From: a virus
Virus record (IMG/VR): IMGVR_UViG_3300023296_001261
Span: 1 to 39,524 of that record
Reading direction: 5' to 3' (one strand)
Length of the DNA: 39,524 nt
Of this stretch, positions 1 through 39,524 are shown piece by piece (the stretch's first letter is position 1; each line of letters starts with the position of its first letter). The notes below the pieces were generated by a model. That model worked only from the letters and a program-made list of their open reading frames with translations, was not told the origin of the DNA and searched no databases. Both the position numbers and the translations under genes were made by a program.

Positions 1-1
1 C

Positions 2-568
2 CATGTTTTGAGAGTGATTAAAGCGGCCTTCAAGGTTCACAAGGTTTGGGTAGAGATGGGGATGGTTGAAACCTATACTATGGAAGAACTATTTGTAGCC
101 GCTTTAAATCATGATCTAGGTAAAATCGGTTCAGCAGAAGAAACATCCGTCTATCCATCTACCGACGAATGGAGAAAAAAGAACTTAGGAGAAATGTATT
201 CTTTCAATACAGCTATAGGATATATGACAGTCCCAGACCGTTCTTTATTTTTACTCCAAGAAGCAGGTATTCAATTATCTACTAACGAATGGATTGCGAT
301 TAAAACACATGATGGTTTATATGATAAAGCAAATGAAGCTTATCTTAAAGGTTTCATGAACGAAACCAAACCTAGAACATCTTTGCCGTTTGTATTACAT
401 CAGGCTGATTTAATGGCTGCTCGTGTTGAGTGGGAGCGTGATTGGTTACACACATTTGGGAAAAAACAAGAAATATCTAAAGTAACTAAACAAGATAGAG
501 TCAACGCAAATCTAGTCAAAACTAGCGCAGGAAATACTGCATTGATGGATCTGGTTAAAGGATTATAA
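2..568 (+). CDS. HD-domain phosphohydrolase, 5' end outside window
   Basis: The reading frame is open to the left edge, so the true start lies upstream; the TTG at 8 is unlikely to be the start. The frame begins H-V-L-R-V, which would supply the first histidine of an HD domain. It continues with N-H-D-L-G-K-I-G (the His-Asp metal pair), a later K-T-H-D-G segment, and L-H-Q-A-D-L-M-A-A-R, which would supply the last aspartate. This H...HD...D order is that of metal-dependent HD phosphohydrolases acting on nucleotides or other phosphoesters. The substrate cannot be told from the sequence. It ends one base before the next gene and so probably shares a transcript with the membrane protein and the late sigma factor. 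Confidence 0.75.
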   Translation, partial: HVLRVIKAAFKVHKVWVEMGMVETYTMEELFVAALNHDLGKIGSAEETSVYPSTDEWRKKNLGEMYSFNTAIGYMTVPDRSLFLLQEAGIQLSTNEWIAIKTHDGLYDKANEAYLKGFMNETKPRTSLPFVLHQADLMAARVEWERDWLHTFGKKQEISKVTKQDRVNANLVKTSAGNTALMDLVKGL

Positions 569-569
569 T

Positions 570-857
570 ATGGGTACAACAACATTAATTATACTGATTA
601 ACGGCGGCATTCTCATATTTGGGGTTATCGTCTTTGTTATTATAAATTTACTACGAAAAAATGAAAAGTTAGAGGCTATGATTGAAGATAGGGATAACTA
701 TATCCAAAATATCTCTACTATTATGTCTGAATCTGATAAGAAGATCAAAGAAATTGATTCTAAGCAAATCTTCCAATCCGATGACGAAATAGGTTGGTTT
801 TTTACAGGGATTAAAGAAATCCAATCACTAATCAACGATTACAATATCAACAAGTAA
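570..857 (+). CDS. Small single-pass membrane protein with coiled-coil tail
   Basis: This 95-residue protein has one hydrophobic stretch near the N-terminus (about residues 5-28, rich in I, L, V and F), followed by R-K and a charged helical region likely to form a coiled coil (about 30-70). The predicted topology is N-terminal membrane anchor with a cytoplasmic or periplasmic helix. No catalytic motif is visible. It sits between the HD hydrolase and the gp55-like factor with gaps of one base on each side, so it is co-transcribed with them. I do not recognise a specific family; a membrane-associated accessory role is all that can be inferred. Confidence 0.6.
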   Translation: MGTTTLIILINGGILIFGVIVFVIINLLRKNEKLEAMIEDRDNYIQNISTIMSESDKKIKEIDSKQIFQSDDEIGWFFTGIKEIQSLINDYNINK

Positions 858-858
858 T

Positions 859-1662
859 ATGTCTGAAGAATTAACTGAAACCATTGGTGGGAAAATTCTA
901 TCTGTTCCTCAAAATGATGAAGGACCCCAATATACTAAAAAAGGAACTTTACGTAAACGTCGCCCTAAGACGAAAAAAATGTACTTTACTCAAGATACCG
1001 AAGATGCTATTATAGAGTATTTGGCTATGGAGGATGGTTTACAACGTAATATATTATATAATGATCGTATTAAATATGCTTTTTTTAAGTTAACTGAAAA
1101 TATAATTCATACCTTTAAATTTTACTATACTGAAGTAGAGACAATAGGAGAATTACAACACGAGGTTACTACTTTTCTATTAGAAAAACTCCACCTATAC
1201 CAACAAGATAAAGGTAAAGCCTATTCTTATTTTGGCACAATCGCTAAACGTTACCTTATTTTATACAACAACACCAATTACAAGAAACTAAAATTAAAAG
1301 CCGATGTGATGGCTGTAGATGAGGATCAAACAATTACCATTGATTTATCTAACAATTCAACCCAGCCTTTAGAGAACGAACAAGTAGCGTTTTTAGATTA
1401 CTTAGTTAAATATATGGACATTCATTTATTTACTTTGTTTCCAAAACCACAAGATGCTAAAACAGCAGACGCTATAGTTGAATTATTCCGTAAGAGGGAA
1501 AATTTAGATTTGTTTAACAAAAAAGGAATATACATATATATTAGAGAGATTACAGACCAATCTACTCCACAGATTACCAAGGTAATTAAGAAAATGAAAA
1601 AGACATATGTCAAACTAATGTCCCAATATGTTGATAGTGGGTATGTTAGTATGAGATTATAA
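859..1662 (+). CDS. 55: Late-transcription sigma factor, T4 gp55-like
   Basis: This 267-residue protein resembles gp55-type sigma factors of T4-like phages, which join host RNA polymerase and recognise a -10-only late promoter. The best region is about residues 38-150: an N-terminal lysine/arginine-rich stretch, then Y-F-T-Q-D-T-E-D-A-I, R-I-K-Y-A-F-F-K-L-T-E-N-I-I-H-T, and A-Y-S-Y-F-G-T-I-A-K-R-Y-L-I. The last of these looks like the sigma region 2 helix. T4 gp55 itself is 185 residues, so this copy is longer, with a C-terminal extension of about 100 residues. The repeated TATATTTA elements in this window are the obvious candidate targets. The name rests on motif reading, not a search. Confidence 0.75.
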   Translation: MSEELTETIGGKILSVPQNDEGPQYTKKGTLRKRRPKTKKMYFTQDTEDAIIEYLAMEDGLQRNILYNDRIKYAFFKLTENIIHTFKFYYTEVETIGELQHEVTTFLLEKLHLYQQDKGKAYSYFGTIAKRYLILYNNTNYKKLKLKADVMAVDEDQTITIDLSNNSTQPLENEQVAFLDYLVKYMDIHLFTLFPKPQDAKTADAIVELFRKRENLDLFNKKGIYIYIREITDQSTPQITKVIKKMKKTYVKLMSQYVDSGYVSMRL

Positions 1663-1676
1663 TTCTTTCCTACAAT

Positions 1677-1684
1677 TATATTTA
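1677..1684 (+). promoter_or_regulatory. Late promoter element TATATTTA
   Basis: An exact TATATTTA lies in the 40-base gap after the gp55-like gene, 18 bases before the ATG at 1703. It would drive the baseplate operon. No -33 TTTG is seen upstream. Confidence 0.6.
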
Positions 1685-1702
1685 TATCCATATCATAATA
1701 TT

Positions 1703-2074
1703 ATGGATTTTACACAAGTAACTTTATTCGGTAAGAAAACTTACGCGGATCTATTAAAAGAAATTCACACTAACCAAAAGGATAAAGAAGTTCAATTACG
1801 TTCGTTAATTGAAGGTCTTAAGCCTATGGTTACTTCTGCTGGAGATGCAGTTATAATGGTTCCTCTAATTAAGGAATACATGGAACTCGCTATAAAAAAC
1901 GATGACGCTTTAATTAAAATGGCGGGTATTATACAACGTGCCATGAATACTAAAATGGCTGATAGCGATGAACTATTATCTGAAGAAGATAAGGAAATGT
2001 TATTCTCATCACTTCAGGAATTAGATACGAAAGTTGTAGAAATGAAAGTAGAGGAAGTAAAGGATGCCAATTAA
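1703..2074 (+). CDS. Small predicted structural or assembly protein
   Basis: This is a 123-residue, mainly helical, acidic-tailed protein. It has no signal peptide or membrane segment and no motif I recognise. It is the first gene after a TATATTTA element and its 3' end overlaps the start of the gp5-like gene by 11 bases. Translation of the two is therefore probably coupled. Its position at the head of the baseplate operon suggests a tail assembly factor or small structural part, but that is inference from context only. Confidence 0.6.
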   Translation: MDFTQVTLFGKKTYADLLKEIHTNQKDKEVQLRSLIEGLKPMVTSAGDAVIMVPLIKEYMELAIKNDDALIKMAGIIQRAMNTKMADSDELLSEEDKEMLFSSLQELDTKVVEMKVEEVKDAN

Positions 2075-3368
2075 CAATACAGCTCCTACATTAGGTAATT
2101 CTGCTCTAGGGGGAGGACCTACTACTGCCCCCTCTGTAGGTGGTAGTGGTATATTTCCTGTTAGGGTAATAGATATCTCTTTATCTGAAAACACTAATGG
2201 TAAATCTTTATTTCAAATAACTAAAAAATGGGCGGGGATAGGGGCTATAAGGTTTGAATTATTAACTAAAGGCTCCCAACCCGAAGAATTCCCTCAAGGA
2301 AACATAGCTTACCCCTTAGATAACAATTTTAAAAAACTACCTTTAATAGGAGAGGTAGTATTTGTTACTTCGGGTCCTTCTGTAAGACAACTTACTGAAG
2401 GTAATTCTGATGCTATAGATTTTTATTATTTAAACGCTACTAATATATGGGGTAGAAGTCACTTAAATTTATTTCCTTCCCCTAACGCTAACTATTCTTC
2501 AAATAGTAATACAATAAAGAACACCGATGTAGATAAGGGGTTAGAAAATAGTAGTGATAATAAATTAACTGAACCTAAACCTGGGAGAACATTTGTTGAA
2601 AAAAACAATATTAAGAATTTATGGCCCGTTGAGGGAGACGTTATATTAGAGGGTAGGTGGGGTAATTCACTTAGATTTAGCTCAACAGCTAAAGCACCTT
2701 CGGGTAGTATATATAAAAACCCATGGAGTGATGTAGGCAATGATGGGGATCCTATAACAATTTTGCGAAATGGTCAATCATCTGTAGATTTACCTATAAA
2801 TAATTGGTATCCTATATATGAAGATGTTTCAACAGACGATTCATCTATTTATATGACTTCAAAACAACGCATAGAATTTGAGTTAGCTTCAACTAACTTT
2901 GCTACTTTTGGGATAGATGCACTTTCGGGTACAAATACCACACAATTATTACAAGATGTTCCTTTAGAAAATCCTAACAAATCAAATAAAGAAGCAGATT
3001 CAACAGGTAGTATTTCGGATTCTATAGAAACCCAACCAAAATTGGCTACAAAAGAAGAAACAACAACTCTACAAGGTAGCATTCTACCAGGTAGTGTATC
3101 AAATGAAAAAATACCTACCCCTAATTTAAATCCTAAAACATCAGGTTTAAAGAAAATAACTCCTAAAATTAAAGTAGAAGCTCTTATATTAAAGAAATTC
3201 GATGGTTCTTATAGAGTATATTTAAGTGGGGAAGGTTTAACTAGTTTATCAGGTGAAAGTTTAGACCCAGAACAATTATATGCTGATTTAGCAGCGGAGC
3301 TAGTAAAGGCTAGTGAAGGAAAAGAATTAGACTTTTTAGCATTTAAAGACGTACCAATACAAGGATAA
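2064..3368 (+). CDS. Baseplate hub OB-fold protein, gp5-like
   Basis: This 434-residue protein starts with a low-complexity Gly/Pro/Thr segment. From about residue 28 follows a beta-rich region (F-P-V-R-V-I-D-I-S-L, then G-A-I-R-F-E-L and L-P-L-I-G-E-V-V-F-V) that resembles the OB-fold domain of T4 gp5-type hub proteins. A second segment, V-E-G-D-V-I-L-E-G-R-W-G-N-S-L-R-F, is also typical of such spike-carrying proteins. No lysozyme domain is seen, unlike T4 gp5, so the cell-wall hydrolase must be elsewhere or absent. Residues about 300-375 are polar and probably flexible. The next gene encodes a spike-like beta protein, supporting a split gp5 arrangement. The gp5 relation is moderately confident. 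Confidence 0.6.
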   Translation: MPINNTAPTLGNSALGGGPTTAPSVGGSGIFPVRVIDISLSENTNGKSLFQITKKWAGIGAIRFELLTKGSQPEEFPQGNIAYPLDNNFKKLPLIGEVVFVTSGPSVRQLTEGNSDAIDFYYLNATNIWGRSHLNLFPSPNANYSSNSNTIKNTDVDKGLENSSDNKLTEPKPGRTFVEKNNIKNLWPVEGDVILEGRWGNSLRFSSTAKAPSGSIYKNPWSDVGNDGDPITILRNGQSSVDLPINNWYPIYEDVSTDDSSIYMTSKQRIEFELASTNFATFGIDALSGTNTTQLLQDVPLENPNKSNKEADSTGSISDSIETQPKLATKEETTTLQGSILPGSVSNEKIPTPNLNPKTSGLKKITPKIKVEALILKKFDGSYRVYLSGEGLTSLSGESLDPEQLYADLAAELVKASEGKELDFLAFKDVPIQG

Positions 3369-3371
3369 AAT

Positions 3372-3800
3372 ATGGCTTATCAACCTCAATTTCCTTATGA
3401 AGGAAGACAAATAATAATAGATTCAGGTAGAGTTACTTTAAACTCTAAGGATGATACTACCTTTGTTTTAGGAAGACAGGCTGTAAGTATATCATCTGGT
3501 GGTACTGTTAATATAGATAGTAATGGAGATTTTTTATTAAATTCTCCTAAAATATATTTTGGGTTAAAAACCGAAGACACAGATCACGAACCATTAGTTC
3601 TTGGAAATAAACTATCCCAATTATTAAATAACTTAGCGGTTACATTAGGAGAGGCAGCCTCAAACCTAACAGGATCAGTAGATTCCAATGGTGCTGATAT
3701 TGCCCAAGTCCAATCCGCTGGAGGTACATTACTAATAGCTGCCAACCAGTTATCAAAGGCTATTAAAACTATGAATTCAAACAAAACCTTTACTTTATAA
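3372..3800 (+). CDS. Baseplate spike protein, beta-helical tip
   Basis: This 142-residue protein has alternating short beta strands (Q-I-I-I-D-S-G-R-V-T-L-N-S, V-S-I-S-S-G-G-T-V-N-I-D-S, F-L-L-N-S-P-K-I-Y-F-G). The pattern resembles the C-terminal beta-helix of gp5/VgrG spikes. After E-P-L-V-L-G-N-K-L comes a helical C-terminal half of about 65 residues. It lies directly after the OB-fold protein and shares one base with the next gene. The likely role is the membrane-piercing central spike of the contractile tail, trimeric by analogy. No metal-binding PAAR motif is visible. Confidence 0.6.
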   Translation: MAYQPQFPYEGRQIIIDSGRVTLNSKDDTTFVLGRQAVSISSGGTVNIDSNGDFLLNSPKIYFGLKTEDTDHEPLVLGNKLSQLLNNLAVTLGEAASNLTGSVDSNGADIAQVQSAGGTLLIAANQLSKAIKTMNSNKTFTL

Positions 3801-6763
3801 TGGCTAAAACTGATTTAAAAGCATCCGTTATAAAAACTTATAATACTACTAATAAAGTAGTAAAAAAAGTAAAGGAGGTAAATACTAAAATTATATATGG
3901 CAAAGCTCGAGTACCGGCTATTATTAATTTTAGTGATCCTATAGAAAGAAGGAATTTTACAAGTAATATAAAATCCTTTAGACAAGATCCAAGTTTAGTA
4001 AACGCCGTTTTTATATTACAAAATTTAAATAGTTTTGATTTATGTAACCCACTTATGTTTGCTGTTAGTCAAGCATTCCCTCCTGGAAGTGGAGTAGCAA
4101 ACGTATTTGGAGGTATTCAAAGTAAATTAAATGATATTACTTCTTCGTTTGAATCTTTTAGTTTAGTAGATGGAGTAAAACAAGCTAAGGCTACAGTAGT
4201 TAATTCTACAGGTAATACTATACCAACATCTACTACTTTTGGAACAGTAAGAATACCCTTTGCCGATGGTAGGGTATCTTTAAATATTCAAACCCAAGAC
4301 ACTATAAACCCCGGAGCCTCTATAACCTTAACCCAAACTGAAGACACTAGAATAACTTCTAAAATGGTAGGTAGGGTTTCTACTGTAGTTAAGGGTGAGA
4401 ATTTTTCAATAGTAGATATCAATATTGATTCTGTATTCCCACCTGATGCACCTACAAGTGAAAATGGTGAAACTAAACTAACATTTTCAAACTTTAATGT
4501 TGAATTTGAAAGTAAAATATCTACTGATATAATTAAGTTAGCCCAAGATTTAGAAAGCATTACTAGAACACTTCAATCTATTGGATTACCAGACATAGCT
4601 AATGAATTAGATAACCTCCCAGACTTTATCCCAGGGGTTGGAAAAATAAAAAAAGCCTTAAATGATGTAACCGATATTATAGATTTAGTGTCGGATCAAG
4701 CAGCTGCGGCTGCTACAGTAACAGGTACCGCTTCTAATGCTTTAGCAGGTAATTTAACAGCAAGTGAGGTTTTAAGTCGAATTAGAGTATTAAGAGATTT
4801 TTATGCTAAGATAAGACCATATACAAATTTAAATTTTGCTATAGAATCCTTTTTAGGAGACGAAATAGATAATATAAATCGTTTTTTAAGAGATGCTATA
4901 CCTTACGAGGCTTTAGCTGCCATGGTAGGTTTTATCACTACATTAGGAAAAATGATAGTAGGGGTTATTAACTTTATAATTGGTATACTTAAAATTATCT
5001 CTTCTACAATTAAAGTAATTACAACTATCCTTAAAGTAATTAAGGTAGTAGTTAAAGTACTTAAAAAGTTATTTAAAGGTATCCCCTCTATAGGAACTAC
5101 TGTTGGAGTTCAAGAAGCAAGTACTAATGCTGTAGGAGGAATAGAAGATGCTATCCAACAAATCCTAGATTTATTAGAAATAATACAATGGGGGGTAGAT
5201 GATGTAATTGCACAATTAGGATTAACTAGATTCTACCTTTTAGAATTTATAAAAGAGGGAGCTAAACTACAAGGTACACTAGAAAGTTGTCCACAATTAA
5301 ACGATTCTGGATTTGCAGGAGCTTTAGCCCAAGCAAATAGAAGTACATTTTTAGCATTACAAAACTTATTAACTACCATCCCACAACTAAATGTAGGGTA
5401 TAGATCAGATACGGGTAAAGATGCTTTAGCTAGGGGTACAACTACATTTGTTATAGGAGAAGGTGGCATTTTAATTCCATTACGAGATAGTGTCTATGGG
5501 TTTGATGAATTTGGGAACCTTATATTTTATGGAGATTTAGTTTCTTTATCTACAGGAGTAAATTTTGAAGACACTTTAGGTACTGAATTTAGAAGTAAAT
5601 TAAAATATTATACTTTTAACAAATTTAAAAATTCACAAAGACCCCTTCTTGAAGCCGCAGATAAACTATTTACCTCAAATGAGGTAATAGCTGACCCTAA
5701 TGATGTATTTGGAAACTTCCAAGAATTATATTTAGGATATACTTTAAAAATCCAAGAAGAAAAACCGATAGGTTCAACTGATCAATCACTTATTAGACGA
5801 AGAGCTATTGCCTTAGATTCAACTGAAAAAATAGTAGCCTCTACAGATTTAACCTTTGCTAATGATCTATCTGGGTTAGTTCAAGAAATTAAGTTTTTAG
5901 TTAAAGTATTTGTAGACCAAGGAATTATAGGAATAAACACATTCGATGCTAACCCTAACCAAATCTCAGATGACGATGCTATAAACTATGCTGCTAGTTT
6001 GGGAACAAACCCCTTAGGATTAAATAACCTACAAGCAACTAATAATAAATCTTCTCTACAACAACCTTTAGGAAATATATCTGCTGATGAAAGTAATATT
6101 GAAGCTAGAATAGGAAACCAACCATTTGCATCCTCCGGAACAAATGGTACCCCAACTACAGTTCAAGGTGTACCTCAAACTCCAACACAAGGTAGTCCTG
6201 CCCAATCATCAACAGCACAGTCAAGTACACAATATAAAAACATAGACGTTTCGGGTATAGCTAAAAAAGGTATAAACGATTTTATAAACGAAACACCATC
6301 ACTAAAGAAAGTACAAGATACCTTTTCAATTTTATCTAAAACATCTCCAAAACAACTAGCTGCTATTTTAAGCAAACCCGGAGCCGAAGACATAGATGAA
6401 GAACAATTAATAGCTTCTTTAAAAGTATCTATTTTAAATGATTTAGATCCTAACCCTGAACAAGTAGAAAAAGTAAAAAAACTTACTGACAAATTCTTGG
6501 AGGCTTTAGAAGGTGTTATTACATTACAATACCAATCTGAATACGCTACAGTTAATCCAAAAAATAGACCACCATTCTTACCTTATTACGAAAGAGTAGA
6601 AAAAGATAAAATCAAAATTTTCTATCAAGGTTTAATTCAAAAAGGATTTACTGAAAATGAAATCCAACTAGGTACATCCCAAGACGAAATAAAGCAAAAT
6701 TATAAGATCGTAATAGACGGTACTAAAGTAACCGTAACCGAAATTAAAAGAAAATCAAAATAA
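3800..6763 (+). CDS. Large tail/baseplate structural protein (987 aa), possibly tape-measure-like
   Basis: The N-terminal ~250 residues are mixed alpha/beta. Residues about 250-480 are helical and contain a strongly hydrophobic stretch near 370-430, rich in V, I and L with regularly spaced K. A Gln/Ser/Thr/Pro-rich linker lies near 770-815, followed by a charged helical C-terminal domain. Long helices with a membrane-compatible segment fit a tape-measure protein, but its place between the spike and gp25 also fits a hub or wedge component. I do not recognise a specific family. It begins on the last base of the spike stop codon. Confidence 0.5.
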   Translation: MAKTDLKASVIKTYNTTNKVVKKVKEVNTKIIYGKARVPAIINFSDPIERRNFTSNIKSFRQDPSLVNAVFILQNLNSFDLCNPLMFAVSQAFPPGSGVANVFGGIQSKLNDITSSFESFSLVDGVKQAKATVVNSTGNTIPTSTTFGTVRIPFADGRVSLNIQTQDTINPGASITLTQTEDTRITSKMVGRVSTVVKGENFSIVDINIDSVFPPDAPTSENGETKLTFSNFNVEFESKISTDIIKLAQDLESITRTLQSIGLPDIANELDNLPDFIPGVGKIKKALNDVTDIIDLVSDQAAAAATVTGTASNALAGNLTASEVLSRIRVLRDFYAKIRPYTNLNFAIESFLGDEIDNINRFLRDAIPYEALAAMVGFITTLGKMIVGVINFIIGILKIISSTIKVITTILKVIKVVVKVLKKLFKGIPSIGTTVGVQEASTNAVGGIEDAIQQILDLLEIIQWGVDDVIAQLGLTRFYLLEFIKEGAKLQGTLESCPQLNDSGFAGALAQANRSTFLALQNLLTTIPQLNVGYRSDTGKDALARGTTTFVIGEGGILIPLRDSVYGFDEFGNLIFYGDLVSLSTGVNFEDTLGTEFRSKLKYYTFNKFKNSQRPLLEAADKLFTSNEVIADPNDVFGNFQELYLGYTLKIQEEKPIGSTDQSLIRRRAIALDSTEKIVASTDLTFANDLSGLVQEIKFLVKVFVDQGIIGINTFDANPNQISDDDAINYAASLGTNPLGLNNLQATNNKSSLQQPLGNISADESNIEARIGNQPFASSGTNGTPTTVQGVPQTPTQGSPAQSSTAQSSTQYKNIDVSGIAKKGINDFINETPSLKKVQDTFSILSKTSPKQLAAILSKPGAEDIDEEQLIASLKVSILNDLDPNPEQVEKVKKLTDKFLEALEGVITLQYQSEYATVNPKNRPPFLPYYERVEKDKIKIFYQGLIQKGFTENEIQLGTSQDEIKQNYKIVIDGTKVTVTEIKRKSK

Positions 6764-6770
6764 ATATTTA
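6763..6770 (+). promoter_or_regulatory. Weak late-promoter-like element AATATTTA
   Basis: A one-mismatch version of TATATTTA overlaps the end of the 987-residue gene and lies only 5 bases before the ATG at 6776. If used as a -10 box it would give an almost leaderless transcript. The gap is only 12 bases, so chance is quite possible. Confidence 0.2.
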
Positions 6771-6775
6771 TAGAC

Positions 6776-7243
6776 ATGAAATTGGACGCTTTTAGAACCA
6801 TTATTAGAGAGGAAGTAAGATCCGTAATTAAAGAAGAATTATCTTTGATTATGCAAACTCCTATTACAGAAACTAAGACTGTTAAAAAACCAGTTGTTGA
6901 ACAAAAAACAACAAAACCTTCATTTGCCGAAATGGTAAACGAAGAAACAGTTCAACAAACTCAAACACAAACCCCTATTGCCCCAACCGGTAACCCAATG
7001 TTAGATATTCTAAATGAAACTGCTGCTGCGGGTGAATGGAGAAATCTAAATGGAGGATATAACTCATCCCATGCTGCTGGATTCGCAGGTGGTATGTCCG
7101 GAGGAGCTACTAAAGTAGTAGATAGTGTAGATCAAATGTTAGCTGGAAAACAAGGAGCAACAGACATTACCCAAGTATCAATTGATGCTGTACCTGACTT
7201 TTCAGGTGTAATGGGTAAATTAAAAGAAACAGGTAAAATATAA
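6776..7243 (+). CDS. Unknown tail-region protein with amphipathic N-terminus
   Basis: This 155-residue protein starts with a charged amphipathic helix containing I-I-R-E and V-I-K-E. A Thr/Gln/Pro-rich linker follows (about 35-85), then a Gly/Ala-rich region (about 95-125). The N-terminus resembles the L/I-x-E leader peptides found from 25575 onward, but its location among tail genes makes head targeting less likely here. It overlaps gp25 by one base (TAATG), indicating coupled translation. No known domain is recognised; a small baseplate component or assembly factor is the best guess. Confidence 0.6.
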   Translation: MKLDAFRTIIREEVRSVIKEELSLIMQTPITETKTVKKPVVEQKTTKPSFAEMVNEETVQQTQTQTPIAPTGNPMLDILNETAAAGEWRNLNGGYNSSHAAGFAGGMSGGATKVVDSVDQMLAGKQGATDITQVSIDAVPDFSGVMGKLKETGKI

Positions 7244-7653
7244 TGGCGTACATAGTAAGAAATGTTGATATTCTAGACCTAAATCCTAGTACGGGTGTAG
7301 GTATATCCTTACCCTTCAATGGTCCTACAGGTATCAATACAACTTACACTACTAGAGATGCTATTAAATCTAACCTATTAAATTTTATTTTAACAGGTAA
7401 AAAGGAACGCGTAATGAATCCTAGCTTTGGTTCTGGGGTTAGAGATTTACTATTTGAACCAATAACAGAAGATATAACGGATCAAGTAGAAAGTTTAATT
7501 TTTGGAGGGGTTGAACAATATTTTCCACAAGTGCAAATTAGAAGTTTAACTGTTGATTTAACACCTGATAGAAATACTATAACAATATATCTTAATTATT
7601 CTATAATCAATACGAATATAGAAGATGAATTACAAATCAACCTCAACACATAA
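7243..7653 (+). CDS. 25: Baseplate wedge protein gp25-like
   Basis: This 136-residue protein matches the GPW/gp25 family in length and motifs. The middle carries K-K-E-R-V-M-N-P-S-F-G-S-G-V-R-D-L-L-F-E-P, the family hallmark (R-x-x-x-P-x-F-G followed by L-F-E-P). It is followed by a helix and two closing beta strands. gp25 is a conserved wedge protein that helps start sheath polymerisation in contractile tails. The gene shares its last A with the next ATG, placing it immediately before gp6 as in many contractile systems. This is one of the firmest calls here and shows that the phage has a contractile tail. Confidence 0.9.
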   Translation: MAYIVRNVDILDLNPSTGVGISLPFNGPTGINTTYTTRDAIKSNLLNFILTGKKERVMNPSFGSGVRDLLFEPITEDITDQVESLIFGGVEQYFPQVQIRSLTVDLTPDRNTITIYLNYSIINTNIEDELQINLNT

Positions 7654-9530
7654 TGGCAGAGTCTAAACAAATACAATATCTAAACAAAGATTTTGATGGA
7701 TTCAAGCAAAAATTGCTTGAATTTGCCCAAGTTTACTACCCAGATACTTACAACGACTTTTCAGAAACATCTGCTGGGTTAATGTTAATTGAAATGGCTT
7801 CATATATTGGAGACGTTTTATCTTTTTATGGTGATAATCAAGTTCAAGAAAACTTTTTAGAGTTTGCTAAACAACGAGATAGTTTATTAGCTTTAGCTTA
7901 TAACCATGGGTATTTCCCTCAAGTAACAAACGCCGCTACTGTTGATGTAGACGTATATCAAACTATACCCGCTACTATTGATGGGGGTTTAGTAACACCT
8001 GATTTCAACTATGCTATGATAGTTGAAGAAGGAGCACAGATTCAATCTGCAAACAATACTTCTGTATTTTTTTATATAGAGGCCAAAATAGATTTTACAA
8101 TTTCAGGAAGTGGAGATCCAACTGATATCTCCGTATATTCATTAGATTCAAGTAATCAACCAAACTTCTACCTTCTTAAAAAGAAAGCAAGAGCAACAGC
8201 CGGTGATTTAAAAACAGCAGATTTTACTTTTACTACACCTGAAAGATTCTCTACAGTACAAATAGAAGATACTAACATTATTGAAATAGTTAAAATAACA
8301 GATAGTGATGGTAATAGGTGGTATGAAGTACCTTACCTTGCTCAAGAAACTATTTTTGATCCAACAACTAACATAGCTCAAAACGATCCCGAACTATATC
8401 AATATAATGAAACTACACCTTACCTTTTAAAAATTAAAAAGGTACCACGTAGATTTATAAAAAGATTTAAAACAAACAATTCCTTAGAATTACAATTTGG
8501 ACCTGGAGTTTCATCTAACCCTGATGAAGTAATTACCCCTAATTCAGATAATATAGGTTTAGGATTACCTTACGGTCAAGACAAACTTACAACCGCTTGG
8601 GATCCTGCTAACTTTCTATATACCAGAACATATGGTTTAGCTCCCTCAAATACTACTTTAACAGTAGAATATTTAACAGGAGGTGGAGCTACATCAAATG
8701 TTACCGCCCAATCCTTAACTATCTTATCAGATGGGAATATAACATTTTTTGGAGATAATTTAGATTCTATATTACAGGATACAGTTAGAAATTCTTTAGC
8801 ATTTACAAATACCAAACCCGCTTTAGGAGGAGGAGATGGAGATACAAACGAAGATATTAGGAGAAAAGCTATAGCTCAATACCCAACCCAATTACGTACT
8901 GTAACAAAGGACGATTATGCTATTAGAGCTTTATCTTTACCTTCAAAATATGGTATTTTATCTAAAGTATATGTTACTCAAGATAACTCAATATCACCTA
9001 ATGTATCTACTCCTGAAAGTTCATATGATACTAATGCTTTATCATTATATGTTCTTTCAAGAAATAGTAATAATAACCTAACAATAGCAGATCCTGCCTT
9101 AAAGAATAATTTAACTACTTATTTAGGTGAATATAGAATGGTAACGGATGCTGTTACTATTAAAGATGCTTTTATTATAAACATTGGGGTTAATTTTGAC
9201 GTTATAATACAACCTAACTTTAATAATAGAGTAGTATTAAATATTATCATAAACGCTTTAACAACATATTTTGATATAGATAAGTGGCAAATAAACCAAC
9301 CTATCTTAATTAACAACGTTCGTAACGTAATTGACAATATAGAAGGAGTTCAAACTGTTAAAAAACTAGAACTTGTAAACAAATCTGGAACTGACAGTAA
9401 CTATTCAGAATTTGCATATGACATTAATGGAGCAACTATAAATGAAGTTCTATACCCATCATTAGATCCAAGCGTATTTGAATTAAAATTCCCTACTACA
9501 GACATACAAGGACGAGTAGTAACAAACTAA
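7653..9530 (+). CDS. 6: Baseplate wedge protein gp6-like (baseplate J)
   Basis: This 625-residue protein is close to T4 gp6 in length (660). The N-terminus has D-F-D-G-F-K-Q-K-L-L-E-F and a helix with S-Y-I-G-D-V-L-S-F-Y-G-D-N-Q, typical of gp6/J-type wedge proteins. The central part has G-D-T-N-E-D-I-R-R-K-A, then Q-L-R-T-V-T-K-D-D-Y-A-I-R-A-L, the most conserved stretch of the baseplate J family. gp6 dimers form the inner ring of the baseplate and bind gp25. Gene order gp25-gp6 supports the call. A late domain (about 500-610) would contact neighbouring wedges. Confidence 0.9.
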   Translation: MAESKQIQYLNKDFDGFKQKLLEFAQVYYPDTYNDFSETSAGLMLIEMASYIGDVLSFYGDNQVQENFLEFAKQRDSLLALAYNHGYFPQVTNAATVDVDVYQTIPATIDGGLVTPDFNYAMIVEEGAQIQSANNTSVFFYIEAKIDFTISGSGDPTDISVYSLDSSNQPNFYLLKKKARATAGDLKTADFTFTTPERFSTVQIEDTNIIEIVKITDSDGNRWYEVPYLAQETIFDPTTNIAQNDPELYQYNETTPYLLKIKKVPRRFIKRFKTNNSLELQFGPGVSSNPDEVITPNSDNIGLGLPYGQDKLTTAWDPANFLYTRTYGLAPSNTTLTVEYLTGGGATSNVTAQSLTILSDGNITFFGDNLDSILQDTVRNSLAFTNTKPALGGGDGDTNEDIRRKAIAQYPTQLRTVTKDDYAIRALSLPSKYGILSKVYVTQDNSISPNVSTPESSYDTNALSLYVLSRNSNNNLTIADPALKNNLTTYLGEYRMVTDAVTIKDAFIINIGVNFDVIIQPNFNNRVVLNIIINALTTYFDIDKWQINQPILINNVRNVIDNIEGVQTVKKLELVNKSGTDSNYSEFAYDINGATINEVLYPSLDPSVFELKFPTTDIQGRVVTN

Positions 9531-9536
9531 TAAACA

Positions 9537-10595
9537 ATGGCAGTATACAAAATATTTCCTGAAAAAGATGCTTTTATCTTATCTAACTACCCTGCACAAA
9601 ACACAGGTAGAGATGAGGTATTAGAGGTTTCCAATATAAATGGTATAAACCAACTATCATCTGCTGCTGGCGATTTACCTGCCGTTAGACGTGCGTTAGT
9701 TCAATTCAATACAACGGATATAAACAACGTAGTTACAAATAAAATAGGCGACGCGTCATTCCAAAGTAACTTAAATTTATACCTAGCAAACGCTGGAAAC
9801 TTACCTTTAGATTATAATATCGAAGCATATGCCGTGACACAGTCATGGGATATGGGAACAGGAAGAGTAAGCAATTCCCCTAAAACAACCGATGGTGTAT
9901 CATGGTCTTGGAGACAAGAATCAGGTTCGGGAGCATGGGCAACAGAAGGTGGAGATTGGCTCACAACAACATCAGGTTCACAAACATTTACCTATACAAG
10001 CAACAAAGATATCTCAATGGATGTTACTCCTATAGTTCAACTATGGAATAGTGCTTCAATTGACAATAACGGGTTTATAGTTAAACTCGACGATAATATC
10101 GAATTTTCGGCTTCATACGTTGAAACTAATTTTTTCTCCGTAGATACCCATACAATATACCCACCTGAGTTAGAATTTAAGTGGGACGATTCAACATATT
10201 CAACTACGTTATCTGCCTTAACATCAAGTGATTTTGTTTTAAAAGTAACAAACTTAAAATCTGAATTCGAAGATACAAGTGTATATAAATTTAAATTAAA
10301 GGCTAGAGATACTTACCCAACAAGAGCATTTCAAACATCATCTGTTTATTTAGATGCTAAAGCTTTACCTACATCTTCATATTGGGGTCTAAAAGATATC
10401 AAAACAGGAGAAATGGTTGTAGATTTCGATACCACATACACCAAAATATCAGCTGACAACGATAGTAATTACTTTACAGTTTACATGGATGGTTTACAAC
10501 CTGAAAGATACTACCAAGTAGTAGTTAAAACTGAAGTTGAAGGTGAAACACTAGTTATTGAAGATAAAACAAATTATTTTAAAGTTGTAAGATAA
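9537..10595 (+). CDS. DNRLRE-type virion protein
   Basis: Residues about 5-215 fit a DNRLRE-like beta-sandwich: K-D-A-F-I-L with N-T-G-R-D-E-V-L-E-V, then R-R-A-L-V-Q-F-N, a Ser-Trp segment (T-Q-S-W-D-M-G), G-G-D-W, and D-V-T-P-I-V-Q-L-W followed by N-G-F-I-V-K. Such domains are common in extracellular adhesins and appear in phage structural proteins. The C-terminal ~135 residues are beta-rich and Ig-like, ending Y-Y-Q-V-V-V-K-T. It follows gp6 by six bases, so a peripheral baseplate or fibre-attachment role is likely. It shows no resemblance to T4 gp7 or gp8 that I can see. Confidence 0.6.
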   Translation: MAVYKIFPEKDAFILSNYPAQNTGRDEVLEVSNINGINQLSSAAGDLPAVRRALVQFNTTDINNVVTNKIGDASFQSNLNLYLANAGNLPLDYNIEAYAVTQSWDMGTGRVSNSPKTTDGVSWSWRQESGSGAWATEGGDWLTTTSGSQTFTYTSNKDISMDVTPIVQLWNSASIDNNGFIVKLDDNIEFSASYVETNFFSVDTHTIYPPELEFKWDDSTYSTTLSALTSSDFVLKVTNLKSEFEDTSVYKFKLKARDTYPTRAFQTSSVYLDAKALPTSSYWGLKDIKTGEMVVDFDTTYTKISADNDSNYFTVYMDGLQPERYYQVVVKTEVEGETLVIEDKTNYFKVVR

Positions 10596-10942
10596 TGGCT
10601 AGCCAAGAAGTAAAATTAGAAAGGAAAGTATTTGGGAAAGTATCCTACCCTAAAGTGGTAGATACTAACTTTTCTCAACTAGTCCAACCTCAACAAACCT
10701 TAGTTATTGAAGAACCCCTATCAGTAGCTGAATTCTTTGACGAATATAATAGATTATTTTTCGATATACCTCAAAATGGTTCTAACGGAACACATGAGGA
10801 ACTAGTTAAAAGAAGCTCATCTTACCTAGGTATAACAGGACAATCAGAGGAAACACAAGCCCTTCTTGACGAAATAAACAGTTTAAGAGCTCAATTACTC
10901 TCAGCTCAACAAGAGGTAATAAATCTTAGTTTAGATATATAA
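10595..10942 (+). CDS. Small coiled-coil virion protein
   Basis: This 115-residue protein has a polar N-terminal half (P-Q-Q-T-L-V-I-E-E-P). Its C-terminal helix (about 85-115) has leucine and glutamine at coiled-coil spacing. The start overlaps the previous stop by one base, and the next gene begins two bases after its own stop. It probably forms an oligomeric connector between the DNRLRE-type protein and the giant distal tail protein. No family is recognised. Confidence 0.55.
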   Translation: MASQEVKLERKVFGKVSYPKVVDTNFSQLVQPQQTLVIEEPLSVAEFFDEYNRLFFDIPQNGSNGTHEELVKRSSSYLGITGQSEETQALLDEINSLRAQLLSAQQEVINLSLDI

Positions 10943-10943
10943 T

Positions 10944-13900
10944 ATGGAGCAAATTAGTGTCTCAAATAATTCTCCGGAATCTTTAATCCCCCAAGACTAC
11001 ACTACAAAGGATATAAACTTATTAAATGAGTATTCCCTTAGTAGAGAATTTGGTGCGGAACAAGATGTGATTGAATTTCATATATTTTCAAATTCAAACC
11101 AATTATTAAACACTAATTACGATTTTAAGAATTATTCTGTTTTAACTACAACAGATAATAGCTCTTTAACTAATACTTTATCTTTAGACCCTGAACGTGA
11201 TACAAAGGGTGCTGGGTATACTTTAGGTAAATTTAATACTGGATATTTCTTCTACAGAAACTTATTTCTTAGCTCAAACTCAACAAGATTCTTCATTAAA
11301 GAAATCTCAGGAGATAGAACTGAAATAAGAATATCTACTAATGATATTTCATACAACGCTTTAGGTACATCTTATTTTAACTATCTAGTAGCAAAACAAG
11401 CAAAAAGTTTTTATTCAGATTTCCTTTTAAACTTTGGAAATAACAATACTGTAATAGGAGTAAACTCTTTATTAGATACATCTAATGAAGCAGAACCTAG
11501 TTTATTTATTAAATTATATGAACCATTACCCGCAGGTTATAACTTAAAAGATACCTTATGGGTTGCAGAAGAAATATCTGACCCAATATCCTTTAATGTA
11601 GATATCCAATTTACATCTGAAGAAACAGAGCAAAAAAATTATTTAAGAGGTCCAAATACAAATATAGAGTTAAACTCACAAACTAACTTTACAACTAAGT
11701 ATTTTAACGTAAACGAAATACTTGATACAACACAAACCTCTTCATACCAACAAGTAAAATCCTATTTAGAGGAAACTAGTGTCAATATTAATATTGATCA
11801 CGAGGATTTTTCAAACTTTGTACATTTTTCTTCTGCTGTTGAGAGATTAGAAAACTTTAGATATAAATTAACTTTAATTCAAAATTACCAAAGCGATTTA
11901 AATTCACTTAAAGGTATAGATGAATTAACAGATGATAGTTTTGTATCTGCCTCTAAAGCAACTATACAAGACAACATAGATACATTAATAGAAAAATTCG
12001 ATAATTACGAATATTACTTGTATTTTAATTCAGGATCAAAATCATGGCCCAAATCAAACGAATTCCCTCCCTATGATAATTTATCTGTAAACGATACAGG
12101 TTCATTGTTTTGGTTAGGATCTGCTGATGAATCTAGTGATTATTATGGTGGTCAAGTATTATCTGCTTCCTTATACGATACAGAAAATAGAGATTATATT
12201 TGGAATACTTTACCTTCATTTGTAAAAGATGATCCACAAAATCAAAACCTAGAATTGCTTGTAGCGATGCTAGGACAACACTTTGATTACATATGGACTT
12301 ACACTAGAGCAATAGGTGATTTACAAATAACAGATAACAGACCTGATTATGGTATATCTAAAGATATGGTAGCGGATTCGCTTCGTTCTTTAGGTATCAA
12401 ATTATATACAAGTAACAGAACAAACACAGATATATTCACCTCTATCTTAGGACTATCTCCATCAGGGTCACTTGTACCAGATACAGGATCTTTAAGAGTA
12501 GAAAACTACATATCAGCTTCAAATGAAGTTATATCCTACGATGATGTAAATAAAGAAGTATACAAACGTATCTACCATAACTTACCTTACCTACTTAAAT
12601 CTAAAGGTTCATATCGTGGTTTAAGAGCACTCTTAAATTGTTTTGGTATAGCTGATGATATTTTAAGAATAAATGAATTTGGGGGTAATAAGAAAAATGA
12701 AAGAAGAGTAACCCAATACTTTGAAAAATCTAATCGAATATTAGATACTAGGGGTTCTAGTTCATTAGAAGTACCTTGGTTACCAACATTAATGCCTATT
12801 GTTCCTGATTTTTGGGAGGAAGTAGATAAAGATTGGAACGATATAGAAGGTTGGTGGAACGGTATTTTAGCTGAGGATCAAGTACCGGATACAATTGAGT
12901 TTAGATTTAAAACTAAAGATATACCTTCTGCTAGTCATTTTACTCAATCTATATTCCAAGTAAATAATAGTGATTCTTCTTCACAATTTGGATTGCAACT
13001 ATTATATCCTTCAGAATCTATAGCGGACTTACCAGGTACATCCTTCAATAATTATGGTGAACTAAGATTCATACTCTCAGGTTCCCAAGGATATACTTCT
13101 ACAGATCCTATTTTCTTACCTTTCTTTACAGGTAGTTTTTGGGATATAAAATTAGACAGAAGTCCAGCAGGCCAAAATTTAAATAGTAGTGGTTCACTAA
13201 ATACTACTTATGAATTAATAGCTAAATCAGGGCAATACGATGGAAATAATAATTACATTGACTATCAATCATCTTCTAGCTTAGTAATATCGGCTTCTAC
13301 CTCTGCTTCATACAATGAAGCTTGGAACACTTATACCTTCACCTCCGGTAATACTCAACTTCATGGATATTTGGGGGGAGCTAGTAGTAGCAACGTCATA
13401 GCACCTGATGGTGTTATATTTGATGGGTATTTCCAAGAATTTAGATATTGGATTACAAATTTATCTCAATCTACATTTGACCAACACGTTTTAAATCCTA
13501 CATCTTATGTAGATAATGATATAACATCTTCATATTATAATTTAATATATAGATTACCGTTAGGAAACTATAATGAATTTTCAGGTTCTGATGGGGATAA
13601 TAAAATTTATACTGTTCATCCTTTATCTACAGGTTCATTTGCTCCAACAGCCTCATTCTTAGGTACAGGTTCTTCTACTATAAATTATGGAATTATAACA
13701 AACTTTACAACTGAAAGTTTTGTAACTTATAGCAATGTAGATTTAATGCAGGGACCTGATGCTGGAGCTTTTACATTAAATGAAGCAAAAATACGAACAG
13801 AAAATAACCCTATAGTATCAGGATCTACCCTATCTCCTTATATTAGTGTTCAACAAAAACTAAAAAATGGATATACTGCTGATTTGGATAATATTGAAAT

Positions 13901-16277
13901 ATCTGTATCCCCTCAAAATAGTATAGATACTGATATAGTTAACCAATTAGGATTTTTTGATATAGATGAATATATAGGAGATCCTAAATTAGCGGCTTCG
14001 GGGTCATACCCTAAACTAGATGAATTAAAGAAGTTTTATTTTAGAAAGTATTATAAATCACAAAACGTATATGATGTAATTAAGTTATTATCTTATTACG
14101 ATAGTTCTTTATTTAAGATGTTAAAGGATTTTATTCCTGCTAAAGCATCACTGAGATCTGGTTTAGTAATTAAACCACACTTATTAGAAAGAAACAAAAC
14201 AGAAAAATTCGAACCATCTTTTACCTATATAGACCATTCAGGATCAATTGATATGGTTAGTATAGAAGGTTCAACTCCAATGGGAGTACCTTTAGATACA
14301 ACTTATACAGGAAACGTAGCGATACCATCCGGATCTGGAGATACAATCACAGCTTCATTTGTAGTTTATAACTTTACAGATAATGTAGAAGCATTTACCG
14401 GAGAATATAGTGGAAGTGAATTAACAGTTTATTCACAACCTACTACTAGTATGGTAACTGAAAAAAGTTTCTTTAACACAGAAACCGAATATAGTACTTC
14501 ACTATCGTATTCTGCTGTTCCATTTTTACCTACTTTAAATAACGTGTTAGAAGCTAGAAAATCAACCCAATATATGGATATTGATTATTCTTCAAATATA
14601 GTCACTCCTGTTAACATAGGATTTATTACAAGTAGATCATTTGGGCAAATTACAGAACAGGATACTCCATTTTTAGATGCTCCTATTCAAGATAGTAACT
14701 ATACATTATTGCGTAGCGTAAATCCAAGATATTTAGGTAGTAAAAATACATCAGCAAAATATAACGATTATACTGTAGGAGATAAATCATATGGTCAAAC
14801 TGCTGCCATTGATTTAAATTCACTTAAGTTTGCTTATTTCTCTGAAATAGTAGAAACAGGCTCACTATTCCCTGATCGTTCAAATGTATACTTAAAGTAT
14901 CTAATTGATGGTAGATCTAACGTTACGGAATTAACTCGTAAAAATGAGAGCTTATTTGAATTACAAAATATATTCAATTCAAACAAACAAGCAAACATTT
15001 CATTAGACAATAACCAACTATATTCAGATCAAAAATACCTAGATGGTTTAAAACCTATATCAGCAGGTGGGTTTAGATACTTAGCATGCTTACAAAACCC
15101 AACAGGTAGTAATGTTTTAGTATACAAATTCACATCTGGTTCGTTAACTACAACTACAAAAACAGACTTAAAGGAATTACCTGGAAGTTTAGGTGGAGAA
15201 TTTGTTAAAATATCTAACTTTACTTTAGGTACAATTAATATTCAAAGTGGTAGTAACAATGTATCTGTAGGTGGATATCCTGCTATTACATTAACTAGAA
15301 ATACTCCTGTTAATCAATCTACAATTTGGTGGGATAACGATTTAGTAGTTAACATTGAAGGACAAGTTGAAATGGAATTAAACATTCCTAAAAACACCTC
15401 AGCTTCAATAGATAGTATTACATGGAACCCCTTTGATGGAGCCTTACCTTTAATATCATCTTCAACTGATTTAGGAGATTTTGCTTTATTAAGAGCAACT
15501 TACCATGTAACTAATTCTGTTACTTTACCTAAAAATACTAATTCAACAGAAGCATTATTAGACGATTCCCCATCTGCCATGGGTGGGTATTTTGAAACTA
15601 TTTTCCCAACTCCCCAAATAGTAAGTGCTTCAATTAACATAGGAGCAGAATCAGCTAAATATTCAGAACCTGAATATACTTATTATTACCCTTCAGATCC
15701 AATCTTAGCTTTAACTTCAAGTATAGAAGATAGAGGAGATGCGGATAATGGAAATGCTTTCTTTTTAAGGAACAACACAGGATCATTTAATATACTTACA
15801 GCATCCGTTTCAATGTCTTATTGGTATGGAAACTTTATACAAACATCATCTGTACAAGAAGGATATCCTGTTGTAGATGAGGAATTTGTAATTCAACAAG
15901 GCGATTTATTTAGATTCTACGACTCAGCAAGTGGGGAGTTCCCTAAAGAATTTGAAAGACAAGTAAAACGTGTTAATACTGTATTTAGAGACGAAGTAAC
16001 TAATACAAGACGTTTAACAGTTGAATTTAATAGAGATATACCTGCAAGAGCATGTGACGATTATGGAAGTGTCTCCTCACCTGAAGATGCTAGACAAATT
16101 GGTCATTTTGTTATATTGAGAAAAACATCCGATGAAACCAACATCGTGTTAGACTTTACAAAACAACCTGGACAAACATCAACAGGTATTGTTTTACCAT
16201 CAGATATACCAAAATCCCTACAAGAAAGGGCGGGTAATATCGTCAAAGAACTAAAATCACAGAACTTAATATCATAA
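10944..16277 (+). CDS. Giant distal-tail/baseplate protein (1777 aa) with lectin-like domain
   Basis: This is the largest gene in the window. Residues about 1-520 form an N-terminal region. Near 540-580 is Y-L-L-K-S-K-G-S-Y-R-G-L-R-A-L-L-N-C-F-G, a stretch I associate with large baseplate-proximal proteins of T4-like marine phages. Residues about 645-850 are beta-rich, with T-I-E-F-R-F-K, F-W-D-I-K-L-D and D-G-Y-F-Q-E-F-R-Y-W, the pattern of a concanavalin/LamG-type jelly roll, which suggests glycan binding. Near 1050-1080 is D-F-I-P-A-K-A-S-L-R-S-G-L-V-I-K-P-H-L-L-E. The Ser/Thr-rich remainder fits an extended fibre. It may occupy the gp7 position but is much longer than T4 gp7 (1032 aa). 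Confidence 0.6.
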   Translation: MEQISVSNNSPESLIPQDYTTKDINLLNEYSLSREFGAEQDVIEFHIFSNSNQLLNTNYDFKNYSVLTTTDNSSLTNTLSLDPERDTKGAGYTLGKFNTGYFFYRNLFLSSNSTRFFIKEISGDRTEIRISTNDISYNALGTSYFNYLVAKQAKSFYSDFLLNFGNNNTVIGVNSLLDTSNEAEPSLFIKLYEPLPAGYNLKDTLWVAEEISDPISFNVDIQFTSEETEQKNYLRGPNTNIELNSQTNFTTKYFNVNEILDTTQTSSYQQVKSYLEETSVNINIDHEDFSNFVHFSSAVERLENFRYKLTLIQNYQSDLNSLKGIDELTDDSFVSASKATIQDNIDTLIEKFDNYEYYLYFNSGSKSWPKSNEFPPYDNLSVNDTGSLFWLGSADESSDYYGGQVLSASLYDTENRDYIWNTLPSFVKDDPQNQNLELLVAMLGQHFDYIWTYTRAIGDLQITDNRPDYGISKDMVADSLRSLGIKLYTSNRTNTDIFTSILGLSPSGSLVPDTGSLRVENYISASNEVISYDDVNKEVYKRIYHNLPYLLKSKGSYRGLRALLNCFGIADDILRINEFGGNKKNERRVTQYFEKSNRILDTRGSSSLEVPWLPTLMPIVPDFWEEVDKDWNDIEGWWNGILAEDQVPDTIEFRFKTKDIPSASHFTQSIFQVNNSDSSSQFGLQLLYPSESIADLPGTSFNNYGELRFILSGSQGYTSTDPIFLPFFTGSFWDIKLDRSPAGQNLNSSGSLNTTYELIAKSGQYDGNNNYIDYQSSSSLVISASTSASYNEAWNTYTFTSGNTQLHGYLGGASSSNVIAPDGVIFDGYFQEFRYWITNLSQSTFDQHVLNPTSYVDNDITSSYYNLIYRLPLGNYNEFSGSDGDNKIYTVHPLSTGSFAPTASFLGTGSSTINYGIITNFTTESFVTYSNVDLMQGPDAGAFTLNEAKIRTENNPIVSGSTLSPYISVQQKLKNGYTADLDNIEISVSPQNSIDTDIVNQLGFFDIDEYIGDPKLAASGSYPKLDELKKFYFRKYYKSQNVYDVIKLLSYYDSSLFKMLKDFIPAKASLRSGLVIKPHLLERNKTEKFEPSFTYIDHSGSIDMVSIEGSTPMGVPLDTTYTGNVAIPSGSGDTITASFVVYNFTDNVEAFTGEYSGSELTVYSQPTTSMVTEKSFFNTETEYSTSLSYSAVPFLPTLNNVLEARKSTQYMDIDYSSNIVTPVNIGFITSRSFGQITEQDTPFLDAPIQDSNYTLLRSVNPRYLGSKNTSAKYNDYTVGDKSYGQTAAIDLNSLKFAYFSEIVETGSLFPDRSNVYLKYLIDGRSNVTELTRKNESLFELQNIFNSNKQANISLDNNQLYSDQKYLDGLKPISAGGFRYLACLQNPTGSNVLVYKFTSGSLTTTTKTDLKELPGSLGGEFVKISNFTLGTINIQSGSNNVSVGGYPAITLTRNTPVNQSTIWWDNDLVVNIEGQVEMELNIPKNTSASIDSITWNPFDGALPLISSSTDLGDFALLRATYHVTNSVTLPKNTNSTEALLDDSPSAMGGYFETIFPTPQIVSASINIGAESAKYSEPEYTYYYPSDPILALTSSIEDRGDADNGNAFFLRNNTGSFNILTASVSMSYWYGNFIQTSSVQEGYPVVDEEFVIQQGDLFRFYDSASGEFPKEFERQVKRVNTVFRDEVTNTRRLTVEFNRDIPARACDDYGSVSSPEDARQIGHFVILRKTSDETNIVLDFTKQPGQTSTGIVLPSDIPKSLQERAGNIVKELKSQNLIS

Positions 16278-16291
16278 GAAATAAAAAATAC

Positions 16292-16299
16292 TATATTTA
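16292..16299 (+). promoter_or_regulatory. Late promoter element TATATTTA
   Basis: An exact TATATTTA sits in a 41-base gap, 19 bases before the ATG at 16319. It would start the distal-tail/adhesin operon. Confidence 0.6.
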
Positions 16300-16318
16300 T
16301 ATACAACATTAATACACT

Positions 16319-16978
16319 ATGGGATACTTAAATAACACTACCGTTACTGTTGATGCAATTCTCACCAAAAAAGGGCGTGAGTTATTAGCTAGAAACGACG
16401 GTTCTTTTAGAATTACACAATTTTCATTAGGAGATGATGAGATTGATTACACTTTGTACAATCCAAACCACCCATCTGGGTCAGCATTTTATGGAGAAGC
16501 TATTCAAAATATGCCTATTCTAGAAGCATTCCCTGATGAAACACAAACAATGAAGTATAAGCTTCTTACCTTACCAAGAGGTACAGCTAAACTTCCTGTA
16601 TTAGAATTAGGATATTCAACTATCACTCTAAAACAAGGTGCTTCATTATCTATCACTGCTCAAACATTAAACTACCTAGGTACAGATTCAACATTTGAAG
16701 CTAGTGGTTATGTAGCAACTATTGGGGATTCTAGAACTTTATCTAAATTCGAAGGTGTAGGAGTAAATACAGCAAATGCTACTCAATTAAATTCAACTAG
16801 TACAGTTGGTACAAACGTATCCCGTACCGTAATTGGAACTACGATTAATTTAACAGCAACTACTGTAAATACACTATTCGGTACCTCAAACACTTTAAAC
16901 ACAATTCTAACCGTTACTGGTAGAGATTCAGGAGCAAGATTAACTGTTCCATTGAATATCACTAGAGTAACATCTTAA
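16319..16978 (+). CDS. Conserved virion structural protein
   Basis: This is a 219-residue protein. Its N-terminal part, V-T-V-D-A-I-L-T-K-K-G-R-E-L-L-A, is followed by F-R-I-T-Q-F-S-L-G-D-D-E-I-D-Y-T-L-Y and H-P-S-G-S-A-F-Y-G-E-A-I. I associate this combination with a structural protein recurring in marine and Bacteroidetes T4-like phages. The C-terminal ~100 residues are Thr/Ser-rich beta strands, including a V-T-G-R-D-S-G-A-R-L-T-V-P ending that looks Ig-like. It heads its own promoter-led operon upstream of the adhesins, so a fibre base or whisker-type component is plausible. The exact T4 equivalent is unknown. Confidence 0.65.
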   Translation: MGYLNNTTVTVDAILTKKGRELLARNDGSFRITQFSLGDDEIDYTLYNPNHPSGSAFYGEAIQNMPILEAFPDETQTMKYKLLTLPRGTAKLPVLELGYSTITLKQGASLSITAQTLNYLGTDSTFEASGYVATIGDSRTLSKFEGVGVNTANATQLNSTSTVGTNVSRTVIGTTINLTATTVNTLFGTSNTLNTILTVTGRDSGARLTVPLNITRVTS

Positions 16979-16989
16979 GATAATAATAT

Positions 16990-18036
16990 ATGAGCTTTGT
17001 AAGTTTACAATCAAGTGATTTTGTAGTAAGTGCGGACTCTATCACATCCACATTGTGGACAGGTGGTGCCCCGATCTTAAACCAATTCTTTACTTCATCA
17101 CAAACATCATCATTTAATACTTTCTTAGATGTTTACCAAACAGGATCTTTAAGATCAGATGCTGAAGTACAATTTTCAATTGCCTACGGGCAAGTAGAAG
17201 GGTCAGGTTCTGCTCCTTATAATAACCTAGTTACAGGAAGTTCACCTTCTAGAGTAACATATGGTCAATTTAGAACATTAGTTAACGGAGACGAAAATAC
17301 AAACTTCAACTTTGGAGTTGGAAATACAGATTCAAGTGATGTTTATGTACTAAACGTTAACAGAGCAAGATATAAAGAAAAATTATTCCCTGGAACCTTT
17401 AACTTAGTATTATCTGGATCAGATGGAACAGAAGTATCTCGTTTACAATTAACAGATAATTCAAAAGACATAACTACATTAACTTATACAGACGCAGGTC
17501 GTGTATTTGATATTGTAAGTGGTACAAATGGTAGCGCAACTAACTCTACACCTGTATCTGCTTCAACAGTTACTCCTGGGTATACACCTTCAGGATCATA
17601 TGGTAAATTTTTACCGGATGTAGGTTTAATCTTACTTAACCCAAGAGCATTACAATTATCTGCTTCATTAGGTGGAGCAGGATTAGTAATAAATGGAGAT
17701 TTAACTAATGATGCCTCTGTAGCTAACCATAGTGCTTTATTTGAATCAATTCAATTAGCACAAACATTTTCACTTAATTCTGAAGAAACTATAACATCTG
17801 ATTATATATTCGTAAGGATTAACAACTCTGATTTTAACTACTCAACTAACCCTTCTATGATAAGTGGTAGTGGAGAGTTTGTATATTCAAGTCTAATCAA
17901 CAACCCACAAACATTTGTAACAACAGTTGGTTTATACAACGATTCAAATGAGTTACTATCAGTAGCTAAATTATCTAAACCGTTAGTGAAAGATTTCACT
18001 AAAGAAGCACTAGTACGTGTAAAATTAGACTTTTAA
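16990..18036 (+). CDS. Tail-fibre-type structural protein sharing a C-terminal domain with 23073-23372
   Basis: This 348-residue Ser/Thr-rich beta protein has no catalytic motif. Its last ~85 residues contain N-N-S-D-F-N-Y-S-T-N-P-S, then V-T-T-V-G-L-Y-N-D-S-N-E-L-L-S-V-A-K, and a closing K-P-L. The same arrangement makes up most of the 99-residue protein at 23073-23372. The shared block probably forms a docking or trimerisation domain. The gene sits between the conserved structural protein and the SprB-like fibre, so a fibre-proximal role is likely. Confidence 0.6.
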   Translation: MSFVSLQSSDFVVSADSITSTLWTGGAPILNQFFTSSQTSSFNTFLDVYQTGSLRSDAEVQFSIAYGQVEGSGSAPYNNLVTGSSPSRVTYGQFRTLVNGDENTNFNFGVGNTDSSDVYVLNVNRARYKEKLFPGTFNLVLSGSDGTEVSRLQLTDNSKDITTLTYTDAGRVFDIVSGTNGSATNSTPVSASTVTPGYTPSGSYGKFLPDVGLILLNPRALQLSASLGGAGLVINGDLTNDASVANHSALFESIQLAQTFSLNSEETITSDYIFVRINNSDFNYSTNPSMISGSGEFVYSSLINNPQTFVTTVGLYNDSNELLSVAKLSKPLVKDFTKEALVRVKLDF

Positions 18037-18039
18037 TGA

Positions 18040-21000
18040 ATGAGTTTTGCATACAAAAAACTAAATCCATCTGACGTAAAGTCTGTTCCCTATGTTGCTA
18101 ATAAGCAATATGAGTTCTTATCATCATCATATGAGGCAGAAGGAATACAGACTTATATAGGGGAATATTTCCCTATTACAACTGCAAATCCTTTTGATCC
18201 CCAAAATGATAACCAAACAACAGACGGAAATTATAGACGACTAATTTATGAATCAATTCGTCATTTGTATTACCAAAACTACGTTACAAAATCTTCCTTA
18301 GATCAAGAAACAGAATCCGAAGATTTAATATACCCTAAGAATGTAGGTCAGTTTTGGCACTCATCTTCATATGATAACTTTCTACAAAACACAATGGTGT
18401 CTGGGAATTTTAACCAGAACCATAGAAGTTTTCCTTATTTTGAAAGTATAGAATATAGATTTGATAATGTATCTTCTTCATTATATGGTACTGCTATATA
18501 CTTTATAGAAAATGCTGCTAAAATTAGAGTAATTTCTATTCCTAAAGACATATATGGGAATGGAGTACAACCCTCTACTTTTGAACTAGCTGGAGACAAC
18601 TTTCTTATCAAAGATGATGGTCAAGGAAACTTATTTGACTATGCTCCTGTAATATCTAACTATTCAGAACAAGTATACTCAGGAGATGCCTATGGGTATT
18701 CAGGAGATAATTCACTTTTAATTCCTGTAGGAAATGTATTTTATAATCAGGGTATAGCTGTAATTACAAATGTAGATTATATTTGCTTTATAGAAGGAAA
18801 CCCTGTAGCTAGAAACAATTATATTGAAATATTAAATACCCAATTAGATAAAACTATTTTAACGTTAGAAGATGATTTTGATGATTGTGGGTTTATATTA
18901 ACGGGTTCAATAAATACATTTGCTAACCCTGGTTTTACCTTCCCTGACTACACGGTTAGCTCTAGTGGTGATTTAATTATTACTCCTAACGAAACAAGTG
19001 TTGTACCTGGGGAATACCAACTATATTATAACGTAGAAAACAATTTTGGGCTAACAAGCAACACAGGTTCAGTAGTATTAAGATTAACATCTGAGCCATT
19101 AACTTCTAATATCTTATCTTTAACAGAATCTTGTTATCAAAATACAGGAGATATATCTGCTTCAGTAACATTCTCGGTAGATCAAGGTGTTCCACCTTAT
19201 AGTTGGTCAATAGACAATACAAATTATACCCCTATAACCGATCTATTCCAACCAATAGTATCGGCTTCAATATTTCCATCACGCTCTGTTGTTCTATCAA
19301 TAAGAGACATAGATGGTACTATTGTAACACAATCCCTTAATACTGCTTTCTTACCTATAGATGGTAAATTATGGCAAAATGACGTATCATTCTGCGGTAC
19401 AAGCGATGGATATATTATAGCGAGCGCAAGTGGCGACTTACCTATTACTGCGTCTTTAAGCGCCTCATTTAACGGTGGTGTTGAACTACCAAATACAATG
19501 AGTAATTTAGAGGTAGGTACTTATACTGTATACTTTAAAGATGCTAACAATTGTACTACAACTTCACAAATTGAAATAACTAAAACTATTCCTGTAACAG
19601 CTAGTTATGTTTCTGAACATATAGATTGTTTTGGAGGCTCAACAGGTCAAATTTATTTATACCAAATTAATAGTGAAAGCTTAGAGGAAAGAGACCAAGA
19701 ATTATACTTAACAGGAGGTACAGAGCCCTTTACTTATGAATGGACAGGACCAAATAGTTTTATAACCACTTCACAAGATATTATAAATGTTCCTTCTGGC
19801 ACATACCTATTAAATATAGAAGATGCTGATGGGTGTTTTTATGGGTTTACGTTTGATTTAACTTCTTCTGAACAAATATTATATACAGCTAGTATAGATT
19901 ATATTTCAAGTGCTTACACTAGTTCATTACTTATATCTAATTTAACCGGAGGTATAGCCCCTTATAGTGTTACTGCTTCTACCTTACTTTCAAATTATTT
20001 TTTAGAAGTTACAGAAAGCGGTACATTCTCAATTCCCTTAATAGCCGATGAATTAAATGCAGGTTCATGTAGTGTTTCTTTAATAGATTCACTGGTCTGT
20101 AGTTCGGTTACTTCAAGTGTAGAAATATTTGGAAGAACTTGGGAATTAACAGGCTCAAATTGTGAAGATGGAACGGGTAGTTTAATTGGGGAACAAGTTG
20201 GACAACGTACCTTAAACTTCTATACAAATGAAGAAACAGGGTCAGAATGGGTTACTGTAACGATCCGCTCAGGTAGTGAATCACCAATAGAACTAGCTAC
20301 ATCAAGCAGTTTAACTGGTAGTTTAACATGGAGTTACAATGATACTTTATATATAGACATATACACAGGGTCGAATGATAATTTCTATTTAAGAAGGGAA
20401 TTTAGCGGCTCAAATTGGGAAGAAACAGGACCTGCTAGTATAACCGGTAGTGAAATTACATCTTCTACTATAATAGTAGGTAATGCAAATATGGTACACT
20501 TTGAGGAAAACTTAGATGTTTCTCTAGCATTCGGACCGGATTATGGAATTAAATCATTACATTTAACTGCTAGTAAAGCAAATACCGAAAACTTAACTAC
20601 AAACATTAACTTTAAGTTTGATAAACAAATACCACTATCTAAAATTAGAGATAATTTTACAGGTAGTGCTTCAAACTTAATATTAACAGGTAGTGATGGA
20701 AGTGGTTCAAATTTTATAGCTCGTAACGACGAATTTATAGATATAGAATATGGTAATACTGGAAGTTATATAGGGCCCAATAAATTACTCTTTAGAGAAG
20801 ACTATGCTTTTGGTAATATCATAAACACAATATCAGGATCAAGCGTAGAATATACTAGTGGATCCATATGGAGTGGATCAGTTTCTGCAAGTATATTTGG
20901 TGGAGAAAATGCACAATATTTTACTCAACGTACGGATAAAATATGGCTTTTAACAGCAGATGTAGATAATATTGGATTCTTTGAAGCTTATTCATATACT

Positions 21001-21333
21001 GATGCAGATCAATATACTAATGATCCTATAGGAACTAGAACAAATACTACTTATACTCATAGGGAATATAAAATATTTGCAGGTTCTCAAAGAATGGAAA
21101 ATGATCTTATGTATATAGGAATTATACATGAGGATGAGTTTGCAGAAATGCCTTTACCTGCAGGATTAGGTGGGGGAGAAATATTTAATAGAAAACTTGA
21201 AAACTTAAAAGATGTTAACCGTATCTATTATTTATTCATGTCACCAATAGGATCTTCAGATTCACAGGCTGAATTAGATAGTAGAGCAATAGCAGTAGGA
21301 CAATACTTTATAGATAATGTAATATATGGCTAA
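18040..21333 (+). CDS. Tail fibre/adhesin with SprB-like repeats
   Basis: This is a 1097-residue protein. The N-terminal ~290 residues look like a virion-attachment domain. Residues about 365-600 carry three consecutive units with the SprB-repeat pattern: an opening Cys (C365, C452, C530), a G-x-x-x-G-x-I stretch, a G-G/P-P-Y/F segment, then G-T-Y-x-V or G-T-Y-L-L and D-A-x-x-C (C505, C599). SprB is the gliding-motility adhesin of flavobacteria. The C-terminal ~400 residues are beta-rich, with Q-A-E-L-D-S-R-A close to the end. It probably binds the host surface. The SprB relation is by pattern, and the third unit is the clearest. Confidence 0.65.
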   Translation: MSFAYKKLNPSDVKSVPYVANKQYEFLSSSYEAEGIQTYIGEYFPITTANPFDPQNDNQTTDGNYRRLIYESIRHLYYQNYVTKSSLDQETESEDLIYPKNVGQFWHSSSYDNFLQNTMVSGNFNQNHRSFPYFESIEYRFDNVSSSLYGTAIYFIENAAKIRVISIPKDIYGNGVQPSTFELAGDNFLIKDDGQGNLFDYAPVISNYSEQVYSGDAYGYSGDNSLLIPVGNVFYNQGIAVITNVDYICFIEGNPVARNNYIEILNTQLDKTILTLEDDFDDCGFILTGSINTFANPGFTFPDYTVSSSGDLIITPNETSVVPGEYQLYYNVENNFGLTSNTGSVVLRLTSEPLTSNILSLTESCYQNTGDISASVTFSVDQGVPPYSWSIDNTNYTPITDLFQPIVSASIFPSRSVVLSIRDIDGTIVTQSLNTAFLPIDGKLWQNDVSFCGTSDGYIIASASGDLPITASLSASFNGGVELPNTMSNLEVGTYTVYFKDANNCTTTSQIEITKTIPVTASYVSEHIDCFGGSTGQIYLYQINSESLEERDQELYLTGGTEPFTYEWTGPNSFITTSQDIINVPSGTYLLNIEDADGCFYGFTFDLTSSEQILYTASIDYISSAYTSSLLISNLTGGIAPYSVTASTLLSNYFLEVTESGTFSIPLIADELNAGSCSVSLIDSLVCSSVTSSVEIFGRTWELTGSNCEDGTGSLIGEQVGQRTLNFYTNEETGSEWVTVTIRSGSESPIELATSSSLTGSLTWSYNDTLYIDIYTGSNDNFYLRREFSGSNWEETGPASITGSEITSSTIIVGNANMVHFEENLDVSLAFGPDYGIKSLHLTASKANTENLTTNINFKFDKQIPLSKIRDNFTGSASNLILTGSDGSGSNFIARNDEFIDIEYGNTGSYIGPNKLLFREDYAFGNIINTISGSSVEYTSGSIWSGSVSASIFGGENAQYFTQRTDKIWLLTADVDNIGFFEAYSYTDADQYTNDPIGTRTNTTYTHREYKIFAGSQRMENDLMYIGIIHEDEFAEMPLPAGLGGGEIFNRKLENLKDVNRIYYLFMSPIGSSDSQAELDSRAIAVGQYFIDNVIYG

Positions 21334-23062
21334 TACAGGCTTCATAATAAATAATACAGTAAGACAATTCTTTTCTACAGGACCTGACTCAGGTAGTGCT
21401 GTAGCGACGGGATCTGATGTAGATTTAACTGTATCACCATTTTCAGCAAGTTTAGAAGATACCGATTACTATAATAGGGCATACGAACCAGATTTATGTG
21501 AACCCGGATTTGAAACTTGTGTTGTACCTTTATTAACTAGTTTAACAACAGGATCTCGTAGGGGAAGATTTGCTATAAATTACGTAACACAATCTTCTTT
21601 TAATTTTCCTATTAACATAACAGCGTCGGTATCTAACACCCCTGACTTTTCAGTTAGTGAATCATTTTATGCTGCCACAGGTAGTGGACCTATTCCTGTT
21701 TCTTCTTCATTTGTAAGTGGAACTATATATTTTAGAGCATTTATGTCTTGTAGTGGACCAGATCCATCTCCAAACTCAGATCCTTTATCTTTTACATATG
21801 ACCTTTTACCCCCTCCTTTAGAGGCGGGTAGTGTAAATGTTGTATTTAAAAACAACTACTCTTCTACTATGGAAGTTTTACTTCGTAGCACTAGAGGAAA
21901 CGCTACTTATAGAATCAGTCCTGGACAATCCGTAACTTATGATTATAGTACATCACCTGACCCTGGTGCTTGGACAGCAACAGGTCGTTCAGAAGATTTA
22001 AATATTACTATAAAAGGAGGAGCTAGAAGCGCTTATGGAAATTATGTTCAAAGAGTAACTAATGGTGTAGAAAAAGAAACATATACAACTGGAGGAGGGT
22101 TTAATAGTCCTAGTAATAGAAATGAAAATAGTTCAACATTTGCCGCTGATAAAGGATTAGGTTTTACTATAAGACAATTAGTATTACCTAAAAATGGTAC
22201 TACAACAACAACCACTTTTACATTACTAACAGTACCACCACCACCTCCACCAATCCCACCCCCACCACCACCCCCACCACCACCAGGACCTAGTGGACCA
22301 CCACCTGTATATGTACCTCAACCAACAATTAAGTTTGGTTCAGCTATATTTGATAGTGAGGAAGCAGCATGTACTAATTTTAATGAAAATTATAGAGCTC
22401 AAACTTACTATCAATTTGGCAATGTCTTATATTTAAATAGAACTGATGCTTTATCTAGTACTAGAGGTACATTCCCAAATACTGAAAACTATATATTATA
22501 TGGTGATGGAACTTACTATGTAGTTAATAAAGATGGTAGACTACAAAATACAGGAGCGTGTAGAAGACCTTCTATAACACTATCAACATTTAGAGGTGCT
22601 TATGCTACTCAAGAAGAAGCCTGTGCTAGACAAAAAGTAAATGGTGGAAATACTACTTATGAAATAGGTAAAATTAGAGTATCTGGTAGATTTCCTATAT
22701 ATGAAGGTGTAAATGAAAGAGGTGGTAAAAACGCTATAGTAAGTGGAGGAAGAGTAGTTGCATATGAAACGTGTGGAACTGAATTAACTGACGTAACTTA
22801 TAGTTCAACTGGATTTGCTTCTTCTTATGATTTAAATAACCCTTCTACTATAAGCCCTAGACTTTTAAACTATATTTGTAATTTTAGCGGAACTGAAACA
22901 TACTCCATAGGTCCATCAGGAACAGTCTATTACGGGTTTAATTATAAAGGAGGAAAGTACAAATATGTACCTTTAACCTTTAATAGATGGTATAAAACCA
23001 CAGACGGATCTTTTGTAAGTTTTGATCGAGGTCAAGTAACTGGAACTGCTAACCCTTGTTAA
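21326..23062 (+). CDS. Polyproline-hinged adhesin with Cys-containing tandem domains
   Basis: This 578-residue protein overlaps the SprB-like fibre gene by 8 bases. The N-terminal ~175 residues are beta-rich and fibronectin-like. A second domain (about 177-300) is followed by an almost pure proline hinge at residues 304-327. The C-terminal part has two related units, S-E-E-A-A-C...T-Y-Y-Q-F-G...G-A-C and T-Q-E-E-A-C-A-R...T-Y-E-I-G...Y-E-T-C, and possibly a third ending in the final Cys. Paired cysteines suggest an extracellular, disulphide-stabilised receptor-binding tip. The function is inferred from position and composition. Confidence 0.6.
   Translation: MANTGFIINNTVRQFFSTGPDSGSAVATGSDVDLTVSPFSASLEDTDYYNRAYEPDLCEPGFETCVVPLLTSLTTGSRRGRFAINYVTQSSFNFPINITASVSNTPDFSVSESFYAATGSGPIPVSSSFVSGTIYFRAFMSCSGPDPSPNSDPLSFTYDLLPPPLEAGSVNVVFKNNYSSTMEVLLRSTRGNATYRISPGQSVTYDYSTSPDPGAWTATGRSEDLNITIKGGARSAYGNYVQRVTNGVEKETYTTGGGFNSPSNRNENSSTFAADKGLGFTIRQLVLPKNGTTTTTTFTLLTVPPPPPPIPPPPPPPPPPGPSGPPPVYVPQPTIKFGSAIFDSEEAACTNFNENYRAQTYYQFGNVLYLNRTDALSSTRGTFPNTENYILYGDGTYYVVNKDGRLQNTGACRRPSITLSTFRGAYATQEEACARQKVNGGNTTYEIGKIRVSGRFPIYEGVNERGGKNAIVSGGRVVAYETCGTELTDVTYSSTGFASSYDLNNPSTISPRLLNYICNFSGTETYSIGPSGTVYYGFNYKGGKYKYVPLTFNRWYKTTDGSFVSFDRGQVTGTANPC
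22235..22306 (+). repeat. Polyproline-coding CCA/CCT/CCC tract
   Basis: About 72 bases of nearly pure proline codons, mainly CCA, encode residues 304-327 of the adhesin, interrupted only by one Ile, two Gly and one Ser. Short-period repeats of this kind can change length by slippage in steps of one codon, which would alter hinge length without breaking the frame. Confidence 0.75.
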
Positions 23063-23072
23063 AAAATAAATT

Positions 23073-23372
23073 ATGGCGATAGAAGTAGGCCCAAATAAAA
23101 TATCATTCAAAAACAAATATACTGTATATGAAAATGAAATCATATGCACTGTATCGGAGAATGAATTTAATATGACACAAAATCCAACTATCTCAACAGA
23201 TAGTTCGGGTTCACTACGCGATTTCGCTACGGGTTCTAACTTTAAACCTTACGTTACTACAGTAGGGTTATATAATGATAACAACGAACTACTGCTAGTG
23301 GGCAAATTTGCTCAACCACTACCAATGTCTGATGTAACAGACACAACATTCGTAATACGATATGATCAATAA
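23073..23372 (+). CDS. Small structural protein, paralogous to C-terminus of 16990-18036
   Basis: Almost the whole 99-residue protein aligns with the last ~85 residues of the 348-residue fibre protein. Shared features are N-E-F-N-M-T-Q-N-P-T, then V-T-T-V-G-L-Y-N-D-N-N-E-L-L-L-V-G-K and a Q-P-L close. The long N-terminal beta domain of the paralogue is absent. It lies at the end of the adhesin operon, and its stop overlaps the GIY-YIG-type gene by 11 bases. It may cap or dock the same partner as its larger relative. Confidence 0.65.
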   Translation: MAIEVGPNKISFKNKYTVYENEIICTVSENEFNMTQNPTISTDSSGSLRDFATGSNFKPYVTTVGLYNDNNELLLVGKFAQPLPMSDVTDTTFVIRYDQ

Positions 23373-23814
23373 TTACTGGACAGACTTGTCCGGGAAAGTT
23401 TATAACGAAATATCCGATTTCCCGGAAGGTACCTTTGGCTTTGTATATAAAGTAAAAAATACATCCAATGGTAAAATATATATAGGAAAAAAAGTACTAT
23501 ATTTCAATAGAAAGAAAAAACTAACCAAGAAAGAACTAGCCGAAATTACATCCCCAGGACGTAAGCCAACTACTAAAGTAGTACAATTGGAAAGCGACTG
23601 GATGGATTATTGGGGTTCATCTAAAGACTTAATAGCCGATTTTAAAAAACAAACCGGTGAAGGTTTTGAAAGAAAGATACTAAAAGAGTGTCTAACTAAA
23701 AAAGAGTTAACATATTGGGAAATAGCCCATCAACTTAAAGAGGATGTCCTCCTAGTTGAAAGCTATAACGATAATGTCTTAGGTAAATTTTACCGAAAAG
23801 ACGTGGTATATTAA
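23362..23814 (+). CDS. GIY-YIG-like nuclease domain protein
   Basis: In this 150-residue protein residues 26-44 match the GIY-YIG core: G-F-V-Y-K-V-K-N, then N-G-K-I-Y-I-G-K-K. It continues with W-M-D-Y-W-G-S-S-K-D-L (the Y-x-G-S-S helix) and F-E-R-K-I-L-K-E-C...E-L-T-Y-W-E, which can supply the catalytic glutamate. GIY-YIG enzymes cut DNA; in phages they include Seg-type homing endonucleases and free-standing nucleases of unknown role. No DNA-recognition domain follows, so a stand-alone small nuclease is as likely as a homing enzyme. It lies between the tail-fibre and replication modules. Confidence 0.65.
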   Translation: MINNYWTDLSGKVYNEISDFPEGTFGFVYKVKNTSNGKIYIGKKVLYFNRKKKLTKKELAEITSPGRKPTTKVVQLESDWMDYWGSSKDLIADFKKQTGEGFERKILKECLTKKELTYWEIAHQLKEDVLLVESYNDNVLGKFYRKDVVY

Positions 23815-23825
23815 ATAAGGGTTCA

Positions 23826-23833
23826 TATATTTA
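23826..23833 (+). promoter_or_regulatory. Late promoter element TATATTTA before primase
   Basis: An exact TATATTTA lies in the 25-base gap, only 6 bases before the ATG at 23840. If it acts as a -10 box the primase mRNA would be leaderless or nearly so. Confidence 0.45.
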
Positions 23834-23839
23834 CCAATT

Positions 23840-24769
23840 ATGGTAAACAATGTTTTATTAGGGCTGGTTAATTCAATACTGGGGAGAGGTTCTGCTACCG
23901 CAAGGGGCAACCACTCCTACCACTGTCCTTTCTGTAACCATAAAAATCCCAAACTCGAGGTTAACCTTATACCAAATAAGAAAAACGAGAACCCTTGGCA
24001 CTGCTGGGTTTGCGATACTAAGGGAAAAACGTTACACACTTTATTTAAACGACTGAAAGTTGTTCCTGAAAAGTACGCTCAACTGAACGATGTTCTAGGG
24101 ACAACAGTAAAGTATGAAAGTTTACTTGAAAATGTCAAAGTTGAATTACCTAAAGAATATAAGCCTTTACATAGTATAACAAAATCCGATTTAATAGCGC
24201 GTCATGCGTTGGTATACTTGAAGAACCGCGGTTTAACACCGCTAGATATACTCAAATACCAAATTGGCTACTGTGAAACAGGTCGATTTGCTAACAAGGT
24301 GATTATACCTACATATAATTCTGAGAGTAAGTTAGATTATTTTATAGCCCGTGCATTTGACAAAGAACCATCAAGAAAATACGATGCACCTGTCTCAGAT
24401 AAGAATATAATTGGCTTCGAAAATATGATAAACTGGAATGTTCCTGTAATATTATGTGAGGGAGCCTTCGATGCAATTGCAATAAAACGAAATGCTATCC
24501 CACTATTTGGTAAAAACATTTCAGAAAAATTAATGAAAAAAATAGTTACAACTAGTGTAGACAAAGTCTACCTTGCCTTAGATCAAGACGCTATCAAAGC
24601 GACTTACAAAATAGCTGAAAAGCTCCTCAAGGCAGGGAAAAAACTATTTGTAATTGAATTAGAGGACAAAGACCCGGCCGATATGGGATTTGTCCAATTT
24701 ACAAACAGAGTACAAGGGGCTACAGAATTCACATTCCCTGACCTGTTTAAACTCAAATTATCTTTATGA
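23840..24769 (+). CDS. 61: DNA primase, T4 gp61-like
   Basis: This 309-residue protein is close to T4 gp61 (342). An N-terminal zinc-binding domain has C29-x2-C32 and C55-x2-C58. A TOPRIM-type core follows, with the acidic motif C-E-G-A-F-D-A (E207, D211) and a second A-L-D-Q-D-A (D248, D250), which coordinate catalytic metal. The role is to make RNA primers for lagging-strand synthesis with a gp41-type helicase, which is not in this window. It overlaps the next gene by four bases (ATGA), so primase and the RecB-like nuclease are probably translated together. Confidence 0.9.
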   Translation: MVNNVLLGLVNSILGRGSATARGNHSYHCPFCNHKNPKLEVNLIPNKKNENPWHCWVCDTKGKTLHTLFKRLKVVPEKYAQLNDVLGTTVKYESLLENVKVELPKEYKPLHSITKSDLIARHALVYLKNRGLTPLDILKYQIGYCETGRFANKVIIPTYNSESKLDYFIARAFDKEPSRKYDAPVSDKNIIGFENMINWNVPVILCEGAFDAIAIKRNAIPLFGKNISEKLMKKIVTTSVDKVYLALDQDAIKATYKIAEKLLKAGKKLFVIELEDKDPADMGFVQFTNRVQGATEFTFPDLFKLKLSL

Positions 24770-25539
24770 TATTAAGAAAAGCAATATTCCCAAAACAGGA
24801 ATATAACAAGAATTTCACCCAAATTACCACAAATGATTCTCGTTTCTACGAGGATGGAGACATAACGTACCCATCAGTAACTTACGTTTTATCGTACTAC
24901 CCTAAAGGAAAGTATTTTGAAGAGTGGCTTAAAAAAGTAGGCTATTCCGCAGATTACATTGTAAAAAAGGCAGCCTCCGAAGGTACAGAAGTACACAATA
25001 TGGCTGAACGTTATCTACTAGGTGACGAAATCAAATTAATGAAAGATGGTAGACCCATATATGATTTAAGTATATGGAAAATGTTTCTACTCTTTGTAGA
25101 CTTCTGGGAAACTAGTGGAGCTGAATTACTTGAAACAGAAATATTCCTATATTCAGAGACACTTAAAATAGCAGGTACTTGTGATATAGTATGTAAAATT
25201 GATGGAGAGTTATGGGTATTGGATTTAAAAACATCTAACCATTTACAAACCACATACGATTTACAAACAGCCATCTACTCAAGATGTTTTGAAGAATGTT
25301 ACGAGCAAAAAGTAGACCGTGTAGGTGTATTATGGCTTAAGTCAAAATCACGAGGTGAAGATAAGACAGGTAAAAAAATGAAGGGGAAAAATTGGGAAGT
25401 ATACGAATCTTCTCGTACAATAGATGAAAATTTAGAGATATATTCTCACGTACGTGCCCTATTTGATTTAGAAAATCCTGTATTGAAACCTTTATCACAT
25501 AAGTATCGCACAGTAGCCAAAATGGGAGTGTCTTCCTAA
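24766..25539 (+). CDS. RecB/Cas4-like PD-(D/E)XK exonuclease
   Basis: This 257-residue protein has the full signature of the RecB-type nuclease family: G-T-E-V-H at 73-77 (the upstream His), D140 in G-T-C-D-I-V, D153-L-K155 (the D-x-K pair) and Q-T-A-I-Y about 15 residues later (the Q-x-x-x-Y motif). Such proteins are metal-dependent single-strand exonucleases or DNA-processing enzymes. Coupling to the primase suggests a role in replication or recombination, perhaps processing ends or flaps. No helicase or iron-sulphur cysteine cluster is visible, which sets it apart from classical Cas4. Confidence 0.85.
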   Translation: MILRKAIFPKQEYNKNFTQITTNDSRFYEDGDITYPSVTYVLSYYPKGKYFEEWLKKVGYSADYIVKKAASEGTEVHNMAERYLLGDEIKLMKDGRPIYDLSIWKMFLLFVDFWETSGAELLETEIFLYSETLKIAGTCDIVCKIDGELWVLDLKTSNHLQTTYDLQTAIYSRCFEECYEQKVDRVGVLWLKSKSRGEDKTGKKMKGKNWEVYESSRTIDENLEIYSHVRALFDLENPVLKPLSHKYRTVAKMGVSS

Positions 25540-25550
25540 CTTACTTTTCG

Positions 25551-25558
25551 TATATTTA
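25551..25558 (+). promoter_or_regulatory. Late promoter element TATATTTA
   Basis: An exact TATATTTA preceded by TTCG, 16 bases before the GTG at 25575. It opens the operon for the packaged-enzyme block. Confidence 0.6.
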
Positions 25559-25574
25559 TATGTAAAACATATAA

Positions 25575-26375
25575 GTGATAAAATTACGACACATAATCTT
25601 AGAGCAATCCACTAATCCTAAAGCTCTTATACTTGCTGGTTCCCCAGGGGCCGGCAAGTCTTCATTCATAGAGGGAGTAAAGGATGCTCTTATATTAAAC
25701 GTAGACGACTATTACATGCGTAATTTAAAGGACTTAAATGTGTCTTTAGATTTAAAAAACGCAAGTGCTGAAGATAGAAGTAAAGCAGCTAAAGCAATGG
25801 CGGCCGCAAATGCTGAATTCCGTCCTATGTCTCGTGAAATTATATTAGGTAAGAAAAATTTTATATTAGATGGTACTGCTGCATCAACCAAACCTACCTT
25901 AGAGCTTAAAAAACAACTAGAGGAACTAGGATACGATATATTAATAGTATATGTATTTGCTTCACTGGAAAAAGCATTAGAAAGAAATGATGTACGATTT
26001 GACAAATCAGGTGGTAAAGACCGTAGTTTAGCCCCAGGTATTGTATTACGTACTTGGAATAGTGTAACTCAAAACTACGATTTATATCGAAAAGAATTTG
26101 GAAATGACTTTGTATCTGTAGTTAACGATAAAGCATTGGAGAAAGGCGAGCCTATGAAATCCTTAGAAGATTTAGTAGACAAATATCTTACACCATATGC
26201 CCCAAAAGACACTAAACCTAAAACAGACAAGGAAAAAGAAAGAAGTGCTGCCTCAAAGGCAGAACTCGAAAAACAAATAAATGATTTTATAAATCTAAAT
26301 AAAATAGAGGATATCAAATCAAGCTCTGTATCTAAAGACGAAGCAAAATCTCGTGTAAATCAATTCTTTTCATGA
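25575..26375 (+). CDS. P-loop kinase (zeta-toxin-like) with L/I-x-E leader peptide
   Basis: A GTG start is chosen because the ATG at 25560 is followed at once by a stop. In this 266-residue protein the leader M-I-K-L-R-H-I-I-L-E ends at I8-L9-E10, a (L/I)-x-E site. Walker A is G22-S-P-G-A-G-K-S-S30. Later N-V-D-D-Y-Y and L-D-G-T-A fit the substrate and Mg-binding loops of zeta-toxin/polynucleotide-kinase-type P-loop kinases. R-F-D-K-S-G-G-K-D-R may be the lid. A charged C-terminal tail of about 60 residues follows. It overlaps the next gene by four bases. The substrate is unknown. Confidence 0.7.
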   Translation: MIKLRHIILEQSTNPKALILAGSPGAGKSSFIEGVKDALILNVDDYYMRNLKDLNVSLDLKNASAEDRSKAAKAMAAANAEFRPMSREIILGKKNFILDGTAASTKPTLELKKQLEELGYDILIVYVFASLEKALERNDVRFDKSGGKDRSLAPGIVLRTWNSVTQNYDLYRKEFGNDFVSVVNDKALEKGEPMKSLEDLVDKYLTPYAPKDTKPKTDKEKERSAASKAELEKQINDFINLNKIEDIKSSSVSKDEAKSRVNQFFS

Positions 26376-28963
26376 ATTACGAAAAATTAGGTAAAAATAT
26401 AGTTGAGCAGCTGCTCATGGAAAACTTTACGGATAAGGTATCTTTATACCCTGGTGCGTTTAAACCCCCACATAAAGGACACGTCCAAATAGCATTGGAT
26501 TCCTTTGATTCTGATACATCTAAACTAATACTATTTGTTTCTTCAAAGTCAAGAGAAGATGTTGAAGTAGAAGAATCAATAAAAGCCTGGGAACTATATA
26601 AACAAAACACCCCAGGTTTAGAAAACATGGAAATTATTTCCACCCCCACCCCTGTTACAGCGGTATATGATTACGCTAAAGACAATCCTACACACAATAT
26701 AAAAGCAGTATTCGGTAAGGGTGAAGGAGATCGTTTTAAATCTCTATCCAATAAAGAAAAATACCCAAATGTTGAAATATTCAACGCGGGAACAGTGGGT
26801 GAACTCTCAGCAACTGATTTACGTAAAGCCATACGAGATAAAGATAAAGAAGCAATAGCTACATTTTTACCTAGTGGTGTAAACATAGACAGTTTCTTGT
26901 CTATATTTCAAATACAAGAAAAAATAAACGAGATAGGAGATTTATCTCAAAAACCCTACGATTGGAAAGCTGAATTTGATAAAAGCGATGAAGAAAATGA
27001 CGTATATTCTTTTATCACAGACAGTGGTACTAAATATGAGGTTAATCTCTACAATTCCGTAGGAACTCGTTCTGTTTGGGATCTTGAATTTTTAGCCCAA
27101 CATGGTATTAGGGGTATGTCTTCAAAACAATTAACTGGAGGAAACGAACCACTTAAAATAATGTCTACTGTAGTTGATATAGTAAAATCTTTTATAGAAT
27201 ATAAGGGTGATGTTGATAGTATACTATATTCTCCTACCAAAGGAAAAACAGGGGAAGAAGATGCTAAAGATAATACTAGAGCAAAATTATACAAAATAAT
27301 TATCCAGAAAAATTTTCCAAAAGCTAAAATAAGTGGAACAGATGATATTAAAGTAGACGTATCAGCTTATAAAGGCGAAGATATGTTCGAAACCATAGTT
27401 GGAGATGAAATACACTGCGACAACTGCGATTGGCATTGGAAAATAAAAGAGGGTGGAGACGATTTATATACTTGCCATAAATGTTGGCACGATAATACAC
27501 CTATAACTGAAGAAACTCTATTTGAAGAAGAAGATAGATTAATGGTTGAGGTAGTTAACCCTGACGGTGAAAGGTTTAAATATGAAGAATCAAATATAAA
27601 AGGTCTTTATACTTATAAAGATTCAAAAGACAATTTATACTTTGCTAGGATAACTTATTCTCCCTCTTCCCCTCCTAGATTTGAATTTAAAGTAGGATGG
27701 TTTGAGGATAATAATATCTCTAAACCCAAATATGAACCCTACTTACCCTCAAATGTAACAGGGATGGATAATCTACAACGTAGAAATACTGTAGCTAAAA
27801 TATATAGAGATGAAATATTACCTTTCTTTAAAAAGAATCAAAACATAGCTAAACAACTAGATATTAACCCTTTATCAAATTCAAGATATATCTTTTCTCA
27901 AAGATTAGTGCAAAACCACACTCCTGAAAATTATAATATAGATTTAAGGGATGGAAAGATTATAGTTACTGTAAAAACTAACGAAAATAGCTATCTACAA
28001 GAAGCACGATACAACAAATTCCTAAAGGAAAGTAATATACTAAACCTAGATATCCCTAAATTTAACTATAAAAAAACACTAACTGAAAGTTTGTGGAATA
28101 CTATAAATGAAATTTCTTTATCCAAAGATAATGCTGTAGAAATAAATGGAGATTTAACTGGGGGGTATTTTAAAGTGGGGAATATAACTTATACTTATAG
28201 TATTAAAAATATTCCAAACCCCTATAGAGATTTAGGATTATTTTATAATATTCAATTCACCCCTGAAGAAAACACTACATCCATTCCTCAAGGCGGAAAA
28301 GAAAATTATATTAAAATATTATCTACTATGTATAAAATTATAACAGATTTTATAGAAAAAGAAAAACCTGAATACATAGGAATATCATCATTAAATAATG
28401 ATGAAAGCAAAAACTACCACAAAATATATGCTAATTTAACAGATAATAGATTTAACAACATACCAGGATATTTTAGAAAAGATGTTAGCCTTGAATTTAA
28501 TACTCCTGAAGGTAAAGGAAGATTTATTGTTTTAAAGCGTAAAAAGGGGTTGAATGAAAACAAATATCTACAAGAAGCACGATACAACAAATTTCTAAAA
28601 GAAAGTTGGGAACCAAACAAAGCACGCGTCATAAATCAATTTATGGATTATTGTTCAGACTATTTGTCTATCGATAAACCTACCATTAAATTAATAAATG
28701 CACCCGAATACACACAACAATACCATTCATTTGGTGGTTATATGCCTTCAGAACAAAAAATAATGGTTGTTGTCCATAATAGAAACATGGCGGATATTTT
28801 ACGTACATTAGCACACGAAATGGTTCACCATATGCAAAATCAAGACGATAGGTTAGATCCAAAATCGGGCGAAGATGGCTCACCAGAAGAAAACGAAGCA
28901 AATTCACTCGCTGGTGTTATAATGAGACAATTTGGACGAAATAATCCACACATATATGAATAG
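26372..28963 (+). CDS. Multidomain polyprotein-like enzyme: nucleotidyltransferase, zinc ribbon, metallopeptidase
   Basis: This is an 863-residue protein. Domain order: leader with I10-V-E12 and L15-M-E17; nucleotidyltransferase (about 22-180) with G-A-F-K-P-P-H34-K-G-H37 (HIGH-type) and S-A-T-D-L-R at 146-151; an alpha/beta domain (about 195-345); zinc ribbon C349-x2-C352/C368-x2-C371; sites I-T-E and L-F-E at 378-385; a second alpha/beta domain (about 388-535); linker Y-L-Q-E-A-R-Y-N-K-F-L-K-E-S at 541-554; a third alpha/beta domain (about 570-725); the same linker at 732-745; and a zincin domain with H815-E-M-V-H819 and likely third ligand E842. The three alpha/beta domains look related. 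Each junction carries an L/I-x-E site, suggesting head-protease processing. Confidence 0.7.
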   Translation: MNYEKLGKNIVEQLLMENFTDKVSLYPGAFKPPHKGHVQIALDSFDSDTSKLILFVSSKSREDVEVEESIKAWELYKQNTPGLENMEIISTPTPVTAVYDYAKDNPTHNIKAVFGKGEGDRFKSLSNKEKYPNVEIFNAGTVGELSATDLRKAIRDKDKEAIATFLPSGVNIDSFLSIFQIQEKINEIGDLSQKPYDWKAEFDKSDEENDVYSFITDSGTKYEVNLYNSVGTRSVWDLEFLAQHGIRGMSSKQLTGGNEPLKIMSTVVDIVKSFIEYKGDVDSILYSPTKGKTGEEDAKDNTRAKLYKIIIQKNFPKAKISGTDDIKVDVSAYKGEDMFETIVGDEIHCDNCDWHWKIKEGGDDLYTCHKCWHDNTPITEETLFEEEDRLMVEVVNPDGERFKYEESNIKGLYTYKDSKDNLYFARITYSPSSPPRFEFKVGWFEDNNISKPKYEPYLPSNVTGMDNLQRRNTVAKIYRDEILPFFKKNQNIAKQLDINPLSNSRYIFSQRLVQNHTPENYNIDLRDGKIIVTVKTNENSYLQEARYNKFLKESNILNLDIPKFNYKKTLTESLWNTINEISLSKDNAVEINGDLTGGYFKVGNITYTYSIKNIPNPYRDLGLFYNIQFTPEENTTSIPQGGKENYIKILSTMYKIITDFIEKEKPEYIGISSLNNDESKNYHKIYANLTDNRFNNIPGYFRKDVSLEFNTPEGKGRFIVLKRKKGLNENKYLQEARYNKFLKESWEPNKARVINQFMDYCSDYLSIDKPTIKLINAPEYTQQYHSFGGYMPSEQKIMVVVHNRNMADILRTLAHEMVHHMQNQDDRLDPKSGEDGSPEENEANSLAGVIMRQFGRNNPHIYE
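27992..28033 (+). repeat. 42-bp direct repeat, copy 1 (polyprotein linker)
   Basis: Encodes Y-L-Q-E-A-R-Y-N-K-F-L-K-E-S at residues 541-554. It matches copy 2 at 40 of 42 positions, with a spacing of 573 bases start to start. Both differences are silent, so the peptide is identical. Confidence 0.9.
28565..28606 (+). repeat. 42-bp direct repeat, copy 2 (polyprotein linker)
   Basis: Encodes the same 14 residues at 732-745, just before the metallopeptidase domain. The preceding residues N-E-N are also shared with copy 1. The period is a whole number of codons (191), so gain or loss of the unit keeps the frame. Confidence 0.9.
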
Positions 28964-29507
28964 AATAAAGGGGAGTTTGATGGATTTACTAAAAGAAGAT
29001 ATCGCAAAAGCGTATGACGTTTATGTTGATATGGATGGGGTTTTAACGGATTTTGAAAGACGTTTTGAACAATTCGCGGGCGTAACACCTGAAGAATTTA
29101 TAGCTCAAAAAACAATCGAAGTAGGTAAACCAAAAGCAGACGAACAATTTTGGGATTTAGTAGATAAACAAATCGGTGTTCGCTATTGGGCAGGAATGCC
29201 TTGGATGCCTGATGGAGAAAAGCTATACAAGCATATCAAAAAATATAAACCTACAATCTTAACATCACCATCCAGGGACGAATCGTCTCGTATAGGAAAA
29301 GGTGTATGGATTAAAAGAAACATGCCTAATACTCCATATAAATTTGGATACAAGGCATCTGGTAAAGCGAAATATGCTACACCAAGTTCAATATTAATAG
29401 ACGATAGAGAAGATAACATTAATGCTTGGAAAGCGGCAGGTGGTATTGGTATACTATTCAAATCAACAGAACAAGTTATAAACGAGTTATCTAAATTAGG
29501 TTTATGA
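28956..29507 (+). CDS. HAD-type phosphatase/5'(3')-nucleotidase-like, with L/I-x-E leader
   Basis: With the ATG at 28956 the protein has 183 residues and begins M-N-R-I-K-G-S-L-M-D-L-L-K-E. An alternative ATG at 28980 has AAGGGGAG just upstream and would give 175 residues, still containing L-L-K-E. The HAD motif I is V-Y-V-D25-M-D27-G-V-L-T-D-F. A later T-S-P-S segment with downstream lysines and I-D-D-R-E-D (motif IV) complete the set. This form is seen in 5'(3')-deoxyribonucleotidases and related HAD phosphatases. It overlaps the end of the polyprotein gene. It probably dephosphorylates a small substrate such as a nucleotide. Confidence 0.7.
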   Translation: MNRIKGSLMDLLKEDIAKAYDVYVDMDGVLTDFERRFEQFAGVTPEEFIAQKTIEVGKPKADEQFWDLVDKQIGVRYWAGMPWMPDGEKLYKHIKKYKPTILTSPSRDESSRIGKGVWIKRNMPNTPYKFGYKASGKAKYATPSSILIDDREDNINAWKAAGGIGILFKSTEQVINELSKLGL

Positions 29508-30079
29508 GCGAAACGCAATTAAATAGAGAATTTGAGGAAAGAGATATCCAACGAATGCGAAATATTGTCTCAGGTAACACTGCAGATAGTACACGTATAC
29601 AAACGGGGTATGAAAAAAAATCCCAAAAACATATAGAGGGTGACGTTTGGGAAGAAAATGGTAAGCGATGGACAATAAAAGGTGGTCTTAAACAAACCGT
29701 TACCAAACATGACAAAATACGTGAGCTAGTTACAATGCCACTATCGTGCCCATCATGTAGTAAAGCACTCAAACCCACCTCTTTAAACAAAAAAATGTGG
29801 TCGTACCATAAAATGTGTTCCGATTGCGTTATCGATATGGAAACAAAAATGCGTATAAATGGGACATACGAGGAATACGCTAAAAATATAATGAACCAGA
29901 ATAAAAATTCATTTCTTACAGACTACGAACAAGCCGTAGAAGAATATGCAAAGTCAACAGACGATTCGTTTGTATCAGAGGCTGGAGATATAGAAAACTG
30001 GAGCAAAAGTAAAGTATCACCCGAAATGCTTAAAATGTTGAAAGACAACATTAAACAATTAAAGGAAACGGAGTTATAG
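29504..30079 (+). CDS. Conserved phage zinc-finger protein, function unknown
   Basis: This 191-residue protein overlaps the HAD gene by four bases (ATGA). The N-terminal region has R-N-I-V-S-G-N-T and G-D-V-W-E-E-N-G-K-R-W-T-I-K-G-G, which I recognise as recurring in marine T4-like phages. A zinc-binding pair, C82-P-S-C85 and C105-S-D-C108, follows, then a helical acidic tail. It lacks the L/I-x-E leader of its neighbours, so it may act in the infected cell rather than travel in the head. Zinc knuckles suggest nucleic-acid or protein binding; no catalytic motif is seen. Confidence 0.65.
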   Translation: MSETQLNREFEERDIQRMRNIVSGNTADSTRIQTGYEKKSQKHIEGDVWEENGKRWTIKGGLKQTVTKHDKIRELVTMPLSCPSCSKALKPTSLNKKMWSYHKMCSDCVIDMETKMRINGTYEEYAKNIMNQNKNSFLTDYEQAVEEYAKSTDDSFVSEAGDIENWSKSKVSPEMLKMLKDNIKQLKETEL

Positions 30080-30087
30080 TATCCTTA

Positions 30088-30095
30088 TATATTTA
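30088..30095 (+). promoter_or_regulatory. Late promoter element TATATTTA
   Basis: An exact TATATTTA in a 37-base gap, 21 bases before the ATG at 30117, at the head of the second run of leader-peptide genes. Confidence 0.6.
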
Positions 30096-30116
30096 TTACA
30101 GTAAAACAATACATTC

Positions 30117-30764
30117 ATGAAACGTACTGAACTTAAAAACTTAATCAAAGAAAACATATCTGATTGGCTAGCTGAAAGAATAGCTCAAGAAGAAGCAAAC
30201 AGTGGAGATATGGCTTACACTGAAAAAGCTCCATTAAAAGAAGCAGAATCTACAATCGAAGATCAAATCGGTGAATTTTTTGTAGTTGAAAAAGCTACTA
30301 AAAATGATGAAAAAGCAGAAGATCTTTACTTTAGCGGAGATATATTTTACCTTGTTCAACAAATGAAGGGTGGTTTAGAAAAAAGTGGAATTCATGGTAT
30401 CTACAAAACCGAAGGTAAAGCAAAAACTACAGCATCCAAATTACTTAAAGAGAGAGATGCTCAAGTAAAAGAAACCTACAAAAAAGGTGTAGACAAGCTA
30501 AAAACACTCGAAAGCTCACTTGACGAAATTAAAGGCGAGATTGAAAAAAATATGGCCGAAGCTACATCTAACCCAACAATGCGTGAAACGCTACAAGCCA
30601 AATCAAATGGCATGCTTGAAAAACTTACTCAAGTAGAAGCTATGATTGAAAGGTTAAAAGGTGGTCTTGAAAAAGAAGGCTTACGTTTAGAGAAGAAAAA
30701 ACCTTCTAAAGACAAAAAAGACGACAAGAAAGACGATAAAAAGGACGAAAAAGAAGACAAATAA
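30117..30764 (+). CDS. Predicted internal head protein: coiled coil with lysine/aspartate-rich tail
   Basis: This 215-residue protein has a leader M-K-R-T-E-L-K-N-L-I-K-E with I-K-E at 10-12, and a further site P-L-K-E-A near residues 39-43. The centre (about 45-110) is a compact domain. Residues about 115-185 form a long charged coiled coil, and the last ~20 residues are almost only K, D and E. Basic/acidic tails of this kind suit a protein packed with DNA. Head localisation is inferred from the leader only. The next gene starts three bases after the stop. Confidence 0.6.
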   Translation: MKRTELKNLIKENISDWLAERIAQEEANSGDMAYTEKAPLKEAESTIEDQIGEFFVVEKATKNDEKAEDLYFSGDIFYLVQQMKGGLEKSGIHGIYKTEGKAKTTASKLLKERDAQVKETYKKGVDKLKTLESSLDEIKGEIEKNMAEATSNPTMRETLQAKSNGMLEKLTQVEAMIERLKGGLEKEGLRLEKKKPSKDKKDDKKDDKKDEKEDK

Positions 30765-30767
30765 TTA

Positions 30768-31562
30768 ATGGATCAACTAAAACTCAGATATTTAATCCGA
30801 GAGGCTATAGAAAAAGTTGCTAGCGTTACAAGTAAGTTTTCCATAGGAGATAAAGTTACCACGAAAGACGGTGACATGGCCAAAGTAACTATGGCTGAAC
30901 ATCCATTCTACACTGTAGAACTCGAATCCACAGGCACAACAAAATCATTTAGTTTTAAAGAACTAGCCCCTTACAAGGAAAAAGAAATAGCAAAAACATC
31001 TGAAGGCATTACACTAAATGAAGGTGTAGTGGCTTCTGCTGGTTTAGAGTTCCATGCCCAAAACAAAATCAACCTATCCGAATGTGTATATCGTATAGGC
31101 TCAACATCATATGTTCAGTTCTTTGCTGAAGCACGCGAGTTATTCAACGAGGGTGCTATACAGGTAAACGCGGGAGACAGGCATTTACTACGCGAAACAG
31201 ATATAGGCGAGTATGGTGTGTATAACGACAATAAAGTGCCGTTAGACATTCCATTTTTAAATGAAGGTGAAATAGAAGAAGCCGAATTTAAAGGTAAAGA
31301 AGTCCCAATTGGTAAACCAAAACGTGGAGGTTCAAAAGCATACTATGTTTACGTTAAAGACGGAGACAAAGTTAAGAAAGTATCATTCGGTTCTGGTGGC
31401 TTAAGAGCAAAAATAAATAATAAAGATGCACGTAGCGCTTTTGCAGCACGTCATAACTGTAAAAATAAAAAAGACAGAACCACAGCTGGTTACTGGTCTT
31501 GTAATTTACCACGTTATGCTAAAGCATTAGGTTTAGGTGCTAACAAAAACACATTTTGGTAG
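30768..31562 (+). CDS. Three-domain predicted internal head protein with L-N-E junctions
   Basis: This is a 264-residue protein. The leader is M-D-Q-L-K-L-R-Y-L-I-R-E. Domain 1 (about 20-75) begins K-F-S-I-G-D-K-V-T, an SH3/KOW-like small barrel related to one in the protein at 33685. A site T-L-N-E-G lies near residue 84. Domain 2 (about 86-160) follows, then F-L-N-E-G near 165, then a C-terminal domain with R-G-G-S-K-A-Y-Y-V-Y-V, F-A-A-R-H-N-C and G-Y-W-S-C-N-L-P-R-Y. That last domain recurs in phages of marine bacteria; its two cysteines and histidine may bind metal. Both L-N-E sites fall at domain edges. Confidence 0.6.
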   Translation: MDQLKLRYLIREAIEKVASVTSKFSIGDKVTTKDGDMAKVTMAEHPFYTVELESTGTTKSFSFKELAPYKEKEIAKTSEGITLNEGVVASAGLEFHAQNKINLSECVYRIGSTSYVQFFAEARELFNEGAIQVNAGDRHLLRETDIGEYGVYNDNKVPLDIPFLNEGEIEEAEFKGKEVPIGKPKRGGSKAYYVYVKDGDKVKKVSFGSGGLRAKINNKDARSAFAARHNCKNKKDRTTAGYWSCNLPRYAKALGLGANKNTFW

Positions 31563-31563
31563 T

Positions 31564-32019
31564 ATGAAAAATTTTGATTTAAGAAAATATTTAGCTGAAG
31601 GTCGCTTATTAACAGAAGGAGATTTTGGTGTTAATTTAGAAACACCCGAAAAGGCAGCTAGCTTTAAAGATTACCTATCCCAAAAGGGCATACCAGCTGA
31701 AGTTGATGGTATTTTTGTAGAATTTGATGAAAGTATTTCAATTGATGATATGCGAAAAGTAAGTGTTTTAGCCGATAAATTTTTGGGCACATCACAAGAT
31801 TCTTCACCATTTAAATATAAAAAACCAAGTGATACTATAACGCTAGCCGTAGATAAGGCATATTACGATGACGATAAAGGTGAGTTTACTCTAACACCTA
31901 CAGATGTTGTAGTAACATCAGATAATTTTGAAGATATTATATTTGATGAAGTAGGAGATGAAGGGGTAGATTTTACAAATTATGTTCGTACATATCCTAA
32001 AATCTTTAAAAGAGTTTAA
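31564..32019 (+). CDS. Small leader-peptide protein, predicted head-packaged
   Basis: The ATG at 31564 is preferred over the one at 31537, which lies inside the previous gene. It gives 151 residues beginning M-K-N-F-D-L-R-K-Y-L-A-E-G-R-L-L-T-E. Two sites follow each other: Y-L-A-E and L-L-T-E. This is the closest match in the window to T4 capsid-targeting peptides, and it is very similar to the leader at 36683. The rest is a small acidic alpha/beta domain with no recognised motif. It starts two bases after the previous stop. Confidence 0.65.
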   Translation: MKNFDLRKYLAEGRLLTEGDFGVNLETPEKAASFKDYLSQKGIPAEVDGIFVEFDESISIDDMRKVSVLADKFLGTSQDSSPFKYKKPSDTITLAVDKAYYDDDKGEFTLTPTDVVVTSDNFEDIIFDEVGDEGVDFTNYVRTYPKIFKRV

Positions 32020-32020
32020 A

Positions 32021-32281
32021 ATGGCAACATATAGAGATTACGACTATCTTGGATACCACGTTAGACATTTCCCACACGATACAGAAAGTGTCGAGTTAGT
32101 TTGGCACCGAGATAGGAAAGATCGCTATATAACACCAATAGGAGACACAAATTGGCAAATACAATTCGACAATGAGTTGCCTAAGCCAATAAACGATTGT
32201 ATCTTTATAAAAGAAGGAAGATACCATAGAATAATCAAAGGCGAAGGTTGCCTTAAAATATTAATCAATGAACAAAATTAG
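32021..32281 (+). CDS. Small protein of unknown function
   Basis: The ATG at 32021, one base after the previous stop, is preferred over 31982, which lies within the preceding gene. It gives 86 residues. The composition is polar and aromatic (Y-R-D-Y-D-Y-L-G-Y-H-V-R-H-F, W-H-R-D-R-K-D-R-Y). No leader peptide, membrane segment or known motif is seen. It overlaps the next gene by 14 bases, so it belongs to the same operon. Function unknown. Confidence 0.55.
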   Translation: MATYRDYDYLGYHVRHFPHDTESVELVWHRDRKDRYITPIGDTNWQIQFDNELPKPINDCIFIKEGRYHRIIKGEGCLKILINEQN

Positions 32282-33008
32282 AATCGTCGAAAACAAACCA
32301 ACCATAAAGGAAGCAACTACTTCATCATTATCAATGGAGCAAGTTGAAGCTATATATAAAATACTAGCTGAAGAGTTTGGTGAAGAACATATAAAAGATA
32401 TGTTTACTTTAGGTGATTTATCTTTATACAATCTGCTTGTTAAAGGTGGTGTAGCAGGTATACAAGAAAACATAAACGGAGAATCATATACAGTAGCAGG
32501 TAAATCCGTAACTTTAAATAAAGGTCAAAAATCGGATGGAACCGACTGGACTGTTACTTTCCAAAACGGTAAAAAAACATCATTATCTGATGTATTATCT
32601 TTAATCAACCCTTTTCCAAAAGGGATTACAAAGGAAAGTATAGACGAACAGCCAGATGTGCTAAACAAAATAGCAGACATGATGGATCGCAAGTATCCAC
32701 ACCTAAAATTTGACATTAGAGGAGACTTAGATCGTATAGATGTTCGTGGTAGTCAAAGTGATTTAATGAACTTTGGAGATGCATTAAGTGGACAAAAAAT
32801 ATTCGATTACGAAATATTCCACATAGAAGATGACGATAGAGGAGAAATTGTTCGAATTATTAAGTCAAGTAGAATAAACGAAGAAAAACCTGGACTTTGG
32901 GCAAATATACGTGCCAAACAAGCTAGAGGAGAAAAACCTGCTCGTAAAGGAAGCAAAGCCTACAAAATAGCTAAAGCAGCAGGAGACGAAATAAATAAAG
33001 AAAAATAA
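32268..33008 (+). CDS. Leader-peptide protein with basic G-L-W-A-N-I tail
   Basis: This 246-residue protein has N-terminal sites I-V-E-N (residues 6-9) and T-I-K-E-A (12-16). The middle has a small beta domain (about 68-105) and an alpha/beta domain (about 120-200). The C-terminus, K-P-G-L-W-A-N-I-R-A-K-Q-A-R-G-E-K-P-A-R-K-G-S-K, is strongly basic. This G-L-W-x-N-I-x-x-K-x-x-R-G tail recurs in marine phage proteins and probably contacts nucleic acid. A head-internal, DNA-contacting role is plausible but unproven. It ends one base before the lipoprotein gene. Confidence 0.6.
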   Translation: MNKIRIVENKPTIKEATTSSLSMEQVEAIYKILAEEFGEEHIKDMFTLGDLSLYNLLVKGGVAGIQENINGESYTVAGKSVTLNKGQKSDGTDWTVTFQNGKKTSLSDVLSLINPFPKGITKESIDEQPDVLNKIADMMDRKYPHLKFDIRGDLDRIDVRGSQSDLMNFGDALSGQKIFDYEIFHIEDDDRGEIVRIIKSSRINEEKPGLWANIRAKQARGEKPARKGSKAYKIAKAAGDEINKEK

Positions 33009-33009
33009 T

Positions 33010-33660
33010 ATGAAAAAACTATTACTAGTATTAGCAGTCTTATTTACATCCTGTAATTCATTACAGTTTAAACTATCAACATTCAACCCTGTGGCTACCC
33101 AGTCGCATTTTAGGGGCTTCACACAACCTCAAATACTGCTCCAAAACACAGATTTATTCAGCATAAACGCACCTTTAACAAATGGATGGTTCACAAACAA
33201 TAATTACGGGAACAGTTGGCAATACTTTGAGTTACTCCAATACAACAACTACACATGGAACCCTAATCAGTTCTGGAGATACCCAGCCAATAGATGGGCA
33301 TTTATCGACTTCGCTTACAATATCCCTAGGCGTAATCGTGTTGTATATAATACACGTATTAGACCGAAAGTACAGCCGGTTCCTAGGATTAGAAACCCTA
33401 GACCAAGAACAAGAGTAACTAATCTAGACAGAGATGTTAGAAGGTTAAGAACAAGAGGCATAAATGTAAATGTTATACAAAACGTTACTGAAGGAAGAAG
33501 AATAAGAAACAACACTCCCATACGTACTAGATCTATCCCTACTCGTACTCGTATACAAAATATACCACGCCCTACTCAAACACGACCTGTACAAACACGT
33601 CCTGCTAAAGTAAAACCTGTCGTTAATTCAAGGAGAGGCAAAAGTAACAAAAAACAATAA
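33010..33660 (+). CDS. Arginine-rich phage-encoded lipoprotein
   Basis: This 216-residue protein has an N-terminus M-K-K-L-L-L-V-L-A-V-L-F-T-S-C15, a lipoprotein signal peptide with a Bacteroidetes-type lipobox ending S-C. Residues about 30-105 are rich in N, Y, W and F. From about 106 the protein is dominated by Arg and Pro, with many R-T-R or R-P-R units, and has no acidic balance. After lipidation it would sit in an outer-membrane or inner-membrane leaflet. Possible roles are superinfection exclusion or envelope modification; neither is shown. A 78-codon frame inside it (33182-33418) is taken as a shadow. Confidence 0.65.
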   Translation: MKKLLLVLAVLFTSCNSLQFKLSTFNPVATQSHFRGFTQPQILLQNTDLFSINAPLTNGWFTNNNYGNSWQYFELLQYNNYTWNPNQFWRYPANRWAFIDFAYNIPRRNRVVYNTRIRPKVQPVPRIRNPRPRTRVTNLDRDVRRLRTRGINVNVIQNVTEGRRIRNNTPIRTRSIPTRTRIQNIPRPTQTRPVQTRPAKVKPVVNSRRGKSNKKQ

Positions 33661-33666
33661 TATTTA
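33659..33666 (+). promoter_or_regulatory. Late promoter element AATATTTA
   Basis: A one-mismatch version of TATATTTA that begins in the stop codon of the lipoprotein gene, 18 bases before the ATG at 33685. Confidence 0.5.
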
Positions 33667-33684
33667 TATTAAAATATATCCCAA

Positions 33685-35019
33685 ATGGCATACTTTGACT
33701 TAAGAACCTTCATAAACGAGAACAAACTCGGTGCATACGCTTTACTTAAAGAAAACAAATATTTTACCACTGACGAAGATGGTGATGAAATTCTAAACTT
33801 AGATCTAGCATCAGAATATCTATCTCAAACCCATAATGAAGAAGATGTAGAGGCGTTTTTCTCTGATGACGAGGTTTTTGAAGATTTGCCTTATGGTAGT
33901 GAAGATTTTCCAACTGAAGAAGCTGTAGAAGGAGCACTAGATAATGCTTTTGAATTCTATTCAGGAGGAGGAGACGTATTTGAAAAACTCGATCCAGTAG
34001 GTAAAGAAGATTCAGATATAAACAATGATGGGAAAGTTGACAAAACTGACAAATACTTAGCTAACAGAAGAAAAGCTGTATCTAACTCAACAAAAAACGA
34101 AGCAGTAGGAGGCGAAATGGCAGAGATGCTTGGAGCATTCCTTGCCCTAGTTGGCGCTGGTAAAACAGCACTTGAAGCAGTTAAAATCTTAGGCGACGAG
34201 CATGGAGACATATCCATCAGTAGTATCAAAGACGCTATCAAGCAATACAAGGCGTCTAAAGATATGAAAGAAGATTTCGACATTGGGCACGAAGACGACG
34301 AGCCATCTATGTTAAAAAACAAAATGTATAGAGCATCTAAACTTGCCTCTATGTTGTTTGACAAACTAGACAAATATGACGATATGTCAACTGAAGTCGA
34401 TTTCCCAGATTGGTGGCAAACTAAACTATCTAAAGCGAAAGATATGCTACAATCAGCATACGATTATTTGGATGGAGAAGAAGGCGTAGCTCAGATAGGA
34501 GAAAAATATGATAGAGAAGAGGAAGATGGTCATATAGGTACAAATACCGATGATGATTTTGAAAGAGAGATGCTACAGCAACTTGCTCAAAATGAAGATG
34601 TGAATGAAGAAGCTTCTGGGTTAGAATTTAAAGTAGGAGATAAAGTAACATATTTAGGCAACCCAGGTGTTATTACAAATGCTGGAACTGACATAATGGA
34701 TAGACCTCAATATAGTGTATCTTATAATAAAGGAACGGGCGATACTAAAGTCACTAACGTATACAATAAAGGCGGTGAAATTAAAAAAGCAATGTCTGAA
34801 AAAAAGGTAGAAGAAAATTTACTTAAACAAGATGCATTATCACCTGCAGAATATCAAAAAGCTAAAAAACTAAAAGGATTTGATTCTAAAAACTATAAAT
34901 GGGATCCAAAACAAGCTCTACATTTAATTAGAAAAATGTATGAAAAGAAAATAGAAGTAGACGACGATAAAGAATTCACAATCAAACTATCCCACTTACT
35001 AGATAAGCATGCTGAATAA
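33685..35019 (+). CDS. Predicted internal head protein with EF-hand-like loop and GDKV domain
   Basis: This 444-residue protein has a leader M-A-Y-F-D-L-R-T-F-I-N-E followed by A-L-L-K-E. Residues about 25-105 are very acidic. A calcium-loop pattern follows: D111-x-N113-x-D115-G-x-V-D119-x-x-D122, fitting EF-hand/dockerin spacing. After a Gly/Ala-rich segment (about 140-170) comes P-S-M-L-K-N-K-M...D-F-P-D-W-W-Q-T-K-L-S-K-A, a helical module I associate with marine phage proteins. Residues about 315-375 form a second K-V-G-D-K-V-T barrel like that at 30768. The gene overlaps the next by 11 bases. Confidence 0.6.
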   Translation: MAYFDLRTFINENKLGAYALLKENKYFTTDEDGDEILNLDLASEYLSQTHNEEDVEAFFSDDEVFEDLPYGSEDFPTEEAVEGALDNAFEFYSGGGDVFEKLDPVGKEDSDINNDGKVDKTDKYLANRRKAVSNSTKNEAVGGEMAEMLGAFLALVGAGKTALEAVKILGDEHGDISISSIKDAIKQYKASKDMKEDFDIGHEDDEPSMLKNKMYRASKLASMLFDKLDKYDDMSTEVDFPDWWQTKLSKAKDMLQSAYDYLDGEEGVAQIGEKYDREEEDGHIGTNTDDDFEREMLQQLAQNEDVNEEASGLEFKVGDKVTYLGNPGVITNAGTDIMDRPQYSVSYNKGTGDTKVTNVYNKGGEIKKAMSEKKVEENLLKQDALSPAEYQKAKKLKGFDSKNYKWDPKQALHLIRKMYEKKIEVDDDKEFTIKLSHLLDKHAE

Positions 35020-36640
35020 AAAAGAATTCTTACAACTACTAGAACAAGAGGTAGAGGATTTTATCCAAACCCAAGCCGAAAAGGTCGTTAAATTTGAAGA
35101 CGACCCAATGGCATACATACTTCAAAAGTATCCTTCATTACAAGGTACTTTAGAGGACTTAATGACTAGTAGTTTCGAAGACTACATTACAGGCATATAT
35201 GTAATGGCACCCAAGCCAACTACATTCAAAGTCTTACTCCACAACGGACAACAATTTTACCTTATCTATGCTAGAGATTCTTACATAGCAAAAATCGCAG
35301 GTAAAAAATACTATTTACTTAACCTTGGTGAAGAAGAATACGCTATTAAAGCAATAGCCGAATTACTTACAATGGGTAAACCTCCAGGATCACAAGGACC
35401 TGATGGGGAAGAAGAAAATACTACAAATGCTGGCGAAGATGCTGCTGAAGAAGAAGTTCCAGCTGCAGATGATGCAGGTGGTGAAGAAGAAGAACTAGCT
35501 GAAACTAAAGAAAAAGATCCTATAGTAAAAGCAAAAACACCTACACTTAAATTCAAAATTTTGAAAGAAAGCGTAGAAAAAAAAACCTCACCTCTTAAAT
35601 TCCGTATCTTAAAAGAAGCAGAAGTTGATAACTTTGCTAACACTAAGAAAGCAGTAGCTAAAATTGAAAAAGAAGTAGGCTCTAAATATAATATTAAAGC
35701 CTTACCTTCTAAACCCAATAGGTTATCTGCCCCAGGACAAAAAGATCCACAAGTATTTATTGATATAATTAAGGACGTATTTGGCCCAGATACTGAAATT
35801 ACCACACTGGGTCCTAGAAAAGGGGGAAATCCCAGCGGTAAATTCGATATGTATCAATTTGATACTGACGAATTTGGACAAATAAATATTGTAGGAAGTT
35901 ATAGTGCTGTTGGTGGAGCAGGTAAAAGTAATGAAGATGTATTCTTAAATGAACTAAATGGTTTAATTGAACAAGCTGGAGGTAAAGCAACAATTGTAAT
36001 TAAATCACCTGAATACACTGAAACATATAATGATGTAACTCAAGCAATAGATTCCTCTAAAGAAGCATCCTCAAGTGGAGAAAAATCCGATGCTCGTTTC
36101 AAATCAGAAAACAAAACTGTAGCAAACATATCACTTAAACAAGATGGAGGTTTTAGATGGGCTTCAATAGCATCATATCCTAAAGCTAAACCATTCATCA
36201 AAGCTTTCCAAGAAAAGGGAATAGCAGGAGAAATTCCTGTAACATTAAAACCTAACCCTGAAGTACCTGGAAAATATTTGATGTATAATACAGAAACTGG
36301 TGATAGAGTTACTAGAGTAATTGTACCTGATTTTATAGAAGATGATGCTGAAATTAACGACTTCGTATTTGGTCCCGAAGATCCAAAGGTCGTTATAGTT
36401 AGTAGATCTTGGAAAGATAGCGATTTTAAACTCGACGGAAATACTATAACTGTACAAGCATCCCATATATATAAAGACATAAAAGATGTAAAAGGTGGAG
36501 ATATCGACCCTATTTTTGTAGTTGCCCAACACCAAGGAAAACCAATGGGGTTAGATTATAGAATATTCCCAGAAAAGTATGGGAAATATGGGGAAAGAGC
36601 TAAAGGTATTACCCTATCATATAATGATGTGGTAGCCTAA
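35009..36640 (+). CDS. Predicted internal head protein with tandem I-L-K-E sites and a possible nuclease-like domain
   Basis: This is a 543-residue protein. The leader is M-L-N-K-K-E-F-L-Q-L-L-E. An N-terminal domain (about 15-125) is followed by an acidic Glu/Ala/Asp linker (about 130-170). Two nearly identical sites come next, L-K-F-K-I-L-K-E-S (180-188) and L-K-F-R-I-L-K-E-A (196-204). A C-terminal domain follows (about 205-543). Inside it, S-D361-A-R-F and N-I-S-L-K377 show the spacing of a PD-(D/E)XK-like core, but the usual acidic residue two before Lys is Ser, so catalysis is doubtful. The tandem sites would separate the two halves after cleavage. Confidence 0.55.
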   Translation: MLNKKEFLQLLEQEVEDFIQTQAEKVVKFEDDPMAYILQKYPSLQGTLEDLMTSSFEDYITGIYVMAPKPTTFKVLLHNGQQFYLIYARDSYIAKIAGKKYYLLNLGEEEYAIKAIAELLTMGKPPGSQGPDGEEENTTNAGEDAAEEEVPAADDAGGEEEELAETKEKDPIVKAKTPTLKFKILKESVEKKTSPLKFRILKEAEVDNFANTKKAVAKIEKEVGSKYNIKALPSKPNRLSAPGQKDPQVFIDIIKDVFGPDTEITTLGPRKGGNPSGKFDMYQFDTDEFGQINIVGSYSAVGGAGKSNEDVFLNELNGLIEQAGGKATIVIKSPEYTETYNDVTQAIDSSKEASSSGEKSDARFKSENKTVANISLKQDGGFRWASIASYPKAKPFIKAFQEKGIAGEIPVTLKPNPEVPGKYLMYNTETGDRVTRVIVPDFIEDDAEINDFVFGPEDPKVVIVSRSWKDSDFKLDGNTITVQASHIYKDIKDVKGGDIDPIFVVAQHQGKPMGLDYRIFPEKYGKYGERAKGITLSYNDVVA

Positions 36641-36651
36641 AATAATTTTTA

Positions 36652-36659
36652 TATATTTA
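36652..36659 (+). promoter_or_regulatory. Late promoter element TATATTTA
   Basis: An exact TATATTTA in a 42-base A/T-rich gap, 23 bases before the ATG at 36683. Confidence 0.6.
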
Positions 36660-36682
36660 TAATAAATAGTAAATAAAACAAC

Positions 36683-37057
36683 ATGGATAACTTTAATATT
36701 AAAAAATACTTAAATGAAGGTAGACTATTAAAAGAAATTGGAAAAAAATCCAAACTTCAATTGTTTGAAGATGAATTTACCACAAATTCCCCAACTCTTA
36801 AAAATAAATATATTATTAAATACAAAGAGGGTGAAGATGAACTTTACATGATTGATAACCAAAAAGCACTTGATTATTTAAAACAATTTAATAGTAGTAA
36901 AATAAATGCCAATGCCTTTTTTAAAGATAATGAAGGGTGGGTTGAATTTGTGAACAACTCTCTTGAGGGTGTTGAAAATATGACAGATAAAGAATTAGAA
37001 ACAGCAATGCGTACGGATATGATTGGGTATTACTCCAGCCAACCTGATAAAATATAA
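36683..37057 (+). CDS. Small leader-peptide protein, predicted head-packaged
   Basis: This 124-residue protein begins M-D-N-F-N-I-K-K-Y-L-N-E-G-R-L-L-K-E, very like the leader at 31564 (same length, with E-G-R-L-L shared). Both Y-L-N-E and L-L-K-E fit the prohead-protease pattern. The remaining ~105 residues form a small alpha/beta domain of mixed charge with no recognised motif. It stands alone with its own promoter element and is followed by the 141-base non-coding gap. Confidence 0.65.
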   Translation: MDNFNIKKYLNEGRLLKEIGKKSKLQLFEDEFTTNSPTLKNKYIIKYKEGEDELYMIDNQKALDYLKQFNSSKINANAFFKDNEGWVEFVNNSLEGVENMTDKELETAMRTDMIGYYSSQPDKI

Positions 37058-37060
37058 AAT

Positions 37061-37133
37061 TCTCTATAAGTAACATAAAAAACAAAACATACAGACTGAT
37101 TCATAGCCAGTCGAATAAAATAAAATATAGAGA
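37061..37133 (+). ncRNA. Candidate structured RNA, tRNA-sized
   Basis: Outer arms TCTCTATA (37061-37068) and TATAGAGA (37126-37133) are perfectly complementary. They enclose a hairpin with stem GACTG (37094-37098) and CAGTC (37108-37112). The whole is 73 bases, and the hairpin loop contains T-T-C-A-T-A-G, like a CAU anticodon loop, but no D arm or T arm can be drawn. It lies in the only large gap of the window and is followed by a terminator-like hairpin. It may be a small RNA, a 3' UTR element or a decayed tRNA. The A/T-rich outer stem is weak. Confidence 0.3.
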
Positions 37134-37136
37134 TCT

Positions 37137-37158
37137 GTGGCCTCCTTTGGGAGGTCAC
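37137..37158 (+). terminator. Terminator-like hairpin
   Basis: GTGGCCTCC pairs with GGAGGTCAC (one G-T wobble) around a TTTG loop, giving a 9-bp G/C-rich stem in an A/T-rich gap. No clear T-run follows, so it may be an inefficient or factor-aided terminator, or an RNA-stabilising 3' end. A TATATTTA element starts 12 bases downstream, giving a terminator-then-promoter order. Confidence 0.5.
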
Positions 37159-37169
37159 ATCTTAGTTCG

Positions 37170-37177
37170 TATATTTA
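37170..37177 (+). promoter_or_regulatory. Late promoter element TATATTTA
   Basis: An exact TATATTTA preceded by TTCG, as at 25551, and 21 bases before the ATG at 37199. A TTTG in the upstream hairpin loop region lies 19 bases before it, close to Bacteroidetes -33 spacing, but no other copy here has this. Confidence 0.6.
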
Positions 37178-37198
37178 ACAGTTAATAAAAAATACACA

Positions 37199-38482
37199 AT
37201 GGGAAAAAACGTAGTAATTGTAGGTGCTGGAGTAGCGGGTGTAAACGCTGCCACAAAATTAGTTGACAACAACTTTGATGGAAAAATTACCATTATCGAT
37301 ATGGGAAAAAACCCATACGATAGACCATACGATGATGTAATGACAGGCTTCCTAGGAGCTGGTGGATGGTCAGATGGTAAATTAACATACCATACAGCCA
37401 TTGGTGGTCAGCTAACAAAATATACAGGTGACGAAAAAGCAATGGAATTAATGGATCAAGTGATCGAAAATTTCAAACGCTTCCATCCTAAACCAGAAGA
37501 AGTACAATGTTCAAACCCTATAGCTGAACCAGATTTTATCAAACCATATTTTGGTTTACGTTTATTTCCTGTATGGCACGTTGGTACAGATTATCTACAC
37601 GAAATAGGTAAAAATTGGTTCGATTTTTTAGAATCTAAAGGTGTAGAATTTGTATGGGAAACTAAAGTAACAGATATTAATTTTGAAGACGAATTTTTAT
37701 ACGCTGGGGGTTCTAAAATACCATACGATACACTTATATTTGGTGTAGGTAAATCCGGTATCGACTTCGGTAAACAATTAGCAGACAAATACGATCTACC
37801 AACCGAACCAAAATCAGTACAAATTGGAGTACGATTCGAGGCACCACAAGAGCACTTCCAGAAACTAATTGATGTATCTTACGATTTCAAATTGTACAGA
37901 AAATACGAGGATCAAGGCGTATCTCTACGTTCATTCTGTACAAACAATAACGCAGCATATGTTGCGGTAGAAGACACATACGGTAACCATAGCTACAATG
38001 GTCACGCTAGAAAAGACGAGAAGTATAGAAACAATATGACAAACTTTGGTATCTTAATGGAAATAAATGGTATAGAAAATCCATTTAGTTGGTCAAGAGA
38101 TGTTGTGTCAAAATTACAGAAAGACGGTACTGGATTGTATTATAGTCCATCTCGCGAACCATCAACTACATCTGAAGGTAAAGATGTATCGTCTATTAAA
38201 ATAGATAGGCTACATGAGGTAACTAAAATAATGCAACCGTATTTCCATTATGTACTCGATTTTATCGAGGATATGAAGAAAGTATTCCCAACACTAAAAG
38301 ACGATTGGGGTATTTACATACCAGAAGTAAAATATTTATCACCAGAACCATTAGTTAACTATAATAATTTAAGCCTTACAAAATATGACAATATCCACTT
38401 CGTCGGAGATGCTCTCTCAGCTAGAGGAATTACAGTATCTGGAGCACAAGGAATCTACGTTGCCGAAGACCTTATCAAATAA
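37199..38482 (+). CDS. FAD-dependent oxidoreductase (COG2509-like)
   Basis: This 427-residue protein has an N-terminal dinucleotide fold V-V-I-V-G9-A-G-V-A-G14 with an acidic residue at the end of the second strand (I-I-D-M). It has a C-terminal FAD motif, H-F-V-G-D-A-L-S-A-R-G-I-T-V-S-G-A-Q-G. In between, I-G-V-R-F-E-A-P and S-L-R-S-F-C-T-N-N-N-A-A-Y-V-A resemble the uncharacterised FAD-dependent dehydrogenase family known from bacteria. It has its own promoter element and no leader peptide, so it probably acts in the infected cell. The substrate is unknown. It is an unusual cargo for a T4-like phage and may be an auxiliary metabolic gene. Confidence 0.8.
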   Translation: MGKNVVIVGAGVAGVNAATKLVDNNFDGKITIIDMGKNPYDRPYDDVMTGFLGAGGWSDGKLTYHTAIGGQLTKYTGDEKAMELMDQVIENFKRFHPKPEEVQCSNPIAEPDFIKPYFGLRLFPVWHVGTDYLHEIGKNWFDFLESKGVEFVWETKVTDINFEDEFLYAGGSKIPYDTLIFGVGKSGIDFGKQLADKYDLPTEPKSVQIGVRFEAPQEHFQKLIDVSYDFKLYRKYEDQGVSLRSFCTNNNAAYVAVEDTYGNHSYNGHARKDEKYRNNMTNFGILMEINGIENPFSWSRDVVSKLQKDGTGLYYSPSREPSTTSEGKDVSSIKIDRLHEVTKIMQPYFHYVLDFIEDMKKVFPTLKDDWGIYIPEVKYLSPEPLVNYNNLSLTKYDNIHFVGDALSARGITVSGAQGIYVAEDLIK

Positions 38483-38633
38483 GGAACTTGAGGATATATT
38501 AGAGGCTTTAGATTTATATTTTTTATGGAACTATGATTCGGATTCATTCTTTACAAAAAAGCTAGACGAAATTAAACTTATGTTAGATTTACGGAGCGAG
38601 CTTGAAGAAAGGTGTGGTACTAAAGGTAATTAA
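38460..38633 (+). CDS. Small acidic helical protein overlapping the flavoprotein gene
   Basis: The frame is open from an ATG at 38385, but that would overlap the flavoprotein by 98 bases. A TTG at 38460 overlaps it by 23 bases and gives 57 residues starting P-K-T-L-S-N-K-E-L-E-D-I-L. The protein is helical and acidic, with no known motif. Part of it lies beyond the flavoprotein stop and fills the space to the next promoter, which favours a real gene. The start is uncertain. Confidence 0.45.
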   Translation: MPKTLSNKELEDILEALDLYFLWNYDSDSFFTKKLDEIKLMLDLRSELEERCGTKGN

Positions 38634-38641
38634 CATATTTA
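38634..38641 (+). promoter_or_regulatory. Late promoter element CATATTTA
   Basis: A one-mismatch version of TATATTTA in a 27-base gap, 19 bases before the ATG at 38661. Confidence 0.5.
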
Positions 38642-38660
38642 TATGTGTTAAAACCTTGAA

Positions 38661-38984
38661 ATGGAAAATAACTTATTTACATCAATTATAGCAATAGTTT
38701 CTTCCGTTGGATCGGTTGGAGCTTGGAGGTTTTACGAAGCAAGATTAAAATACAAAGCAAACAGAGAATCTAACCCACAAAGAGCTAACGAACGCTTTAT
38801 AAACGACTTACAATCTAGGGTTGGCAAACTTGAAGCTCTATTAATCCAGTCATCAGAGGATAAGGACAACATGAGGGAAACTATTACTACCTTATCTACA
38901 GAAATGTCTGCATTAAAAGTTAAAATAAAATACCTTGATGATGAAAATAAAAGGTTAAAAGATAAAAGAAATATACGAAAATAG
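38661..38984 (+). CDS. Membrane-anchored coiled-coil protein
   Basis: This is a 107-residue protein. An N-terminal hydrophobic segment (about residues 5-22, I-I-A-I-V-S-S-V-G-S-V-G-A-W) is followed by R-F-Y-E-A-R-L-K and then a long charged coiled coil (about 45-105) with heptad leucines. The layout resembles small phage envelope proteins such as spanin inner-membrane subunits, but no outer-membrane partner is seen next to it, so that is only a possibility. Confidence 0.6.
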   Translation: MENNLFTSIIAIVSSVGSVGAWRFYEARLKYKANRESNPQRANERFINDLQSRVGKLEALLIQSSEDKDNMRETITTLSTEMSALKVKIKYLDDENKRLKDKRNIRK

Positions 38985-38990
38985 TAGGAG

Positions 38991-39002
38991 GAGCGAAAGC
39001 TC
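38991..39002 (+). terminator. Short GNRA-capped hairpin
   Basis: GAGC, GAAA and GCTC form a 4-bp stem with a GNRA tetraloop, six bases after the stop of the membrane protein gene and followed by ATTTG. The stem is too short to be a confident terminator. Confidence 0.25.
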
Positions 39003-39007
39003 ATTTG

Positions 39008-39015
39008 TATATTTA
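39008..39015 (+). promoter_or_regulatory. Late promoter element TATATTTA
   Basis: An exact TATATTTA in a 55-base gap, 24 bases before the ATG at 39040 (33 before the alternative ATG at 39049). Confidence 0.6.
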
Positions 39016-39039
39016 CGTGTTAAAATTATAAAAATTTAA

Positions 39040-39297
39040 ATGTTATATATGAAAAAACAAACCCATGACTGGTCAACACGAACCATCACCACACCTGAAG
39101 GAGAAAAAATAACCTTCTTCGACAACAAATTACACAATTGGAACGGTCCTGCTATTAAGTATCCTAGAAGCACTAAAAAAAAAGATGAATATTATCTTTA
39201 TGGCTTTGAATGTGATAAGGAAACATGGCTAGAATTTAGACGTGATAGAAACGGAGTAACACCAGACAAAAATCCCCAAGTTCAATCAAGATTTTAA
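39040..39297 (+). CDS. Small conserved phage protein with N-G-P-A motif
   Basis: This protein has 85 residues from the ATG at 39040, or 82 from the ATG at 39049 (M-K-K-Q-T-H-D-W), which is equally possible. The core, F-D-N-K-L-H-N-W-N-G-P-A-I-K-Y-P, followed by E-Y-Y-L-Y-G, is a repeat unit I recognise from many small phage and bacterial proteins with MORN-like strands (H-N-x-N-G-P-A-x-x-Y). Its function is unknown. It shares a promoter element with the kinase that follows four bases later. Confidence 0.6.
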   Translation: MLYMKKQTHDWSTRTITTPEGEKITFFDNKLHNWNGPAIKYPRSTKKKDEYYLYGFECDKETWLEFRRDRNGVTPDKNPQVQSRF

Positions 39298-39300
39298 TAT

Positions 39301-39524
39301 ATGAAAATAGGTTTATGTGGTACAATGAGTGTAGGCAAAACTACACTTGTTAATGCCTTAAAAAAATTAGAGCAATTTGAGGGTTATGAATTTGCTACTG
39401 AACGTAGTAAATATCTTAAAGGGTTAGGTATCCCATTAAATACTGACTCTACATTAAAAGGACAAACGGTGTTTTTAGCTGAGAGGTGTACTGAATTAAT
39501 GCATGAAAGTGTTATTACTGATAG
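39301..39524 (+). CDS. P-loop kinase/ATPase, 3' end outside window
   Basis: An ATG at 39301 opens a frame that runs off the right edge, leaving about 74 visible codons. The start M-K-I-G-L-C-G-T-M-S-V-G-K-T-T-L-V-N-A-L is a clear Walker A motif at the very N-terminus. It is followed by F-A-T-E-R-S-K-Y-L, which fits the E-R/E-x-x-R segment of NadR-type kinase domains and nucleotide kinases. A nucleoside or ribosylnicotinamide kinase is possible; the missing part is needed to choose. No L/I-x-E leader is present. Confidence 0.7.
   Translation, partial: MKIGLCGTMSVGKTTLVNALKKLEQFEGYEFATERSKYLKGLGIPLNTDSTLKGQTVFLAERCTELMHESVITD

Follow-up and report, generated by a model that had tools for sequence, protein, structure and literature searches.

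Tandem I-L-K-E motifs as candidate prohead-protease sites between a putative head-targeting carrier and a nuclease-like domain of a viral protein

Results

A multidomain protein with tandem candidate sites

The window, which makes up all of a linear virus record of 39.5 kb, encodes a 543-aa protein that we call the 35009 protein after the first position of its gene. It is composed of a conserved N-domain, an acidic linker (about residues 126-165), two short cassettes and a large C-terminal domain, which we refer to as the cargo (Table 1). A sequence-only reading had pointed to two nearly identical peptides in this protein, LKFKILKES (residues 180-188, nt 35546-35572) and LKFRILKEA (residues 196-204, nt 35594-35620), and their coordinates were confirmed. 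The starts of the two peptides are 16 residues apart, and both are located C-terminal to the acidic linker and N-terminal to the predicted folded C-terminal domain. The ILKE in each of them matches the L/I-X-E rule of T4 gp21, which cleaves after this motif (PMC9026906).

Table 1. Features of the 35009 protein and of the genes next to it (a slash marks a predicted or candidate cut)
Feature	Position	Strand	Basis
Upstream overlapping gene, N-terminal tandem [IL]xE, FINE/NKLGAYALLKE/N	33685..35019	+	sequence
543-aa protein: N-domain, acidic linker, tandem [IL]xE cassettes, C-terminal nuclease-like domain	35009..36640	+	ORF and relatives
N-terminal segment ending LLE/Q (E12), possible N-terminal targeting/cleavage site	35009..35044	+	shuffle P 0.70
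Conserved N-domain, residues 29-125	35093..35383	+	alignments A1/A2/A6; AF2 model of residues 1-130
Acidic low-complexity linker ending LAE/T (E165), further candidate site	35384..35503	+	sequence
Site 1, LKFKILKE/S, predicted cut after E187	35546..35569	+	motif, conservation
16-residue fragment SVEKKTSPLKFRILKE, enclosed by predicted cuts E187/E203	35570..35617	+	sequence
Site 2, LKFRILKE/A, predicted cut after E203, cargo-proximal	35594..35617	+	motif, relatives, conservation
C-terminal domain, residues 204-543, PD-(D/E)XK-like; predicted mature start A204	35618..36640	+	A4 alignment, AF2, VIA-align
E309, invariant acidic residue, NE helix motif	35933..35935	+	alignment
D361, invariant motif-II-like aspartate (KSD)	36089..36091	+	alignment
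S375-L-K377, invariant SxK motif	36131..36139	+	alignment
Downstream gene, N-terminal tandem sites KYLNE/GRLLKE/I	36683..37057	+	sequence

When the 35009 protein was shuffled 300 times, a pair of 9-mers with at least 7/9 identical residues within 40 residues never arose. We calculated pooled pN/pS from nine sequences with the same spacing, window included (36 non-independent pairs), and obtained 0.29 at site 1, 0.30 at site 2 and 0.70 for the eight spacer codons. The glutamate is kept in 9/9 sequences at both sites, and at site 1 the codons GAA and GAG are both in use. Both predicted cuts are conserved and the peptide between them is under weaker constraint. Because of the shuffling result and the constraint at both sites, the tandem repeat is real and conserved and not a product of chance. 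The LLE/Q at the N-terminus is not significant by itself against shuffles; an [IL]xE is present in the approximately 35 residues preceding the N-domain core in 45 of 50 representatives of the relatives described below.

The N-domain was predicted by AlphaFold2 with a pLDDT of 91.3. No PDB match was returned by Foldseek at E<=0.001, and the frataxin-like rows of the structural alignment reached Z values up to 5.7, which is below the level exceeding a common arrangement. Neither a Pfam family above cut-off nor a PHROG match was obtained for the window protein, searches of Pfam, PHROG and PADLOC left both the protein and its cargo without a usable name, and a search of genome contigs yielded no relative.

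The C-terminal domain resembles PD-(D/E)XK nucleases

In the 40 cargo rows of alignment A4 the residues N105, E106, K156, D158, S172, K174 and W181 (numbered from A204) are invariant, and all 40 rows contain the PD-(D/E)XK residue pattern of an acidic helix residue, an aspartate and SxK. The AlphaFold2 model of the domain has a mean pLDDT of 88.4 and a pTM of 0.68 and shows a helix (100-119), four strands (124-129, 134-145, 159-163 and 166-174), a further helix (190-203) and a strand (208-212). The core of PD-(D/E)XK enzymes has the order alpha-beta-beta-beta-alpha-beta with an invariant E, D and SxK. In the predicted model the order of elements is that of this core, with the conserved residues at the expected places. 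Foldseek found no solved structure for the domain at E<=0.001. Among the rows listed by VIA-align, only that of MspI (1sa3_A) extends over the large domain, and this match is weak (Z 5.5, rmsd 5.7, 171 aligned residues). The likeness to MspI-type nucleases lies in the invariant residues and the core order, while the difference lies in the lack of a significant sequence or Foldseek match and in the modest Z value. Cargo residues 1-99 gave RelA/nucleotidyltransferase-like rows with Z up to 7.0, again below the level exceeding a common arrangement. One profile search of solved-structure sequences had 0 matches, and another had a single match at E 1 that was disregarded.

Models from the Stenotrophomonas phages YB07 and IME-SM1 were matched at E 5e-15 and 3e-14. 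In four records of Vibrio and Stenotrophomonas phages the enzyme begins without a carrier and is encoded amid replication genes. The enzyme would therefore not always be head-bound, and a use in the head would be a trait of the lineage of the window and not of the enzyme. The gene that comes after the free nuclease homologue (L207:4891-5973) of the Vibrio phage EniLVp02 contains a KWDGAP motif and is possibly ligase-like.

Relatives of the N-domain occur in three builds

When viral contigs were scanned with the whole 35009 protein, 11 relatives were identified. An alignment of the N-domain recovered 276 relatives, and the best 80 of them entered the analysis. Together with the window this gave 81 ORFs; three that are open at the 3' end were dropped, and the remaining 78 were reduced at 90% identity to 50 representatives, which are phylogenetically non-independent. 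Fourteen of these 50 consist of the N-domain and an acidic tail only (build A). Another 11 carry in addition a KFRI-like peptide as the extreme C-terminus, such as KKFKIIK, KKFRIKM or LRIKLIRKK directly before the stop codon (build B; ten assigned by pattern and L091 by eye). In the other 25 the linker is followed by one or two KFRI-type or [IL]xE cassettes and then by a large domain (build C, the fused proteins).

A junction [IL]xE at the border of linker and domain is found in 25/25 fused representatives. The residue following the cargo-side KFRI-type site (P1'), with sites chosen by hand, is A in 13, N in 5, G in 3, S in 2 and K and T in one protein each, and L020 has V at P3 of this site (VKE). 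Two KFRI-type sites are present in 10 of the 25 fused proteins, with a spacing of 16 residues in nine and of 14 in one. L036 and L045 combine one KFRI-type site with an SLNE/V (LNE) site, and the junctions of L068 and L077, where no clear KFRI is seen, still have an [IL]xE. Loss of the sites with retention of the fold, which had been named as the case against them, was seen in relatives whose C-terminal domain is missing as well.

Among the 25 relatives without a C-domain a glutamate never follows the KFRI-like peptide (0/25); the peptide is the C-terminus in 11 and absent in 14. Since KFRI is also found at C-termini with no E after it, it should have a function beyond cutting. In build B an [ILV]xE precedes the peptide in 11/11 proteins, and therefore the peptide seems to be bracketed by sites. 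Proteins with an N-domain 80-90% identical to that of the window have C-domains whose resemblance extends from about 50% identity down to none that BLAST recognises. In one ORF at a contig end (L183) the N-domain is fused straight to a truncated cargo without linker or site, which may reflect a deletion or an artefact of the assembly.

The same cargo is found on an unrelated carrier

A search with the cargo alignment returned 104 relatives; the best 80 were kept and 78 of them are new loci. Of the 72 ORFs among these best 80 that are complete at both ends, 67 have an N-terminal piece with a KGYPD signature, an unrelated carrier. We placed a profile that covers the mature cargo from the first helix onwards on the full-length proteins and scored the 14 residues upstream. 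An [IL]xE was present there in 31/31 KGYPD carriers and in 9/10 fused proteins, versus 1164 of 12393 control windows (9.4%), all of which were taken from the cargo interior; three fused rows with a late-starting profile match were skipped, and a further 12 were unmatched. The tenth fused protein is L020, with its VKE before the cargo. In L179, a KGYPD carrier, the junction motif is LFE, and a VDE is closer to the cargo.

At the boundary the fused ILKE/ALSPEAQQAKDILK aligns with the carrier ILNE/ILSPNAQQVVDILK with 76% identity. The point at the cargo boundary where the BLAST segments begin differs among the pairs. A second cargo family allows a comparison of the fused YIKE/ASLSPAELEKPF with free genes (L038, L040 and L057) that start with MSVALSHSQLEKPY and similar sequences. 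The predicted mature start is YIKE/ASLSPAEL, and the free genes begin with MSVALSHSQL or MSVSLSPDQL. These genes are 38-39% identical to the fused L043, their starts are at most two residues away from the predicted cut, and no propeptide is visible in any of the three.

In 63/72 records the cargo is preceded by an N-domain-like ORF no more than about 2.2 kb away, as judged by a loose motif and counting three that are fused themselves and one that is doubtful. The two genes of the pair have an overlap of -1 in 33 records and are separated by several hundred bases in some. Because N-domain-like ORFs are usually found upstream of the cargo, the window protein represents a fusion of two genes that commonly lie near each other. 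The cargo of relatives matches phrog_13937, 1462, 8438 and 12709 ('unknown function'). Tblastn with the window cargo against phages gave no match, and the carrier-plus-cargo protein of a relative used as query hit 71 phage records.

Prohead protease and head genes of the relatives

Peptidase_S77, the family of gp21, was detected in 12/17 records searched, and Gp23 in 12/12 records searched. In the 12 records with the protease its gene is located about 9-19 kb downstream of the N-domain gene. The 39.5-kb window contains no protease gene, and it ends 2.9 kb past the 35009 gene. The other four records with no protease match are 49-91 kb long; in three of them the N-domain gene is 4-6 kb from the contig end, and in G014 about 13 kb remain and still no match was found. 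The proteases of the relatives have themselves an [LI]xE/[SAG] in the N-terminal region (12/12; L099 and L101 are identical there), and T4 gp21 is believed to cleave residues from its own N-terminus (PMC9958956). Candidate cuts of gp23 in this lineage are LLE/N or LVVE/S. Six of ten stretches from relatives were examined gene by gene, and in L119/L120 the N-domain gene lies upstream of terminase, portal and protease.

Candidate tags in neighbouring genes and scaffold tails

An [IL]xE is found in the first 25 residues of 8/9 window genes between 30117 and 36683, a region picked after inspection, and in 8/28 other scored genes (Fisher p 0.002). Single N-termini of the window are mostly not significant against shuffles of the first 40 residues (P 0.02-0.70). 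Tandem N-terminal [IL]xE motifs 6-11 residues apart were seen in the genes 31564-32019, 33685-35019 and 36683-37057. Such N-termini read NFDLRKYLAE/GRLLTE/ or FDLRTFINE/NKLGAYALLKE/, and immuto_193 and 194 of Flavobacterium phage immuto start alike.

Proteins encoded next to the protease, which we regard as the scaffold by position, end with RMQKLAGI(I/K) or a close form in nine records (for example L120:1755-2918 and L012:24608-25849). A QKLAGI-type motif is located near the N-terminus of 12 ORFs (L012, L043, L121, L133 and others), and an [IL]xE comes just after it in 12/12. Three further ORFs (in L184, L199 and L121) end in a QKLAGI-like peptide. As RMQKLAGI(I/K) is common to scaffold C-termini and to N-termini trailed by [IL]xE, the sequences suggest that targeting propeptides copy the scaffold tail (tag mimicry). 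A search of the open-access literature found neither this protein family nor a QKLAGI targeting motif described, which is not proof of absence.

Discussion

We propose that the 35009 protein is likely a head-core carrier from which a nuclease is freed in the prohead by cutting at redundant protease sites, similar to the targeted cargo of T4. The protein would be a pre-protein of the phage head core, in which the N-domain, the acidic linker and the KFRI-type peptides act as a head-targeting carrier and the two ILKE motifs serve as redundant cut sites for the gp21-type prohead protease of the phage. During maturation the protease would cut after E187 and/or E203 and release the PD-(D/E)XK-like nuclease (residues 204-543) within the head, and the freed nuclease would probably be delivered to the host along with the DNA. 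We infer cleavage, packaging, injection, nuclease activity and targeting of the core by KFRI from the sequence, and a role as targeting peptide is suggested for KFRI by its position alone. Redundancy is the most fitting explanation of the duplicate site, since either cut would free the enzyme, with 0 or 16 residues in addition.

The sequence-only reading had regarded the ILKE peptides as cleavage-like and the 16-mer between them as an internal peptide like those of T4 heads. The idea of protease sites gains from the agreement with the gp21 rule, the junction motif of all 25 fused proteins, the lack of a glutamate where the domain is missing and the [IL]xE at the junction of the KGYPD carriers; the idea of a functional internal peptide is not supported. 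That cutting occurs and the 16-mer is the product of interest is very improbable in our view. The spacing of 16 residues in 9 of 10 tandem relatives speaks for it, but 15 of the 25 fused proteins have no KFRI-type tandem pair and the spacer is less constrained than the sites, and we have rejected the 16-mer as main product. It is simpler to view it as a targeting and cleavage cassette and a by-product. One might also ask whether the protein is cut at all. The KFRI peptides could be mere binding motifs for shell or scaffold, with an incidental glutamate, and the 11 of 25 domain-less relatives that end in a KFRI-like peptide without E would agree with that. We consider this improbable, since the junction [IL]xE is found in every fused protein and is kept in L068 and L077, where no clear KFRI is seen, and on the KGYPD carrier.

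It is rather unlikely, but would fit the acidic linker and the position of the gene upstream of terminase, portal and protease in L119/L120, that the sites free the N-domain and the acidic part as a degradable core, and that the C-domain, not being injected, acts while the DNA is packaged or the head matures. Against this, C-domains differ up to the loss of BLAST similarity where the N-domains are still 80-90% identical, which would rather resemble host-facing effectors. A chance or structural repeat without a role deserves next to no credence. The [IL]xE motif is common (1.4% of positions), but the shuffles, the low pN/pS at both sites and the specificity of the junction led us to reject it.

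For the T4 internal proteins IPI-III and Alt, PMC9026906 and PMC9958956 describe a capsid-targeting sequence, a short peptide with L/I-X-E that is removed by the prohead protease so that the cargo is freed in the head, and the mode proposed for the window protein is alike. The window protein differs in that its candidate sites are internal, in tandem and located after a carrier of 203 residues, and in that its natural cargo is nuclease-like. The comparison with IPI-III and Alt is meant by analogy, as a 'works like' only. Fusions of the T4 system with EcoRI or the S. aureus nuclease entered heads (PMC9026906). The head proteins of SPN3US have N-terminal propeptides, most of them 111-254 residues long and with several cut sites (PMC10052503). 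The carrier of the window protein with its 203 residues and two to four candidate sites is similar. However, the SPN3US motif is AXE, while the window protein has L/I-X-E. Phage polyvalent proteins are multidomain, thought to be packaged and in some cases processed. No domain of this kind was recognised in the window protein, and PMC5512222 ascribes the cutting of polyvalent proteins to built-in metallopeptidase domains.

If the proposed head-core carrier is real, it would be a natural counterpart to the engineered nuclease loading of T4 by a cleavable tag, with cargo swaps at the protease sites. It would provide testable starts for phrog_13937, 1462, 8438 and 12709, a candidate docking peptide common to scaffold and cargo and a sequence rule to find head-delivered effectors in environmental phages. 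It would also raise the question of how the phage DNA survives beside a packaged nuclease. More tentatively, and with somewhat less than even confidence, immuto-related T4-like phages might use a modular head loading, in which KFRI or the scaffold-tail QKLAGI act as docking peptides, carriers are cut at L/I-X-E and fast-evolving nucleases are delivered to the host, with the 35009 protein as a fused form.

Some further genes of the window deserve mention. A dehydrogenase-like gene (37199-38482) is retained downstream of the N-domain gene in relatives including L050, L053, L119 and L126. The protein of 33685-35019 contains at about residues 100-139 an EF-hand/dockerin-like DSDINNDGKVDKTDKYL segment that is also present in immuto_191, and it matches several PHROGs without known function. 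The best PHROG for 23362-23814 is labelled NAD synthetase, and homing endonuclease PHROGs were matched too; the protein presumably resembles a GIY-YIG domain, and the NAD synthetase label may be wrong.
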